DNA of 64,000 bases, taken from the NCBI GenBank assembly GCA_017411305.1, contig JAFQQI010000052.1, forward strand, positions 62,001 through 126,000. Reading direction: 5' to 3'. The position numbers and the translations under genes were made by a program. Below are positions 1-64,000 of this stretch, one piece after another. The notes beneath the pieces are model-generated. The model was not told the DNA's origin, made no database searches, and saw only the letters and a program-made list of their open reading frames with translations. The first letter of the stretch is position 1. Every line of letters starts with the position of its first letter. The stretch is from Lachnospiraceae bacterium. Lineage in GTDB: Bacteria; Bacillota; Clostridia; Lachnospirales; Lachnospiraceae.

Positions 1-358
1 GGGGTGTTACTTTGCTGCTTCGCTTTGCTTTACGGCTTTTCCATTCTGCCTCTTGCATCTGGATGTGGGCGCAATCGCGAAGCATGATACTGCACAAATC
101 CGCCGTTGCCTTAGTGGAAAAAATTTTCCCTTTAAATCCTCTTGCCGAAAGCAAAGGCAACATACCGGAATGATCCACATGGGCATGAGTCAAAAACACA
201 TAATCTATCAGGGATTCCGCTACAGGAAGAGGCTCATTTTCAAGTACATTAACACCTTGTTCCATGCCATAATCCACCAGAATATGCTTGCCACATGCCT
301 CCAAGTAATGACAACTGCCGGTAACTTCATGGGCTGCCCCAACAAAAATCAGTTTCAT
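1..358 (-). CDS. MBL-fold, beta-CASP-type RNA/DNA hydrolase, partial
   Basis: The first 119 codons of a gene that runs off the left edge; the C-terminal part is missing. The start ATG at 358-356 follows a GGAGGGAAAG ribosome binding site. The protein begins MKLIFVGAAHEVTGSCH and has the metallo-beta-lactamase motif HAHVDH at residues 58-63 (H58, H60, D62, H63), which binds two zinc ions in this fold. The opening 'GAAHEVTGS' is typical of the CPSF73/YSH1-like beta-CASP exonucleases widespread in Clostridia, which act on RNA in the cytoplasm. The beta-CASP domain itself lies outside the window, so the subfamily is inferred. It follows the P-type ATPase gene on the same strand after 74 bases, with no clear terminator between them. 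Confidence 0.8.
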   Translation of the reverse strand, partial: MKLIFVGAAHEVTGSCHYLEACGKHILVDYGMEQGVNVLENEPLPVAESLIDYVFLTHAHVDHSGMLPLLSARGFKGKIFSTKATADLCSIMLRDCAHIQMQEAEWKSRKAKRSSKVTP

Positions 359-432
359 ACCTTTCCCTCCTTATACACAAATGCCGCTTCGCGTCGCTTG
401 TTTTTCTTATTGCGCTATTACATTATACCACA

Positions 433-3099
433 CTATGGTCTTTCCTGCACCCGTTTTGTCAGAAAATCCTGAAGCACGAAAATTTCATGAACCATTAACG
501 GGACTGCTGCCAGCACAAACAATCTGCCCCATTCAAGGACAGCCAGTCTTGTTGTTTTAAACAGTATAACAAAGTAGGGAATCTCTGTGACCAGTACCTG
601 AAGCAAAATTCCTACCGCTACAGCAAACAGCATATACCCGTTTTCCAGCCAATTCATCCTAAACACGGATTTATTTACATCCCTCATCCCTATGGCATGA
701 AGCAGCTGGCTCATACCAAGTACCGTAAAAGCATGGGTCTGTGCTCTTGAAAGCACCTCGGAAATACCCAGCATTTTTTCCAAATTCGTAAGTGTCACGG
801 GAATCTGCGCATTTAAAAGTGCTTCGTAAGGAACTGTTAAAAACGCCAACAAACTGATGGCACCGATGATTACTCCGTAACTAAGCATACAGGACAGTCC
901 CCCGCCTGCAAACATATTTTCATTACTTTTTCTTGGCATTTCCCTCATCAGTGCATCGCCGTCGTTTTTATCAACTCCGAGGGACAATGCCGGTAAAGAA
1001 TCCGTAATCAGATTGATCCACAAAATATGACTTGCTTTTAACGGCGCCGGCAAGCCCGCAAGCACAGCTACCAACATGGTAAGAATCTCTCCAAAATTGG
1101 AGGAAAGCAGGAAAAGAATCGTCTTACGGATATTTTCATAAATTCCGCGTCCCTCCCGCATTGCTTTTTCAATAGTGGCAAAATTATCATCCACAAGCAC
1201 AAGGTCCGCTGCATTCCTTGCCACATCCGTACCTTCCTTTCCCATGGCAATGCCTACATCTGCTGCTTTTAAGGAAGGCGCATCATTAATACCGTCTCCG
1301 GTCATGGCAACCACTTTTCCTTTTCCCTGAAGTACCTCTACAATTCTCACCTTATGTTCCGGGGAAACTCTGGCATAAACTCTGGCAGACTCTGCTCTGT
1401 TTTCAAACTCCTCCTTTGTCATTGTTTCCATTTCCACTCCGCTGATGCACTGCGATTTGCATTGCGCTATCCCCAGCTGCTTTGCTATGGCAAATGCCGT
1501 ATCCACATGATCACCCGTAATCATCACGGTATCCACATGGGCATTCTTAAACTTCTCAACAGCTGCCCCGGCCTCTTCCCTGGGCGGGTCTATCATGCCT
1601 ACCAGTCCCAGAAATATCAGTTCTTTTTCTTCTGTCAGATTTCCTTTTTTCTTCATGGCAACTGCCAGCACCCTAAGTGCCTGCTCTGCCATCTCTTCTA
1701 TCGCAAGCTTTACCTTTTTCTTCTCCCCCGCAGTCATGGTTACCTCCCTGCCGTTTATCCACATGGTCCGGCAAAGAGTCAGCATTTCATCAGCAGCCCC
1801 TTTACAATAGGCAATCTGTCCCTCCTTTGTTTTATGTACTGTGGTCATTCTCTTTCGTTTCGAATCAAAAGCATTTTCTTGCACTCTGGGATATTTCCTT
1901 TGCAATGCTTCTTTCTCATACCCATATCCAAAAGACAAATCAAGTAGTGCCAGCTCCGTGGGATCGCCCAATCTGTTCTCCCCTATCATCGCATCATTAC
2001 AGAGTGTACAGGCCTGCAAAAAGTGCCGGTGTTTTTCCCGATCCAGTGCATCTGCCTTAAGCTTTTCTCCTTCCGCAAAACACTGCTTTACCGTCATTCT
2101 GTTCTGAGTCAGGGTTCCGGTCTTGTCCGAACAAACTACATTTACTGCTCCTAAGGTTTCCACACAGGGCAGTCTTCTTACGATAGTGTTTACCTTTACC
2201 ATCCGTGATACGCTTAAAGCAAGTACAATGGTCACCACCGCCGGAAGTCCTTCCGGTACTGCTGCTACCGCGAGTGAAATAGCTGTTAATAACATGTCCC
2301 CGATGTCACGGTGCTGCCATACCGCAACCAGAAATAAAAACAGGCAAATTATCACTGCCGCCATGCTCAAAACTTTGCCCAAATCTGCCAGTCTCTTTTG
2401 CAGGGGTGTCATCTCTGTTCCTCCCCCGTCTATCATATCTGCTATTTTACCAATCTGGGTCTCCATGCCTGTAGCCGTAACTATTCCCACGCCTCTGCCA
2501 TAGGTTACCATGGTACTCATAAATGCCATATTGTATTTGTCACCGATTCCCCGTTCTCCCTCTGCAAGCGTTTCACTGTTTTTTTCCGCAGGCAAGGACT
2601 CCCCTGTGAGGGCTGCTTCTTCCAGTTTCAGGTTTATTACCTCAGTCAATCGGATATCAGCAGGGACTACCCTTCCGGCTTCCAAATACACTACATCACC
2701 GGGCACCAGTTCTCCAGCCGGAATTTCTATCTCCCTGCCATCTCTTTTTACCAGTGCTTTGGGGCTTGTCAGCTTCTTTAATGTATCAATTGCCCGTTTT
2801 GCTTTCCCTTCCTGAATCACACCCACCGTAGCATTCAGCACCACCACCAATGCAATAATAAATGCTTCTCCCCGTTCTTTCAGAAATAAGGATATTGCAA
2901 TAGCTGCCATCAGAATATAAATCAAGGGGTCATTCAGTTGTTGCAAAAACATTCCGATGATACCCGCATCCTTTTTTTCCTTCAGCCTGTTTTCCCCGTA
3001 TTTCTGCAATCTCTGCTTAGCCTGTTCCTGTGAAAGACCTGTTTTCAGGCTTGTACCCAAAATATGCTCCGTCTGCTCAATGCTTTTTGTACTATACAT
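433..3099 (-). CDS. Cation-transporting P-type ATPase, Ca2+ (SERCA/PMCA-like)
   Basis: An 888-residue membrane pump that uses ATP to export cations, probably Ca2+. The start is placed at the ATG at 3099 because GGAGGG sits 6 bases upstream; an in-frame ATG 33 bases further up lacks such a site. Visible parts in order: N-terminal cation-ATPase domain, paired membrane helices near residues 45-95, actuator-loop TGES near 163, the M4 motif PEGLPAVVT, phosphorylation motif DKTGTLT (Asp near 325), hinge GDGINDAP near 599, and six C-terminal helices. PEGL in M4 and NLITDSLPALSLG in M6 match Ca2+-type pumps rather than heavy-metal pumps; no N-terminal CxxC metal domain is present. Length is normal for type IIA/IIB. 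The preceding Cys-repeat gene ends 54 bases upstream, so co-transcription is possible. Confidence 0.95.
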   Translation of the reverse strand: MYSTKSIEQTEHILGTSLKTGLSQEQAKQRLQKYGENRLKEKKDAGIIGMFLQQLNDPLIYILMAAIAISLFLKERGEAFIIALVVVLNATVGVIQEGKAKRAIDTLKKLTSPKALVKRDGREIEIPAGELVPGDVVYLEAGRVVPADIRLTEVINLKLEEAALTGESLPAEKNSETLAEGERGIGDKYNMAFMSTMVTYGRGVGIVTATGMETQIGKIADMIDGGGTEMTPLQKRLADLGKVLSMAAVIICLFLFLVAVWQHRDIGDMLLTAISLAVAAVPEGLPAVVTIVLALSVSRMVKVNTIVRRLPCVETLGAVNVVCSDKTGTLTQNRMTVKQCFAEGEKLKADALDREKHRHFLQACTLCNDAMIGENRLGDPTELALLDLSFGYGYEKEALQRKYPRVQENAFDSKRKRMTTVHKTKEGQIAYCKGAADEMLTLCRTMWINGREVTMTAGEKKKVKLAIEEMAEQALRVLAVAMKKKGNLTEEKELIFLGLVGMIDPPREEAGAAVEKFKNAHVDTVMITGDHVDTAFAIAKQLGIAQCKSQCISGVEMETMTKEEFENRAESARVYARVSPEHKVRIVEVLQGKGKVVAMTGDGINDAPSLKAADVGIAMGKEGTDVARNAADLVLVDDNFATIEKAMREGRGIYENIRKTILFLLSSNFGEILTMLVAVLAGLPAPLKASHILWINLITDSLPALSLGVDKNDGDALMREMPRKSNENMFAGGGLSCMLSYGVIIGAISLLAFLTVPYEALLNAQIPVTLTNLEKMLGISEVLSRAQTHAFTVLGMSQLLHAIGMRDVNKSVFRMNWLENGYMLFAVAVGILLQVLVTEIPYFVILFKTTRLAVLEWGRLFVLAAVPLMVHEIFVLQDFLTKRVQERP

Positions 3100-3153
3100 A
3101 AAAATCCCTCCTGTCCTATGATTTATATGCATAGCCGGGAGGGATTATTCTCT

Positions 3154-4290
3154 CTATTTAATTGCCGGTGTATAATCATCCACATAACTGTATGCGCACC
3201 AGATACAGGTATACGTAGTAAATCCGCCTGAGTTGCTTGTAGGTGATGTAATCGTTGCCGTGTAACTATGATTATTAGGATCCAACTCGATTAGTTCTGC
3301 ATAGCTGCTTCCGCAGGTACAGACAAAGGACCTCATCCCCTTCTCGGTACAGGTGGATTCCTTAAGCACGTAAGAAGTATAGCTGTGGGAATGACTGCTA
3401 CCGGGTGTTGCACTTGCTGACGCTGTAGACGATGGACTCGCCGAAGGTGTTGTCGTAGCTGAAGTTGTAGCTGTTGGTGTTGCAGAGGCTGAAGCAGATG
3501 CCGAAGGGGATGCTGAACCGGACGCTGCAGGCGATGCTGTCAGCATGCTGACCGGCCTGGAATCTACTACCACACCGCATACATTACAGGTACGCTGTTC
3601 CCTGCCGAGAGTCGTTGTGGTAGGCGCTTCCGCCACTGTCCAATCCGAAACCACATGTCCCATTGCTGCAATCTTCTCGGTATAAAAACTTCCGCATACA
3701 CAACTGTACTTACGAAGCCCTGCTAAAATACAACTGGGTTCCCTGTCAATACTTGCAGTATAAGTATGATAATGCGTCTCATCCTTATCCGATTCCTTGC
3801 TCTCATAAGGAATTACTTCCTGGGCTACAATTTCATCACAATAGATGCATCGCATCACCCTTAATCCATCCTGCTCCTTCGTTGCTTCCCGCTGTACTTT
3901 CCAAACATCCTCCACATGTCCGGTGGAGGAAATATCTACATAATAAGAATCTCCGCAATCACAAACATATTTTAATCGCCCTGCCCGATAACAGGTTGCC
4001 TTTTTTTCAATTTCTTCTTCGTAATCATGAATATGATTGGGATCTGTAGCAAATACATCAGTCTGCACCGGCTCCTGTGTAGGAACCGCCGCTTCTTCGC
4101 TATTTTCCGGATTTTCAAACGGAGTTGCTTCTACCGTAGCCTCAACATACTGCTTATCTGTATCCGCATTCTCTTCCTTTTCAAAGCCGCCGCCCATCAT
4201 GGAATAACCGATTATTCCGATAGTGGCAACACAAGCAATGACAGCCAATATTCCTAAAATTCCCGTGAGAATTTTCATCAGCGTATTCAT
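3154..4290 (-). CDS. Membrane-anchored protein with three paired CxCG/CxxC repeat modules
   Basis: 378 residues, function unknown. An N-terminal hydrophobic helix (about residues 7-30) anchors it or acts as an uncleaved signal; the rest should be outside the cell. Three modules follow, each with an H-x-H start, C-x11-C-x-C-G-x2-Y, and (about 35 residues later) C-x2-C. A Ser/Ala/Thr/Pro-rich linker of about 50 residues separates modules two and three, like a wall-spanning stalk. The cysteine and histidine spacing looks like a zinc ribbon, but secreted copies of this repeat are common on Lachnospiraceae surface proteins and metal binding is not shown. It starts 17 bases after the stop of the kinase-DegV fusion gene (ribosome site GGGAG), so it is probably the last gene of that kinase operon. 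Confidence 0.75.
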   Translation of the reverse strand: MNTLMKILTGILGILAVIACVATIGIIGYSMMGGGFEKEENADTDKQYVEATVEATPFENPENSEEAAVPTQEPVQTDVFATDPNHIHDYEEEIEKKATCYRAGRLKYVCDCGDSYYVDISSTGHVEDVWKVQREATKEQDGLRVMRCIYCDEIVAQEVIPYESKESDKDETHYHTYTASIDREPSCILAGLRKYSCVCGSFYTEKIAAMGHVVSDWTVAEAPTTTTLGREQRTCNVCGVVVDSRPVSMLTASPAASGSASPSASASASATPTATTSATTTPSASPSSTASASATPGSSHSHSYTSYVLKESTCTEKGMRSFVCTCGSSYAELIELDPNNHSYTATITSPTSNSGGFTTYTCIWCAYSYVDDYTPAIK

Positions 4291-4307
4291 ATCATATCTC
4301 CCTTCTC

Positions 4308-6986
4308 TTACTTCGGAAACGTATAATAAGCTATTCCGATTGCATTCTTTCCGGTATTACATGCATTGGTAAAGGATGCTTTCTGCATAACCACTCGTTC
4401 AAACGGAATACACTTTAAAATTTCTTTCTTAATCCATTCCTGCTGCTTGACACTACAGCCTACATGAGTAACAAAACAAATGCCTTTGCTGATTCTGCGC
4501 TTCCTACGCAAATGCAAGCGAATTCCCTGTCGCCATGCGTTTTCCATGCTTCCGCCCAAAAGCGCTATCAATACCGCCCTCTTTTGAAGCATTGCCATAT
4601 ACGGATGAAGATTTAAAAAACGGCAGACTTTCACGGTAGCGCTTCTGGCTCGACCATTCTGATGGAAAATCTCTGCACCGGCCATAATAACTCTGGTATG
4701 GATATTTCCGAGTCCGCTTTCTACCTCTTTGATAATTTCTTTTGCACTCTTTCCTTCCATCGCCAGCATCGCTGCATGTAAAGTAACAAGAGCCTGCCCA
4801 CCGGATATTTGTCCCGAATCAATAATATGTACATGGTCAAAGCTCTTAGCTGCTGTCATAGCTATATCATAGCTCTTCCCGGCACGAGATGCCAGCGAAA
4901 TATGAATAATCTGGTCTGCCTCTGTTAAGGTTTCCGCAAAGAACTGTTCAAATTCTTCTACCGTCACGCTGTCTGCATAGGCACTGCTGCTTTCATCTGA
5001 TACATACTGGGATAAGCTGTCAATATCAATTTCTCTGGTATCCGCAAAACGTCCGTTAGGTGTCTTAATATACAGGTACATCAGCTTTATATCATATTTC
5101 TCCAGCAGGTCCTGAGGGATATCACTGGCACAGTCTGTGGTAACATAAATTTTCTTCCGTTTTCTTCTGCTTTGCTTCTGTACCCGCCCAAACTGACCTG
5201 ATACACCATCCGTATCTCTTCGATTCTCAATAATATCCTCCGGAAGGAATTTCAGGATTTCTGCTTCTAACATTTTGCCCTGAATGGGCTTTTCCAGATA
5301 ACCGTCAAAGCCCATATCCAGATACATCTGTTTTGCCCCTGATTGGGTGTTACCGGTCAGGGCAAGCACAGCGGAATCTCTGCAAAGTCCGTTTTCCTGC
5401 TCACGTAGTTCCTGAAAAGTCTCTAAGCCATCCATCCCCGGCATCATATAATCCAGTAAAATAACATGGTAATATTTTCTCTTGGTAAGCTCCAGACATT
5501 CCATCCCGCTGTTAGCTACATCCACCTGCACCTTGGTAAATGACAAAAGTCTGGTCGCCACCATCGAATTCATACGGTTATCATCCACTACCAGAATTCT
5601 TGCTTCAGGAGCTTCAAAGCTGGGCTTATAAACTTCCCCTGCATCTGTCTCCTCCGCTTTAATACTAATGTCCCCGATAAAGGTTGCATCTGCCACCTTC
5701 TGCCTAAGCTTTACCGTAAATGTACTACCTTTTGTATAGATACTGTCTACAGAGATTTCGCCGCCCATCAGCTCTACCAGTTGCTTGGTAATGGCAAGTC
5801 CCAGACCACTACCTAAAATATTGGTATTTTTCTTTTCATCCACACGACGGAAGGCATCATAAATATGCTCAATATCCTCCTTACGGATTCCGATGCCTGT
5901 ATCCGCTACACTAATTTTCAATCCTACATATCCGTCTTTATTTTCCTCTGCTTCCGCTGCAAGTGTTACGGAGCCATTCTGGGTATACTTAACCGCATTG
6001 TCCAAGAGATTCAAAAGCACCTGCTTTAATCTCTTCTCATCTCCAATCAGCTCTGACGGCAACTTCTCATCAATATCCAGAATCATATCCAGGTTCTTCT
6101 TTTCCAGCTGGACACGGGTTAGTTCCGTTAATTCCGTAAACAACTCCTTAGTTTGATACCTGGTAGGCACAATCTCCATTCGTTCCATTTCCATTTTGGA
6201 CAAATCCAGAATGTCATTCACCTGATTTAACAGCATTTTACTGGCCGCCTGAATATCCTTGGCGTAAGTTCCGATTTCTCCGCCGGGATTTTCTCTCAAA
6301 ATCATTTCATTTAATCCGATAATGGCATTAATGGGTGTTCTGATTTCATGGCTCATATTGGCAAATAAAACATTTCTTGTATCACGGCTCTTGGCCAATT
6401 CTTCTTTTTGGGCCAAATTGATTTTATGTTCTTCCGCAAACACATTCATGTGCGCCTTCAGAATAATACCGCCCACAGACCCTATCAAAAACACTGCAAA
6501 AAAGGAGTCAATATATGACATAGTTCTGGAAGACATAGGGGTAACCATTTCCGGCTTCAGATAGGTAGCAAGATAAGTTCCGCCATACATAACCAATGCC
6601 AGAATCAAAAAGTAAAAAAGACGCTTACCGGAAAACATGATAAATATGTACAAAATACCAAGCGTCATCCAAACCGTTGCACCACCGTCCAAGGCTCCGC
6701 CATAAATAAATGTCAGCGGGAAAAGTAAAATGATAATCACAAGTCCAAGCAAAATCGCCGCCAGCTCATATTTACGGAATTTAAGCGCCACAAACAAAAC
6801 GCTGCCCACCAGCAACACTACCGTCAGTATTACTACGATTAGCATACTCGTTATGCCCCTAAGCAACACCATCTCCAGCAAACCTGCTGCTGTTACAACG
6901 CCGCCCAGCATAATAACGGTTCTTGTCAAGCGCTCATGTAATTCATCTTCTTTTCCCATCAGCCAACCGGCTAATTTTTTCCACAT
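4308..6986 (-). CDS. Hybrid histidine kinase-receiver fused to a complete DegV domain
   Basis: 892 residues. Order: six or so membrane helices (residues 25-180), HisKA with phospho-acceptor H213 in ANMSHEIRTPIN, HATPase (N-box near 330, GIG near 365, GLGL near 394), receiver with phospho-acceptor D512 in LLDYMMPGMDG, a basic linker near 606-612, then a DegV domain from 612 to the end. DegV proteins (FakB in Gram-positives) bind a fatty acid and present it for phosphorylation by FakA. The fused domain keeps the family landmarks: TTDCASDIP at its start, DSGQISGGQ, a NGR turn with NLHPYM, and the GIAY end. It begins 11 bases after the stop of the upstream kinase and is followed 17 bases later by the Cys-repeat gene. 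A frameshift joining two genes is unlikely, as the frame is continuous with full-length domains. Whether DegV is a lipid sensor or an output is unknown. Confidence 0.92.
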   Translation of the reverse strand: MWKKLAGWLMGKEDELHERLTRTVIMLGGVVTAAGLLEMVLLRGITSMLIVVILTVVLLVGSVLFVALKFRKYELAAILLGLVIIILLFPLTFIYGGALDGGATVWMTLGILYIFIMFSGKRLFYFLILALVMYGGTYLATYLKPEMVTPMSSRTMSYIDSFFAVFLIGSVGGIILKAHMNVFAEEHKINLAQKEELAKSRDTRNVLFANMSHEIRTPINAIIGLNEMILRENPGGEIGTYAKDIQAASKMLLNQVNDILDLSKMEMERMEIVPTRYQTKELFTELTELTRVQLEKKNLDMILDIDEKLPSELIGDEKRLKQVLLNLLDNAVKYTQNGSVTLAAEAEENKDGYVGLKISVADTGIGIRKEDIEHIYDAFRRVDEKKNTNILGSGLGLAITKQLVELMGGEISVDSIYTKGSTFTVKLRQKVADATFIGDISIKAEETDAGEVYKPSFEAPEARILVVDDNRMNSMVATRLLSFTKVQVDVANSGMECLELTKRKYYHVILLDYMMPGMDGLETFQELREQENGLCRDSAVLALTGNTQSGAKQMYLDMGFDGYLEKPIQGKMLEAEILKFLPEDIIENRRDTDGVSGQFGRVQKQSRRKRKKIYVTTDCASDIPQDLLEKYDIKLMYLYIKTPNGRFADTREIDIDSLSQYVSDESSSAYADSVTVEEFEQFFAETLTEADQIIHISLASRAGKSYDIAMTAAKSFDHVHIIDSGQISGGQALVTLHAAMLAMEGKSAKEIIKEVESGLGNIHTRVIMAGAEIFHQNGRARSATVKVCRFLNLHPYMAMLQKRAVLIALLGGSMENAWRQGIRLHLRRKRRISKGICFVTHVGCSVKQQEWIKKEILKCIPFERVVMQKASFTNACNTGKNAIGIAYYTFPK

Positions 6987-6997
6987 GTAACATTCTC

Positions 6998-9748
6998 CTA
7001 TCTGTCAAAGCCGTCCTTCCATTTCAATACAGTCTCAACTGCAGAAATGTAGTCAGAACGTTCAATCTTTCTCCTAACAGGTACCAGAAACTCTCTTAAG
7101 GAAACACCACGATATTGATAATTTTGCAGTTCCGTCACAATCTCAAGCAAACGCTCGCCTTCTAAATTATACATCGCCTCTTCCATGCAGGCAATCTTCT
7201 CATCAAGCAGTGCATCCTCTATCTCTTCAAGCTCTGAAAGCAATTCTTCTTCGGTCTTAGTATCAACCGGCTCCGATATTGCTCCTTCCGGCCATACCCA
7301 TTCATTATTCCGTAAGGATACAAAAAGAGCCCGATATTTTTCCATCAATTTCGAATGGTTTTCCAAAATATAATCAATCCGATATTCTTTACCGGCAAAT
7401 TCCAGTTTCCTTGCCTCCTCCGAAATATCCGTTGCACCGATGCTCTTCATGGCACTCTTTAAGCCGTGTACTGCAATGGTATAGTTCTTCCAATCCTGCT
7501 GTTCAAAGGATGCCTCTGCCAAAAGTCCTGTCTGGTTCCAGTCTTCGCAATAACCCCTGAGCACCTTCAGATACGGTTCTTTACCATTGCAATAAAGGAT
7601 TCCCTTAGCCACATCCAGCCCTTCAATTTCAGGTATTTCTGAACTTTTCGAAGTTTCTGTCTTAATTTCCTCTTTAGGCAAAGATAACTCCTGCACTTGC
7701 TCTGTGCTGATAATTTTATCATGAGGTAAATTTCTTTTCAGTACCCTTTCCAGTACGGAACGCTCTACCGGCTTTTCCAGAAAGTCACTAAATCCTTCTG
7801 CCATCAGCATTTCTCTGGTTCCTGCCACGGCGTTGGCTGTTAATGCGATTACCGGCACCTTTTGATAATAAGTTCCAACCTTGTGTCTGATACGGTGCAT
7901 GGTTTCCACTCCGTCCATTTCAGGCATCATATGATCCATAAACACAAAGTCATAGTCTGCTGTTTCTATCTTTTCCAGTGCTTCCTTTCCGCTCAATGCA
8001 GTAGTTACTTTAATTTTGTAATTAGCCAAAAATTCCTGAATTACCATCAGATTCATGCGGTTATCATCCACTGCCAGAACATGCACATCTCTGGTGATAA
8101 ATTTTTCGCATACATTATGCCTGTCATAATATTTTCCCTGTAAGCCGTTTAGCACAGATACAATAGACAAAATATAAAAAGGCTTGTAAATTCGTAATAT
8201 TGCGGGATTGCTGATATATTTATCTTCATAATGATTCAGTACCACAACCAGCTTTGTTTTTGTAGCAAGCTCATCGAAATAACTCTGACTCTGCCTATAC
8301 TCTGCTGTACTGATAAACACGTGGGAGAATCCTTCTTTTTCCTGGCGCCTTTGCAATTCTGCCAAATTCCTGCAGATATGGCACTTTCCCTTCAACTGTT
8401 CTGCCATGTGAACAATCATATCGGAATACTCGTCACGGATAGCCGCCATCTCAAACTGTTCCATATCAATATAAGTTGCCACCCGGATATTTTGTCTGTC
8501 ATACAGCGATGCAATCGGGGTTTCGTCTACCACCTTCTGCGGTACTACTATCTGTATAATTGTTCCTTTCCCCGGTTTACTCTTTACGGTAAGGGCACCA
8601 TTCATCTTTTCTACCAATGCTCTGGAAATTGCAAGCCCCAGTCCCAAACCGCCTTCCTGGCGCTTACGGCTGGTATCTACCTGACTAAAGCCCACAAACA
8701 ATTTTTCCAAGCTTTCTTCATCCATACCGATACCGGTATCCTTAACAGAAACTACCAAATTAATTCCGTAGCTTTCTTTACGATAACTGACCTTCAGACA
8801 AACATAACCTTCCTCTGTAAACTTAATGGCATTACTCATTAAGTTCATAATCACCCTGCGAAGCTTCTTTTCGTCTCCCAACAAAATACTTGGTATGGTG
8901 GCATCACAGTCTACAAGAATTTCTATCTTCTTATCTTCCTTCCTTGCCATGGACGAATTAATAACGTCGTTTATAGTAGAGGTAATATTGTAAGCTTCTT
9001 CCTCCGGTTCTATTTTACCGGACTGCAATTCCGAAAAATCCAGAATATCACTGACCACACCCATCAGACCTCTTCCGGACATTTGAATATTAAGCACATT
9101 TTCCTTAATTTTATACGGTATTTCCTCCCGCAGTATAATTTCACTCATACCGCAGATGGTATTAATGGGAGTCCTGATTTCATGACTGACATTTGCCACA
9201 AAATCATCCTTACTTCTTTGCACAACTTTTAATTCTTCTATCGTATCCAGCAGTTGCTTACTGCCTTCACTGTTTCGCTTGGTCCAGATATATACAACAT
9301 ATTGCGCAAGCAACACATTTATAATCTGAGAAAAATAATTCATAACCTCAGCGGCGGAGCTAAATGCAACTGTGCGCAAAACAAATGCATGGGCAAAAAA
9401 GATTACTGCCGTAGATGCAAGTGTCATAGTAATAATATCTGCAATTCCGTACAAGCCCATAAAAATAACAAAAACAATTAATACCGGAACTGTCTGTACT
9501 ACACTTTCTCTCTGCACGCCGTAAAGAATCGCACACACCTGCATAATCACGGACGTAATTCTGACCCTGACCTCATAGGTCTTATATTTGCAACTGTAAA
9601 GAATCCAGCAAACCATCAACAGAAATAAGACAAAAAAGCCGATAGGTCTGCTTGATACAATCATAATGGTTGCTGCATATACGCTGAAAACTATTAACAT
9701 AAAGCTTTCAATTTTATTCTGGCTGCCCGTGTATGTTATTTTATCCAC
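6998..9748 (-). CDS. Membrane hybrid histidine kinase with degenerate and true receivers and Hpt domain
   Basis: 916 residues, start GTG at 9748 with GGAGG 8 bases upstream. Five or six N-terminal helices (15-155) with no sizeable outer domain, HisKA with H189 in ANVSHEIRTPIN, HATPase (GLGLGLA near 368), a receiver-like segment at about 420-540 with no recognisable acidic pocket or acceptor Asp, a true receiver with D605 in FMDHMMPEMDG, and an Hpt domain with H761 in AVHGLKS. About 120 residues beyond the Hpt form an extra helical tail. The layout is a complete phosphorelay (H-D-H) whose final partner is not evident nearby. A terminator separates it from the upstream receptor gene, so it probably opens a new transcript that includes the kinase-DegV gene. 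Confidence 0.92.
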   Translation of the reverse strand: MDKITYTGSQNKIESFMLIVFSVYAATIMIVSSRPIGFFVLFLLMVCWILYSCKYKTYEVRVRITSVIMQVCAILYGVQRESVVQTVPVLIVFVIFMGLYGIADIITMTLASTAVIFFAHAFVLRTVAFSSAAEVMNYFSQIINVLLAQYVVYIWTKRNSEGSKQLLDTIEELKVVQRSKDDFVANVSHEIRTPINTICGMSEIILREEIPYKIKENVLNIQMSGRGLMGVVSDILDFSELQSGKIEPEEEAYNITSTINDVINSSMARKEDKKIEILVDCDATIPSILLGDEKKLRRVIMNLMSNAIKFTEEGYVCLKVSYRKESYGINLVVSVKDTGIGMDEESLEKLFVGFSQVDTSRKRQEGGLGLGLAISRALVEKMNGALTVKSKPGKGTIIQIVVPQKVVDETPIASLYDRQNIRVATYIDMEQFEMAAIRDEYSDMIVHMAEQLKGKCHICRNLAELQRRQEKEGFSHVFISTAEYRQSQSYFDELATKTKLVVVLNHYEDKYISNPAILRIYKPFYILSIVSVLNGLQGKYYDRHNVCEKFITRDVHVLAVDDNRMNLMVIQEFLANYKIKVTTALSGKEALEKIETADYDFVFMDHMMPEMDGVETMHRIRHKVGTYYQKVPVIALTANAVAGTREMLMAEGFSDFLEKPVERSVLERVLKRNLPHDKIISTEQVQELSLPKEEIKTETSKSSEIPEIEGLDVAKGILYCNGKEPYLKVLRGYCEDWNQTGLLAEASFEQQDWKNYTIAVHGLKSAMKSIGATDISEEARKLEFAGKEYRIDYILENHSKLMEKYRALFVSLRNNEWVWPEGAISEPVDTKTEEELLSELEEIEDALLDEKIACMEEAMYNLEGERLLEIVTELQNYQYRGVSLREFLVPVRRKIERSDYISAVETVLKWKDGFDR

Positions 9749-9767
9749 ACAGAAGTCCTCCTACTTT

Positions 9768-9807
9768 AAAAGGCATACCCACACCTCTTTAAGGCGCAGG
9801 TATGCCC
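9768..9807 (-). terminator. Intrinsic terminator after the chemosensory operon
   Basis: On the minus strand GGCATACC pairs with GGTATGCC around a loop of about 19 bases, followed by TTTT. It lies between the receptor stop codon at 9820 and the next kinase start at 9748, so it closes the che transcript. Confidence 0.7.
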
Positions 9808-9819
9808 TGTTTCATAATC

Positions 9820-11172
9820 CTAGTATTTACCGAAGCCATCCTTCAAAGAAATAATCTGTTCATTTCTGTCTGACTGGCTTTCATAGTGACGGCTTGTACT
9901 ACCGCTCATATCCATATAAGAATTTCCGTTCAGCTTATAAATAGCAAGCATTTCACGTACACGTCCTGCCTGATTGGACAATTCAATACTTGCTGCGGCA
10001 CATTGCTGACTGGTCGCAGAGTTGGTCTGTACTACCTGGGATACCTGTTCGATGGCCTGATCAATCTGTGCGATTGCAGTTGCCTGATAATTGGATGCAT
10101 CTGCAATTTCATTAATAATGCTTTCGCTCTTCTTTACTACTTCTGAAATTTCTTCCAGTGCCTGTGCTGTTTCATTGGCAATCTTGGAGCCTGCTTCTAC
10201 CTTAATGATAGAATCCTCAATCATTTCTGCTGTTTCCGCTGCTGCAGATGCACTCTTAGCTGCTAAGTTTCTTACTTCCTCTGCTACAACCGCAAAGCCC
10301 TTACCCGCTTCACCTGCTCTTGCTGCTTCTACCGCTGCATTCAATGCCAGAATATTGGTCTGGAATGCAATGTCATCGATGACCTTAATAATCTTAGAAA
10401 TGTTTTCGGATGCTTTGTTGATATCCTGCATAGCAGTTACCATCTGCTGCATTTCTTCATTTCCCTTCTTTACATCCACGATAGCCTGTCCCATAAGGCC
10501 TGCTGCCACGTTTGCCTGGGAAGCATTCTGTTTGGTCTTTTCTGCCACATCATCAATAGATGCGGTAATCTGTTCAATGGCACTTGCCTGTTCGGTAGAG
10601 CCCTGTGCCAATGCTTCACTTGCACTTGCAACCTGGGAAGAGCTTGTAGTTACCTGATAAGCAGCATCCTTAATATTGCCAAGAGCATGCTGGTTGTTAC
10701 TTACCAGCTTCTTAAGTGCCATTCCCATGACATCTTCATCAGATCTGGGACGAACTTCAACCATCAGATTACCGTCAGCCACTTCCTGGGCAACCTGTGC
10801 CTGATAACGGGTTCCGTCAATTACCTTCTGGAAATCATCCATCAGCATACCGAACTCATCATTAGCATCCTTCTGAATCTTAATATCTGTCTTTCCGGCT
10901 GCCATTTCATCTGCTGCCTTTGTCAGTTTGCTAAACGAAGTCCGCATTTGCTTCGTCAGTACAATTGAAATTCCTGCTGTAACAACTGTCATGATAATAA
11001 ACAATACTGCTGTAAAATAAGCATATTTGCTTAAATACGCCTGCTGGACTGACGGATCAGCTGCCACAATCTGTCCTGCTGCACTGTATCCGGTATATAA
11101 AGAAAAAATTAACAAAAGGCTTAAAATGACATAGCCGATAACCAGTTTTGTATGCATCTTCATATTTTTCAT
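9820..11172 (-). CDS. Methyl-accepting chemotaxis protein with minimal outer loop
   Basis: 450 residues. Two membrane helices (about 10-28 and 48-70) bracket an outer loop of only about 20 residues, too small for a ligand domain. A HAMP linker (about 72-125) leads into a long coiled-coil signalling domain with the conserved hairpin tip reading [23 protein letters not shown] in part, which binds CheA and CheW at the membrane. No C-terminal methylation pentapeptide tether for CheR/CheB is visible. ATG at 11172 has GGAG 10 bases upstream and lies 5 bases after the cheW stop, so it is the last gene of the che operon. With so small an outer part, the signal probably comes from the membrane, the HAMP region or a partner protein (inference). 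Confidence 0.92.
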
Positions 11173-11177
11173 AGCAA

Positions 11178-11684
11178 TTATTCTCCTTCTTCCTCATTCT
11201 CTTCTTCTGTCGCCTGTTCCAGTAGATTCAGTTCCTCATCCTTTAACAGTCTGTCAGGGTCAAGTAACAGCTTCACGTTTTCGCCTACTTTTCCGATACC
11301 GTAAACATATTTGTTCTGGGTTTTTTCTTCATGACCGATAGTTGCGGAGGGCGGAGGCAGGATATCTTCCTGTTTAATCTCTACCACCTCGGCAATCTTC
11401 TCAACAATCAAACCAACTACAGTATCCTTTACGTTAATCACAATAATGCAGGTTCTGTCCGTATATTCAATAGGTTCCTGCTTAAACCGGATTCTGACGT
11501 CAATTACGGGAATGATTTTGCCTCGAAGGTTAATCAGCCCTTTGATGTAATCTTCACTTTCGGGAATTTCGGTTACTTCCTGATAAACAATAATTTCATT
11601 CACATATTCAATTTTCAGTGCGAAATATTCGTTCCCGGATTTGAAGGTTACATATTTATCAAGTTGTGTATCAAATTCGCTCAT
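11178..11684 (-). CDS. cheW: CheW-type coupling protein
   Basis: 168 residues, a single CheW domain that links receptors to CheA in the membrane-associated array. Visible signs: [22 protein letters not shown] at the start (strand pattern of CheW), the [25 protein letters not shown] core that is the family hallmark, and a glutamate-rich tail. The ATG at 11684 is chosen over a TTG six bases upstream because GGGAG lies at the right distance (9 bases). It sits 23 bases after cheA and 5 bases before the receptor gene. Confidence 0.93.
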
Positions 11685-11707
11685 ATGCAACGTCTCCCTT
11701 CCTCTTT

Positions 11708-13879
11708 TTATTCAACCAGACCGGCTGCATCCAAAATCAGTGCAATGCTGCCGTCCCCAAGCTGGGTACATCCCGATAATCCCTTTACTCGTTTAATATA
11801 GTCGGGAATCGGTTTTACTACGATTTCCTGTTTTCCTACCAATCGGTCCACAAACAGACAAATCGGTTTCTTTTCTACTTCTATCAGTACCAGCATACCA
11901 TTATCAAGATCTGATTTATAGTCACTTAACTGATACCATTCGCCGATGCGAAGCACGGGATAGCACTCCCCACGAATCATAACAAATTCTGAACCATCCG
12001 GATCACTTTGCATCATATCACTGCGCATACCGATAAATTCTTTCACCACACCGGTTTCGATGACGAAGGAGGATTTACCCACCTCCATAACGATACCATC
12101 GATAATGGCAAGCGTAAGGGGTATCTTCATTATCATCTGGCTGCCCTTGCCCGGCGTACTCTCGATTTCGAGACTGCCGCCGATGGACTGCAGGTTGGAT
12201 ACTACAACATCCATTCCTACGCCTCGTCCGGAATATTCCGTTACCTTCTCATTGGTTGAAAAACCGGGTAACGTAATAAACTGGTATACTTCTTTATCGG
12301 TGTAATCATTATCCATCTTGTACGGATCAAGAATGCCCTGCTTTCTTGCTTTGGCAAGAATCTTCTGGCGGTTAAGTCCTTTACCGTTGTCCTGTACGGT
12401 AATCCATACCTTACCGGATTCTGTCTTGGCGGATAAGGTAACCTTACCTTTTTCGGTTTTGCCTGCTGCCGCACGCTCATCCGGCATCTCAATACCGTGG
12501 TCAACGGAGTTTCTTACCAAATGCATCATGGGGTCGGAAATATGTTCAATGATGTTCTTATCCACTTCCGTGTGCTCGCCCACCATTTCAAACTCTATCT
12601 CTTTGCCCAGCTTGCGGGATACATCAAACACAATACGGTTCATCTTTTGGAAGGTATTGGTAAGAGGCATCATACGCATGCTCATAATTACGTTCTGAAG
12701 ATCGGTAGATATCTTGGTCATCTGACCGGCTGCCTTATTGAAATTATCAAGTCTAAGTCCGGGCACCTTCAAATCCTGATTCTGAAGCACAACAGATTCG
12801 GCAATAACAAGCTCTCCGATTAAATCCATAAGCATGTCCATCTTATGGACATCTACGCTGATAAGGGCTGCTTTCTCCTGTTTCTTTGGCTTATCCTTAA
12901 CCAGCTTCTTTCCACGTCCGGGCTCTTTGGATTCAATAACGAAATCACCGGGGGCAATGGTCTTTTTCTCCGGTTCCTTTGCCGGCTGCATCTGTACATC
13001 AGGTGCAATATACATCATACCGCCATCTGTTTTTGCCTCTATCTCTTCCACACTGGATTCCAAATCAATTCTGATTTCGGAACCGATACTGTCAAAGCCC
13101 TGCTGGAACTCCTTGGCACTACATTCGTAAATGTCTACCTTTTTCAGCTCGTAGCCTTCTTGCACAATCCCGCGAAGGTCGGCTTCACTGCTCTGGGTCT
13201 GCAGCAAAATCTTAAAACCATTTTCAAGAATTTCTTCTGCCGCGGATTCGTCAGAAATAATATCTTCCGGATAGTGCAACAAATCCTCTGCGATTTCCTT
13301 CAACGCATAAACTGTTTTGTATGCATGTACATTAGCAAGCTGTACATCCGGCTGGAAGGTCAAATATATCTTATAAAAATGGCTTGCACTGGTTGCCATA
13401 GGTGCAATATAAAACTGCTCCGGCGCAATATATACATTTTCCTTGATATCCTTTTCTTTTTCACCTTTACCGCTTTTAATGGTATCCAGGAACTCATCTA
13501 AAGCCGTTACATAATCACTTGCATCACCGTCCGGCTGTCCGCCTTCCTGAATTTTAATCATCTCGCTGGAAATAAAATCAACTACCTGCAGAACATGTTC
13601 TACCAATTCCATATGCGGAACATTATCGGGTTTTGACTCTCTTAAGTAAAAGAATACATCCTCCAGTTTGTGTGAGATTCTGGTAATCTCATCAAACATC
13701 ATGACACCGGAAGAACCCTTGATGGTATGCATTGCACGGAAGATTTCATTAATACTGTCTTCATCAAAGCAATCATCATCCTTCTGTTCCAGCACGATTT
13801 CCTGAAGCCGTTCAAGCAGTTGTCCGTTTTCAAACAGGTATATGTCCAGCATGCCCTGTGTATTAAACTCTTCTGCCAT
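11708..13879 (-). CDS. cheA: Chemotaxis histidine kinase CheA
   Basis: 723 residues, the cytoplasmic kinase of a chemosensory array. P1 Hpt domain with H51 in AMHTIKGSSG; a long middle region (about 110-330) carrying a weakly conserved P2-like part; P3 dimerisation helices near 340-400 (DLIGELVIAES); P4 ATPase with N-box HLVRNSVDHGIEMP, DNGKGL and GRGVGMDVV; and a C-terminal CheW-like P5 domain. All catalytic motifs look intact. It has an AAAGGAG site 6 bases before ATG and starts 13 bases after the CheY-like gene. It phosphorylates that receiver and CheB by analogy with the family; the true output here is unknown because no flagellar or pilus gene is in view. Confidence 0.96.
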   Translation of the reverse strand: MAEEFNTQGMLDIYLFENGQLLERLQEIVLEQKDDDCFDEDSINEIFRAMHTIKGSSGVMMFDEITRISHKLEDVFFYLRESKPDNVPHMELVEHVLQVVDFISSEMIKIQEGGQPDGDASDYVTALDEFLDTIKSGKGEKEKDIKENVYIAPEQFYIAPMATSASHFYKIYLTFQPDVQLANVHAYKTVYALKEIAEDLLHYPEDIISDESAAEEILENGFKILLQTQSSEADLRGIVQEGYELKKVDIYECSAKEFQQGFDSIGSEIRIDLESSVEEIEAKTDGGMMYIAPDVQMQPAKEPEKKTIAPGDFVIESKEPGRGKKLVKDKPKKQEKAALISVDVHKMDMLMDLIGELVIAESVVLQNQDLKVPGLRLDNFNKAAGQMTKISTDLQNVIMSMRMMPLTNTFQKMNRIVFDVSRKLGKEIEFEMVGEHTEVDKNIIEHISDPMMHLVRNSVDHGIEMPDERAAAGKTEKGKVTLSAKTESGKVWITVQDNGKGLNRQKILAKARKQGILDPYKMDNDYTDKEVYQFITLPGFSTNEKVTEYSGRGVGMDVVVSNLQSIGGSLEIESTPGKGSQMIMKIPLTLAIIDGIVMEVGKSSFVIETGVVKEFIGMRSDMMQSDPDGSEFVMIRGECYPVLRIGEWYQLSDYKSDLDNGMLVLIEVEKKPICLFVDRLVGKQEIVVKPIPDYIKRVKGLSGCTQLGDGSIALILDAAGLVE

Positions 13880-13892
13880 TTACTACTCCTTT

Positions 13893-14285
13893 CTATATCA
13901 GACCGAATTTCTTAAGTACCTGTTCAAATCTGTCCTGATCAATGGGCTTACCGGAATAAACCGTACAGCCAAGCTCGAAAGCCATCTTCACGTTCTTTTC
14001 ATCATTTAATGCAGTTGTCATAATTACCTTAGCTGCTTTTTCTTTAGGAATATCACGTTCTTTCTCCAAATTACGGATTCCCATCAGTGCCTGATAGCCG
14101 TCCATGACGGGCATCATGATATCCAGACACACCAAATCATAAGGGTCGTCATCCTCAAGTGCCATCATAAAAGCATCCACAGCCTCCATACCGTCAACGG
14201 TTACATCGCACTCACCGTACTTTGACAGAAAACCTGACATGAATTTCCTTGTTACAAAATCGTCTTCTGCTAATAATATTTTCAT
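13893..14285 (-). CDS. CheY-like single-domain response regulator
   Basis: 130 residues, a lone receiver: acidic pair EDD near residues 7-9, acceptor D55 in CLDIMMPVMDG, Thr in TTALN near 90 and Lys in GKPID near 110. The ATG at 14285 is preferred to one six bases upstream because of its distance from the AAAGGGA site. It lies between cheB and cheA and is the natural phosphate acceptor for CheA. It has no DNA-binding or enzymatic output, so it must act by protein contact. It may be a CheY analogue, but the ECDVTVDGMEAVDAF stretch resembles regulators paired with non-flagellar systems, so the name cheY is not assigned. Confidence 0.88.
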   Translation of the reverse strand: MKILLAEDDFVTRKFMSGFLSKYGECDVTVDGMEAVDAFMMALEDDDPYDLVCLDIMMPVMDGYQALMGIRNLEKERDIPKEKAAKVIMTTALNDEKNVKMAFELGCTVYSGKPIDQDRFEQVLKKFGLI

Positions 14286-14305
14286 AAGCATTCCCTTTCC
14301 GCCTG

Positions 14306-15334
14306 TTACATTTTGCCAAGTAAGGAATAGGTCCTTTTGGCAATATCCGGCAATTTCTCCTGATACTCTACAGCTCCTATGTCATATGCCACCTTGGGCA
14401 TTCCGTAGACAACACATGTGGACTCATCCTGTCCGATGGTCCTTGCCCCCTTCTTTCTCATGGAAAGAAGTCCTTTTGCACCATCACCGCCCATACCGGT
14501 TAAAATAATACCCAGCGCCTTGTTTCCTGCCACTTCCGCAACGGATTCAAAAAGCACATCCACGGAAGGACAATGTCCGTTTACCTTAGGTCCCGGCTTT
14601 ATCACCACCTGATAAATACCGTTTACCTTAACCAATCTCATATGGGCATCACCTCCGGGTGCAATCAAAACCTGCCCCGGTAACACCTGGTCACCGGTTC
14701 TTGCTTCTTTTACCCTTACTCTGCACTGATTGTTCATACGATTGGCATACATTTCCGTAAAGCCCGGTGGCATATGCTGTACCACCACTACCCCCGGAAT
14801 GTCTGTTCCGAACTCTTTTATTACGGTGGAAATCGCTTCTGTTCCGCCGGTAGATGCTCCGATAGCCACTACCAAATCACCGGTTCCTTCTGATAAATGC
14901 TGGCTGGGCATTTGTTCCGGTGCTTTTTTAAACTTTCCTACCTTAGCAACAGATGCTACCTTTATCTTCACTGCCAACTCATTTTTCATAAACGCTTCCA
15001 TCTGCGCCCTGTTGGCACCTGACGGTTTTGCTACAAAATCAACTGCTCCGGCATTCAGCGCATCAAACACCCTCTCGCTAAGAGAACTGATAACCACCAC
15101 CGGAAGCGGATATTGGGGCATTAGCTTGCGCAAAAACTCAATCCCGTCCATCTTAGGCAGTTCCACATCCAATGTCATCACATCCGGATGGTATTTCAAA
15201 ATAGCGTCTCTTGCTTCAAAAGGGTCTTTGGCGGTTGCCACAACCGTAATCGCCGGATCTGCATTCAGGTTTTGTACCAAAAGTTCACGAAACACCAGGG
15301 AATCTTCCACTATCAGTACCCGTATCTGACGCAT
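14306..15334 (-). CDS. cheB: Protein-glutamate methylesterase/deamidase CheB
   Basis: 342 residues. N-terminal receiver with acceptor D56 in TLDVELPKMDG and KPSG near 103; linker; C-terminal CheB methylesterase with catalytic S161 (GASTGGTEA), H187 (VVQHMPPGFT) and the late Asp in LTGMGGDGAKG. It removes methyl groups from receptor glutamates when phosphorylated by CheA. Start ATG at 15334 follows GGGGGAG. It lies 15 bases downstream of cheR and 20 bases upstream of the receiver gene. Confidence 0.96.
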   Translation of the reverse strand: MRQIRVLIVEDSLVFRELLVQNLNADPAITVVATAKDPFEARDAILKYHPDVMTLDVELPKMDGIEFLRKLMPQYPLPVVVISSLSERVFDALNAGAVDFVAKPSGANRAQMEAFMKNELAVKIKVASVAKVGKFKKAPEQMPSQHLSEGTGDLVVAIGASTGGTEAISTVIKEFGTDIPGVVVVQHMPPGFTEMYANRMNNQCRVRVKEARTGDQVLPGQVLIAPGGDAHMRLVKVNGIYQVVIKPGPKVNGHCPSVDVLFESVAEVAGNKALGIILTGMGGDGAKGLLSMRKKGARTIGQDESTCVVYGMPKVAYDIGAVEYQEKLPDIAKRTYSLLGKM

Positions 15335-15349
15335 TTATTACTCCCCCTC

Positions 15350-16153
15350 TCATTTTCGGAAAATCGATGGCTGAATCATCTGAAAGGGTGTTCTCCCCCT
15401 GTCTATGGTTTCTGTTCTCCCTACAAACAAATACCCTCCCGGTTCCATCACATCGTATACCTTCTGAATTAGTTCCTGCTTGGTCTCTTTATCAAAATAA
15501 ATCATTACATTTCTCAAAAATACAATATGCATCTTCCGCTTAAAAGGAAAAGTATCCATCAGGTTAAACTGTCTGAACAATACCTGTTCCTTAATCTCAG
15601 ATGTAATCTCATATTTCTCACCACTATCCAGCTTCTTAAGATAGCGGCGCTTCCAGATATCAGGCAGACTTTCTATCTGCTCACTGTCATACCGGCCTAG
15701 GGTTGCATGCTGCAGTGCTTCTGTAGAAAGGTCTGTTGCCAACACCTTGGTATCCCAAAGATGATGCTCCAATCCAAAAAAATCCTTAAGCAACATAGCC
15801 AGCATATAGGGCTCCTGGCCTGTGGATGCTGCGCCGCACCAGATACACAAATCTCTGGAGTTTTCTTCCTTCCGGCGAAGCTGCGGTAACACTTCCTGCC
15901 TCAAAAAATCAAAATGCTCAAATTCTCTCATAAAGAAGGTATGATTGGTAGTAAGAATATTAACCAGCTCTTTTTCCAACCGACCGGTAAAATCCGATTC
16001 TACTGCATTCATATATTCGCTGTAGCTTTGATAACCGCCACGACGGATATAATTATCCAATCTTCCCTGTACAATTTCTTTCTTACGGTCCAAATCTATA
16101 CCGTACTTATTTTTAATCAAACGGTATATCCGCAGAAATTCTGCTTCTGTCAT
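15350..16153 (-). CDS. cheR: Chemotaxis protein methyltransferase CheR
   Basis: 267 residues. An all-helical N-terminal domain (1-75), then the SAM-binding domain with WCGAASTGQEPYM near 103-115 (family form GCSTGEEPYS), LATDLSTEALQHA, and the end motif YLFVGRTETI. It adds methyl groups to receptor glutamates. Residue NHTFFMRE near 70 matches the CheR family NxTxFFR box. It lacks the TPR extension seen in some non-flagellar CheR forms. Start ATG at 16153 follows GGATGGG; it is 15 bases after the HD-GYP regulator gene in the same operon. Confidence 0.95.
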   Translation of the reverse strand: MTEAEFLRIYRLIKNKYGIDLDRKKEIVQGRLDNYIRRGGYQSYSEYMNAVESDFTGRLEKELVNILTTNHTFFMREFEHFDFLRQEVLPQLRRKEENSRDLCIWCGAASTGQEPYMLAMLLKDFFGLEHHLWDTKVLATDLSTEALQHATLGRYDSEQIESLPDIWKRRYLKKLDSGEKYEITSEIKEQVLFRQFNLMDTFPFKRKMHIVFLRNVMIYFDKETKQELIQKVYDVMEPGGYLFVGRTETIDRGRTPFQMIQPSIFRK

Positions 16154-16168
16154 CTTTTTCCCATCCTG

Positions 16169-17242
16169 TTAATGTAGCTGACGCACAATTTTTTTCATAA
16201 TTTCAAAAATATCTGTATTCAGCTTGGTTCCTTCTGCCTTCTCCATAATCTCCAATGCATCTGCCTGGCTGTATGCAGGACGATAGGTACGTTCCTCGGT
16301 AAGAGCACAGTAGGAATTCACAATTCGGACAATCTGCGCCGAAAGCGGAATCTGGGCTTCTTTACTTCCTGTGGGATACCCGCTTCCGTCCCAGTTCTCG
16401 TGATGATACATCGCAATTTCGATTGCCATGCGGATAAATCCGTTATCATTGCTGCTGGAAGCTACGTCCTTCAAAATTCCGGCTCCGATTGTCGTATGCT
16501 TCTGCATCACAGCCTTTTCCTCCGGAGTCAGTTTTCCTTCCTTTTGTAAAATCTGGGTAGGCACTGCCATATTTCCCAAATCGCAAAGAGGTGCCGCCAG
16601 CTCAATGGTATCCACATAGCTGTCCGAAATCAAATGACCATACTTATTGGATAGCTGCATTGCCTCTGCTAAAATACGGCAATTATAGCTTAACCGTTCC
16701 ATGTACTGGGCATCATAACGGGAATTCTCTCTTGCTACACGAATCAGTGCATATAAAACGCTTCTCCGTTCTGCTTCTATCTTCTTTATCTGTTCACTGA
16801 TGGAGCTTTGCAACTGACGGTTCATTTCCGCCATTCTCCGGTTGGCTTCATGCATCTTAAGATGCATATTCACTCTTGCTTTTACTACCTCGGGAATAAA
16901 AGGCTTGGTGATATAATCCTCTCCACCAAAGGAAAAGCCCTTTACCACATCCGACGGATCATCAAATGCTGAAATAAAGATAATCGGAATCTCTCTGGTA
17001 TCCGGATTTTCTTTAATTTTGGTACATACTTCATAACCATCCATCTCCGGCATGGCTATATCTAAAATTATCAGCTGTGGCCTTAAATGCATCACCATCT
17101 TAAGAGCCTGTACACCGTTCTCAGTCAGAATAGGTCGATAGCCCATCTCAGTAATCACATCTCTTAAGATAAAGCGGTTTGCTTCCACATCATCCACGAT
17201 TAGTATCCGTGGTGCATCTTTATTTATATTTGCTGCTTCCAT
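16169..17242 (-). CDS. Response regulator with degenerate HD-GYP domain
   Basis: 357 residues. Receiver (1-125) with acceptor D61 in ILDIAMPEMDG and KPF near 113; coiled linker (130-165); HD-GYP-type domain to the end. HD-GYP enzymes hydrolyse cyclic di-GMP. Here the GYP loop is intact (WDGSGYP, about 284-290) and the KLTPEE...H segment is kept, but the metal-binding HD pair reads Cys220-Asp221 (LCDLGNMAVP, where the family has HDIGK) and the upstream family His is a Tyr. Loss of these metal ligands suggests no or altered phosphodiesterase activity, leaving perhaps a binding role. It starts 17 bases after the leading PAS kinase gene (GGAGG site) and 15 bases before cheR. Confidence 0.88.
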   Translation of the reverse strand: MEAANINKDAPRILIVDDVEANRFILRDVITEMGYRPILTENGVQALKMVMHLRPQLIILDIAMPEMDGYEVCTKIKENPDTREIPIIFISAFDDPSDVVKGFSFGGEDYITKPFIPEVVKARVNMHLKMHEANRRMAEMNRQLQSSISEQIKKIEAERRSVLYALIRVARENSRYDAQYMERLSYNCRILAEAMQLSNKYGHLISDSYVDTIELAAPLCDLGNMAVPTQILQKEGKLTPEEKAVMQKHTTIGAGILKDVASSSNDNGFIRMAIEIAMYHHENWDGSGYPTGSKEAQIPLSAQIVRIVNSYCALTEERTYRPAYSQADALEIMEKAEGTKLNTDIFEIMKKIVRQLH

Positions 17243-17259
17243 GGTATCCTCCGTAATGC

Positions 17260-18738
17260 CTACAGCATATTCTTCAAATTTTCAAAAGCTGCAGTGGATT
17301 TTTCGTAATCTCCCTTTTGTACCGCCATCTTCATACGGAGTGCAGCACTCTTGATTTCTCTGGGAGCCTCCTCTAACAGCTGCTTTACATTCTCTGCAAA
17401 CATTTCTGCCTTTTCCCAGTTATCCATTTCAATACTGAGAATCAGCTTAGACATTTTCTTGTCAATTTCTGCTTTATTCTCGGCCATTCCATATTGGTTT
17501 ATCTTATCTTTGTTCTGGCTCTCCGTCATGCTCTGCAGCTTCTGCAGTAATACCTTTTCACTCATCATAGCGGAATAATCCTGTTGAGGCGCATCCTGTA
17601 TCATCTTTTCTTCTCCCTCTTTATCCAGAATGCAACCACCCTCAGGCAGTTCTACCCAGATGTCAAAGGAAAAGATAGTACCTTTGCCGACCTCACTTTC
17701 TACATGGATGTTTCCGCCCATCAACTCAATCAGCTGTTTACAGATATTCAGTCCTAAACCGGTACCGCCGTATTTCCGGGAAATGGATGCATCCACCTGG
17801 GTAAAGCTTTTAAACAACTTATCATGGTCGGCCTTGGCAATTCCGATTCCGCTGTCAATTACCATAAAAAACAGCTCCACCCTGTTACCGGATTGTCCCG
17901 TTTTTACACATTCAACATGAATGCTTCCCACAGACGTAAATTTATACGCATTAGAAATCAGGTTATTTAATATCTGCACAATACGCAGTTCATCCGCAAT
18001 GATACATTCCGGAACCTCCGGTGAAATTGTAACAGAAAAATCAAGTCCCTTTTCAATAATCTTATTGCTGTGAAGTCCCTTTACATAATCAATCATTTCA
18101 CGGAAATGAAAGTGTCTGGACTCCAGTACAAACTTTCCTGCTTCAAGCTTGGAAAAATCAAGAATATTGTTAATCAGAGCATGCATATCCTTACAGCCAC
18201 GTTCTACCAAACGCAGCAGTTTTTGCTTGTCTTCATCGCTTTCTCTTTCAAGAAGTTCCTGTGTATTTCCGAGAATACCGTTTACCGGTGTACGAAGTTC
18301 ATGGGTGACGTTAGCCACAAACTCTGTCTTGACCTTTTGGGCTTCTTCGGCTTCCTGGTCAGCATGGGTAGCCTTTTTCTCTAAAAAGTTCTCGGCAGAA
18401 ATGTCACTGGCCGTACATATGTATACCTGACGTCCGTTATATAGAGATGGATATGTCAAAATCCTACCCTTGGCCGGAAAACAGGTTTTATTTCCGCGGT
18501 AGATCATGATATTGCTGAAATTACCGTCTGACTTACCGACAAATCTAAGTCCGTCTATCCGTTCTTCAAATACACCCGGGAAAATTTCCGTAATTGACCG
18601 CCCCTGTAAGCCGTCTTTATATTCCAACTGCTTCTCAGCAGACAAGTTTGTATAAACAATCCTTCCCTGTGTGTCAAACACAAGAATCATCTCAAGGGCA
18701 TTGTCCATTGAAAAGCGAAATAAATTGCTCTGCTCCAT
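17260..18738 (-). CDS. Soluble PAS-domain sensor histidine kinase with Hpt-like tail lacking His
   Basis: 492 residues, no membrane helix, so cytoplasmic. PAS domain (10-115, LEMILVFDTQGRIVYTN), a short coiled coil, HisKA with H146 in ANVTHELRTPVN, HATPase (N-box NLISNAYKF, DSGIGIA, GGTGLGLN), and a helical tail (about 390-492). The tail segment MDNWEKAEMFAENVKQLLEEAP lines up with the Hpt helices of the neighbouring kinases, but the phosphorylatable His is absent. The ATG at 18738 is chosen since GGAGG is 7 bases away. It is the first gene of the che operon, under the promoter at 18768-18785, and is the likely kinase for the HD-GYP regulator next to it (inference). Confidence 0.9.
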   Translation of the reverse strand: MEQSNLFRFSMDNALEMILVFDTQGRIVYTNLSAEKQLEYKDGLQGRSITEIFPGVFEERIDGLRFVGKSDGNFSNIMIYRGNKTCFPAKGRILTYPSLYNGRQVYICTASDISAENFLEKKATHADQEAEEAQKVKTEFVANVTHELRTPVNGILGNTQELLERESDEDKQKLLRLVERGCKDMHALINNILDFSKLEAGKFVLESRHFHFREMIDYVKGLHSNKIIEKGLDFSVTISPEVPECIIADELRIVQILNNLISNAYKFTSVGSIHVECVKTGQSGNRVELFFMVIDSGIGIAKADHDKLFKSFTQVDASISRKYGGTGLGLNICKQLIELMGGNIHVESEVGKGTIFSFDIWVELPEGGCILDKEGEEKMIQDAPQQDYSAMMSEKVLLQKLQSMTESQNKDKINQYGMAENKAEIDKKMSKLILSIEMDNWEKAEMFAENVKQLLEEAPREIKSAALRMKMAVQKGDYEKSTAAFENLKNML

Positions 18739-18767
18739 GATTATCCTCCGAAACATCAGATAATAAA

Positions 18768-18785
18768 ATTATAGTACAAATGTAC
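18768..18785 (-). promoter_or_regulatory. Che operon promoter (-10) with GTACA-TT-TGTAC palindrome
   Basis: On the minus strand a consensus TATAAT (18773-18768) lies 29 bases before the PAS kinase ATG. Directly upstream, in the spacer, is a perfect palindrome GTACA-TT-TGTAC (18774-18785). The -35 region is poor (TGGAAT at 17-base spacing), so the palindrome may be an activator or repressor site. No second copy was found by eye. Confidence 0.5.
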
Positions 18786-18895
18786 CAATTATTCCATAGA
18801 ATTTTTAATTTTTTTTAGAAAATTCTAGAATATTCAGTCATCTTTCTGCAAATAGTTCAAAACGGCATTCTGCATCGCAAAACACCTCATTGTAT

Positions 18896-18927
18896 AAAAC
18901 GGCGGTACGCTCTGCGAACCGCCGTTT
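18896..18927 (-). terminator. Strong intrinsic terminator after the DISM-type hybrid kinase
   Basis: AAAACGGCGGT pairs with ACCGCCGTTTT around an 10-base loop. It lies about 43 bases after the stop of the kinase gene read from the right and before the che promoter, so it isolates the che operon from the upstream signalling genes. The A/T-flanked arms make it potentially bidirectional. Confidence 0.8.
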
Positions 18928-18969
18928 TCCTGTCATTTGTTAATATTAAAATTTTCAATTATTTTAGCA

Positions 18970-21801
18970 TTATTTCAGTTTTTCATATAACGCACGAAGC
19001 GTTGCCTTATACTTCGGATATTCAGCCGTAATAAACGCTTCGTTATCCGCTTTTCCTGCCAGTTCATGCTCCAAAGAATACTTGGAGAAGTTTTCTGCGC
19101 CGATGTTAAGTGCGTTCTGCTTCATCGCATGGGTAATAATTGCATACTGTTTCCAATCCTTTGCTGTAAAGAATTCATCCAGCTGAGGCATATATTCCTC
19201 ACACTGCTCACAAAATGCCACTACTACATCATTATAAAAATCCTCGGAATCCATACAGTAGGATAATCCCAACTCATGATCAATTACTAATAATTCAGGT
19301 GATACTTCCACTTCTTTTTCCTCCGCTATTTCTGTTTTTATTTCTTCCGGCTCCGCTTTATTCACCGTTGCCTTCTTTGTTTCACAGACTTCTTCTGTCC
19401 TTACTTCCTGCTTTTTTTGCCCCTCTCTTATAACCAGTTCATCCGGCAAATACTGAATCATCAGCTCTTCCAGCTTTTCTGCCTGAATTGGCTTCGAGAA
19501 ATAATCATGGAAACCATATTCCATATACATCTCCCGGCACCCTGCCACTGCATTGGCCGTCAAAGCTACCACTACCGTATCCCTGTTAGGGTTGCTGCGA
19601 TCCTGCTGCAACAGGTGAAGTGTCTCAACACCATCAAGCTCCGGCATCATATGATCCATTAGTATCATATGATAATACTTTTTCTTGGAAAGTTCAAGAC
19701 ATTCCTGACCGCTCTTAGCCAAATCAAGCTGTACCCGGGTACGCTTCAAAAGCCCCTTAACAACTGCAAGATTCATCGTATTATCGTCTACAACAAGAAT
19801 GCTTGCATCCGGCGCAGTAAACTGCTTGTCTGATACTCTTATCTTTTTCTTACCGTTTTGCCCCGTTGTATTAAACTGACCGATTGGCTGCTTATCTACA
19901 ACAGTCTGGGGAATAAACACTGTAAAGGTAGAACCCTTACCATATTCACTGCTTACAGCAATATTGCCCTGCATAAGATCTACCAACTGTTTTACTATAT
20001 TCAGTCCCAAACCGGTACCTTCAATATTTCGGTTTTTGTTCAAATCAAGACGCTTAAATCCGTCAAATAAATGCTCAATGTCCTCTTCCTTAATACCGAT
20101 ACCGGTATCCTTAATTGAGAAACACAGATTAATTCTCTCATCGGTAATCCACTGAAAGAACACCTTAACGGTAATCTTACCTTCTTTCGTATATTTAACA
20201 GCATTGGAAAGCAGGTTAGTTAGTATCTGCTTCAGCCTGAGTTCATCTCCGTAATACTTCACCGGAAGCCTGCGGTCCACATCCACTTCCACCTCTATGG
20301 GCTTGCCTCCAACTCTGGTATTAAGCAGTAAAAGTTCATCCTGCATCAACGAATCCAAACTATAGGTATCTTCCACCAGTTCTAACTGTCCGGATTCTAT
20401 TTTAGAAAAGTCTAAAACATCATTTACAAGAGCAAGCAACATATTACTGGCACGCTTAATATTATCGGCATACTCCTGGATTTCTTCATCATCACTGTCA
20501 CGCAGAATCATCTCATTCATACCGATAACCGCATTTATCGGCGTACGGATTTCATGTGACATGTTGGCAAGGAACTTAGCCTGTGCTTCTTTTGCCATAA
20601 TTGCCTGCTGCTGATTTTTTTCTGACTGGAACATGTCCTGTCCTGTTTTAATAATCGCCATCACAAGAAGGAACATGAGGCCTACTCCCAGCATAGTTCC
20701 CAATGTAACGGCACTATCCAGCCAGTACAGAATAATTTCTGCAATTGCCGTAACCAGCATACCATAAACGCCGATACCTACCGCCAGATACCCGCGGCAT
20801 CTGTTCCTGAACATATCAATTGTAATTGTCACAATTAGCGAAATAATGGAATATGCAATTCCTACATGCATAAACCGTACCTGTTCCACAAACTGAACGA
20901 TGTCAAACACCTGTAAAAAGGTGCCTACCACCAGCATAATACCGGAATAAACAAAGGATATGACGTATATTTTTTCATACCGCCCCTTCTGAATATCATT
21001 GATATAGATAATCAAAGGGAACGGAATTAACATCAAGCTCCAGTATGTAGCCCCCGAAAGCACCGATATATTCTTAAAAATAATCTGTCTGAACGCATTC
21101 TCCGATACCATCCAAAGTGCACAGAAAAAAATCGTCCATGCCAGATAAACGAGGGGTAAATCTTTTTTATAAACAAATCGGAGTATAATACATACAACAA
21201 TACAAAATATACTCAAAATCAATAAGAAGAATGACAATATTGTCCTGACACCGGATTGATGTAACAAATGGAACCATATACTTGCCCTGTCACCAACCAA
21301 AATTGTTTGCATATCCCCTGCATATTTGGAATTGCTGCTAAACTGATAAGTAATTTCTTTGCCGGCATCTGCTTCTTCCAACTCTAAAAACAGGTATCTC
21401 ATGGCGCTATTGATTCCGTAGGGTCTGGAATCAGATGTATCATAATGATTTCTGTGTTCCCCATCCACATAAATATCTACGCTTTGCCAAATTGTACGGA
21501 AACATAAGTTTTCACCGTTACGGATTTGGTCAGGTACGGTTGTTGTCAGGGTAATTATTTCGCCCCATTGTGCCTCCACCTTACCCGGCACCTCCACAGG
21601 AACCTTTTTACCATCCGCACTCACCTGATACCACTGCGCTTCAAATTCACGGCAAGCAGTGGATACCGCATCCCTTTCATCCGGAAACAGGAATCCGGCA
21701 ATCAACAAAAACGCCAGAATCAGACAGGTTGCTGTTATAAAAAATACTTTTGTTAAAATTACAATTTTTTGAAATATTGTTTTCTTTTCGTTATTGTCCA
21801 T
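18970..21801 (-). CDS. Hybrid histidine kinase with outer domain, seven membrane helices, receiver and Hpt
   Basis: 943 residues. One membrane helix (16-38), an outer domain of about 130 residues rich in strands (like 7TMR-DISM extracellular domains that bind small ligands such as carbohydrates), then seven helices (about 180-385), HisKA with H416 in ANMSHEIRTPIN, HATPase (GTGLGLN), receiver with D716 in LMDHMMPELDG, and Hpt with H891 in ITHAMKQNA. The ATG at 21801 has GGAG 6 bases upstream; another ATG 12 bases earlier does not. The GH2 gene ends 79 bases upstream; a weak promoter (TTGCGT, 17 bases, TACTAT at 21839-21834) might serve it separately. The sequence is closely related in arrangement to the kinase at 23.6-26.1 kb. 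Confidence 0.92.
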   Translation of the reverse strand: MDNNEKKTIFQKIVILTKVFFITATCLILAFLLIAGFLFPDERDAVSTACREFEAQWYQVSADGKKVPVEVPGKVEAQWGEIITLTTTVPDQIRNGENLCFRTIWQSVDIYVDGEHRNHYDTSDSRPYGINSAMRYLFLELEEADAGKEITYQFSSNSKYAGDMQTILVGDRASIWFHLLHQSGVRTILSFFLLILSIFCIVVCIILRFVYKKDLPLVYLAWTIFFCALWMVSENAFRQIIFKNISVLSGATYWSLMLIPFPLIIYINDIQKGRYEKIYVISFVYSGIMLVVGTFLQVFDIVQFVEQVRFMHVGIAYSIISLIVTITIDMFRNRCRGYLAVGIGVYGMLVTAIAEIILYWLDSAVTLGTMLGVGLMFLLVMAIIKTGQDMFQSEKNQQQAIMAKEAQAKFLANMSHEIRTPINAVIGMNEMILRDSDDEEIQEYADNIKRASNMLLALVNDVLDFSKIESGQLELVEDTYSLDSLMQDELLLLNTRVGGKPIEVEVDVDRRLPVKYYGDELRLKQILTNLLSNAVKYTKEGKITVKVFFQWITDERINLCFSIKDTGIGIKEEDIEHLFDGFKRLDLNKNRNIEGTGLGLNIVKQLVDLMQGNIAVSSEYGKGSTFTVFIPQTVVDKQPIGQFNTTGQNGKKKIRVSDKQFTAPDASILVVDDNTMNLAVVKGLLKRTRVQLDLAKSGQECLELSKKKYYHMILMDHMMPELDGVETLHLLQQDRSNPNRDTVVVALTANAVAGCREMYMEYGFHDYFSKPIQAEKLEELMIQYLPDELVIREGQKKQEVRTEEVCETKKATVNKAEPEEIKTEIAEEKEVEVSPELLVIDHELGLSYCMDSEDFYNDVVVAFCEQCEEYMPQLDEFFTAKDWKQYAIITHAMKQNALNIGAENFSKYSLEHELAGKADNEAFITAEYPKYKATLRALYEKLK

Positions 21802-21880
21802 AAGAAACTCCATTCAAAGCAAAGCCTATTTTGATAGTAGCACTTTTTTATTGATAACGCAACAAAAGCAAAACTCTATC

Positions 21881-23581
21881 TTATCTGTTCCGGAACAGTT
21901 CTTTCACCACTTCGTAAGACAGCTTTGGTCTACGATATTCATCTACCACACCTTTATTATTCATGGTTCGCGGACGTTTCTCAAACCAGCCGTCGCAAAC
22001 CCTTCCGTCACAAAACTGCCAGATGTAAATGCCGCTGCAGCCTTCCTGCGCAAGCACCGCTTCAATCTGCTCAGCAAGCGCATCTGCCTGATATTCCTCT
22101 GACCATTTCACCTTGGAAGGATGTCGGTATCCGTAAATGGCTCCTGCGCCGATTTCCGTCACTAAAAAGGGTTTCCCTGCTCCTTCTGTTTCTGTCTGTA
22201 CCCACTGATATAAATCATCCAAATACTCTGCCACAGGAGTGTCATGATACCATTTTGGATAAATATTATAAGATACCACTTCCGGAAGTCCCAAGCAGAT
22301 ATCTGTCTTGAATTTACAGCTGGCTGATGAACGGGGTCTTGAAGGATCCAATTCTTTTATCAGGTCATACTGTGCCGTGTAGCACTCTTTGCCATAGTCA
22401 GTCTCACTGGCGCACTCATTTAAAATCCCCCAGATATAAATGGAAGGATGATTAAAATGTGCGGTTATCATCTCCCTGATGCAGTCCTCACATTGGCGCT
22501 CAAAATTAGGGTTACGCATGGCTTCCTCTTCCAGGCCTCTGGCGTGGTTTTCCTCCCATACCAAAATCCCCTGCTCATCACACAAATCCAGCATCAACTC
22601 ATCATTGGGATAATGAACCGTCCTTATGGAATTTGCTCCCAAATCCTTTATAAGCATCAAATCACTCTGAATGGCCGCAAAGGGAATGGCACAGCCAAAC
22701 TGGGGATGGTCCTCATGCCGACAAAAGCCTTTCACCAAAAGCTTTTCTCCATTAAGCAAAATGTCCTTCCCACTGATTTTGACTTCTCTAAAGCCCATCC
22801 GGTCAATCAAATCATCGATTGCCACTCCGTTCTCATCTGCAATGGTTCCCGTTATGTAATATAAGAGAGGATTCTCCGGTGACCAGGCATTTACCCCATC
22901 GCATCTTATGTCTTTAAAGGAAACCACTTCGGTTTTCCCTGCTTCCAGATAAATTTCTGCACTTCCCAACAGTTCCGCCCGGTTTTGGTTTTCTTCCGGT
23001 TGTTTGTCATTTAGTGCAAGCTTTATTTCCCCACTGAAACAGCTGTGGGAAATATTTCTGATACTGACATCCGCCTTTCCCATCCATACACCGTTCTTAC
23101 AATAGGGTGTAAAATGAATCCACTGTATGTAAACATCCTTAAGTTCTTCCAAAACCACCCCTCTGGTAATGCCTCCGTAGGACTGATAATCATTGTCCAC
23201 ATGCAGCGCCGACTCCTGTCCAAAGGAATTATCTGCAATTACTTCAAGGGTATGCATTCCCGGCTCCAAATCTTTTACCATTGCCTCAAATCCGGTATAG
23301 GCATTGTAGTGGGATGCAACCTTCTCCCCATCCACATAGACCTCTGCCGTATGGCTGACTCCTTTAAACTCAAGACGGATATTTCCCCGGGCTTCAAACT
23401 CTTTGCTGTAAACAGCCTTTCCGCGGTAAGTTAATGTATCGGGGTAAGTTTCCCAGCAGCCGGGAACCATAACCTGAATGGTTTTATCCTTACAGCCTTC
23501 CTTTAATGTCCGGAAGTTCCACAGGCTTGATGAAAGCTCCTTACTTTTTCTGATTTGGTGAGTTTCAAACGTACGAATCAT
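21881..23581 (-). CDS. Glycoside hydrolase family 2, beta-glucuronidase-like
   Basis: 566 residues, no signal peptide, so probably cytoplasmic. N-terminal sugar-binding jelly-roll (LEFKGVSHTAEVYVDGEKVASH), an immunoglobulin-like domain, and a C-terminal TIM barrel. Acid/base E389 is in ILNECAS and the nucleophile E476 in VTEIGAG; NSIRTVHYPND is the family barrel motif. Length and motifs fit beta-glucuronidases (about 600 residues) better than the 1000-residue beta-galactosidases, but the residues that select glucuronate were not verified, so the substrate is open. ATG at 23581 follows AAGGAGG, and lies 22 bases after the upstream kinase stop, so enzyme and kinase genes are co-transcribed. It may supply or remove the sugar that the flanking kinases sense (inference). 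Confidence 0.85.
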   Translation of the reverse strand: MIRTFETHQIRKSKELSSSLWNFRTLKEGCKDKTIQVMVPGCWETYPDTLTYRGKAVYSKEFEARGNIRLEFKGVSHTAEVYVDGEKVASHYNAYTGFEAMVKDLEPGMHTLEVIADNSFGQESALHVDNDYQSYGGITRGVVLEELKDVYIQWIHFTPYCKNGVWMGKADVSIRNISHSCFSGEIKLALNDKQPEENQNRAELLGSAEIYLEAGKTEVVSFKDIRCDGVNAWSPENPLLYYITGTIADENGVAIDDLIDRMGFREVKISGKDILLNGEKLLVKGFCRHEDHPQFGCAIPFAAIQSDLMLIKDLGANSIRTVHYPNDELMLDLCDEQGILVWEENHARGLEEEAMRNPNFERQCEDCIREMITAHFNHPSIYIWGILNECASETDYGKECYTAQYDLIKELDPSRPRSSASCKFKTDICLGLPEVVSYNIYPKWYHDTPVAEYLDDLYQWVQTETEGAGKPFLVTEIGAGAIYGYRHPSKVKWSEEYQADALAEQIEAVLAQEGCSGIYIWQFCDGRVCDGWFEKRPRTMNNKGVVDEYRRPKLSYEVVKELFRNR

Positions 23582-23603
23582 CGTAACCTCCTTAATATCC
23601 AGT

Positions 23604-26093
23604 TCATTCATGGTAATCAAACGGCATCACGACCTGCAAATAATCAACATCAAATTCAACAATTGCTTTTTGAATTTTCTCTATAATTTCCTGCCTGTCA
23701 TCACTAAAACGATACTGTCTCAGCTCTTTTCCTATCGCATCCAGGGAGTCAATATCCATTTCCTCGGCAGCTGCGTTCATTCTCGTTAACAATTGCTTGA
23801 TTTCTTCTATGCAATCCTCTGCCGGTTTTTCTTTTCCTCCGTTCTCATAAGATTCCGGTTCAAGTACTGCTAATTTTTCACGATAAGAAAGCCACTTTCC
23901 CACAAAAACGGGCATGATTGATTGCAGTGCATTCCCATCATTTTTTCTTGCCGCATCTTCTAAAACATTAGCCATACCTGCAAGAGGAATAATTCCGACT
24001 GTAGACGCTGAATTCTTCATACTATGTACTTTCGTGCAAAACGCCGTCCGTCCTTCCTCCGTATCCGCATTCTCAAATAATCTCTCTAATTCTCTGGCAT
24101 CATACTCAAGCATTCCGGCAAAAAAATTAACCGTATCCAGCATAGCTTTATGATTCTTAAAATGAATTTCCGCATATTTCCAGTCAAGCCCTTCGACTAA
24201 TGGCAAGTCAGCATTTTCGACTCTACAATTCTCTACCTCTGTAGCTTCTTGTATCAAAGCATCATCTAATAAATCCCTAATAATATCCTCCAGTTTTTCG
24301 GAATCAATGGGCTTTTCCAAAAAGGCTGCAAAGCCTTCCTTCTCGTATTTTTCTTTTGCTCCTACAAGTGCATTTGCTGTCAGAATAACCACAGGTGTGC
24401 CCTTTGACGGATATCCTTCCATCTGTTTCATAATGCGAAACGTTTCCACACCGTCAAGCTCCGGCATCATATGATCCATAAAAATAATATCATATGCATT
24501 CTGCTTTATCCGTTCCAGACATTCATACCCGTTTATGGCTTCATCAATCTGTATTTTGGTTTGCTTAAGCAAACCGGTAAAAACTTTTCGGTTTAATTCT
24601 GTATCGTCCACCAAAAGAATCCTTGCATCCGGAGCTTCAAAGCAATGCCGGTAATCATCTTCCGGCACTTCCGAATCATCCTCTATATTACCAACGGGAG
24701 TAGCATCTGCTATATACTGCACCAAATCAAAGCTAAATTCCGAACCAACACCGTACTCGCTTTTCACCTGAAGCTCGCTGTTTAAAAGTTCAAGCAACTG
24801 CTTGGTAATACTCATTCCCAGTCCGGTTCCCTCTATGTTGCGGTTCCTTTTTTCTTCGATACGCTCAAAGGGCTCGCATAATTTCTGCAGTTCTTCTTCT
24901 TTTATGCCGATTCCGGTATCTTTTACCGAAAAATGCAGCCTTGCATCTTTATCGGTTACGTTTTCCATGAGTGTAACTTTCAATGTCACACTGCCTTCAT
25001 GCGTATACTTAATTGCATTATTCAATATATTTACAAGAATCTGGCGCAAACGGATGTCATCACCTATGAGTTTTGCAGGAATATTTGCATCCACTTTAAC
25101 AATAAATTGCAAGCCCTTTACTTTTGCCTTAAAAGACATCATATTCACAACATCCCTGATAACAGCTCCCGGACTGTATTCAGCAAAGATTACAGTGAGT
25201 TTACCGGACTCTATTTTAGAAATATCCAGAATGTCATTAATAATACTCAAAAGTGATTTGGCTGCGCCTTCCACATCTCTGGCATAATTGCGTATCTGCT
25301 TATCCTTTGCCTCCCTGAGAATCAGTTCATTCATACCAAGGACCGCAGTAATAGGAGTTCTGATTTCATGCGACATATTGGCAAGAAAGTTTGTCTTTGC
25401 CGCATTGGCAGAATCTGCACGCTGTTTTTCTCTGGCAAGCTGCTCTGCCAAAAGCGTATCCGGATTTTCGGTCGTCATATAAATTCCGATATTCATCAAC
25501 ACAATTCCGATACAGGTAATAAGGGAATCCGGTATGATAATCTGATATACCGCTACCGGTATTTCACTAAGTAGTGCAACATAAATCGCTCTCTTCTTTT
25601 TGGTAGAAATCAGCTTTCCGTACTGAATGATCAAACGGATAATCAAAAACAAATACATTGCAACGCCTATATAAATCATATAGACAGCCGGTCCGTAAGA
25701 ATAGTTACTTCTTTCTGACTCCACATAATATAACGGCAGAAAAATTGTCCCTGCTACAGTCACTAAAAGCGGGGTCAGTGTATAACTATATTTTCTGATT
25801 TGTTTGCCGATTTCTTCTTCAATCATAATTTCCAGATATCGGTATGCAAGATAAAAAAGAGTCTCTAATAATCCCAGGAAAATAATATGTACCACACGAT
25901 TTAATATGGGCGAAACCGTATCCAGGTGGTTCACAGTATATACAGTAATGGCATCAAAAATCAATTGCGTAAAGGAACACACCAAAAGTATCACAAAGCT
26001 CTTGGACGACCTTGCCTTCTTTCCTGTGGAGGTAAAATACAAAATACCAATAAAGAATATGATTATGGCACATGCAATTTGGGTCTTATACAT
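23604..26093 (-). CDS. Seven-helix membrane hybrid histidine kinase with receiver and Hpt
   Basis: 829 residues. Seven or eight helices fill residues 1-205 with no large outer domain; HisKA with H242 in ANMSHEIRTPIT; HATPase (NILNNAIKYT, DTGIGIK, GTGLGMS); receiver with D540 in FMDHMMPELDG; Hpt with H690 in KVHSMKNSAS; and a 100-residue helical tail. All phosphorelay residues are present. The ATG at 26093 follows GTAGGGA and starts 8 bases after the tandem-receiver gene. The next gene, GH2, begins 22 bases after its stop. It is a paralogue of the kinase at 18970-21801, sharing receiver wording almost exactly. Confidence 0.92.
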   Translation of the reverse strand: MYKTQIACAIIIFFIGILYFTSTGKKARSSKSFVILLVCSFTQLIFDAITVYTVNHLDTVSPILNRVVHIIFLGLLETLFYLAYRYLEIMIEEEIGKQIRKYSYTLTPLLVTVAGTIFLPLYYVESERSNYSYGPAVYMIYIGVAMYLFLIIRLIIQYGKLISTKKKRAIYVALLSEIPVAVYQIIIPDSLITCIGIVLMNIGIYMTTENPDTLLAEQLAREKQRADSANAAKTNFLANMSHEIRTPITAVLGMNELILREAKDKQIRNYARDVEGAAKSLLSIINDILDISKIESGKLTVIFAEYSPGAVIRDVVNMMSFKAKVKGLQFIVKVDANIPAKLIGDDIRLRQILVNILNNAIKYTHEGSVTLKVTLMENVTDKDARLHFSVKDTGIGIKEEELQKLCEPFERIEEKRNRNIEGTGLGMSITKQLLELLNSELQVKSEYGVGSEFSFDLVQYIADATPVGNIEDDSEVPEDDYRHCFEAPDARILLVDDTELNRKVFTGLLKQTKIQIDEAINGYECLERIKQNAYDIIFMDHMMPELDGVETFRIMKQMEGYPSKGTPVVILTANALVGAKEKYEKEGFAAFLEKPIDSEKLEDIIRDLLDDALIQEATEVENCRVENADLPLVEGLDWKYAEIHFKNHKAMLDTVNFFAGMLEYDARELERLFENADTEEGRTAFCTKVHSMKNSASTVGIIPLAGMANVLEDAARKNDGNALQSIMPVFVGKWLSYREKLAVLEPESYENGGKEKPAEDCIEEIKQLLTRMNAAAEEMDIDSLDAIGKELRQYRFSDDRQEIIEKIQKAIVEFDVDYLQVVMPFDYHE

Positions 26094-26101
26094 GCAAATC
26101 C

Positions 26102-26866
26102 CTACTTTCCGATAATATCTTCTATCCTGTCAAGCAGCATCTGTGAATCCACAGGTTTTAATATATACCCTGCCGGCCGCAGGGCTAATAACTCTATTAC
26201 AGTTTCACGGGTATCCATACTTGTCAGAAAAATCACGGGAATATCCATATATTCCTCTTGCTCTCTGATTTTTTCAAGAACCTGCTTACCGTTCATCTCC
26301 GGCATCTCATAATCCAACAGGATTAAATCAGGTATCTTTTTTCCTATGGAAATAAAAGCATGCACTCCGGATGGTGCAACCGCAACCGAATAATCCTGCT
26401 CTAAAATACCCTTAATATTGCGTAAAACCATAGCATTGTCATCTACAACAAGTATGTGTTCTTTTTCATTCTTCTTTTCATTTACTGTTTCATTCTCATT
26501 GGAGAATTCTCCTGTTACTATCCCACGGCACTTTGCCAAAATGGTTCGTCCCGTAACCGGACGTAACAATCTGTGAAATTGCTTTGTTTGATAAAACTTC
26601 TCATATGCTGTACTCTCGGATTCTGTACTGATTGTCACTACAGGCAGCGCCATCCCGCATTCTGACAAACAGTCAAACCACTCTGTATAGTCCTTCTTCT
26701 TGCCAACCATGCAGATAACAGCTAAGGAAAAATCAGCCAAATTGATATCATTCAATACATCCGCTTCCCCCTCGAACCGGGTCACATCGAATCTCCAGTT
26801 AAGCAACTGGTACAATTCATTATTTATCTTATTATCTTCGCCAATAAAAATAATGTTGCGTCTCAT
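26102..26866 (-). CDS. Tandem-receiver protein: degenerate receiver plus CheY-like receiver
   Basis: 254 residues. The first half (1-115) has a receiver-like strand pattern (NIIFIGEDNKINNELYQLL) but no acceptor Asp where expected (VICMVGKKKD). The second half is a true receiver: VDDNAMVLRNI, acceptor D185 in LLDYEMPEMNG, T in LTSMD and K in LKPVD. There is no output domain, so it may relay phosphate between kinases and Hpt domains. The ATG at 26866 has GGAGG 9 bases upstream; an in-frame start 21 bases earlier overlaps that site. It is the first gene of the kinase-GH2-kinase operon. Confidence 0.85.
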   Translation of the reverse strand: MRRNIIFIGEDNKINNELYQLLNWRFDVTRFEGEADVLNDINLADFSLAVICMVGKKKDYTEWFDCLSECGMALPVVTISTESESTAYEKFYQTKQFHRLLRPVTGRTILAKCRGIVTGEFSNENETVNEKKNEKEHILVVDDNAMVLRNIKGILEQDYSVAVAPSGVHAFISIGKKIPDLILLDYEMPEMNGKQVLEKIREQEEYMDIPVIFLTSMDTRETVIELLALRPAGYILKPVDSQMLLDRIEDIIGK

Positions 26867-26898
26867 TACTTCCCACCTCCGAATCATCGCATATATTA

Positions 26899-26907
26899 AT
26901 TATATCA
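26899..26907 (-). promoter_or_regulatory. Extended -10 promoter of the receiver-kinase-GH2 operon
   Basis: On the minus strand TGATATAAT (TG-n-TATAAT) ends 33 bases before the ATG at 26866. No good -35 box is found at 16-18 bases, as expected for extended -10 promoters. It lies between the terminator of the MFS gene and the first gene of the operon. Confidence 0.5.
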
Positions 26908-26937
26908 CTTTTATTGTTATTGCACTATCTTAATAGC

Positions 26938-26966
26938 AAAAAAGGGAGTGTTTTTCAACCACTCCC
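26938..26966 (-). terminator. Intrinsic terminator of the MFS transporter gene
   Basis: GGGAGTG pairs with CACTCCC around a 9-base loop, followed by TTTTTT on the minus strand, 30 bases after the MFS stop. Confidence 0.85.
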
Positions 26967-26995
26967 ATGCCAAAATCCAAATAATGCATACTATA

Positions 26996-28162
26996 TTACA
27001 TTTTTTTCAAAGCTATCAAAACGGCAACCAATACCACCGGAAAAACCGTAGCCACAAGCAGCCCCATTTTCAGATTTCCACCCACCATTTCAGATATACT
27101 GCCAACCAATGCAGGACTTACGGTAGCCCCTAAATCACCGGCCAAAGCCAAAAATGCAAACATCGCCGTGCCCCCTCTTTGACATTTCTGAGACGAAATG
27201 CTGATGGTTCCCGGCCACATGATGCCAACAGCCATACCGCAAAGCGCACAGCCTGCTAAACCTAAAATCGGTATCGGCGACAAAGAAGCCAGAAGATAAC
27301 ATCCCGCACACATAATGCCGCACAGCAGCATGACCTTTGTTAATTCCAATTTTTCACTCATTTTGCTGTAAATCACACGAGTAATACCCATAAATATTGC
27401 AAACAGGCAGGGTCCCACTAAATCGCCAATCGTTTTGGAAACACCAAGAGCCGATTCCGTAAATGCAGATGCCCATTGCGCCATTGATGCCTCGGACGCA
27501 CCGGAGCATATCATCAGCAGAATCATCAGCCAAAAGATTGGGATACGAAGCAGCTTGCGGACCGGCAAGCTTTCACCCTCTTCCAGCAACCGTTCCATAG
27601 GGCAGGTCATAAAATTAAATGTATTTGCCAGCGGAATCAGTGCCCAAATTAAGGTGAGTATTCTCCAGTTTTCTACACCGAATATTGCAAAAAAGAGCGT
27701 TGAGCCTAAAATCACGCCAACCGCACCCCAGCAGTAAAAAGAGTGCAACAAACTCATCATACTGTCTTTATTTTCAAAGGGACAGGCTTCAACAATGGGG
27801 CTGACCAAAACTTCAATCAGACCGCTGCCTATCGCATAAAGTACAACGGAAATCAAAATTCCCGCAAACGGAACAGGCAGAATTTCCGGCAGAACCGCCA
27901 TCAATGCAAGTCCGAATGCTGACAATACCTGAGAAGCTGTTACACAGGCTCGGTATCCGATCCTGTCTGCAAATTTGGTGGCAGCAAAATCAATCAGTAA
28001 TTGGGTTAAGTAGAATACAAACGGAATCAATGCAATCTTTTCAAGAGTGATTCCGTATGTGCTTTTGAATGTTAAAAACAAAAGCGGTATAAAGTTTGCT
28101 GAGATTGCCTGTGTGATAAATCCCAGATAGCAGGCAGTCAGTGTTTTTTTATAAAATTCCAT
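26996..28162 (-). CDS. MFS transporter
   Basis: 388 residues with about twelve membrane helices and no soluble domain, a major facilitator superfamily permease of the inner membrane. The helix 2-3 loop reads FADRIGYRACVTAS, matching the family motif GxxxDRxGxR. The first ATG in good context is at 28162, 10 bases after GGAGG; a GTG 18 bases upstream overlaps that site. Substrate cannot be read from the sequence; the resemblance is to sugar or fucose-type permeases (weak). It lies 87 bases after an AraC regulator on the same strand, which probably controls it in response to the transported compound. A terminator follows. Confidence 0.9.
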   Translation of the reverse strand: MEFYKKTLTACYLGFITQAISANFIPLLFLTFKSTYGITLEKIALIPFVFYLTQLLIDFAATKFADRIGYRACVTASQVLSAFGLALMAVLPEILPVPFAGILISVVLYAIGSGLIEVLVSPIVEACPFENKDSMMSLLHSFYCWGAVGVILGSTLFFAIFGVENWRILTLIWALIPLANTFNFMTCPMERLLEEGESLPVRKLLRIPIFWLMILLMICSGASEASMAQWASAFTESALGVSKTIGDLVGPCLFAIFMGITRVIYSKMSEKLELTKVMLLCGIMCAGCYLLASLSPIPILGLAGCALCGMAVGIMWPGTISISSQKCQRGGTAMFAFLALAGDLGATVSPALVGSISEMVGGNLKMGLLVATVFPVVLVAVLIALKKM

Positions 28163-28249
28163 ATCAAGTGTTACCTCCACTCTTGTTTTAAACGCATTAT
28201 ATCGCCAAAACCTTTCATGGAAAAGACACTATAACACTGACTTAAAGCA

Positions 28250-29140
28250 CTATTTACCCAAATTCCGCGTTTTGCCCGGTGCATATCCATACCGTTTACA
28301 AAATTGACGGCTAAAATAATTAACAGAATGAAAACCGCAGTCGAAGCTGATTTCCTGCAAAGTAAGCGTTGTTTCGTTCAGTAGCCTGTGCGCAATCTGA
28401 AGACGATATCGTATCAGTGCATCGATGGGGGAACAACCCATATATGCATTAAAGCATCGTCCTGCTTCACTTCTGCTTATATCTGCGGCTTTCGCTATAT
28501 CTTCAAGGGTGACCGTTTCCGTGTAATGCTCATAGATATACGATAGCATCTTTCGGACGCGTATCTGCGCGTTTAACTGTATACCTGACGCTTCTGTTCT
28601 CGGAAAAGTTTCAAAATTATGAAAGATATATTCAAAGATACTGCTGATGTTACGCTGGACAATCAGTTCATAACAATCATTCTGCTTACGCATCGCACAA
28701 TAGATTTCATTTATCATTTGATTCACTTCCTTGCACTGACTGTTATCATGCCTAAACACAATAAACGGCAACGAATCACACCTGGCAATCGGATGAATAT
28801 ATTTCTGATAAATTGTGCCGGTCTCCGGTGCAACTACAGCACCCGAAAAAACAATATTCGGCATAGGATCTGGCGTATCACCGGACACCTGTCTGATTTC
28901 ATGAAGCACATTTGAATTTACGAATATACTGTCTCCCGGCTCCAAAATAATATGGTTTTGTCCGACTTGATAATCAATGACACCGCTTTTTGCCGTGGCA
29001 ATCTCAAAGTAGGGATGCCAGTGCAAGGGACCCGCATGCTTTGGTAAAGCAGCAAGCTCGTCGCAATAAAATGTGACCGGAAAAACTGCTGCATCATGGG
29101 GTATCTGTTCTTGTAATTGATGATTAATCTTTATCGCCAT
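28250..29140 (-). CDS. AraC-family transcriptional regulator with cupin-like sensor domain
   Basis: 296 residues. N-terminal ligand-binding domain with the cupin pattern HWHPYFEIATAKSG...IILEPGDSIFVNSNVLHEI (residues about 40-95), then a C-terminal double helix-turn-helix (KMLSYIYEHYTETVTLEDIAKAADISRSEAGRCF and the closing LQEISFDCGFHSVNYFSRQFCKRYG). Such proteins activate sugar-use genes. The ATG at 29140 follows TTGAGG; it starts 2 bases after the stop of the small upstream gene. The MFS gene downstream is the likely target. Confidence 0.93.
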   Translation of the reverse strand: MAIKINHQLQEQIPHDAAVFPVTFYCDELAALPKHAGPLHWHPYFEIATAKSGVIDYQVGQNHIILEPGDSIFVNSNVLHEIRQVSGDTPDPMPNIVFSGAVVAPETGTIYQKYIHPIARCDSLPFIVFRHDNSQCKEVNQMINEIYCAMRKQNDCYELIVQRNISSIFEYIFHNFETFPRTEASGIQLNAQIRVRKMLSYIYEHYTETVTLEDIAKAADISRSEAGRCFNAYMGCSPIDALIRYRLQIAHRLLNETTLTLQEISFDCGFHSVNYFSRQFCKRYGYAPGKTRNLGK

Positions 29141-29142
29141 AA

Positions 29143-29364
29143 CTACCTCAACAAACTCCAAACTTCCTCAAACAGAGATTTAGACCATTGGTATTGTCCG
29201 TCATCTTCATACTCCCGATAAGTAACCTCTGTCATCATGGTCAGATATAACAGAATATCATACCAATAAATTCTTCTCATTTCCGGTATTCCTCTCTCCG
29301 GAAATGCAGCTTTTGCCATCCGTATAATATTTTCCTTTGTTTGTATACACTTTGTTATTCCCAT
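29143..29364 (-). CDS. Small protein of unknown function upstream of the AraC regulator
   Basis: 73 residues, rich in Tyr, Trp and Glu (IYWYDILLYLTMMTEVTYREY), no signal peptide and no clear membrane span, not recognised. Support for it being real: ATG at 29364 preceded by GGAGG at 8 bases, and its stop abuts the AraC start with only 2 bases between, whose ribosome site lies inside this gene. That layout implies coupled translation. It could be a partner or modulator of the regulator, or a decayed fragment of a longer gene. Confidence 0.6.
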   Translation of the reverse strand: MGITKCIQTKENIIRMAKAAFPERGIPEMRRIYWYDILLYLTMMTEVTYREYEDDGQYQWSKSLFEEVWSLLR

Positions 29365-29398
29365 ATCATTCCTCCAGCAAATCTAACCATAGCGGATG

Positions 29399-29437
29399 AA
29401 AAAATGAGCATTTCAAAATCTAAAATGCCCATTTTTC
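29399..29437 (-). terminator. Terminator after the PfkB kinase gene, probably bidirectional
   Basis: AAAAATGGGCATTT pairs with AAATGCTCATTTTT (one G-U), followed by T residues in both directions. It lies 12 bases after the PfkB stop and only 35 bases before the small gene at 29364, so any promoter for that gene must overlap this hairpin or it depends on read-through. Confidence 0.75.
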
Positions 29438-29448
29438 AAATAATCGGT

Positions 29449-30351
29449 TTATGCTCTCTTCAGCATCTCGCTTACTTCTTCTATTGTCGGTGGATTCAGC
29501 GGCAGCGGAAATCTGGATATGGCAATTGCAGAACATGCACTTGCAAATCTTACCAATTCGTCATCTCCCATACCTTTTAACAATCCGTAGACACAACCTG
29601 CTTTAAAGGTATCTCCGGCTCCCAAGGTGCTCTTTACTTCCACAGAAAAGGGCTTCATCCGTTTCATCTGCTTTCCTTTTCTTCCGTATATCATATCCTT
29701 TTCACCGGAAGTAATAATCACTAAGCCTTCTGTCGTATCCGTTAATAACTGATAAATCTCTTCCGGGCTCTTTTCTTTATACTCTTCAGAGCCGGTACAT
29801 TCTTTTGATACTACATTCACAGCAGAATGTTGATGTAAATAACTGTCATGCATACAGTCAATTGTTACATAAGGTTTATTATGTTTTACGCACAATTCTG
29901 CAGCCGCCATGGTCTCTTCCATAAAATAAGGGTCTATTGCCGCCACTTTACATGCTGCAATATCCTCTTCTTTGGGCATATTCCAACGTTTAACTCCTGA
30001 TTTATAGAGAGTCTGAAATACTCCCATGGGTGAACGCACCAATCCGGCTATCACCACATAATCCATCAATCCTTCATATTCCGGATCAAAATAAAGAGAA
30101 GACAAATCGACTGTTTTGTCTTTATAAAATTCTTTTAAAAGCGGTGCTACTTCTGTTCCGATATGAGTACCGTCCATCTTTACGCTTACGCCAAAAGATG
30201 CAAGAACCGTCGTGCCTGTACCTGTTTCCCCACCGGGTAAGAAATACTTTTCTTTAATCTCCGCATACTCATCCGGCTGTAAAAATTCCCCCTCTAACCA
30301 AAAGGAGTGAGTCCCCAAAATTTGTCCGTGCATATAAACATCGTAGCTCAT
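29449..30351 (-). CDS. PfkB-family carbohydrate kinase
   Basis: 300 residues. A ribokinase/PfkB-type sugar kinase: N-terminal substrate half with FLPGGETGTGTTVLASFG near residues 37-55, and the C-terminal signature STLGAGDTFKAGCVYG near 240 in which GAGD supplies the anion hole and catalytic Asp. It transfers phosphate from ATP to an unknown sugar or nucleoside in the cytoplasm. The start ATG at 30351 has GGAGG upstream (AGGAGGTATTT). It lies 23 bases after the TetR gene and is almost surely in its operon, under the operator-promoter at 31008-31057. Confidence 0.9.
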   Translation of the reverse strand: MSYDVYMHGQILGTHSFWLEGEFLQPDEYAEIKEKYFLPGGETGTGTTVLASFGVSVKMDGTHIGTEVAPLLKEFYKDKTVDLSSLYFDPEYEGLMDYVVIAGLVRSPMGVFQTLYKSGVKRWNMPKEEDIAACKVAAIDPYFMEETMAAAELCVKHNKPYVTIDCMHDSYLHQHSAVNVVSKECTGSEEYKEKSPEEIYQLLTDTTEGLVIITSGEKDMIYGRKGKQMKRMKPFSVEVKSTLGAGDTFKAGCVYGLLKGMGDDELVRFASACSAIAISRFPLPLNPPTIEEVSEMLKRA

Positions 30352-30374
30352 AAATACCTCCTGTTCTCAAATAA

Positions 30375-30968
30375 TTATTTCACGCCATAAATTTTAATAA
30401 AGTATTTGATGAATTCTTCAATCCGCCTCATCACCTCTTCCTGCTTATCAGGTTCCCTGGTACAAAGCTGAATCAGTGTTGTTACCGGTGCCGTATAAAT
30501 AAACGCAAGCATCTTTGGGTCTTCCTTTTTTAAAAGTCCGTCCTCCATCATTTTTTCAAAAATGATTGTAAAGATATTTTCTGTGCCAATAAGGAAGTGT
30601 TTGGTTGCCAATTTACATACACGCTCATCATGAAACTGCTCCGTCAGCAATAACTTTCTCGTAAGAATAATTCTGGGATCATTAATCGTAAAATGAAGCA
30701 TTTTCATTGTCAACACATATAATTCTTCCGTGGACTTAGGCATTTGGGGCAGGTGCTCTGCTGACCCGAAATGTTCGGCATGATAAGCTATCATTCTGTC
30801 AAGAAGGGCATTCCATATGTCTTCCTTGCTCGCATAATGCTTATACAGTGCTGATTTGCTTAACCCCAGCCGGGCAGCAAGATCCCGTAAATTGGCCCCT
30901 TTATAACCGTTTTCTGCAAACAGCACCAGGGCTTCATCTAAAATTCTGCTTTTTGTCGTATTCTCCAT
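30375..30968 (-). CDS. TetR-family transcriptional repressor
   Basis: 197 residues. N-terminal helix-turn-helix: TKSRILDEALVLFAENGYKGANLRDLAARLGLSKSALYKHYASKEDIW, the standard TetR pattern; C-terminal helical ligand domain of no recognised subtype. Start ATG at 30968 has GGAGG 5 bases upstream; two in-frame ATGs further up do not. It should repress its own operon, since two inverted repeats of the typical TetR kind sit in and just after the promoter. Confidence 0.93.
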   Translation of the reverse strand: MENTTKSRILDEALVLFAENGYKGANLRDLAARLGLSKSALYKHYASKEDIWNALLDRMIAYHAEHFGSAEHLPQMPKSTEELYVLTMKMLHFTINDPRIILTRKLLLTEQFHDERVCKLATKHFLIGTENIFTIIFEKMMEDGLLKKEDPKMLAFIYTAPVTTLIQLCTREPDKQEEVMRRIEEFIKYFIKIYGVK

Positions 30969-31007
30969 AGCATCCTCCATTAAAGGTGAATTATCATGAA
31001 ACAAAAA

Positions 31008-31057
31008 GCGACCATCTGGTCACCTTTTATTATAGTGACCGTTTGGTCACTTGTCAA
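31008..31057 (-). promoter_or_regulatory. Consensus promoter with TetR-type operators, TetR-pfkB operon
   Basis: On the minus strand TTGACA (31057-31052), a 17-base spacer and TATAAT (31034-31029) form a perfect sigma-A promoter. The spacer is filled by GTGACC-AAAC-GGTCAC (31050-31035), extended to 7-bp arms by flanking A and T. A second, slightly imperfect copy, GTGACC-AGAT-GGTCGC, lies at 31023-31008, just past the start of transcription. Both fit autorepression by the TetR protein encoded 40 bases downstream. Confidence 0.85.
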
Positions 31058-31173
31058 TATGTTTTATACTCGCCTTACCCATAAAATCTAAACCGTCTAA
31101 CATTTTTATTTTAGCACACTCCTTTCGGCAATTCCACGATATTATCCCCTCAGTAACCAATAAACACTCCGGT

Positions 31174-31558
31174 GGATAATGTCATCTGGTTAAATTCAAA
31201 ATTACTACCTCAATCAACAAACCTGAAATTGGCAGAGTAATGGGTGCTTGTTTTGTATGAGTTGGGATAAGTTCGAAAATTTTTAGATTTTTATCCCAGA
31301 AAAATCACAGTATTTGTATTAGTTTGTTTGAAACCTAAGAGAAAAGTAGGATAAGATTAAGAATTTCAAGAGATTTATCTTATATTTTTACTTAAAAATG
31401 ATTTTCATGAGACATATTCTTCTTGTTACATAGAAAAAACTGGGATAAATTATTGCGTTTCTATGTTTTTATACCACAAGTGGTTTACATAAAATATATA
31501 AAATGCTTTTTTTAATGTAAACTGCAGGATAAAAAAAGAGTTTTTCTGGTTCTTATCC
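31174..31558. repeat. Non-coding array of about five degenerate 84-94 bp repeats with inverted GGATAA/TTATCC
   Basis: AT-rich DNA with no gene. GGATAA occurs at 31174, 31265, 31349, 31443 and 31527, spaced 91, 84, 94 and 84 bases. In the last four, TTATCC or a one- or two-base variant (TTATCC, TTATCT, TTATAC, TTATCC) starts exactly 26 bases later, giving a 32-bp inverted unit with a shared TTT in the middle. Upstream of each GGATAA there is a weakly similar stretch such as CTTGTTTT or CTTGTTAC. This is far more regular than chance. Function unknown: protein-binding iterons, an RNA array or remnants of a mobile element are possible. Confidence 0.55.
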
Positions 31559-31615
31559 AATTGCCCGGAAAAAACAATAAGGTGTTAGTCAATGTTAGTC
31601 AGATTTAACAAAAAC

Positions 31616-31650
31616 AAAAAAACGGAAATGCTTGATTATAAGCACTTCCG
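31616..31650 (-). terminator. Terminator, probably the original one of the tRNA-Gly gene
   Basis: CGGAAGTGCTT pairs with AAGCATTTCCG (one mismatch), followed by TTTTTTT on the minus strand. It sits just beyond the duplicated tRNA 3' end at 31664-31677, as expected if an element has pushed it 2.8 kb away from tRNA-Gly. Confidence 0.65.
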
Positions 31651-31663
31651 CTCTCTTTACTAT

Positions 31664-31677
31664 AGAGCGCGAGACGG
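31664..31677 (-). other. Putative attachment site copy: duplicated 3' end of tRNA-Gly
   Basis: The 14-mer AGAGCGCGAGACGG (plus strand) is identical to 34427-34440, the 3' end of tRNA-Gly and the two bases after it. Such duplication marks integration by tyrosine recombinases into tRNA genes. This copy is the distal end of the element. Confidence 0.6.
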
Positions 31678-31710
31678 CGCATGAGGTCCGGGGGACCTCA
31701 GTTTTGCGCC
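31676..31710. repeat. Hairpin at the element end
   Basis: GGCGCA-TGAGGTCC pairs with GGACCTCA-(GTTT bulge)-TGCGCC. It abuts the att-like sequence and the first 81-bp repeat. No T-run follows, so it is more likely a recombination or replication feature than a terminator. Confidence 0.45.
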
Positions 31711-31731
31711 GACCGGAGCGGAGACCTCGAA

Positions 31732-31812
31732 TTCGGGCAAGCGCTAAAAACCCAATAAAATCAAGGAGGAAAGCACTCTATCCACTGCTTGTCCCCAAAA
31801 CTGTCCCCAGTT
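31732..31812 (-). repeat. 81-bp direct repeat, copy A (after the nuclease-like gene)
   Basis: Matches 32531-32611 without gaps at about 69 of 81 positions counted by eye, with a 25-base identical core around GACAAGCAGTGGATAGAGTG. It begins 7 bases after the stop of the 187-residue gene. In one frame the start reads NWGQFWGQAVDRVLSS, so it could be the decayed 3' end of a recombinase gene; this was not confirmed. Confidence 0.75.
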
Positions 31813-31819
31813 CTTACTT

Positions 31820-32383
31820 TTACTTATTAATTAACAATTTGCTCAATTCTTCTTTTGCATTATCTTTACTAAAATCTATTTGTCCATGAAATATTCTAAA
31901 TAATGTATATCCATTTTCATATGCCGTTATATCTCTTATACTATCATACAATGCTCTCTTTTCATCCCTTAACGGATCCACCTTCTTATTCATTTTAGCA
32001 TTAATTTGCATACACAATTCTTTCCAGTATTTTTTATCATAATGTAAGCAAATTTCTTTAGAATATCCTTGCAACGCCAAATACCTTTGTTTGGTAAAAT
32101 GCTGCCTCTCATCATACTCAATAATAATCTTTTGTTTCTCACTAACAAAATCAAACGGTAAAAAGCTTCTCTTTATAGGTACAAACTCCATATGCTTCAC
32201 TGAACTTATATTATTAATTATGTTTCTCAAATCATTAGTATCGTATAGTGATGTACACCACTCATATTTTTTTTCTCTTTCAATATCCCCATAAAGGTCT
32301 ATCAAAAGTAAATATAGTTGCTCTTTGCAAAATTTTCTATCTAGTTTTCTCATTCTTTGAATATAATAATTCTGTACTTCCAT
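31820..32383 (-). CDS. PD-(D/E)xK / DUF559-like nuclease, putative
   Basis: 187 residues. The centre reads LPFDFVSEKQKIIIEYDERQHF, matching the DFxxxxxKxxIExDExQH arrangement of DUF559/VSR-type endonuclease folds, in which the Asp, Glu and following charged residues bind the metal. No HTH or other domain is seen. Base composition is clearly more AT-rich than the neighbouring chromosome genes, a sign of transfer. ATG at 32383 follows AGAGGATAGATAAA. It lies in the tRNA-Gly element and is followed by repeat copy A. A defence role is plausible from fold and setting but unproven. Confidence 0.65.
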   Translation of the reverse strand: MEVQNYYIQRMRKLDRKFCKEQLYLLLIDLYGDIEREKKYEWCTSLYDTNDLRNIINNISSVKHMEFVPIKRSFLPFDFVSEKQKIIIEYDERQHFTKQRYLALQGYSKEICLHYDKKYWKELCMQINAKMNKKVDPLRDEKRALYDSIRDITAYENGYTLFRIFHGQIDFSKDNAKEELSKLLINK

Positions 32384-32530
32384 TTTATCTATCCTCTAAA
32401 CGAAATTCTCCTAAATTTTAAAACAATATTCTTCATTTTATATTTTCTAGTATATAACTCAGAATCCGTTCTCAATATAATATTCTTAAGTCTTAATAAT
32501 CACCTCTTTAATTGGGTCATCTAACTCAAC

Positions 32531-32611
32531 TTCAGGCAAGTGCTAAAAACCTGGAAAATACAAGGAAGAAAGCACTCTATCCACTGCTTGTCCTCAAATC
32601 TGTCCCCAATT
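32531..32611 (-). repeat. 81-bp direct repeat, copy B (after the AlbA_2 gene)
   Basis: Partner of 31732-31812. It begins about 28 bases after the stop of the 509-residue gene. The frame that is open at the start of copy A meets a TGA early in this copy, so at least this one is not coding. Each cargo gene of the element thus ends in the same repeat. Confidence 0.75.
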
Positions 32612-32639
32612 GTAAATAGTTGTCTGACTTTTGAGAAAA

Positions 32640-34169
32640 TTACAATCTGATTCTATACACAGAATTATTCGTATTTCCTACTGCTTCTACATAACCTGTT
32701 CCAACTAACATTTTCAAATATCTTCTTGCGGTTGCAGGTGATTTTCCACTAACCATTTCTGCGTCCTTGGGCGTTATTTCACCGTTCTCTTCAATAAATC
32801 TGATTATTTTTTGTGCTTTGCAAAAGTCACTTTGCTTTAAAACTTCGCTCAAAACTTCGCTCAAACTTCGCTCATTTTTCTCAGAAACTTCGTTCAAACT
32901 TCGCTCACCAGTTTTCTTCAAAAAACCTTCATGTATAAATAACCGTGATATAAAATAACTTCTATCATCGTCTGTCTCAAATTCCGGCTTAGGTGAGCCA
33001 TTTGCTTCCAACGCATCCAGAATTTTCTTAAAACCGGTATTCCTTCCTTCTGTTAAATGTAATTCCTTTAAGAAGTCTCCAATTCGACGATTTCTGTAAC
33101 GACGGTTTGAAACCCTATAGCTCTTTAAACCTTCGATCGTTACCGAACGGTCCGGTCCCGGGAAACTAACAATTTCAATTCTGTCGTTTTCCACACGAAC
33201 TTCAATCGGCTCACGCTCATCATAAGCGCGATGATAAACCGCATTGGATAACGCTTCCTCTACAGCTGCATAAGGAAAATTAAAGAAACGATCTGCTTCC
33301 GCTCTGTCAGGATGCTTTACTACCTTCTCTGTAATAATAACATTGCGAATATACTGCAAGGCATCACGAAGCTGTTGCTGAATCGGTCCTTTAAAAGTCT
33401 TTTCAATAATATCATTACCACCTAATCCACTCGGAAACTGGACTACATCAATCTGTGTGTATGGGAAGAACTTGTCCGGTTCCATACTAAAGAACATCAA
33501 GCCAACATTTTTCGGCTTTGTATATTCCGGAAGATTACTGATGATATTCATATCTCGGCACACCTCAACAAAATCACCGGTCCTTGCTTTCTCATACAGA
33601 GAACTATTGACCTCTTTTAAATAATTTTGTATGAGAGTAATATTCAAATCAGACATTTCGGCCTGATGATTTACGCGATCGTCGAAAGGAACTCTATTTG
33701 CCAGACTAAACAAATCCTTTTCTTCATCATCCGACGGTTCCACCGTATTGGATGCCTTGCGAATATAGTGAATGCGCTCCTTATTGTCCTTTGCCATAGT
33801 CTTCGGCGATGAGTATGGTCTACTATCGCCACCCGGACACCAAAGAATAATAAATTTCTTATCCTGATAAGTCGCAATATCAATTATAGGTGTATATGCC
33901 GGTCTTATAAGCTTGCATTTAGCAAAAATATCCTTCTGATATGCATCAAGTTTATCCAACGGAATACCTTGTAACGGATATATCGGACGTCCATTATTCT
34001 CTTTAACACCTATCACGATATAGCCGCCGCCCCAGTTATCCAAATCATTGGCAAATGCGCAAATAGTTTTCAAGGAAGTGGCCGGATCCCAAGTTTCTTT
34101 AAATTCAATTCTTGCCCATTCAACTACATCACCTGATAATAATGTTTTTATGTTTGTTGGTATTGCCAT
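32640..34169 (-). CDS. AlbA_2/Schlafen-type ATP-binding protein with C-terminal winged helix
   Basis: 509 residues. N-terminal AlbA_2 domain (ARIEFKETWD near 18-28, GGYIVIGVKENNG near 47-60), a middle linker, a GHKL-like ATPase half (AVEEALSNAVYHRAYDEREPIEVRV, SNRRYRNRRIGDFL, and EGRNTGFKKILDAL, which replaces the usual glycine-rich lid), and a C-terminal winged helix (IIRFIEENGEITPKDAEMVSG). Proteins of this kind are annotated as transcriptional regulators or as parts of defence islands. A repeated SEV/NE segment lies before the winged helix. ATG at 34169 follows AAGGAAGGG. It is the larger cargo gene of the tRNA-Gly element; its promoter is at 34226-34253. Confidence 0.88.
   Translation of the reverse strand: MAIPTNIKTLLSGDVVEWARIEFKETWDPATSLKTICAFANDLDNWGGGYIVIGVKENNGRPIYPLQGIPLDKLDAYQKDIFAKCKLIRPAYTPIIDIATYQDKKFIILWCPGGDSRPYSSPKTMAKDNKERIHYIRKASNTVEPSDDEEKDLFSLANRVPFDDRVNHQAEMSDLNITLIQNYLKEVNSSLYEKARTGDFVEVCRDMNIISNLPEYTKPKNVGLMFFSMEPDKFFPYTQIDVVQFPSGLGGNDIIEKTFKGPIQQQLRDALQYIRNVIITEKVVKHPDRAEADRFFNFPYAAVEEALSNAVYHRAYDEREPIEVRVENDRIEIVSFPGPDRSVTIEGLKSYRVSNRRYRNRRIGDFLKELHLTEGRNTGFKKILDALEANGSPKPEFETDDDRSYFISRLFIHEGFLKKTGERSLNEVSEKNERSLSEVLSEVLKQSDFCKAQKIIRFIEENGEITPKDAEMVSGKSPATARRYLKMLVGTGYVEAVGNTNNSVYRIRL
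32839..32907. repeat. In-frame tandem repeat of about 12 bp (AAACTTCGCTCA)
   Basis: Five near-identical units, three in a row and two after a 9-base gap, encode the LSEVLSEV / NEVSEKNE linker of the AlbA_2 protein. Copy number may vary by slippage; units of 12 bases keep the frame. Confidence 0.7.
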
Positions 34170-34225
34170 GATTACCCTTCCTTTCCAAAATTCATTTTAC
34201 GCATATAGCCCTCAAATATCTCTCA

Positions 34226-34253
34226 ATAATATATTATTGTATCATACTGTCAG
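34226..34253 (-). promoter_or_regulatory. Promoter of the AlbA_2 gene
   Basis: On the minus strand CTGACA (34253-34248), 16 bases, TATTAT (34231-34226), each one base from consensus. The -35 box sits in an inverted repeat CATAC-TGACA-GTATG, a possible operator. Confidence 0.5.
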
Positions 34254-34383
34254 TATGTTTTCACATATTTTAAAATATTAAATCAGTTTTAGGGAAATCA
34301 AGAAAAAAGAAGACTCAGAAAAAGGTTGCATAGATTTAGAGGCTACTGTATAAGATGCGTTCACTTGTCTTGTATTGAACGCA

Positions 34384-34415
34384 TAAAAAAACACCGCAAA
34401 TCCTAAGATTTGCGG
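34384..34415 (-). terminator. Terminator downstream of tRNA-Gly
   Basis: CCGCAAATC pairs with GATTTGCGG around TTAG, then TGTTTTTTT on the minus strand, 14 bases after the tRNA 3' end. It is on the element side of the attachment core, so the element appears to supply it. Confidence 0.85.
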
Positions 34416-34426
34416 CATTTCCAAAG

Positions 34427-34440
34427 AGAGCGCGAGACGG
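34427..34440 (-). other. Putative attachment site at tRNA-Gly 3' end
   Basis: Same 14-mer as 31664-31677. It covers the 3' acceptor strand and part of the T-stem, the usual crossover region for tRNA-directed integrases. The tRNA stays intact on this side. Confidence 0.6.
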
Positions 34441-34501
34441 GACTCGAACCCGCGGCCCCGACCTTGGCAAGGTCGTGCTCCACCAACTGAGCCACTCGCG
34501 C
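34429..34501 (-). tRNA. tRNA-Gly (anticodon GCC)
   Basis: 73 nt read on the minus strand. Acceptor GCGCGAG pairs with CTCGCGC, discriminator T (U), as in bacterial tRNA-Gly. D-stem GCTC/GAGC, anticodon stem CGACC/GGTCG with loop TTGCCAA, T-arm GCGGG-TTCGAGT-CCCGT. CCA is not encoded. It decodes GGC and GGU. The 3' end is the apparent insertion site of a 2.8-kb element. Confidence 0.97.
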
Positions 34502-34653
34502 ATATCACTTATCCGTACCTCACGGACAAGTAATAATATACAACACAAATTGTCTCTTGTCAACAAAAAATTTGAACTTTTTTGAAAATTTTTATTCCGC
34601 GTATTTGTAGTCGGTTTTGCGACTTTTTATTTTTTCTCCGCCTATTTTTATAC

Positions 34654-36009
34654 TTATTCTTCTACCTTATCTTTATACTTCACTCTGTAGATTCTGCGGA
34701 GAGACTCGTCGATTCTTTCCTCCGTAAGCGTTCCGTTATTCACTGCTTCCAGCACACCGTTATACGCTGTTTCAAAATCCTCCGGCATCAGAATCATGTC
34801 AGCGCCTGCCTGCAGTGCCATTACCGCCGCCTGATCGGATGTATAGTACTCTGTAATTGCACCCATATTCATTGCATCTGTTACAACAATTCCTTCAAAT
34901 CCGAGATTGCCTCTAAGCACTTCTGTAATCATCTGTTCCGACAGGGAACTGGGTGTATTATCTCCCGTAATTCCCGGCACTGACAAATGACTTACCAACA
35001 CAAACTCTACACCTGCATCAATTCCTGCCTGGAAGGACAAAAAGTCTGTGGTTTCAAAATCCTCAAGCGTCTTTTCGGTGCTTGCCATACCTGCATTCGT
35101 ATCTTCATCTGTACAGCCAAGTCCCGGGAAATGCTTCAGGCATGCACTGACACCGCTCTCTGCAAAGCCTTCTACACTTGCCGCAACCATCGTAGAAACT
35201 TCTCCTGCATTATTGCCGAAAGAACGGTCTCCTATGGTTTCGTTACCGTCCATAGCAACATCTGCTACCGGTGCAAAAGCAAGATTAAAGCCATATCCGG
35301 AAAGATAGCCTCCGATTGTTGCACCTGCTTCCTTTGCCTTCGCAGTATCCTGTCCTTCTCCGATTGCTTTCATATCACCTACATTATCCGCCAGACCGGC
35401 CTTCGCTACCCGGCTGATACTTCCGCCTTCCTCTTCTACTGCAAGGAATATCGGATATTTACTGTAGCTTGCAGTATTGGAAAGCATCTCTTTCAGCTGC
35501 TGTTCATCCTTGAAATTCTGCTCTGCATAAATCAAACCGCCTACAGGATGTTCACCCAGTTTTTCTTTAGTAGTATCACCTGCACGAACCACAATATCAG
35601 TTCCTGTGAGCGCTTCCGGTGTGATGATAAATAATCCTTTTACCTTATCCTCCAACGGCATTTCAGAAATACAGGCATCGACAATTTCATCCAGATAGCT
35701 CTTTTCTTCTACCGGTTCTTCTGCCACCGGCTCTTCCGGTGCCTCTACCACTACAGGCTCTGTTTCTTCCAGTTCTTCAAGCTGAGCTTGAAGTTCTTCT
35801 GCATGTTTCTTGTCATTCATAGCCGTAACTGCCGTATGCACACCAATGCCGGCTCCGGCTATAATTCCCACAAGCAAAATACCTGTTACTATATATGCAA
35901 TAATCTGGTTTCTGATACGCCTCTTATGACGCCACTGACGCCGAAGCTCTATTTCGTCATATTCTTCTTCGTAGCTTTCTTCAATTTCTTCTCTATCCCT
36001 GTTTGCCAT
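34654..36009 (-). CDS. Glycoside hydrolase family 3, NagZ-like beta-N-acetylhexosaminidase, membrane-anchored
   Basis: 451 residues. A charged N-terminal cytoplasmic part, one membrane helix (about 34-58), an acidic Glu/Pro spacer (about 70-105), and a GH3 barrel outside the cell. Family motif KHFPGLGCTDEDTNAG (about residues 290-305) holds the Lys-His pair of the substrate site; the nucleophile Asp lies in VVTDAMNMGAI. The single barrel and the length fit NagZ-type enzymes that remove GlcNAc from cell-wall or glycan fragments. Start ATG at 36009 follows GGAGGATGCC. The candidate RNA at 36140-36513 lies directly upstream and may be part of its leader. Confidence 0.9.
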   Translation of the reverse strand: MANRDREEIEESYEEEYDEIELRRQWRHKRRIRNQIIAYIVTGILLVGIIAGAGIGVHTAVTAMNDKKHAEELQAQLEELEETEPVVVEAPEEPVAEEPVEEKSYLDEIVDACISEMPLEDKVKGLFIITPEALTGTDIVVRAGDTTKEKLGEHPVGGLIYAEQNFKDEQQLKEMLSNTASYSKYPIFLAVEEEGGSISRVAKAGLADNVGDMKAIGEGQDTAKAKEAGATIGGYLSGYGFNLAFAPVADVAMDGNETIGDRSFGNNAGEVSTMVAASVEGFAESGVSACLKHFPGLGCTDEDTNAGMASTEKTLEDFETTDFLSFQAGIDAGVEFVLVSHLSVPGITGDNTPSSLSEQMITEVLRGNLGFEGIVVTDAMNMGAITEYYTSDQAAVMALQAGADMILMPEDFETAYNGVLEAVNNGTLTEERIDESLRRIYRVKYKDKVEE

Positions 36010-36139
36010 ACCGGCATCCTCCTATGTGACTTTCCTATAATCATATCTTTTATATCATACCTTATTTACTGAATAATTTCTACAAGATTTGCAATCTTTT
36101 TTCTTTGACTAAAAAGTTTTCTCACACAGGCAACGACGA

Positions 36140-36513
36140 AGCGGGTATCAATCTCTCTGATTAATACCCGCTCCTAAACTATACTATCCAATGGTTCTAC
36201 CTCTCTTTTTTAGGATTTTGAAATATTCAGTTGTAATTTCTTTCGTATACTTCTCATTTACTCTTGTACCCAATGTACTGTAACGGCTTCTTTTTGCTTC
36301 GTTACCTTCTCTTATGACAGATACGAAATTTCTTCGGTACTTGCTTCTTATCTAAGCTGCTTCCACATACTGTTGTTTTCTTCTGTCTCTACCGAACCAC
36401 CCGGCCTTAGTCAAGCACTCCGGCTATTTATAAACTGTAGAAACAACTCCTTCTAAATTTCCAGTGGACCGTACCTTCCTTTCTTTGATTTATCTATGTG
36501 AATTTGTTTTTGT
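36140..36513 (-). ncRNA. Candidate structured non-coding RNA, about 374 nt, or long leader
   Basis: The 0.7-kb gap 36010-36727 has no open frame of note, but a consensus promoter at 36520-36548 drives minus-strand transcription. The predicted RNA has strong local pairing: GTTGTTT/AAACAAC (36441-36447 with 36372-36378), a GTAACG/CGTTAC hairpin at 36280-36305, and a terminal hairpin AGCGGGTAT...ATACCCGCT at 36140-36172. Sequence such as GTGCTTGACTAAGG is GC-richer than the flanks. No T-run follows the last hairpin, so the end is uncertain and it may continue as the leader of the GH3 gene. It does not show the core motifs of RNase P RNA, tmRNA or SRP RNA. Clostridial orphan RNA families (for example raiA or Clostridiales-1) should be tested; none is claimed. 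Confidence 0.5.
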
Positions 36514-36519
36514 AAGCTT

Positions 36520-36548
36520 AGTATATAACAGCATTTTGTATTTGTCAA
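36520..36548 (-). promoter_or_regulatory. Consensus sigma-A promoter of the candidate RNA
   Basis: TTGACA (36548-36543), 17 bases, TATACT (36525-36520) on the minus strand. It is one of the strongest promoters in the window and the nearest gene start is over 500 bases away. Confidence 0.85.
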
Positions 36549-36684
36549 CACATTTTTAAATTTTTTTATTTATTTTTTTATTATTTATTTTTAATTGATG
36601 TTTTATCAGTTATATTTCATCTTTTATTCTGAATTTTCAAACAATTCATCCCTAAAAAACCTTTCCTTATCCTCATACTTCGAT

Positions 36685-36690
36685 TATAAT
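36685..36690 (+). promoter_or_regulatory. -10 box of the LUD gene
   Basis: TATAAT 38 bases before the ATG at 36728. The -35 region (TTTCCT at 17 bases) is weak. Confidence 0.4.
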
Positions 36691-36727
36691 GTTTTCAAGA
36701 AGGATTATAAAATCAGGAGGGTTACAT

Positions 36728-37363
36728 ATGACACCAAAAAAGCAGGCTTTTGCCACCGCAGCAGAAACCGTTATTAAAAATTTACAAAAAAGAAATATGG
36801 AAGGCTATTACTTTGAAGACAGTGCTTCCTGCGTAAAGGCAATTATTGACTTAATGGAAGAAGGCTCAGTAGTCAGCTGGGGAGGCAGTATGTCCGTAAG
36901 CGAATGCGGCCTGATGGATGCCATTCAGGGTGGTAAGTATCAGCTTATCGACAGAATGACTGCCAAATCTCCGGAAGAAGCCAGAGAAATTTTTTCAAAA
37001 ACCGTTATGGCTGATTACTATTTAATGAGTACCAACGCCATTACCTTTGACGGCGAATTAATTAATATTGACGGCAACGGAAACCGTGTTGCCTGTCTGA
37101 TTCACGGCCCCAAGCACGTTATTATTGTAGCCGGTATGAACAAACTGGTTTCCAATGTGGAAGACGGTCAGCGCAGAGTGCGTGATATTGCTACCCCTGC
37201 CAATACTAAGCGCCTTAATAAGAATACTCCCTGCTTCCATACAGGAAGATGCGGAGATTGTCTCTCTCCCGACTGTATCTGCAACCAAATTGTGGTTACC
37301 AGAAGAAGCGGTCACCCCGGCAGAATTAAGGTATTCCTTGTGGGAGAAGAGCTGGGCTACTAA
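36728..37363 (+). CDS. LUD-domain (lactate utilisation) protein with Cys-rich tail
   Basis: 211 residues of the LUD (LutB/LutC-like, former DUF162) family. Body: GSVVSWGGSMSVSECG near 47-62, then STNAITFDGELINIDGNGNRVA and GPKHVIIVAGMNKLV. The C-terminal stretch CFHTGRCGDCLSPDCICN carries five cysteines that could hold a metal or cluster; this tail is usual for the stand-alone clostridial form. LUD proteins form part of iron-sulphur lactate oxidation complexes in other bacteria, but no partner is next to this one, so its role is unclear. The ATG at 36728 has AGGAGGG 6 bases upstream and is preferred to one 39 bases earlier. Confidence 0.9.
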   Translation: MTPKKQAFATAAETVIKNLQKRNMEGYYFEDSASCVKAIIDLMEEGSVVSWGGSMSVSECGLMDAIQGGKYQLIDRMTAKSPEEAREIFSKTVMADYYLMSTNAITFDGELINIDGNGNRVACLIHGPKHVIIVAGMNKLVSNVEDGQRRVRDIATPANTKRLNKNTPCFHTGRCGDCLSPDCICNQIVVTRRSGHPGRIKVFLVGEELGY

Positions 37364-37401
37364 GCTATCGCATAAATACATGATACACACTTACTTATGC
37401 A

Positions 37402-37435
37402 AAAACCGGAAGTCAGTAACATGACTTCCGGTTTC
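37402..37435. terminator. Bidirectional terminator between LUD gene and glyA
   Basis: ACCGGAAGTCA pairs with TGACTTCCGGT, flanked by A-runs on the left and T-rich DNA on the right, between two convergent genes. Confidence 0.85.
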
Positions 37436-37481
37436 TTATTTTACTTTTTATATTCCGGCCGACACCGCATTATCCTGATGA

Positions 37482-38720
37482 TTAAATCAAAGGATACTTG
37501 TCTGTCAGCTTCTGGACGATAGCTCTTGCCTCTGCAATCTTCTCTTCTCCGCCCTTAATTACCATGGCAATTGCTTCTGCAATCTGATCCATATCTTCCG
37601 TATTCATACCTCTGGAGGTAACAGCAGGGGTGCCTAAACGGATACCGCTTGTTACAAAAGGAGACTTGGGATCATTGGGGATGGTGTTCTTGTTTGCAGT
37701 AATGTGTGCTTCATCAAGCAGCTTCTCTACTGCCTTACCTGTTAAATCATATGTAGTTAAGTCAACCAACATTAAGTGATTGTCAGTTCCGTCGGATACA
37801 ATTTTAATCCCCCTGCTCTGAAGGCCTTTGCAAAGAGCCTGTGCATTATCAACAATACCCTTCTGATATGCCTTAAACTCATCAGATAATGCTTCCTTAA
37901 AGCAAACGGCCTTAGCTGCAATTACATGCATCAAAGGACCACCCTGGATACCGGGGAAAATAGCCTTATTAAAGTTAAACTTATCTGCTGCTTCCTGATT
38001 TGCCAGAATCAATCCGCCTCTGGGTCCTCTTAAGGTCTTATGAGTTGTTGTAGTTACTACATCTGCATAAGGAATGGGGCTGGGATGAAGTCCTGCTGCC
38101 ACAAGACCTGCGATATGAGCCATATCTACCATAAGTACCGCACCCACTTCATCAGCTACTTCTCTGAATTTCTTAAAATCAATGGTTCTTGCATATGCAG
38201 ATGCACCTGCAATAATCATTTTAGGCTTACATTCAAGCGCAATTCTGCGAAGCTCATCATAATCAATAAAACCGTCATCGTTTACACCATAAGGAACGAT
38301 ATTGAAGTATTTACCGGAAATATTAACCGGGCTTCCGTGTGTTAAATGTCCGCCATGGTCAAGATTCATACCCATAATGGTATCACCGGGGTTACATACC
38401 GCAAACTGAACCGCAAGGTTAGCCTGGGCACCGGAATGGGGCTGTACGTTTGCATAATCACATCCGAACAATTCCTTTGCTCTTTCAATTGCAAGATTTT
38501 CTATTACGTCAACACACTGACATCCGCCATAATAACGCTTGCCCGGATATCCTTCTGCATATTTGTTGGTAAGGGGGCTTCCCATAGCTGCCATAACAGC
38601 CTTACTTACCCAGTTTTCAGATGCAATCAGCTCAATGTGGCTGTTCTGTCTTTCCTGTTCATCCACAATTGCCTGTGCAACTTCCGGATCTACGTTTCTT
38701 ACTTCGTCAAGTGAATACAT
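37482..38720 (-). CDS. glyA: Serine hydroxymethyltransferase
   Basis: 412 residues, normal length. A cytoplasmic PLP enzyme that converts serine and tetrahydrofolate to glycine and methylene-tetrahydrofolate. PLP-binding Lys228 is in [21 protein letters not shown] (34-40), the YYGG motif (64-67) and MDMAH-type MVDMAH (198-203) match the family. ATG at 38720 follows AAGGAGG at 7 bases. It is a single-gene unit with promoter 38792-38820 and the shared terminator at 37402. Confidence 0.98.
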
Positions 38721-38791
38721 TGTTTTTCCTCCTTAAATCTTTTGCTTTCATCATTTTCGCACTTTAATGCGTTATCAAAACAATCCTCGTT

Positions 38792-38820
38792 ATTATAGCA
38801 CACAGATTTTCTTGTGGCAA
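38792..38820 (-). promoter_or_regulatory. glyA promoter
   Basis: TTGCCA (38820-38815), 17 bases, TATAAT (38797-38792) on the minus strand. The leader of about 65 bases shows no recognised riboswitch. Confidence 0.75.
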
Positions 38821-38918
38821 GCGCGGAGCTCCTTTCCGGAACATTTTTATTTTCTGCATTGTCAAATACTGCTATCGGCTTTCATTTCTTAAAATTATCT
38901 AAATACAAAAATTGTTTC

Positions 38919-38947
38919 TTTACTATCCTATTAAATACTGATAAAAT
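38919..38947 (+). promoter_or_regulatory. Promoter of the diacylglycerol kinase gene
   Basis: TTTACT (38919-38924), 17 bases, TAAAAT (38942-38947), 31 bases before the ATG. Confidence 0.5.
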
Positions 38948-38978
38948 AGGGAAAGATTTTGATTAAGGATGAAATATT

Positions 38979-39953
38979 ATGTACCATATTATTGTAAACC
39001 CGGCTTCCAAGTCCGGGAGAGGAACCAAAATCTGGGCCGCTATTGAGCCCGTATTGAAAGAAAAAAACATCCGCTATGAACTTCACTATTCCACCAGGGC
39101 GGGACATATCATGGAAATTATCCGCGATTTGTCGACCCGGGAATTTTCCGGGGATGAACATAATATACTGAAACTGATTGTACTGGGAGGCGACGGAACC
39201 TTTAATGAAGCCTTACAGGGAATTACGGATTTTGAAAGAACCCAATTGGGCTACATCCCTACCGGCTCCAGCAACGATATGGCAAGAGATATTTATGATG
39301 CCAAGGATGCAATCTCTGTGTTAAACCGCATTCTTTCATGTAAGGAACCGGTCCGAATGGATTTGGGATGCATAACCCTCCATCAGATTGATGATGAATT
39401 GCCCCGTACCCAAACTGAAAAAGCATCCCCTGAGCGGTACTTCGGTGTCAGCTGCGGCATCGGTTTTGATGCTGCTGTCTGTGAGGAAATCTTATCCTCC
39501 AAGCTAAAGAATATTATGAACAAATTAGGATTGGGCAAACTAACCTATGTCGGAATTGCCTTAAAGCAATTGTTTGCAGCCAAAAAGGTTGCTTGTGAAA
39601 TTACATTCGATGACAAAGAAACCATCACTCTGCCCCGATTTTTGTTTGTGGCAGGCATGGTTCACCAGTATGAAGGCGGCGGCTTTATGTTCTGCCCCGG
39701 TGCCGATTACCATGACGGTATTATGGATGTCTGTCTTGTAGGCAATCTTCCCAAGCTGATGATATTAATGGCGCTTCCGACTGCTTTCAAAGGAAAGCAT
39801 TATTGGTTTAAGGGGGTTGACAGATACTCGACCCGCAAAATGACCGTTAAAACAGCATCACCTTTATGGCTTCATACAGACGGAGAGGTTTTTGCAAAAA
39901 CAAATTCCGTTACTCTCAGCTGTGAAAAAGAAAAGCTTCAGGTCTTAATGTAA
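38979..39953 (+). CDS. Diacylglycerol kinase-family lipid kinase
   Basis: 324 residues. DAGK catalytic domain with NPASKSGRG (8-15), GGDGTFNEA (70-78) and PTGSSNDMAR (about 94-103), all nucleotide- and substrate-binding hallmarks; the C-terminal half has the YegS/DgkB beta-sandwich with the FVAGMVHQYEGGGFMFCPGA segment. It phosphorylates diacylglycerol or a related lipid at the membrane face, recycling lipid released in envelope synthesis. ATG at 38979 follows AAGGATG. A PAP2 phosphatase gene follows after 55 bases on the same strand, a lipid-phosphate pair of kinase and phosphatase. Confidence 0.92.
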   Translation: MYHIIVNPASKSGRGTKIWAAIEPVLKEKNIRYELHYSTRAGHIMEIIRDLSTREFSGDEHNILKLIVLGGDGTFNEALQGITDFERTQLGYIPTGSSNDMARDIYDAKDAISVLNRILSCKEPVRMDLGCITLHQIDDELPRTQTEKASPERYFGVSCGIGFDAAVCEEILSSKLKNIMNKLGLGKLTYVGIALKQLFAAKKVACEITFDDKETITLPRFLFVAGMVHQYEGGGFMFCPGADYHDGIMDVCLVGNLPKLMILMALPTAFKGKHYWFKGVDRYSTRKMTVKTASPLWLHTDGEVFAKTNSVTLSCEKEKLQVLM

Positions 39954-40008
39954 AGCTATAAAATCATCCGAAAATAAGCTTCAGATGATATTAACGATTA
40001 GGAGTATT

Positions 40009-40686
40009 ATGAAAAAATTTTTGAAACAGTATAAACATGGTTTTATTTCTATTGCTTATATCATATTTTATTTAATTTGGTTTGCATGTATCGAAAAGGC
40101 AGTTGTACACCCAAAACGGTTGATTCATATGAAGGCTGATGACTATATTCCTTTCTGCGAATATTTTGTTATCCCTTACCTTTTATGGTTTGTCTATGTG
40201 GCAGGGACTGTGGTTTATTTCTTGTTTAAAAACAGACAGGATTATTACAGACTTTGTACATTCCTGTATACAGGAATGACCATCTTCTTAATTATATCCA
40301 CACTTTGGCCAAACGGGCATCACCTTCGCCCTCATGCGTTTGAAAGCGAAAATATATTTACTCTGCTGGTAAGCGGACTGTACCGTGCCGATACGCCTAC
40401 AAACCTTTGGCCAAGCATTCATGTATATAATTCCATCGGTGTTCATATTGCCGTACTTCAAAATGCTAAGCTTCGCCGGAATAAAACAGTACACATTAGT
40501 TCTTTAATCCTTTGTGTATCCATTATTTTATCCACGGTATTTTTGAAGCAGCATTCTCTCTTTGATGTAATTACCGCTTTTATCATGGCTGCAATTATGT
40601 ACCTTATCGTTTATACTTACGATATCGTTACGGTTTCCCAGATGCGCCGGTACTTTTCCAGACGCAGACGGTTCCGTCAGGTATAG
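40009..40686 (+). CDS. PAP2-superfamily membrane phosphatase
   Basis: 225 residues with about six membrane helices. Late PAP2 motifs are visible: LWPSIHVYNS (P-S-x-H box, about residues 133-142) and FLKQHSLFDV (x-x-x-H-x-x-x-D box, about 179-188) with both catalytic histidines; the first KxxxxxxRP motif is seen only weakly (HHLRPHAF). Such proteins dephosphorylate lipid phosphates or exchange head groups. The ATG at 40009 has AGGAG 4 bases upstream and is preferred to one 24 bases earlier. Probably co-transcribed with the preceding lipid kinase. Confidence 0.85.
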   Translation: MKKFLKQYKHGFISIAYIIFYLIWFACIEKAVVHPKRLIHMKADDYIPFCEYFVIPYLLWFVYVAGTVVYFLFKNRQDYYRLCTFLYTGMTIFLIISTLWPNGHHLRPHAFESENIFTLLVSGLYRADTPTNLWPSIHVYNSIGVHIAVLQNAKLRRNKTVHISSLILCVSIILSTVFLKQHSLFDVITAFIMAAIMYLIVYTYDIVTVSQMRRYFSRRRRFRQV

Positions 40687-40699
40687 CAATACAAATTCA

Positions 40700-40742
40700 A
40701 AGGCTGTTAGGAAAAGAGTTATTTCTCTTTCCTAACAGCCTT
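40700..40742. terminator. Bidirectional terminator
   Basis: AAGGCTGTTAGGAAA pairs with TTTCCTAACAGCCTT around a short loop, between the convergent PAP2 and GT2 genes. Confidence 0.85.
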
Positions 40743-40757
40743 ATTCATTCATCATTA

Positions 40758-41786
40758 TTAGTTAAAATTAAAGAATCTTCTGCAGATTTTGTACCCCTCT
40801 ACGGAAATCATTCTTCCGCCTTTACCCGGAAGATTGGTACACTGTCCCAGCAACCCGAAACGCAGCTTACGATACAGAAGCCAGTCTTTCTTCTTCAGAT
40901 AATCCCAAAGCTCTTTTTTCTTTGCAAGATTCTCTTCCGTTTCAGAACGAATCAACAGAATTGAAGATACTGTGGTAATAATATCAAGGTAGCTAAGCAT
41001 ATACTGCTCTAATTTACTACAGGAGGTAATAATTGGCTTATTCTCTGTCATATAATCAATCATGATTTTATTTACTTTAATCTGCTGATCGATTCTTCCG
41101 ATCATAATCTGTTCATTCACTGACTGGTCGGCTCTGCCGATGTAATAACGGTAAAAATTCACATCCAGATAATACATATTTTTCACATATGGCAGAGGCT
41201 CAAACACATACAGATTATCCACATAGAAGGTATGCTCCGGTAATTTCAGTCCACATTCTCTAAGCAGTTTGGTACGGAATATTACGGAGTGCATCAAAAT
41301 GTAATGTCCTTTGTAAAAATGGCGGATATCCGACCAGGTAAATATTTCATCTTTCGGAAGAATATGACGGTAATGCATTACCTTATGTCTGTTTTCGCCC
41401 ACCTTTTCATACACAAAATTACTGATTAACATATCCAGCACTTTTTCACCGCCGGTGAGACTATGCAAGGTATCCAGAATCTGCTTATAAGCTTCCTCTT
41501 TCACCCAGTCATCACTGTCAACTACCTTAAAATACAATCCGGAAGCATTGCTGATGCCGGCATTGACAGCAGAGCCGTGTCCGCCATTTTCTTTATGGAT
41601 GGCTTTCACAATGGTAGGATACTGTGCTGCATATCTGTCTGCAATTTCTGCCGTTTCATCCGTAGAGCCGTCATTTACTACCAAAATTTCTACATCCTCA
41701 CCGCCAATCAGCAGGGAATCAATACATTTTTCCATATAGGCTGCCGAATTATAACAGGGGATTGCGATACTCAATAATTTCATCAT
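40758..41786 (-). CDS. Family 2 glycosyltransferase
   Basis: 342 residues. GT-A fold: SIAIPCYNSAAYMEKCIDSLL at the start, VVNDGSTDETAEIA near 36-49, and the metal-binding DxD as KVVDSDDWV near 90. It transfers a sugar from a nucleotide donor to an unknown acceptor, probably in envelope polysaccharide. No membrane helix is clear. Two ATGs in tandem open the frame and neither has a strong ribosome site (GTGGA), so the start may be off by one codon. It is a single gene between two terminated or divergent units. Confidence 0.92.
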   Translation of the reverse strand: MMKLLSIAIPCYNSAAYMEKCIDSLLIGGEDVEILVVNDGSTDETAEIADRYAAQYPTIVKAIHKENGGHGSAVNAGISNASGLYFKVVDSDDWVKEEAYKQILDTLHSLTGGEKVLDMLISNFVYEKVGENRHKVMHYRHILPKDEIFTWSDIRHFYKGHYILMHSVIFRTKLLRECGLKLPEHTFYVDNLYVFEPLPYVKNMYYLDVNFYRYYIGRADQSVNEQIMIGRIDQQIKVNKIMIDYMTENKPIITSCSKLEQYMLSYLDIITTVSSILLIRSETEENLAKKKELWDYLKKKDWLLYRKLRFGLLGQCTNLPGKGGRMISVEGYKICRRFFNFN

Positions 41787-41891
41787 TCCACACTATCTGC
41801 CGCCTTCCCGGCGGTCAGATACCTTTCACATCATAACTTTGCTACGACACAGTATATCACAGCATTTACAATTTTCCTACCCTTAAGAATC

Positions 41892-43625
41892 TTAAAAATT
41901 CATGAATATCTTCAGATAATAAGCATATGCGGAAGGAATGGGATACCTTTCCTTTGCTTCTCTTCTCTCAACATAAAGATAGTTTTCGGGGCCTTTTTCA
42001 CCGGAAAGCTCATCTACTCGGATTGCATATCCTGTCATGTGCCATTCTTTGTGGGTAAAAATATGTTTGCTCTCCCCCACCGGCTTAATATGAAGTACGG
42101 ATAGTCCTGCTTCCTTTACTCTTGCAAGGACCTCTTCCTTTGATAATTTCCCCTCCAACCAGGGAAATTCATACATCCCTGCAAGCAGACCTTTTGCCGG
42201 TCTTTTCTGTAATGCGGCTTTATTCTCATCCCTGATTAGCAGGACTGTTTTTTCTTCTATGATGCGTTTCTTCTTTGCCGACTTCACCGGAAATTCAAGC
42301 TCTCTTCCTTCCCTGTGGGCAAGACAAATGGTCTCCCACGGACATTTTTCACATTTCGGCATACCGTTCGGCAAACAGATTGTTGCACCAAGCTCCATCA
42401 ATGCCTGATTGCAGTCACCGGGGCGTTTATCGCTCATAGCAGTAAGCAGCTCCTCCTCCACCTGTTTTTTAACAGATTGTTGCATAATATCTCTGTCATC
42501 CAGCTGAAGTCGTGACAATACTCTGAGTACATTACCGTCAACTGCCGGCGCTTTTCTCCCATAAGCAATCGAGGCTATGGCTCCCGCTGTATAACTGCCA
42601 ATCCCCGGAAGCTTCAAAAGCTCCTCATAAGTATCCGGCATCCGGCCATCATACTGCTCCATCACAAGCTGTGCTGCTTTGTTCAAATTGCGGACTCTGT
42701 TATAATACCCAAGCCCCTCCCACAATTTTAAAAGGACCTCTTCTTTGGCACGGGCAAGAGACGGTATATCCGGCAGCATGGCCATAAACCTGTCATAGTA
42801 AGGCTTTACCGCTTCTACTCTGGTCTGCTGCAGCATAATTTCAGAAACCCACACATGATACGGTGTCGGGTCTTCCCGCCAGGGTAAAATCCGGTGTCCC
42901 TTATCATACCATGCAAGTAAGGGCTCTTCGATTTCATCCAGCAAAGAGAGCCTTACGGGAACAGGGTTTCTGATATCCATCGTCTTCGGGGTCACTTCAC
43001 AGTCATAGGCAAGTATTCTCACACCTGCTTTCCTTGCTTCTAAAAGTGCCGTGGCAAACTCAGGTTGCATCTTGGCATTAGGCATAAAATAATTGACGTC
43101 TTTCATTTGTATGACAAGCATAATATAGGCATCATAGCCTTCTTCTACTGCTTCAATCAATTCATATACATGCTTCACAGCTCTCTCGGAAGGAGCATCC
43201 GGAAACAACACCGCGCCGTTCTGCTCAAGGGTAACGCCTTTCACCTCTATAAATGCTTTTCTTTCTTCTGTTTCCACATAAAAATCAAAACGGGATTTGC
43301 CGTAAGTTTTCTCCGCTCTTACTTCTTTTAAACCCGGAAACAGTTCTCCCTTAAGAAGCCATTCACCTACTGCCTTATTCGGAGCCTGGGAATCCATATT
43401 GATGAGCCGCTCTCCTTTTTTTACTGCTACCAAATCATAAGCAGTGCTGCGTTCCTGATTGTCACTTTTTTCCAGATAAACGGTTGCGTGCTCTGTCAAA
43501 AGCTCCCGGCATCGTCCCGTGTTTTTCACATGGACCTTCTCCTGTTTTCCGTTTATAGTTACATATGCAATAAACCGATTGGGGCGGCTGTCAAACCGCC
43601 CCTCCACAATATTCTTATACTTCAT
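41892..43625 (-). CDS. mutY: SfsA-MutY fusion: SfsA nuclease-like domain plus A/G-specific adenine glycosylase
   Basis: 577 residues in one frame. Residues 1-225 are a full SfsA domain: NRFIAYV, VKNTGRC, SRFDFYVE, KAFIEVKGVTL with the PD-(D/E)xK-type residues, and MKDVNYFMPN. Residues 230-577 are MutY: WVSEIMLQQTRVEAV, helix-hairpin-helix LPGIGSYTAGAI, catalytic Asp in AVDGNVLRVLSR, a four-Cys iron-sulphur loop (C-x7-C-x2-C-x5-C, one residue longer in the first gap than in E. coli), and a C-terminal NUDIX-like domain (LLAGMYEFPWLEG) that reads 8-oxoG. MutY removes adenine opposite 8-oxoguanine. ATG at 43625 follows AGGAAAAATC. The join implies a DNA-repair role for SfsA in this lineage (inference). 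Confidence 0.93.
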   Translation of the reverse strand: MKYKNIVEGRFDSRPNRFIAYVTINGKQEKVHVKNTGRCRELLTEHATVYLEKSDNQERSTAYDLVAVKKGERLINMDSQAPNKAVGEWLLKGELFPGLKEVRAEKTYGKSRFDFYVETEERKAFIEVKGVTLEQNGAVLFPDAPSERAVKHVYELIEAVEEGYDAYIMLVIQMKDVNYFMPNAKMQPEFATALLEARKAGVRILAYDCEVTPKTMDIRNPVPVRLSLLDEIEEPLLAWYDKGHRILPWREDPTPYHVWVSEIMLQQTRVEAVKPYYDRFMAMLPDIPSLARAKEEVLLKLWEGLGYYNRVRNLNKAAQLVMEQYDGRMPDTYEELLKLPGIGSYTAGAIASIAYGRKAPAVDGNVLRVLSRLQLDDRDIMQQSVKKQVEEELLTAMSDKRPGDCNQALMELGATICLPNGMPKCEKCPWETICLAHREGRELEFPVKSAKKKRIIEEKTVLLIRDENKAALQKRPAKGLLAGMYEFPWLEGKLSKEEVLARVKEAGLSVLHIKPVGESKHIFTHKEWHMTGYAIRVDELSGEKGPENYLYVERREAKERYPIPSAYAYYLKIFMNF

Positions 43626-43695
43626 GATTTTTCCTGTTATTTGTATATTTAGTCTCTACTTTTCTCATGGCATCATTATTTGCCTATGATCCCGG

Positions 43696-44625
43696 TTACG
43701 GGTCAGCACCTTCTCCCACATTCCGTTGCCGGTAAGGTACCCGGGCTGCCGGAACCACCTCTGATGCACTTTTGGTGTGCAGTGCCTGGTCATCAAAAAA
43801 GATATGGGCACCGAATGCTTTCAGTACATCCCGCTTGGTGATGCCTCCAAGGAAAAATGCCTCGTCGATTCGTACGTTCCATGCCCGCAAGGTCCGGATA
43901 ACACGTTCGTGTGCCGGAGCACTTCTTGCCGTAACAAGTGCTGTCCTGATAGGCGCCTTTTCTGCCGGGAATTCCTTTTGAATATCCGAAAGCGTTTTAA
44001 GGAACTTAGCGAAAGGACCTGCTTTCATGGGATGGTCGGCAAGCCGCCTTTCGTTTTCTTCAAAGGCTTCTAACCCCTGCGTCTGATAAATCTGTTCCGA
44101 TTCATCAGAAAAGAGCACCGCATCTCCGTCAAAAGCAATCCTGATTTGAGAAACTTCAAGGTTCTCATCATAAGTCCTTAATACTTCGTCACAAATAATA
44201 CCGGCTGCAATGCCGCAATTAATTGCTGCCTGTACATCTTCCTCATCCGCGGACAAATAAAGATCTGTTCCGAACGCCTGTAAATAAGGCGTCAGGGATG
44301 CGCCACTGGCAAGCACTGCGCGGGAAATGTTCAGTCCGTAATGGGCAATGGAATGAAATACTCTAAGAGACGTATCCGGGCTGTTATGAGACATGATAAT
44401 GACTTCAACACGTCCCTCCTGCCCCGGAAGCTCATTGATTGCCAACAATGCTTTAATCAGTCCAAAGCCGTTTCCCGGTGCAAGTAACTCCTTCTCATGT
44501 TCCACCTGATATTGGCAGTAGGCCTCTACTCCCCGAGATTTAAAAATTTCATTCTCCACTGTCAAATCAAACAAGGCTCTGGATGAAACTCCGATTACCA
44601 ATCTGTTATCCAAACTATATGCCAT
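43696..44625 (-). CDS. 5'-nucleotidase, cytosolic type I (cN-I-like)
   Basis: 309 residues. Matches the family of cN-IA-like nucleotidases found in many bacteria: opening LVIGVSSRALFDL, the SHNSPDTSLRVFHSIAHYGL segment, the Asp-rich IAFDGDAVLFSDESE and late FLGGITKRDVLKAFGAHIFFDDQ with the last Asp pair. It would hydrolyse nucleoside monophosphates in the cytoplasm. No signal peptide. ATG at 44625 follows GGAGG at 6 bases. Neighbours give no functional hint. Confidence 0.88.
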   Translation of the reverse strand: MAYSLDNRLVIGVSSRALFDLTVENEIFKSRGVEAYCQYQVEHEKELLAPGNGFGLIKALLAINELPGQEGRVEVIIMSHNSPDTSLRVFHSIAHYGLNISRAVLASGASLTPYLQAFGTDLYLSADEEDVQAAINCGIAAGIICDEVLRTYDENLEVSQIRIAFDGDAVLFSDESEQIYQTQGLEAFEENERRLADHPMKAGPFAKFLKTLSDIQKEFPAEKAPIRTALVTARSAPAHERVIRTLRAWNVRIDEAFFLGGITKRDVLKAFGAHIFFDDQALHTKSASEVVPAARVPYRQRNVGEGADP

Positions 44626-44708
44626 AGATACCTCCTGTTTCGCTAAATAACGTTATCGTATCTAAAACAAAAGAAAGTCACGAAACAAAAGTATATCGCA
44701 TGCTGTCA

Positions 44709-45251
44709 CTAACGCATTCTGTTACATTCAAATTTATCATATAAAAGAAGGCAATTCTTAAGGTCCTCGTAGCGTTGCTCGATGTCGCCCTCTTCCACTT
44801 CCACATCCACTGCGATTGCCATGGTATTAATCATGTCATCCGTAATCCGGTGGTGAATAGCTGCCAGAATATTGAGACGTTGCTCAGAAGTCTCTGCATC
44901 AAGAAACTCAAGCACCAACGGGTCAAGTGCAATCTCTTCTTCCTCTGTACCTGCAGGTGCAATAAGCATATCCGTCTGCATGCATTGCTCCTGTTTCTTA
45001 TGTTCCTGCTGTCTGTTTTGCACATCTGCCGGTTCAAAACGGTACTCCTGCGCTACGTCCGGGTATTTCTCCTTATCAACCTTCTCCATAAACATGGAAA
45101 GGGGTCTTGCATATATCTTAAAATCACCATACATTGCCTGATATATCACCAGCATCTCGCCTGACTCGGAATGCTCCGCCAAGGTCACAATCTGATACAG
45201 ATTGCCTTTAAAATGTTTATAAATCTGTTGTGGGATAGGGTTATTTCTCAT
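44709..45251 (-). CDS. DUF1653-domain protein
   Basis: 180 residues. The first 70 form a DUF1653 domain (YKHFKGNLYQIVTLAEHSESGEMLVIYQAMYGD...ARPLSMF), a small beta-barrel of unknown function; the rest is a helical acidic extension rich in Glu and Gln that ends in a degenerate repeat. Cytoplasmic. ATG at 45251 has AAGAAGG upstream; the promoter at 45285-45313 is well placed. Confidence 0.85.
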   Translation of the reverse strand: MRNNPIPQQIYKHFKGNLYQIVTLAEHSESGEMLVIYQAMYGDFKIYARPLSMFMEKVDKEKYPDVAQEYRFEPADVQNRQQEHKKQEQCMQTDMLIAPAGTEEEEIALDPLVLEFLDAETSEQRLNILAAIHHRITDDMINTMAIAVDVEVEEGDIEQRYEDLKNCLLLYDKFECNRMR

Positions 45252-45284
45252 CTTATTACCTTCTTCCTTCTTGCTACTGCTATT

Positions 45285-45313
45285 ATTATAATCTTTCTGT
45301 CCCCACTTGTCAT
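45285..45313 (-). promoter_or_regulatory. Promoter of the DUF1653 gene
   Basis: ATGACA (45313-45308), 17 bases, TATAAT (45290-45285) on the minus strand, 34 bases before the ATG. Confidence 0.65.
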
Positions 45314-45331
45314 TTTACTTTTCCCGTCCGG

Positions 45332-45706
45332 TTATAGAAATTTGTGGCAGAAGCTGCAGGATGCATCCGCAAAAGCAATTTCTCCCAGCATACTTGAAAG
45401 AAGCTCCTTCTCACCCAAAGACAATTTACCGATTAGCTTGTGATGAATACTTACCGTATAGCTTCTTACGCCGGATTCATCTGTCACTCTTGTCATGGTA
45501 ACACCACTGTTGCGGTAGCCCTCATCAGCCAGCACCTGCCTCAGTTCCGTAAGATAAGCACTTTCCATTTCATCATAGTATTTTTCTTCGATGCATCTTG
45601 CTTTGTTGCTTTGGCTGATAACTGTTTCCGTAATGCAGAATGCGATGATGAACACCAGCACTGCTGATAATAAAATGGTAAGCGGCAGACTTTTTGTGAT
45701 TCTCAT
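45332..45706 (-). CDS. Small membrane-anchored protein of unknown function
   Basis: 124 residues. One N-terminal membrane helix (about 8-27, LPLTILLSAVLVFIIAFCIT) followed by an outer domain of about 95 residues with a strand-rich centre (GVTMTRVTDESGVRSYTVSIHH) and a Cys-rich end (CSFCHKF). It resembles no family I can name. Support: ATG at 45706 with AGGAGG at 9 bases, and a normal composition. It is followed by the DUF1653 gene on the same strand. Confidence 0.65.
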   Translation of the reverse strand: MRITKSLPLTILLSAVLVFIIAFCITETVISQSNKARCIEEKYYDEMESAYLTELRQVLADEGYRNSGVTMTRVTDESGVRSYTVSIHHKLIGKLSLGEKELLSSMLGEIAFADASCSFCHKFL

Positions 45707-45816
45707 AATAGTATCCTCCTGTTTTGAAAAAAATATTGTTTCTGACTCTCTTTTGTTTCTGAATAAAGGATACTATATATGGTGTCCAATAAAACTCCCT
45801 TTCACATTATTTATTT

Positions 45817-46707
45817 CTAAACCGTAATTACATAAGAAGCCTTCCACACTTCCCCGCCCGCAAGCAGGTTTCCCCACTCACGTTCTGCAAGTTCCCCGTC
45901 AAAGTATTCACTGTCGCATCTGCCGTACCAAGGCTCAAGGCAAACGAAAGGAGCCTGCTTACCCGGAGGTGACCACACTCCGAAAAGCGGTGCATCCATG
46001 CTGATTTCCAAATAAGGTGTTCCGTCCTTTTTGCAAAGAGCTACATAGCCTGTCTGTTCTTCTTCGATTACCAGCGCATCATGGTCAAACAAATTCTCGG
46101 TAATTGCCAGCTTTCCGCCAGTAAGTCCGTACACATCCATGCAACCGTTTACCAATCCTTTTTCACCAATCCGGCTGCTGACCACTTCATCCAAATCCCC
46201 AAAGCTTACAAAATAGTCGCTCTGCTTTGTTCCTTCTTCAATAGGACAGTTAAAAGCAGGATGTCCGCCAATGAAAAAACGCAATTCCGCACCAGCAGGA
46301 TTTTCTACCTGCCAGAGTACCTCTACCTTATTAGCATCCAGGCGGTATCCAAGCTTTAACACAAATTCATAAGGGTATTTTTTCAGTGTTTCTTCATCGG
46401 ATTTCAGTTCAAACCAGATTTCCGGTAACCCTTCCGGTGTCTTGCCTTCTCCGATCAGGGTAAACTCCATATCTCTTGCAAAACCGTGCTGATTCATGGG
46501 ATAAGTCTTTCCGTTGACTTTATACTCTTTATTGTTTAAACTTCCCACAAAAGGAAACAGTACCGGTGATGTTCTCCCCCAGTATTTGGCATCACCGCAC
46601 CACATATATTCCGTGCCGGTACTCAATTTCTTTAAGGACTTCAGCTCTGCCCCGTGACTGTCAATTAAAATAGCAATCACATCATTTTTCAGTTCATATA
46701 CTGCCAT
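45817..46707 (-). CDS. Aldose 1-epimerase family protein
   Basis: 296 residues, galactose mutarotase-like beta-sandwich. Visible features: an early Gly-Ala-Glu motif (DSHGAELKSLKK), GRTSPVLFPFVGSLNNKEY near 43-60, HGFARD (near 75), GGHPAFNCP near 145 and a late Glu in VCLEPWYGRCD. These are residues expected in the YeaD/LacX-like branch that interconverts sugar anomers. No signal peptide. ATG at 46707 has AGGAGG at 8 bases. Confidence 0.92.
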   Translation of the reverse strand: MAVYELKNDVIAILIDSHGAELKSLKKLSTGTEYMWCGDAKYWGRTSPVLFPFVGSLNNKEYKVNGKTYPMNQHGFARDMEFTLIGEGKTPEGLPEIWFELKSDEETLKKYPYEFVLKLGYRLDANKVEVLWQVENPAGAELRFFIGGHPAFNCPIEEGTKQSDYFVSFGDLDEVVSSRIGEKGLVNGCMDVYGLTGGKLAITENLFDHDALVIEEEQTGYVALCKKDGTPYLEISMDAPLFGVWSPPGKQAPFVCLEPWYGRCDSEYFDGELAEREWGNLLAGGEVWKASYVITV

Positions 46708-46730
46708 AATTATTACCTCCTGTTTTTATA

Positions 46731-46776
46731 AAAAAAGCGTATTTTCCGCACCTTCCGGTTTGGTCCCATACGCTTT
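46731..46776 (-). terminator. Terminator of the 98-residue gene
   Basis: AAAGCGTA pairs with TACGCTTT around a long inner loop that itself can fold, followed by a T-run on the minus strand. It lies between the small gene's stop at 46793 and the epimerase start. Confidence 0.7.
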
Positions 46777-46792
46777 AACCATCATTTTTATT

Positions 46793-47089
46793 TTACTGTT
46801 CCCTGCGGGAGTCCTGTGCTGCCGGCTGCTGCATTTCTTCTGCCGGCTTAATCAGTCTGGATGCATTCATCCGCGACATCTGGAACTGCATGGCAAGCAC
46901 ATCCGCAAAATTAGAGGTTTCACCTCTCTGCAAGGGGTTTTCATTCAAAGAATCATCTATAAGAGAAGAATAGTCTGTACCGGAGGTTACCAAATCATCA
47001 CCAATCGCTGATATCTTGTCCATGCTCCGGGCACTGACATAATTTGTATTGTAAACATAAGGGCTAAAGCCTACGTCTCCGATTCGCAT
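46793..47089 (-). CDS. Small protein of unknown function
   Basis: 98 residues, soluble, rich in Asn, Ser, Met and Gln (VSARSMDKISAIGDDLVTSGTDYSSLIDDSLNENPLQRG...MQFQMSRMNASRL). No family recognised. ATG at 47089 follows AAAGGAG at 6 bases; an ATG two codons earlier overlaps that site. A terminator follows. The MQFQMSRMNASR stretch looks a little like flagellar-hook associated small proteins, too weakly to name. Confidence 0.65.
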   Translation of the reverse strand: MRIGDVGFSPYVYNTNYVSARSMDKISAIGDDLVTSGTDYSSLIDDSLNENPLQRGETSNFADVLAMQFQMSRMNASRLIKPAEEMQQPAAQDSRREQ

Positions 47090-47199
47090 ACGCATCTCCT
47101 TTCTTACAGATTTCCTGATACACTGTTATTTTACATCAAAAGCCGGGCTTCGTCAATCCGCTAACGCTTTCCGTTACTGCCTGCATTTTCCGGTTATTA

Positions 47200-47793
47200 T
47201 CAGGGCTTGTCTTCTTCCACTATCACAGCCTCTGCATCAATAATCCGTTCTTTCATTTTACGTGTCTTTGACACTCTTGATACAATCCATATTCTTGAAA
47301 CCGCATCATAAATAAGGAAAGCGCCAATCACTCTTACTACGGTATTTACCACACGAAACGGATTGTAAATTAAAATAGCCCCCAATGCTGCTGTCACAAT
47401 GCCCAGCGCAAAGGCAATCCACCATTTTTCGTAATCCATCCCCTTTAGCTGAATGCCCTGCACGATATTATGTACGCCGTGCATCACAATAATAATTCCC
47501 ATAATCACAGGTACCGCAGCAATAATCATTCCCGGTTTCAGTAAAATCCATGCACCGATTACCGAAAGGACAATCCCTAAAAGCAGCATTCCCTGATGAT
47601 ACAGCGTTTTTTCCCTTGCAAATAAATACAGCACGATTTGGATGATACCATACGCAAGCAGCACGCCGCCAAGCACCATACAAACCACCTGTGTGGAGGT
47701 TCCCGGCCAGATTAGCAGTACCAGCCCGATTCCTCCCAGAATCAGGGATGAAATAATGTCATTTGCTTTAAACTTTTTAAAAAATTGATCCAT
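47200..47793 (-). CDS. HdeD-family (DUF308) membrane protein
   Basis: 197 residues with six membrane helices in three pairs separated by short loops, the DUF308/HdeD pattern (GGIGLVLLIWPGTSTQVVCMVLGGVLLAYGI). The C-terminal tail of about 30 residues is charged and cytoplasmic. In enterobacteria HdeD aids acid resistance; function in Clostridia is unknown. It overlaps the end of the VanZ gene by 17 bases, so the two are translated together. Confidence 0.9.
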   Translation of the reverse strand: MDQFFKKFKANDIISSLILGGIGLVLLIWPGTSTQVVCMVLGGVLLAYGIIQIVLYLFAREKTLYHQGMLLLGIVLSVIGAWILLKPGMIIAAVPVIMGIIIVMHGVHNIVQGIQLKGMDYEKWWIAFALGIVTAALGAILIYNPFRVVNTVVRVIGAFLIYDAVSRIWIVSRVSKTRKMKERIIDAEAVIVEEDKP

Positions 47794-48259
47794 CTTTTTT
47801 CTCCTTGCCTATTGATTCCCATATCATAAAGAGGAAGTATCCCAAAGCCGCTCCCAGGCAATTCAGCAGAATATCATCCACATCAAACGCACCAAAAGCG
47901 CTGAATAGCTGAAACACTTCTATTCCAAGCACAAAAATAAACGCATTCAAAAGCATTACAAAAAAATTTCTTCCCCATACCAGTACAGAAGGCAACAAAA
48001 AACCGAAAGGCATGAATACAACGATATTGCCCGCCAGATTTTCAAAGCTGTTCAGCTTATATGCATAGTCTATATACATCCGGATGGTTTTAAACAGCGT
48101 GAAATTTGCAGTATCAAGTCCCTCCAGTATCACGTTCTTTTCCCATGAGGCAGCTATTTCTCTCAGCACTTCTATGGGATACTTAAAAATAATCAGTCTG
48201 ACTACAATCAATAAATACAGGAAAAAAATCACTTTGTGCATATTTTGTGATTTTTTCAA
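47777..48259 (-). CDS. VanZ-family membrane protein
   Basis: 160 residues with four membrane helices. The hallmark NLAGNIVVFMPFGFLLP sits near 74-90, followed by LGIEVFQ and DVDDILLNCLGAALGY. VanZ-like proteins are linked to low-level teicoplanin resistance in enterococci, but most are of unknown role. The chosen start is a TTG at 48259 because GGAGG lies 10 bases upstream and the TTG overlaps the truA stop (TTGA); an ATG 18 bases further in has no such site. Likely coupled to truA translation. Confidence 0.85.
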   Translation of the reverse strand: MKKSQNMHKVIFFLYLLIVVRLIIFKYPIEVLREIAASWEKNVILEGLDTANFTLFKTIRMYIDYAYKLNSFENLAGNIVVFMPFGFLLPSVLVWGRNFFVMLLNAFIFVLGIEVFQLFSAFGAFDVDDILLNCLGAALGYFLFMIWESIGKEKKDGSIF

Positions 48260-49023
48260 TAATATCGAACCTCCATCAATGTAAGCCCTTTGGCAGGCAC
48301 CAGCTCACCGGCCTTTTCCCGTAAACCGCAGGCTAAGATTTCTGCCACTTCTTCAGGCTTTCTCCGGTGCATTCCCACTTCCAGAAGTGTTCCCGTTAAA
48401 ATGCGCACCATATGGTACAAAAAGCCGTTTCCGCTGTAAGTAAAACGGATTTCGTCCTTTTTTTCCCCCGGAAATAAAGCGGAAGCAGTCTGTTCAATCG
48501 TAATATTCTCTATGGTTCTTACCGTAGATTTTTTACTTCTTTTGTTGGAAGTAAAGGCCCTAAAGTCATGTGTCCCTATCAGGTAAGCCGCCGCCTTTTG
48601 CATTGCCTCTACATCAAGCGGCTGTTCCACCATATGAACATATCTTCTGTCAAAAACATGGGGTGTTACCGTATTAAGTACACGATAACAGTAAGTCTTT
48701 CCCTTTGCATTTAATCTGCTGTGAAATCGCTCCTGTACCTCTTCAATCTCAATCACCGCAATGTCTTCGGGAAGATAACGGTTCATATACTCCATAATTT
48801 CTTCCGGTGTTTTATCGGTATCGGCATGGAAATTGGCAACCTGACCCATTGCATGCACACCCGCATCGGTTCTTCCTGAGCCTTGGATTTCCGTCTTATC
48901 TCCCGTCATTTTAGAAAGAAGAGCCTCCAGCTTACCCTGTATGGTATTGTCCGTGCTTTCCTGCTTCTGCCAGCCCTGATAACGGGTTCCCTCATATTGC
49001 AGGATTACCTTGAAATTTCTCAC
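48256..49023 (-). CDS. truA: tRNA pseudouridine(38-40) synthase
   Basis: 255 residues. Catalytic Asp53 lies in GSGRTDAGVHA; LQYEGTRYQGWQKQ, the YCYRV element and FLYHMVR match TruA, which converts U38-U40 of tRNA anticodon arms to pseudouridine. Start is a GTG at 49023 preceded by AGGAAGC; the downstream residues RNFKVILQY support it. It is translationally coupled to the VanZ gene. Confidence 0.97.
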   Translation of the reverse strand: MRNFKVILQYEGTRYQGWQKQESTDNTIQGKLEALLSKMTGDKTEIQGSGRTDAGVHAMGQVANFHADTDKTPEEIMEYMNRYLPEDIAVIEIEEVQERFHSRLNAKGKTYCYRVLNTVTPHVFDRRYVHMVEQPLDVEAMQKAAAYLIGTHDFRAFTSNKRSKKSTVRTIENITIEQTASALFPGEKKDEIRFTYSGNGFLYHMVRILTGTLLEVGMHRRKPEEVAEILACGLREKAGELVPAKGLTLMEVRYY

Positions 49024-49086
49024 GCTTCCTAAATCCTTCCCGTTTTCTCTGACTACGCAATGCGTGCTTCTTTACTGCACACGCAG

Positions 49087-50073
49087 TTAAGCACAAATCC
49101 AAGGGTTTTCTTTTCCTTCCGCAAAGCATTTGCAGCCCATCAGAGAATCGCGTACTACCGTCTTTACATATTCATCGGTATAAAACGCCATGTGATGACT
49201 CACTGTTACATTGGGGAAGCCGCGCAGGATAGCCAGATCCCTATTAGATAGTATATCTGATTTATGGTCATAATAATACAAACCAAATTCATTTTCCACC
49301 ACATCAAGTCCTGCACCGCCGATTTTTCCCGATTCAATTCCTTCAATAAGAGCCTGTGAATCAATCAGGCCGCCTCTTGCCGTATTGACAATCATGACGC
49401 CGTCCTTCATCTTCGCAATGGCTTCCTTGTCAATCAAGTGGAAATTATCCCCGGTAAGGGGAGCATGGAGGGAAATCACATCTGCCTGCTGCCACATTTC
49501 TTCCAGCGTAACATAAGGAACACCGCTTTCCTTCACTTCATCACTTTCATAAATATCGTAAGCTATCAGCTTACAGCCAAAACCGGATAAATCCTTAAGC
49601 ACCGTTCTTCCGATTCGTCCCGTACCGATTACTCCTATCGTTAAGTCCTTCAGTTCCCTACCCTGAATACCTTTCAATGTATAGTCCTGGATATTGGTCC
49701 GCTCTAAAATCCGTTTCATCTTACGGATTGTCATGAGAATCAGCATTACCGCATAATCTGCCACTCCGCAAGGTCCGTAAGGAGCATTGGCAACGGTCAT
49801 GCCCAGCTTCTTGGCTGCTGTCACATCAATATGATCAAATCCGATGGTTCTGGTTGTTACATATTTTACGCCGTATGATGCAAATACCTCTAAAAGCTCT
49901 GCCGGCATTTTAGAAGTGATAATATCAATGCATTCACTTCCCTTTGCCAGGGAAGCATTCTCCATATCCGGTGCATCGGGGCATAGAACAAGCTCAAGAC
50001 CAAGCTCCTTTGCATATTGTAAGAATAATTCCTTTTCATCAAATTCTCTGCAATTATAAACCGTTACCTTCAT
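49087..50073 (-). CDS. D-lactate dehydrogenase / D-2-hydroxyacid dehydrogenase
   Basis: 328 residues. NAD-binding motif GVIGTGRIGR (147-156); catalytic R233 (NTARGGLID), E262 (DVVENE) and H294 (SHHMAFYT), the fermentative D-LDH pattern rather than the phosphoglycerate dehydrogenase one. It reduces pyruvate to D-lactate. ATG at 50073 follows GGATGTGGG. A single gene; LUD elsewhere in the window might act on lactate, but the two are not linked. Confidence 0.92.
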   Translation of the reverse strand: MKVTVYNCREFDEKELFLQYAKELGLELVLCPDAPDMENASLAKGSECIDIITSKMPAELLEVFASYGVKYVTTRTIGFDHIDVTAAKKLGMTVANAPYGPCGVADYAVMLILMTIRKMKRILERTNIQDYTLKGIQGRELKDLTIGVIGTGRIGRTVLKDLSGFGCKLIAYDIYESDEVKESGVPYVTLEEMWQQADVISLHAPLTGDNFHLIDKEAIAKMKDGVMIVNTARGGLIDSQALIEGIESGKIGGAGLDVVENEFGLYYYDHKSDILSNRDLAILRGFPNVTVSHHMAFYTDEYVKTVVRDSLMGCKCFAEGKENPWICA

Positions 50074-50152
50074 TTTCCCACATCCTTATTATTTTTTCTT
50101 TCATTAATTTTTTATTCACTACTATAGTTTCGCTCTTTTTCGTTATTCTTTA

Positions 50153-50181
50153 TTTACTTTTACCCTAATTAACGGTATACT
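50153..50181 (+). promoter_or_regulatory. Promoter of the GGDEF gene
   Basis: TTTACT (50153-50158), 17 bases, TATACT (50176-50181), 41 bases before the ATG. Confidence 0.55.
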
Positions 50182-50222
50182 GTTCATAGGGGAAAAGTAC
50201 TAGTGTAAATCGGGGGCAATAC

Positions 50223-51275
50223 ATGCAAATTCATTCTACTCCAAAAAACAGCATTCAGCAAGTTTACGGCAAGATAATTCTTCTTGCTTTTCTTGTTCAT
50301 CTTATATTTGCAGGTGTCTTTACGGCACTTGCTTTTATGCCGCTTGTTATCTACAATATTTTCAGTGTATGTTTTTATATCGTAGCGTATTGTTTAACCA
50401 AGTTAAACCGCTATCGTACCATTGTTACCATGGTACATCTGGAAATCTGTCTGTACGTGGTAGTAAGTACTTATTTTTTAGGTTGGGGATTCGGCTTTCC
50501 GCTTTACCTGATTGCCCTTTCCTCGGTAGTATATTTCTGCCCTTTTAAAAACAAGATGATTCCTTATTTATTCTCATTGGCGGAAATTGTCATTTTCATG
50601 GGACTTAAAATATATACCCTGAACAACGAGCCGATTTGTCATTATTCAGATTTTACGGTTTCCGGTTTTTATATTTTTAACAGCGCGGCTACCTTTACCC
50701 TGATGGTTTATGCAGCTTTCATATCCAAGCTTTCCGCTGTTATGACGCAGCAAACCTTAACGGAAAACAATTCCGCTTTGCAGGACATGGTGAATCACGA
50801 TACTCTTACAGGCCTTCTGTCCCGAAACCATTTTCTTGCAGCCTACGAAGAGAATCGCAAGAAAAACATTCCAATCACTTTGGTTCTTTCCGACATTGAT
50901 AATTTCAAACGTGTTAACGATACTTACGGTCACGATTGCGGCGACATTATTTTGTCAGGAATTGCTTCCATCATGATGGAGCAAACTCCGGACAATGTCC
51001 TTATCTATCGGTGGGGCGGCGAAGAATTTGTTATGATGCTTCCCAACTACAGCGATGCAAGAACCAAAAAGCTGGTAGAAAAGGTACGAATCGCCATTGC
51101 CGCCAAGAATTTTAAATACCGCACTGAAACACTGAAGGTTACCATGACCTTTGGTATCAGTGACACCGGAGAATCCACTGACTTAAATGAACTAATCCGT
51201 CTTGCCGACAAACGTTTATATTACGGTAAGCGTTGCGGTAAGAACATGGTAATCACACAGGAAATGAAGCCTTAA
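50223..51275 (+). CDS. Membrane diguanylate cyclase (GGDEF)
   Basis: 350 residues. Six membrane helices with short loops fill residues 15-180 and no recognised sensor domain is present; a GGDEF domain follows from about 185 (HDTLTGLLSRNHF, SDIDNFKRVNDTYGHDCGD). The active-site signature is RWGGEEF, the active variant, so it should make cyclic di-GMP at the membrane. An inhibitory RxxD site is not obvious. ATG at 50223 follows GGGGG. The degenerate HD-GYP protein elsewhere in the window would then be a candidate binder or former hydrolase of this messenger (inference). Confidence 0.93.
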   Translation: MQIHSTPKNSIQQVYGKIILLAFLVHLIFAGVFTALAFMPLVIYNIFSVCFYIVAYCLTKLNRYRTIVTMVHLEICLYVVVSTYFLGWGFGFPLYLIALSSVVYFCPFKNKMIPYLFSLAEIVIFMGLKIYTLNNEPICHYSDFTVSGFYIFNSAATFTLMVYAAFISKLSAVMTQQTLTENNSALQDMVNHDTLTGLLSRNHFLAAYEENRKKNIPITLVLSDIDNFKRVNDTYGHDCGDIILSGIASIMMEQTPDNVLIYRWGGEEFVMMLPNYSDARTKKLVEKVRIAIAAKNFKYRTETLKVTMTFGISDTGESTDLNELIRLADKRLYYGKRCGKNMVITQEMKP

Positions 51276-51295
51276 TTTACATTAAGGCTTTTTCT
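51267..51295 (+). terminator. Terminator of the GGDEF gene
   Basis: AAGCCTTAA pairs with TTAAGGCTT and is followed by TTTTCTTTT. The stop codon lies inside the hairpin. Confidence 0.85.
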
Positions 51296-51305
51296 TTTAC
51301 CGCTT

Positions 51306-52511
51306 TTACTTCTTTTCTTTTCTCTCACTGCTTCTTTGGGTTTCTGCCTCCTTATACCGTTCCACTTCTTTCATATCTTCATCCGTCAAATGTCTGAAAT
51401 TACTGATTCCCGCATAAAGCACTTTTAAACTGTTTATAGTGGTATCAAAAACCCCTTCTTCATACATATTTACAATAATAATACCGATTGGCACTGCAAT
51501 AATCATTCCGATTACACCTGCTGCCTTATAACCCACATATAAAAGTATAATGGTTGGAATCGGTGCCAGACCTACAGAATCTCCCACTATCTTTGGCTGG
51601 ATAATCTGTCTTGCCAGCTGTCCCACACCCCAGATAAGTAATAGACCGATTACCGTAGTATAGTCTCCGCTAATGAATTTAATTGCTGCCCACGGCAGCA
51701 ATACGGTTCCCGTTCCGAAGAAGGGAAGTAAATCTAAGATTGCTACACCGATGGCAATAATAAATGCATACCGCACCTTCAAAATACTAAAGCCGATTGC
51801 CAATAAGAAGTACATCCAAAATTCAATTTTAAACTGTGCCTTAAAGTATCCCCCTACCGCTCTGGAAAAGCTCCTCTTAATCATTTCAAAGCGTTCAATG
51901 AAAGAATGGGGTAACAGCTTCGCCGCCAAATCCGGAATATACTCTCTGTCAGCCACATAAAAATAAGCAAACAGAAGGCTCATAATAACACTGATAATCA
52001 TCGTGGGAAGGCTTTGGGCAAAACGGCTCACTGCCTCTATGGTAGGCGCACCGGCACTGCTCATGAAGCTGCCGGAATATTCCTGCACCCCTTTTGCTAT
52101 CCCGCTTAACGTATTCTTTACTTCCTTCGGAAGATAAGCATATGCTCCTGACAGCTTTTTCCCTACCTCAGTCAGTTCTGATTTCACTGATTCCATAATT
52201 TGAGGGATATCATCCGCAAAATGGATTATCTGTTCTACCAGCCATGCTCCTGCAAAATAACCCACTAGTATTACCAGTCCGATTACTGCAATAATCACAA
52301 ATGCAGAGCTTGCCTTTCGTTTGATTTTCAGTCTCTTTTCAAAAAAACGGACAAAAGGGCTGGCTATCGCGGCAATAATCCATCCTACTACAAAGGGCAT
52401 GAAATACACCACAATCCTCGGCAAAATAAAAATACACCCCAAAATCAGTGCCAGCATAATGCCCAGATTCATAAATACCTTTAAATATGTTTTCAGTTGT
52501 CCCTGCTTCAT
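51306..52511 (-). CDS. AI-2E family (UPF0118) permease
   Basis: 401 residues with seven or eight membrane helices. Family features: early MPFVVGWIIAAIASPFVRF, long amphipathic helix (IPQIMESVKSELTEVGKKL), late DLLPFFGTGTVLLPWAAIKFI and GLAPIPTIILLYVGYKAAG. Proteins of this family include the proposed AI-2 exporter TqsA and Na+/H+ antiporters, so the substrate is uncertain. ATG at 52511 is taken as start; a TTG nine bases upstream is possible and neither has a strong ribosome site. It follows engB by 15 bases. Confidence 0.9.
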   Translation of the reverse strand: MKQGQLKTYLKVFMNLGIMLALILGCIFILPRIVVYFMPFVVGWIIAAIASPFVRFFEKRLKIKRKASSAFVIIAVIGLVILVGYFAGAWLVEQIIHFADDIPQIMESVKSELTEVGKKLSGAYAYLPKEVKNTLSGIAKGVQEYSGSFMSSAGAPTIEAVSRFAQSLPTMIISVIMSLLFAYFYVADREYIPDLAAKLLPHSFIERFEMIKRSFSRAVGGYFKAQFKIEFWMYFLLAIGFSILKVRYAFIIAIGVAILDLLPFFGTGTVLLPWAAIKFISGDYTTVIGLLLIWGVGQLARQIIQPKIVGDSVGLAPIPTIILLYVGYKAAGVIGMIIAVPIGIIIVNMYEEGVFDTTINSLKVLYAGISNFRHLTDEDMKEVERYKEAETQRSSERKEKK

Positions 52512-52526
52512 ACACAACACACTTTC

Positions 52527-53114
52527 TTATTCTTCCAAATAGGAATCTATCAATTCATAGATTTCATCCCTGCCCTGTTTGGTCTGGGCAGAATAGGGAA
52601 TCACAATGGTTCCTGACTTTACCTTCAATCCCTCACGAATCATTTTTACATGCTTCTGCACCTGGCTTCTGTTAATCTTATCTAACTTGGTAGCAACAAT
52701 AACCGGCTGAAAACCCTGCTTTACAATCCATTCATACATCAGTCTGTCATTCCCCGAAGGCTCATGACGGATATCAATTAATAAAAAGACTGCCTTCAGT
52801 TGCTTTGACCGGTGGAGATAATTTTCAATCATTTTGCCCCACTTAGCTTTAACCTCTTCATTTGCCTTGGCATAACCGTATCCCGGCAGGTCAACAAAAT
52901 AAAGCGCATCATTAATATTATAAAAATTAATGGTTTGGGTTTTTCCGGGCTGGGCGCTGGTTCTTGCCAGTGCTTTTCTGTTCATCAGCCCGTTAATCAG
53001 AGACGATTTCCCTACATTACTTTTGCCTGCAAAAGCAAACTCCATATACGGATTATCCGGAAGCTTGCTTGTAATGCCGCAAACTGTTTCCAGACTTACA
53101 TTCTTAATCACCAT
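52527..53114 (-). CDS. engB: Ribosome biogenesis GTPase EngB/YsxC
   Basis: 195 residues. Small GTPase: G1 GKSNVGKSSLIN (about 30-41), G3 DLPGYGYA, G4 TKLDK, with SAQTK as G5. It assists 50S ribosomal subunit assembly. ATG at 53114 follows GAGG at 9 bases. It lies 44 bases downstream of lon in the usual Firmicute order. Confidence 0.97.
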   Translation of the reverse strand: MVIKNVSLETVCGITSKLPDNPYMEFAFAGKSNVGKSSLINGLMNRKALARTSAQPGKTQTINFYNINDALYFVDLPGYGYAKANEEVKAKWGKMIENYLHRSKQLKAVFLLIDIRHEPSGNDRLMYEWIVKQGFQPVIVATKLDKINRSQVQKHVKMIREGLKVKSGTIVIPYSAQTKQGRDEIYELIDSYLEE

Positions 53115-53158
53115 TGTTTGTTACCTCATTGTCATGTTATCTTACGCAGATGCGCAAC

Positions 53159-55531
53159 TTACTTATCCGTCAATGCGCGGGTAAGCACATCGTTCATATC
53201 TTTTACATAGGTAATGACAAGTCCTTCTTTGATTTCTCCGGAAATGTCTTCTATATCCTTTTTATTTTCCGCAGGTACCAGAACTTCCTTAATACCTGCT
53301 GTTTTAGCAGCCAGTATCTTTTCCTTCAGACCGCCTATGGGAAGTGCACGTCCTCTCAGCGTCACTTCACCCGTCATGGCAATGTCACTGCGTACCGGCT
53401 TTTCTGTTACTGCCGAAAACAATGCTGTTGCCATGGTAATGCCGGCACTGGGTCCGTCTTTGGGCACAGCTCCTTCCGGAATATGAATGTGGAAATCATA
53501 CTCCTTGAAAATTTCCGGTTTGATGCCGTAATCTTCACCCACCGAACGGACATAACTCATGGCGATCAGGGCAGACTCCTTCATTACATCGCCCATTTGC
53601 CCCGTAAGCTCGATTTCTCCTTTTCCGGGCATACGGTTTACTTCTATCTGAAGGGTATCTCCACCCACACTGGTCCATGCAAGTCCTCTGACAATACCCA
53701 CTTCCGGCTTTTTATTCGCTTTATCAGGCAAATATTTTTTCTTGCCCAGATATTCTTCCAAATTGGATGCCGTTACACTAATCTTTGGAAGCGATTCTCC
53801 TGCTTCTTTTGCCTTCAGTATTTCTCTCGCCGCCTTTCGGCAGATATCTCCCAGTTTACGCTCCAGGTTACGGACACCTGCTTCCTTCGTATAATGAGTA
53901 ATGATACTCTTAACAGCGCTATCCCTGATAGAAAGCATACTTTTATTCAGTCCGTTCTTCTCGAGCTGCTTAGCAAGCAAATGTTCCTTTGCAATGTGGA
54001 ACTTCTCATTTGCGGTATAACTGTTTACCTCGATGATTTCCATTCTGTCAAGCAGCGGCCTTGGAATGGTCTGGGTGGTATTTGCCGTAGCAATAAACAA
54101 TACTTCAGACAAATCAATAGGTACTTCTACATAATGATCCCTGAACCGCACATTCTGTTCACTGTCAAGCACTTCCAAAAGAGCTGAAAAAGTATCCCCT
54201 TTATAGTCATTACTCACTTTATCAATTTCATCAAGAAGCATCAGCGGATTTTTCACGCCTGCCTGCTTTAAACCTGCCACCAGGCGTCCCGGCATAGCTC
54301 CCACATAAGTCTTCCGGTGTCCCCTGATTTCCGCTTCATCACGTACACCGCCAAGACAAATGCGGACATACTGCTTATCAAGGGCTTCGGCAACACTTCT
54401 GGCAATGGAAGTCTTACCGGTACCGGGCGGTCCTACTAAACATAAAATAGGACTGTCACCTTTTTTCGTCAAACAACGTACAGCCAAAAACTCTAAAATA
54501 CGCTCCTTGACCTTCTCAAGACCATAATGCTCTCTGTCTAAAATTTCTTCTGCCCGGCTCATGCTTTCATTGTCATGGGATGCTTTATCCCAAGGCAGCT
54601 CTAATAATGTTTCTATATAAGCACGTTCCACGGAGCTTTCCGAGCTGTTTGGCGATAGTTTTTGGAAACGTGAAATTTCTTTCTTTATTTTTTCTTTTAC
54701 TTCTTCTTTTGCCGGAAGCTCTTCCACTGCTTTTAAAAACTGTTCCGCATCGGAAAGGGAGCCCCCTTCCCCCAGTTCTTCCTTTATGTAATGAAGCTGC
54801 TCTCTGAGCAGATATTCCTTCTGATTCTTTTCTACTTTACTTTTTATTTTTTGTGCAAGGTCACTCTTAACCTTAGCAACCTCAATTTCATTTACCAGAA
54901 TTTCACAGACCAAATCATATCGCTTTGTAACGGAAACTGTCTCAAGCACCTTTTGCTTTGCAATATGGTCTAAGGGCATATTCATAACCATCTGGTCTAT
55001 CAGGCTACTGATATCCTGTACATCTGCATATCTTTTTGCAGCGGTTTGTCCCATTTTGGGATAGTAAGATGCATAAGTTCCGAAATACTCCTTTAGTTGG
55101 CGGAGCATAGCCTCTTCCTGCACTTTAGCTTCTTCCGGTGACAAAAAGTCTGCATACTCTTCCTCCTTGGCAACCTCTCTGACCTGGGCTTCCAAAAAGC
55201 CCGGTTTTTCTTCATCCACCGCCAAAAACTCACCACGGCACACACCTTCCACCAGCACGCGGATTACCCGGTTTGGCAGTTTTGTAATCTGCTTAATCAC
55301 AGCAATGGTTCCGATATGGTAAAGCTGCTCATAGACAGGATTCTTATCTTCCGCGTCCTTCTGGGTTACCAGAAAAATCTGTCCTCCGGTCATCATCGCT
55401 TTCTCAATAGCGGAAATAGACTTTTCACGATTTAAGTCGAAATGAATAATGGCACCCGGTAAAATAGTCATCCCGCGCAGGGCAACTGCCGGTAATATTC
55501 TGTTTACTGCTACGTTGTTATTTTCGCTCAT
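53159..55531 (-). CDS. lon: ATP-dependent protease La
   Basis: 790 residues, the ordinary Lon length. N-terminal substrate domain (15-215), AAA+ module with Walker A GPPGTGKT near 365 and Walker B LLDEIDKV, and the C-terminal serine protease domain with Ser near 693 (DGPSAGITM) and Lys near 735 ([10 protein letters not shown]). It degrades misfolded and regulatory proteins in the cytoplasm. The ATG at 55531 is chosen; a TTG 24 bases upstream is less likely, although the ribosome site (AGAGAG) is modest. A hairpin separates it from clpX. Confidence 0.98.
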
Positions 55532-55555
55532 AATTTCTCTCTTATCATTTGACAA

Positions 55556-55578
55556 ACGCCGCCTTGCACAGGCGGCGT
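55556..55578 (-). terminator. GC-rich hairpin between clpX and lon
   Basis: ACGCCGCCT pairs with AGGCGGCGT around a 5-base loop, 4 bases after the clpX stop and followed only by TTTG. It could be a partial terminator or a processing site that lowers lon expression relative to clpX. Confidence 0.55.
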
Positions 55579-55582
55579 CTTA

Positions 55583-56839
55583 TTACTTTGCTTTACGCAT
55601 GGATTCGTGATGTATCAGCAAAGGCTCTCCGGTACCTTCTACCGCGCCCTTCGTAATGACACATTCTTTAATTGTTTCATCTGACGGAATCCGGTACATA
55701 ATATCCATCATTACCTTTTCCATAATGGAACGAAGACCTCTGGCACCTGTTTTACGTTCAAATGCCTGCTTGGCAATGGCTTCCACTGCGTCGTCTTCAA
55801 AGGTAAGAAGTACTCCGTCCAAATCAAACAGCTTCTGATACTGCTTAACCAGTGCACTCTTAGGCTCCTTCAAGATGCGGACAAGTGCTTCCTCATCCAG
55901 TCCTTCCAAGGATACATTTATGGGAACACGTCCCACAAATTCAGGAATCAAACCAAACTTTACCAAATCCTGAGGAGTTACTTCCTTAAGAAGTGTGCTG
56001 ATTTCCTTATTTTCTTTGGTTGCAATTTCTGCGTCAAATCCGATAGAATTGCGGTTTAGCCTGTTTTCCACAATCTTCTCAAGACCGTCAAACGCACCGC
56101 TGCAAATAAATAAAATATTGGTAGTATCTACCTGAATCAATTCCTGATGAGGATGCTTTCTGCCACCCTGGGGAGGCACACTTGCAACAGTGCCTTCTAT
56201 AATTTTCAGAAGTGCCTGCTGCACACCTTCGCCTGAAACATCTCTGGTAATAGATACATTTTCACTTTTTTTGGTAATCTTATCAATTTCATCAATGTAG
56301 ATGATGCCAAGCTGGGCACGTTCCACATCATAATCTGCTGCCTGAATCAGCTTCAGCAGAATATTTTCTACGTCTTCGCCTACATAGCCTGCCTCTGTCA
56401 GGGTAGTTGCATCTGCAATCGCAAAGGGTACATTAATAATCTTTGCAAGAGTCTGTGCCAAATAAGTCTTACCGGAACCGGTAGGTCCTATCATGATAAT
56501 GTTGCTCTTTTGAAGTTCTACCTCATCCAGACCTTTCGGTGCCATGACACGCTTATAGTGATTATAAACGGAAACTGCAAGTACCTTCTTTGCATCTTCC
56601 TGACCGATTACATAATCATCAAGAAATTCCTTTATTTCTACCGGCTTTAACAGATTAATGTCCAGTTCTTCTTCCACATCCTGGATTTCTTCTATTTCAT
56701 CTTCGATGATATCTGCACAGATTTCTACACATTCGTTACAAATATAAACACCGGACGGACCGGCAATCATCTTACCTACCTGGTCCTGCTTTTTATTGCA
56801 AAAGGAACATCTGATATTGTCCGAACTCTTTCCTGCCAT
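55583..56839 (-). CDS. clpX: ClpX ATPase of the ClpXP protease
   Basis: 418 residues. N-terminal zinc finger with C-x2-C...C-x2-C (CSFCNKK...CNECVEIC), AAA+ module with Walker A GPTGSGKT near 118, Walker [10 protein letters not shown], and the pore motif GYVGEDVE. The C-terminal lid has sensor-2 [10 protein letters not shown]. It unfolds tagged proteins for ClpP. ATG at 56839 has GAGGTGGG directly upstream. clpP precedes it by 20 bases. Confidence 0.98.
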
Positions 56840-56859
56840 TTCCCACCTCTATGTTGTCT

Positions 56860-57447
56860 TTACTCTCCGCGCTTTCCTACCACTCTGTCAATCAGACCGT
56901 ACTCTTTCGCTTCCTCTGCCGTCATCCAGTTGTCTCTTTCGGTATCTGCTGCAATGACTTCAAAATCCTTACCTGTATTTTCAGCAAGGATTTTGTTTAA
57001 TTTCGCCTTGGTCTGCAAAATATGTCTGGCAGCAATTTCAATTTCGGTTGCCTGTCCACGGGCACCGCCAAGAGGCTGATGAATCATAATTTCTGCATTG
57101 GGAAGAGCAAGTCTCTTGCCTTTTGTACCGCCTGCAAGAAGGAAAGCTCCCATACTTGCTGCCATACCCATACAGTATGTGGATACATCGCACTTAATAT
57201 ACTGCATGGTATCATAAATTGCCATACCTGCAGTTACACTGCCGCCGGGGCTGTTAATATAAAAATGAATATCCTTTTCGGGATCTTCTGCTTCCAAAAA
57301 CAGCATCTGTGCCACAATCAGGCTTGCAGTTGTTTCGTTTACTTCTTCCCCAAGGAAAATAATTCTCTCTTTTAAAAGTCTGGAATAAATATCGTAAGAA
57401 CGCTCTCCGCGACTTGTCTGTTCAATAACATAAGGCATAGAAGCCAT
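56860..57447 (-). CDS. clpP: ClpP protease subunit
   Basis: 195 residues, the normal mature length. Catalytic triad S98 ([10 protein letters not shown]), H123 (IMIHQPLGG) and D172 (ERDNW). The ATG at 57447 follows AAAGGTGG; in-frame ATGs 60 bases upstream lie in the leader. It forms the tetradecameric chamber fed by ClpX. A tig terminator precedes it; a TATAAT lies within that hairpin, so the gene may have its own promoter. Confidence 0.98.
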
Positions 57448-57472
57448 AAAATACCACCTTTCTTTATCTTGC

Positions 57473-57517
57473 AAAAAACTCCCATGAATTATAACCGTTT
57501 TTATCATAATTCATGGG
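57473..57517 (-). terminator. Terminator of tig
   Basis: CCCATGAATTAT pairs with ATAATTCATGGG (12 bp, perfect), then AGTTTTTTG on the minus strand. It separates tig from clpP. Confidence 0.85.
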
Positions 57518-57575
57518 TGCTTTGTTTGCAATCAGTTTACTGCTTTATTAATAGAAAATTAATGTTTCTTAATAC

Positions 57576-58862
57576 TTATTTTTCTTTTGCGTTTTCTACA
57601 GCAAATTCTGCTGCCTTTCTTACTGCGATATCGCCCTTAATCTGCTCAGCGCTCTTTTCAGGAAGAAGTTCTTTTACTTTTTCTACTTCCATCTGATAAG
57701 CTTCTGCCATTACCTTAATTTCTTCTTCGTAATCTTCATCGGTTGCTACAATATTTTCAGCCTTAACGATTGCTTCCAGTACCAGTCTGGATTTGATTCT
57801 CTTTTCAGCCTGAGGCTTCACCTGCTCAATCATCTGTTCGTAAGTAGCACCTGTGAACTGGAAGTACTGTTCCATGGAAAGACCCTGCATCTGGATTCTC
57901 TGAGCAAATTCATCTACCATCTGTCTCTGCTGTGTTTCCAGCATTGCCTCAGGAATTTCCATTTCGGAATCGCTTACGATTGCTTCGATGACTGCTGCTT
58001 CCTTAGCTTCCTTAGCTTCTTTTGCTTTCTTCTCTTCCAGTTTACCCTTAACATCTGCCTTGTATTCTGCAAGGGTATCAAATTCGGAAACCTCTGAAGC
58101 AAATTCGTCATCTAATTCAGGAAGTTCTTTTTCCTTGATTTCCTTTACAGTACATTTGAAAACTGCAGCCTTACCCTTTAAGTCTTCTGCATGGTAATCT
58201 TCAGGGAAGGTTACATTTACTTCAACTTCCTTACCGATTTCTGCACCGACAAGCTGCTCTTCAAAGCCGGGAATAAATGCGCCGGAGCCGATGGTTAAAG
58301 GATAGTTTTCACCCTTGCCGCCATCAAAAGCAACACCGTCTACAAAACCTTCAAAATCGATTACTGTCATATCGCCGTCTTTCACAGCTCTGTCAGTTAC
58401 TTCGATGTTTCTTGCATTGTTTTCTCTTTCTCTGTTGATTTCTGCATCCACTTCTTCATCAGTTACTGCAATATCAACCTTGTCTACCTTAACGCCCTTG
58501 TACTTGCCAAGCTTTACTTCAGGCTTAAGTGCTACTTCTGCTGTAAAGATAAAAGGCTTACCAGCTTCAATCTGAACTACGTCAATAGAAGGAGAAGATA
58601 CGATATCTTCTGTACATTCATCAAGTGCTTTTTCGTATGCACCGGGAATCAATGCGTTAGCAGCATCTTCATAAAAGATTTCCTTGCCATACATTCTTTC
58701 AATCATCTGGCGGGGCACTTTACCCTTACGGAAACCGGGAACACTGATTTTATTTTTGTTTTTCTGGAAAGCATCTTCCAATGCTTTTTCTAATTCTTCT
58801 GCGGAAACTTCAATGGTAAGCTTCGCCATGTTTTTTTCTAATTTTTCTACCTGTACGCTCAT
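57576..58862 (-). CDS. tig: Trigger factor, ribosome-associated chaperone
   Basis: 428 residues. N-terminal ribosome-binding domain with the GFRKGKVPRQMIE signature (about 43-55), a central FKBP-type prolyl isomerase domain (DGDMTVIDFEGFVDGVAFDGG and FIPGFEEQLVG), and the helical C-terminal cradle. It binds nascent chains at the ribosome exit. The acidic, Lys-rich composition is usual. ATG at 58862 follows GGAGG. It is the first gene of the tig-clpP-clpX-lon-engB run. Confidence 0.98.
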   Translation of the reverse strand: MSVQVEKLEKNMAKLTIEVSAEELEKALEDAFQKNKNKISVPGFRKGKVPRQMIERMYGKEIFYEDAANALIPGAYEKALDECTEDIVSSPSIDVVQIEAGKPFIFTAEVALKPEVKLGKYKGVKVDKVDIAVTDEEVDAEINRERENNARNIEVTDRAVKDGDMTVIDFEGFVDGVAFDGGKGENYPLTIGSGAFIPGFEEQLVGAEIGKEVEVNVTFPEDYHAEDLKGKAAVFKCTVKEIKEKELPELDDEFASEVSEFDTLAEYKADVKGKLEEKKAKEAKEAKEAAVIEAIVSDSEMEIPEAMLETQQRQMVDEFAQRIQMQGLSMEQYFQFTGATYEQMIEQVKPQAEKRIKSRLVLEAIVKAENIVATDEDYEEEIKVMAEAYQMEVEKVKELLPEKSAEQIKGDIAVRKAAEFAVENAKEK

Positions 58863-58988
58863 TCTGGTACATCCTCCTTAATCGTTCTTTATATAATTAC
58901 TGCTTATTTTTTCGCATACTCACAGTCATTTTACGATTATAGCATAAGATTGCAGAAATTACCAGCGTTTTTTTGCGTATTGGGCAAT

Positions 58989-59128
58989 CGGACGACAGTC
59001 GCTTATAGTTCTCTTCGGGCACGCTCTCGCTACATAAAAACGTAGCAGTACTAGGTTTGCAAAATACGCAAACCAAGGACTGACGTTTTTATAGTACCCG
59101 GGCAAGAACAGCAAGCAACTGCCGTCCG
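58989..59128. repeat. 140-bp imperfect inverted repeat (MITE-like or structured RNA)
   Basis: CGGACG-CAGT-GCTT-GTTCT on the left pairs with AGAAC-AAGC-ACTG-CGTCCG on the right, and further in TAAAAACGT pairs with ACGTTTTTA and GGTTTGC with GCAAACC around an AAAATAC loop. Small bulges break the stem. It fills the 287-base gap 58863-59149 between divergent-style neighbours (tig and the ROK kinase, both on the minus strand) that holds no gene. No flanking target duplication is clear, so its origin is open. Confidence 0.6.
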
Positions 59129-59149
59129 CATTACCAAACGTATCTCTTT

Positions 59150-60019
59150 CTATAAGGTGGAACGGCGGGCAAGCTCGAGGCAGCCCATGATGCCCTGATC
59201 ATCATTTAAGCTGGCGGGAACAATATAGTTGTCCATATCAGCAAGTTCTTTGGTTTTGATATAGCCGTTTAGTATTTCAGTAACATATTTGCGGATAAGG
59301 GGAAATAGCTGCAACTGATGCATAACGCCTCCGCCTAAAATAATCATGTCAGGAGAAAGGGTCAGCACATAACCGGAAAGTGCCTGAGCTATATAATAAG
59401 CTTCCAAATCCCATACTTCTGCATTGTCCTTTAACTCGACGGCCTTTTTGCCCCAGCGCTCTTCAATGGCGGGACCTGCTGCATGTCCTTCCAGACAATT
59501 AGCATGATAAGGACATTTCCCCTTGTAAGTATCTCCTTCACGCTTCTGAATCATCACATGCCCTGCTTCCGGATGAAGCATACCGTGAAGCAGCTTTCCT
59601 TCTATATAAATACCTGCGCCGACGCCTGTTCCAATGGTCACATAAACAACGCATTTTTTATTCTTTGCCTGTCCGAAGGTAACCTCGCCCAAAACAGAAC
59701 CGTTTACATCCGTATCAAAGCCAACCGGACAGCCCAGTGCCTCTTCAAAAGCCTTAACAATATTGTAATTTGCCCATGCCAGCTTAGGGGTGCTGGTGAT
59801 ATAACCATATGTGGCAGAATCCGGATCCGGGTCAATAGGACCGAAACAGCCGATTCCCAGCGCCTCTACTCCTTTCTGACTAAAATATTCAATCAGTTTG
59901 GGTATGGTAATTTCAGGTGTTTCGGTAGGAATGGATACCTGCTCAAAAATTTTACCTGTTTCATCTCCGATGGCACATACCATTTTGGTTCCGCCTGCTT
60001 CCAATGCTCCTAAAATCAT
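59150..60019 (-). CDS. ROK-family sugar kinase, probably fructokinase
   Basis: 289 residues. ATP-binding opening LGALEAGGTKMVCAIG, GIGCFGPIDPDP near 56, catalytic Asp in FDTDVNGSVLGE near 100, TIGTGVGAG, and a zinc loop with GHVMIQ...CPYHANCLEGH that is typical of the Firmicute ScrK/GmuE branch acting on fructose or mannose. Cytoplasmic. ATG at 60019 follows GAGGAGAG. It is the last gene before the MITE-like repeat and follows the pseudo-ABC gene by 12 bases, so it may belong to that operon. Confidence 0.92.
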   Translation of the reverse strand: MILGALEAGGTKMVCAIGDETGKIFEQVSIPTETPEITIPKLIEYFSQKGVEALGIGCFGPIDPDPDSATYGYITSTPKLAWANYNIVKAFEEALGCPVGFDTDVNGSVLGEVTFGQAKNKKCVVYVTIGTGVGAGIYIEGKLLHGMLHPEAGHVMIQKREGDTYKGKCPYHANCLEGHAAGPAIEERWGKKAVELKDNAEVWDLEAYYIAQALSGYVLTLSPDMIILGGGVMHQLQLFPLIRKYVTEILNGYIKTKELADMDNYIVPASLNDDQGIMGCLELARRSTL

Positions 60020-60031
60020 GTCTTTCTCTCC

Positions 60032-61540
60032 TCATTCTTTTTCATTTTGAAATTCCAATGCATATTTCTCCTGATACAAATAAAGCCACGGGGTATTCAC
60101 CGGTAATTTAATAAACTCTTTTTTATCATATACCTCTTGGACTTTTCCGTGCTTCACCCGTACCAATCTATCCGCCAGTGCTAATGAATCAGCCAGATTT
60201 ACGGCTAATATAACTACCGCAATTCCTTTATTTTGAAAGCGTTCAAGAAGCTCCCAAATATGACTTCGAATATCAACCTCTGCTCCTTTAAAAGGCTGTA
60301 CACAAAAGACAACTCCGGGCTTTTGAAGTAAAATCCGCGTATAAATCAGGTCATACTTTTCCTTACGGGTTAAATCACTGATTTTCTTTTCAAATACTTC
60401 CTCACCTAACAGCTTTTCATATTCCTGCATAATGCTTTTTCGGATACCCCGCGACACCCAAATTTTCCGTAATCTGTGGTCCATGGAAAAGCACAGATTA
60501 TCCATATAGCTCATATGCGGAAATATCATCGTCTCCAGCGGAAGTTCCTGGATAATACCGATTTTCCTGCTCTTTTTTCTTGAATAAGTTTCACCTTCTA
60601 TCAGAATTTCTCCGCCTTTCGGTTTTTCACCCTCAAGCAATTTTATTAAATCTCCAAACAACGAATCATCCAAATCCTGTACTATCAGACATTCCCCCGG
60701 AGATACTCTGATATTTAAGTTACTGATATTCCGGTAAAACAGGTTTTTGATTTCAAAAATAGCATGACGTCCTTTTTCTTCCTCTGCTCTGTCAAACTGG
60801 GTTCTTACCCATTTATCATAATCTTCCACGCTTTGAAGCGGAAAGGTTTCCGGAGGCGTATCTTCGGCAGAAAAGCATTTCGTAATTTGTCCGTTTACCA
60901 TAAGTGCCGTTCTGTCACAAATTTGTCTTGCCTCTTCAAAATGAGACGCTATATATAAAAAAGAAATTCCCCGTCTTGCATAATATCGAATTATTTCGTG
61001 TAGCTTAAAAAGCTCACTTTCACTGATAAATGTACTGATATCCTTAAGTACAATCAATTGATTCCCGGCAATTACCGCTTTTAAAAGTTCCACCACGAAT
61101 CTTTGAAATGCCGTCAAAGCTTCTACATAGGCATCTGCATCAATTTCAATCCCTATTTCACTAAGAAACGGTGATAATTGTTTTTTTAAGAGTGAGGGAC
61201 GAATTAACCATTTTTTAAATCCGCCGCGTAATACGAAAATATTATCAGCCACTGTTAAATCTTCTGCCAGACAGCTTTTGTTCTGGATTACACTTATTCT
61301 GTTTACTGTATTTATCGGTTTTTTCCAACTGTTAACCTCTTTTTCCCTATAATACACATACCCGTAATGAAGCGGTAGATTTTGTTTTAACAACTTCAAA
61401 AGCGTTTCCAGTCCGTAATGATTTACCGGTACCAAACCGAATATTTCTCCCGAAAGAATCGTCATACTAAAGTTATCAAGCCGCACAATGCCTTGTTCGC
61501 GATAAGTAATTCTTTCCATTCGTAGCATCTCTTTTTTCAT
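60032..61540 (-). CDS. Tandem ABC-ATPase-like protein without Walker motifs (RbsA-like pseudo-ATPase)
   Basis: 502 residues, laid out like RbsA/MglA-type sugar importer ATPases: two nucleotide-binding-like halves (1-235, 250-500). Both have lost catalytic parts. Half 1 has GLVPVNHYGLETLL where GxNGAGKST is expected, LTAFQR for the LSxGQ signature and LKDIST for the Walker B DEPT, yet keeps ASHFEEA at the switch His. Half 2 has VQDLDDSLFGD for Walker A and CVQPFKGAEVDI for Walker B. No permease or binding-protein gene is near; the neighbours are a YesM-like kinase (3 bases upstream) and YesN-like regulator. It is therefore more likely a regulator or sensor adaptor than a transporter motor. The frame is intact and well conserved in layout. 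Confidence 0.8.
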   Translation of the reverse strand: MKKEMLRMERITYREQGIVRLDNFSMTILSGEIFGLVPVNHYGLETLLKLLKQNLPLHYGYVYYREKEVNSWKKPINTVNRISVIQNKSCLAEDLTVADNIFVLRGGFKKWLIRPSLLKKQLSPFLSEIGIEIDADAYVEALTAFQRFVVELLKAVIAGNQLIVLKDISTFISESELFKLHEIIRYYARRGISFLYIASHFEEARQICDRTALMVNGQITKCFSAEDTPPETFPLQSVEDYDKWVRTQFDRAEEEKGRHAIFEIKNLFYRNISNLNIRVSPGECLIVQDLDDSLFGDLIKLLEGEKPKGGEILIEGETYSRKKSRKIGIIQELPLETMIFPHMSYMDNLCFSMDHRLRKIWVSRGIRKSIMQEYEKLLGEEVFEKKISDLTRKEKYDLIYTRILLQKPGVVFCVQPFKGAEVDIRSHIWELLERFQNKGIAVVILAVNLADSLALADRLVRVKHGKVQEVYDKKEFIKLPVNTPWLYLYQEKYALEFQNEKE

Positions 61541-61543
61541 ACT

Positions 61544-62593
61544 TTATCCCAGCGCCTCTTTATTAGGTATTTCTCGGTCACTACTGATTGCCGGAAGTAT
61601 AATTTCCACATCGGTTCCCACATCAGGCATCGAATATACATGCAAACCATACTCCTCTCCGAAAAGAAGATGTATTCTGTTATTTACATTGATAAGCGCA
61701 ATACCGCCTTTCGTTTCCGATTCCTGGGCAGAAAATGCCTTTGCACTCTTTTGCAACTTTTCATTCATATCTGCAAGTGTTTTGGTATCCATTCCCACGC
61801 CGTCATCCGATATACGGATCATCAGACGCTTCCCAATCTTTTCCAAAACTATCTTTAAGTGCCCTACTCCCAATTTGCACTCTGTCCCGTGAATGATACT
61901 GTTTTCCAAAATCGGTTGCATGGTCAATTTAGGGATTCTGCAACGATATATCTCTTCTTTATCTTCTTCTTCACATTCCACTACCAGTTGCAAACGTTCC
62001 CCAAAACGATACTGCTGGATTTTAAAATAAGTCTCACAATTCTGCAGTTCTTCTTCTACCGACACCAAATTTTCTACTTTACTGATTGTATACCGGAAAA
62101 AGCCGGCAAGTGCTTCTGTCATATCTGCCACACTGACAAGCCCCGAAAGCAGCGCTTCGCTGCGGATACTCTCCAGTGTATTATACAAAAAATGCGGATT
62201 GATTTGATTTTGTAAGGCAAGATATTGTGCCTGTCGCTTATTCATATTTAAAAGCTCTGCAGAGTTCATAATAGTTTGCAGTCTTTCCGCCATTAATTCA
62301 CCTGATGGTGTAATCTGTTCGTCATTTCCTGACACATTACTGGTCGTATAACCCTCCAAAAATAACCGGAAATTATTTTCCATTCTGTAATAAGGTTTAA
62401 TAATCCATATTACAGCCCCCCAAATCAAAAGAATTGTAAGCGCAGTTCCGATAAAGAAAGGTACAAACAACGTTCTTTCTGCTGACACTGCAAAAAACAA
62501 CAAAATCAGCAACAAAACCAGCAATAAAAGTCCGGTCCCTAATCCCAAAATCAACACCCGATAAGATAAAAAGCGTATTTTATCTCTGTTCAT
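61544..62593 (-). CDS. YesM-like sensor histidine kinase
   Basis: 349 residues. Two membrane helices (about 10-30 and 35-60) with a very short loop, no HAMP visible, then a His_kinase domain with the phospho-acceptor motif QINPHFLYNTLESIRSEA and a C-terminal HATPase (NSIIHG, SDDGVGMD, GGIALINVNNRI). This LytS/YesM group controls sugar uptake in Firmicutes. Its sensor part is unusually small, so it may depend on the neighbouring pseudo-ABC protein for input (inference). The ATG at 62593 has AGGAG 9 bases upstream; a GTG codon precedes it. Starts 21 bases after the regulator's stop. Confidence 0.93.
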   Translation of the reverse strand: MNRDKIRFLSYRVLILGLGTGLLLLVLLLILLFFAVSAERTLFVPFFIGTALTILLIWGAVIWIIKPYYRMENNFRLFLEGYTTSNVSGNDEQITPSGELMAERLQTIMNSAELLNMNKRQAQYLALQNQINPHFLYNTLESIRSEALLSGLVSVADMTEALAGFFRYTISKVENLVSVEEELQNCETYFKIQQYRFGERLQLVVECEEEDKEEIYRCRIPKLTMQPILENSIIHGTECKLGVGHLKIVLEKIGKRLMIRISDDGVGMDTKTLADMNEKLQKSAKAFSAQESETKGGIALINVNNRIHLLFGEEYGLHVYSMPDVGTDVEIILPAISSDREIPNKEALG

Positions 62594-62614
62594 CACGTTC
62601 TCCTGTTATCCCCT

Positions 62615-64000
62615 TTATCCATACAACTTGCGGTACTCTGCCGGATTTACCCCGGTATACTTATGAAAGGTATGGGTAAAGTGCTTTCGGTCATTATATC
62701 CTACCCTTTCACAAATTTCCGCAACCGGCATTCCTGTTTCCCGTAAAAGATTCTTAGCCTCTTCCATACGGATTTTGGTCAGATACTTTGCAAAGCCTTC
62801 CCCTGTTTCTTTTTTAAACAACGCACTGAAATATGTAACACTGAATCCAACATATTCACAGACTTCTTCCAATGAAATATTTTTATTAAAATTTTGCAGG
62901 ATATATTGTTTTGCGATACGAACCGGCTTGGAGGATTCACTTCCTCTTGCCTGCTCCATCTCTGCAAACATACGTCCCTGCATTTGCTTTATTGCTTCCG
63001 ATAGCTTGTCAACAGTCTCGCACTGCATACATATGTCTTCAAACTCTTCATAGCTTTTCTTTTTATCATCCGGTCCTGTTCTAAGAAGAAATAAATCACC
63101 TGCCGACAAAACAATATCCAAAATCTCCCATCCTCGAATCCCGTCAGTCTGTCTCATTGCTTCAAACAATTTATCATCAGCATGATATATCTCCGAAACA
63201 TCCAGCACTTCAATCGCATGTTCAACAGCTTTTGCATATTTTTCAATCAGGCTCTGCTTTGATATTCCGGAGGTCGGCAGCGATCCTTCCAACATTTTTC
63301 CGTTTCCTTCAATCAGTCTCTCCGAAACCATCTTCTTGGCATTTTCCATGGAATTTATAAGCAGGTCGGCTTTCTCCTCCGCACTTCCGAGTGCCAGTGT
63401 AAAGAACGCACGTCCTACCAAATATCTGTATCCTTCCAGCTGCTTTAAAAATTCCCGTAACTGCTTTCGCACTGCATCTTTGTTCTTAAGTCTGTAATTC
63501 ACAATACCATATCCAAAATTCCCCTGGAAATCAAATACACTCTCCTCACATGCCGGCATAACATAGTTATGAAACAGTTCTTTTGCTTTTTCCCTGATTG
63601 CTTTGGCTGAGGCTTCCTTTATCTGATTTTGTTCACAGTCAATTTTCAGCACAAAAGCCTGTAATAAACAGCCTTCTGTCACAAACCGGAAAACTTCGTT
63701 CAATTTAGGCAAGGACAAATCTTGTTTCCTGCCAACAATATCGCTCAGCATGCTTTCTCTGTCACGCTTCAAGTCCTTTTTCCTGTTGGCAAATACCAGT
63801 TGCTCCATATCGTCCCATTTTCGTTTTTCTTCCAGATGTTCCCTGATTTTTTGAAGCGTCTCTATCAGTTCATCCTGCTTAATAGGCTTTAAAAGATAAT
63901 TTCCCACTCCGTAAGCTATTGCGCTCTGGGCATATTCAAAATGCGCATATCCGCTTATAATAACAATCTCCAAATCCGGTTGCAATTCCTTGGCCTGTTG
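62615..64000 (-). CDS. YesN-like response regulator with AraC-type output, partial
   Basis: The gene continues beyond the right edge; the part seen is 462 codons. The visible end of the receiver reads [24 protein letters not shown] and LLKPIKQDE; the acceptor Asp is outside the window. A long linker (about 260 residues) leads to a C-terminal AraC double HTH ([27 protein letters not shown] and [33 protein letters not shown]). It is the cognate partner of the YesM kinase and should activate a sugar-linked promoter. Codon phase matches through to base 64000. Confidence 0.93.

Follow-up and report, generated by a model that had tools for sequence, protein, structure and literature searches.

The locus raises the question of what a DegV domain may do at the end of a histidine kinase. 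Proteins of the DegV/FakB kind are known to carry fatty acids, and several of them per genome are common; hybrid kinases more often bear output or HPt modules behind the receiver. The gene lies in a 64,000-nucleotide stretch of DNA from a Lachnospiraceae bacterium that was analysed as a whole (the window), and the original prediction read it as a single frame uniting a membrane hybrid kinase with a full DegV domain. This was borne out on the minus strand, where the frame and its parts are as follows:

4308..6986, minus strand: hybrid histidine kinase - receiver - DegV fusion, 892 aa (open frame and Pfam domains)
6447..6920, minus strand: membrane-spanning part of the fusion, about residues 23-180 (hydropathy scan only)
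6189..6377, minus strand: HisKA of the fusion, residues 204-266, with His213 (Pfam and alignment)
5700..6044, minus strand: HATPase_c of the fusion, residues 315-429 (Pfam and aligned residues)
5259..5597, minus strand: receiver (Response_reg) of the fusion, residues 464-576, with Asp512 and Lys566 (Pfam and alignment)
4323..5153, minus strand: DegV domain of the fusion, residues 612-888 (Pfam, NCBIfam and solved relatives)
4356..4358, minus strand: Asn877 of the fusion, where FakB1 has His270 (profile alignment to FakB1)

The DegV domain matches positions 1-278 of the 280 in Pfam profile PF02645 (E 1.6e-31, 110 bits against a curated cut-off of 27), a whole-profile match that places it in this family, and NCBIfam concurs (TIGR00762, 122 bits against a cut-off of 99.7). 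Its relatives among solved structures include FakB1 chains, and the whole domain can be aligned with them. N-terminal to the kinase, the hydropathy scan found several hydrophobic stretches. HisKA, HATPase_c and receiver are all present with the His, the N-box, G1 and the receiver Asp intact, as expected of a hybrid histidine kinase, which the protein is predicted to be.

The source genome is a draft (2.89 Mb, 123 contigs, 82.6 % complete), and in such an assembly a kinase gene and a degV gene might have been joined by a frameshift or an assembly error. We consider the chance of this negligible. The context loci comprised 60 neighbourhoods and five more from the family search, together with 80 named loci from species genomes (the best 80 of 115). 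With identical domains removed, they contained 135 distinct DegV ORFs, and 123 of these are fused, which rules out an artefactual join. Fused ORFs also occur in two records not titled MAG, from Roseburia hominis strain An869 (L190) and Lachnospiraceae bacterium NK4A179 (L198), and the same join is found in a 99 % identical contig (L147) of another MAG. The latter contig (JAGANQ010000037.1, 4202 bases, identical to G174:C69), in which the 99 % identity to the window covers the DegV part, sits in a genome assigned to another genus, and its mis-binning is probable. Split fusions exist as well, L048 being present as two ORFs and L193 as three.

Immediately upstream of the fusion, separated from it by 11 bases, lies a second hybrid kinase, hereafter the partner, in which a kinase is followed by a degenerate receiver, a receiver and an HPt domain:

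6998..9748, minus strand: partner hybrid kinase P0002, 916 aa, GTG start
8069..8533, minus strand: degenerate receiver-like stretch of the partner, the diagnostic region (alignment A5 and search)
7742..8080, minus strand: receiver of the partner, residues 557-669, with Asp605, Asp in 104/106 (Pfam and alignment)
7334..7627, minus strand: HPt domain of the partner, residues 708-805, with His761 (profile, E 5.5e-38)

When 299 genomes of the window's family were searched with the DegV part, the matches listed included at least 67 kinase-linked places in at least 52 genomes. In 110 of the 123 distinct fused ORFs from the context loci the partner, taken as the best match among the window's own proteins, stands directly upstream on the same strand. 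The other 13 have it within three genes (four cases), lie at a contig edge (six) or belong to three further loci (L074, L092 and L139), and the contig of L074 starts at that point. The spacing is tight, with 86 of 113 gaps between -4 and +20 bases. The converse search used an independent profile built from the partner's degenerate receiver alone (alignment A5) and was run on the same 299 family genomes. It yielded 61 matches scoring 100 bits or more, in 49 of these genomes, the next match having 73 bits, and 57 of the 61 have a linked DegV domain within 6 kb; three more lie at contig ends, and one is a real orphan (G188). Seen from the DegV side, the partner is present at 57 of the 67 linked places among the matches listed. 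The ten places that lack it are five contig edges, a cut partner (G076), a fragment (G157) and three real exceptions (L085, L092 and L139). In L092 and L139 a single protein combines a membrane part, a kinase-like domain, a degenerate receiver and DegV. Its kinase-like part resembles the partner, although the usual phospho-acceptor motif was missing when read by eye, and both loci match the partner's degenerate receiver weakly (50 bits each).

Over 103 pairs the divergence of DegV correlates with that of the partner (rho 0.745) exactly as with that of its own kinase part (rho 0.745), both values being uncorrected for species. When copies within the same genome were compared, so that species no longer plays a part, 160 of 188 divergence comparisons from 12 copy pairs agreed, differences below 0.04 for DegV or below 0.02 for the partner being left out; the agreement was weakest in G079 (11/18) and in two pairs of G002 (6/11 and 5/10). 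Judged by these sequence comparisons, fusion and partner are inherited together as a unit.

Conservation of the fusion with its neighbours thus holds for the upstream hybrid kinase and does not hold for the gene behind the fusion, a Cys-repeat protein:

3154..4290, minus strand: Cys-repeat protein, without a Pfam match and outside the conserved unit

This protein has CxCG and CxxCG motifs, a Ser/Ala/Thr-rich stretch and an N-terminal hydrophobic segment. The fusion had been described as heading the Cys-repeat gene; the two are indeed adjacent (gap of 17 bases), but the fusion itself follows the Che genes and the second hybrid kinase. A Cys-repeat homologue behind the fusion was labelled only in L147 and L148, that is in 2 of the 80 named loci (best 80 of 115), and in none of the 60 loci in neighbourhoods from family genomes, and we rejected this gene as a conserved partner. 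No common family was found among the genes downstream of the fusion, the commonest families matching 6 of the 73 genes scanned out of 75.

How the two kinases might work together is indicated by the distribution of the HPt domain. The HPt of the partner is not listed by Pfam at E 0.001; it was detected with a profile made from HPt segments of the family itself, so that the E-value of 5.5e-38 includes seeding by family members. This profile took the place of an earlier motif pattern that was too narrow and left 32 of 106 pairs without a match. Among the 106 complete pairs (103 fused and three with a separate DegV gene) the HPt lies in the partner in 92, in the fusion behind DegV in 12, in neither protein in two and in both in none. 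Exactly one HPt-bearing protein is therefore found in 104 of 106 pairs, as far as sequence can tell. No protein of the 106 pairs has two HPt matches; L284, whose partner is cut at a contig end, has two. When the HPt stands behind DegV, the partners are short (676-695 residues), and Pfam confirmed the HPt in both DegV-side cases that were scanned with the extension (L085 and L086). In L080 it is a separate gene of 123 residues. G984 holds four copies of the pair (L270-L273) and has the HPt behind DegV in all of them.

The catalytic residues of both proteins are well kept. In the fusions, the HisKA His, the G1 Asp, the receiver Asp and the receiver Lys are present in all 103 aligned sequences, N330 in 103 of 104 aligned rows and D362 in all 103. 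The partners keep the HisKA His in 104 of 106, the receiver Asp in 104 of 106 and the HPt His in 90 of 93 aligned sequences. The two kinases look like one phosphorelay with a common HPt. The strongest sequence evidence that the pair would form one relay is that the HPt switches between the neighbours, one per pair. Against this reading stand the HPt His missing from three of the 93 aligned partners and the HisKA His missing from two of the 106, the pairs L202 and L212 with an HPt in neither protein (other ORFs of each locus match the HPt profile), and the single proteins L092 and L139, which lack the phospho-acceptor motif and stand without a partner.

The original prediction also held that the DegV part keeps the landmarks of lipid binding. 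According to the available passages of one report (PMC8892158), FakB1 holds the fatty-acid carboxylate by a network of Thr62, Ser95, Ser171 and His270, and Trp180 belongs to its membrane-inserting helix; the available passages of another (PMC9136124) describe Arg173 as essential for phosphorylation and conserved in all FakBs. At the four places of the network, as given there, the window has Ala, Gly, Asn and Asn, and Arg173 is kept; the prediction was not confirmed on this point. We compared 131 linked domains with 29 unlinked domains drawn from matches to the linked-domain profile. The His270 place holds His in all 29 unlinked domains, and in a second unlinked set in 43 of 43 rows (37 distinct), whereas the linked domains have Asn in 111, another residue in 18, a gap in one and His in one (L074); Asn is also found in the four separate DegV genes described below. 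Arg173, the FakB residue named in those passages, is kept in 56 of the 131 linked and in 29 of the 29 unlinked domains. Position 62 is Ser or Thr in 80 of the 131 linked domains, and the Ser95 place is Gly in 59 and Ser in 52 of them. Ser171 is a weak criterion of FakB, because Gly is found there in 28 of the 29 unlinked DegV domains too. Arg205 was left out of the comparison since its column was unreliable (Gly in 35 of 37 short ORFs). Positions strongly kept in the linked clade and not in unlinked domains include the Asn at the His270 place, Ser264, Thr32 and Gly35 (FakB1 numbering). On the alignment, the DegV pocket of the linked clade is altered.

Linked domains are not alone in having lost the His, because an unlinked DegV of the source genome (L005, G000:C70:36299-37099) is also without it as read. 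This protein, which lacks the C-terminal HxGPG-type motif, was left out of the residue counts, its profile match being too short. A FakB-type carrier is unsupported as a reading of the fused domain, since other residues stand at the carboxylate-holding places in the window and, for the most part, across the linked clade. Of the proposal that a kinase-coupled DegV brings lipid binding into a phosphorelay, the tie to a phosphorelay is supported, and lipid binding of the FakA/FakB type is unsupported.

In a modified form of that proposal, the domain might nevertheless still bind an acyl chain or another lipid by a changed head-group site and inform the relay of the state of membrane or exogenous lipids. 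The alignment of the whole domain with solved FakB proteins, the Arg173 of the window and the membrane segments that the hydropathy scan placed in the kinase agree with such a sensor, and an altered lipid pocket is possible because of the numbers of linked domains that retain Arg173 or have Ser/Thr at 62; the same two counts weigh against a domain that has turned wholly from lipid binding to regulation. However, the carboxylate network known from the FakB1 passages is largely replaced, and the place of Trp180, the residue that they assign to the membrane-inserting helix, is Lys or Arg in 59 of the 131 linked and in none of the 29 unlinked domains, where Leu leads with 16. We regard lipid sensing as rather improbable.

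The position of DegV behind the receiver, where output or HPt modules usually stand, speaks against a regulatory input and would fit an output module, in which phosphorylation of the receiver switches DegV and DegV then delivers fatty acid to FakA or sequesters it. FakA is indeed encoded in the source genome (one match to its C-terminal part). Yet the linked DegV lacks the FakB residues; the genome has five other DegV genes, four of them with the FakB-type His; and DegV also occurs before the kinase (L080) and as a separate protein (L061, L066, L082 and L261). A function in output is accordingly very improbable. The fused domain scores lowest in Pfam among the six DegV domains of this genome, in which about 2.3 kb separate FakA from the stand-alone DegV gene L003 (G000:C105:239579-243335); the two possibly form the FakA/FakB set of this genome.

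DegV could also have lost ligand binding and act as a scaffold, offering a surface for docking or dimerisation by which the two kinases and the HPt stay together. This would explain why it stays linked to the partner kinase where it is a gene of its own, why it is found in several positions relative to kinase and HPt, why places of the pocket network such as that of Ser95 vary, and why it co-diverges with the partner to the same degree as with its own kinase part. The positions kept so strongly in the linked clade and not in unlinked domains may speak against a mere scaffold, which we judge unlikely. The reading that we prefer, with a probability of about 45%, is a phosphorelay of two kinases with one HPt, where DegV, once a fatty-acid-binding domain, would have turned into a dedicated regulatory part.

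The outputs of such a relay may be encoded next to it. In the window the pair is preceded by a set of chemotaxis genes:

9820..11172, minus strand: MCP; its sequence reads as two membrane segments joined by just a short loop
11178..11690, minus strand: CheW
11708..13879, minus strand: CheA
13893..14291, minus strand: CheY-like single receiver
14306..15334, minus strand: CheB
15350..16153, minus strand: CheR
16169..17242, minus strand: receiver-HD-GYP type response regulator (HD_5)

The co-oriented order is receiver-HD-GYP, CheR, CheB, CheY-like, CheA, CheW, MCP, hybrid kinase, fusion, Cys-repeat protein and P-type ATPase, so the fusion stands near the end of the run. Two flagellins and two CheA dimerisation domains were matched in the source genome. 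Scans for promoters and terminators gave 44 promoters against 40.8 (sd 6.1), which is near chance, and 25 terminators against 14.9 (sd 3.8), and no conclusion was drawn from either. Of 98 genes directly upstream of a partner on the same strand, 95 were scanned; 52 contain a receiver, 29 an MCP, 29 an HD_5 and 15 a GGDEF domain, the categories overlapping. The neighbours of the pair are mostly receivers, response-regulator-type c-di-GMP enzymes or chemotaxis genes. Linkage to CheA, CheW and MCP is present in the window, and MCPs recur among the upstream genes; receiver-GGDEF, receiver-GGDEF-HD and receiver-EAL-GGDEF proteins are among the examples near the pair.

In the preferred relay, phosphate would pass from the His of either kinase to the Asp of its own receiver, from there to the shared HPt His, and on to an adjacent response regulator, which here could be the receiver-HD-GYP protein, the CheY-like protein or the Che complex. 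Most likely, DegV would no longer serve FakA as a substrate and would bind a small ligand from the cytoplasm or derived from the membrane, and it might set the kinase/phosphatase balance of the pair, which would make it an input and not an output. We propose tentatively, at somewhat less than even odds, that DegV was diverted from fatty-acid transport to supply the ligand-binding core of a relay controlling c-di-GMP enzymes or chemotaxis in gut Lachnospiraceae, and that the His-to-Asn change marks the switch from carrier to sensor.

The unit resembles several known systems without coinciding with any of them. The window and some of its relatives have CheR-B-Y-A-W-MCP genes ahead of the pair, as in Che operons, but the pair also occurs without Che genes, beside receiver, receiver-HD-GYP or receiver-GGDEF proteins. 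BarA/TorS/ArcB-type hybrid kinases are among the best NCBIfam matches of both kinases, and the partner likewise ends in a receiver and an HPt; the scores of both lie far below the cut-offs of those models, and the difference here is one HPt common to two membrane kinases, with DegV added. In RcsC-RcsD-RcsB type relays two membrane proteins have one HPt between them, as the pair does. Here, in contrast, the kinase residues are kept in both proteins, and the neighbours are c-di-GMP or chemotaxis proteins. The linked domains are like FakB/DegV proteins (PF02645, TIGR00762) over their full length, with FakB1 among the solved relatives, but they nearly always lack His270, often lack Thr62, Ser95 and Arg173, and are fused to histidine kinases or encoded beside them. 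No DegV-kinase fusion was found in the non-subscription literature on DegV and signalling that was searched, and the DegV passages there concern ordinary DegV genes. The parts are of known kinds; their combination and the conserved partner are not described in the literature covered. The absence of His at the FakB1 His270 place, together with a gene beside this specific hybrid kinase, provides a sequence mark that separates the signalling branch from its close carrier relatives, and fusion and partner make up a testable unit for the control of motility and c-di-GMP in Lachnospiraceae.

Some loci may preserve the state before the fusion. In four (L061, L066, L082 and L261) a lone partner kinase bearing an HPt is followed by DegV as a gene of its own, and the kinase of L261 carries the diagnostic degenerate receiver (133 bits); other arrangements are DegV-HPt (L085) and DegV-kinase-receiver (L080). 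In a FastTree tree of 162 domains the linked DegV domains form one clade without an unlinked member, L170 excepted; L170 (partial ORF, 3-911) is an unlinked gene and was left out of the 131 linked domains in the residue counts, and L261 was outside the tree. The nested linked clades have 131 tips (support 0.547), 129 tips (0.998) and 128 tips (0.964). The separate genes L066, L061 and L082 branch outside the 128-tip clade, and the outermost placement of L061 and L082 hangs on the node with a support of 0.547. These three loci and one weak node suggest that DegV neighboured an HPt-bearing kinase before the second kinase was fused to it.

Fused forms extend beyond the window's family: among the matches listed, a draw of 391 genomes from the class contained them in at least one other family (three genomes), and a draw of 392 genomes from the order in G899 and G947. 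Among the matches listed for a draw of 299 genomes from the phylum there were none outside the class. Two records titled Gastranaerophilales (L166) and Muribaculaceae (L188) hold a Lachnospiraceae-like unit, and mis-binning is likely in both. Treponema/Spirochaetaceae MAGs (L202, L205, L209 and L226) have a longer fusion of 1006-1043 aa, which may reflect transfer between phyla or contamination.
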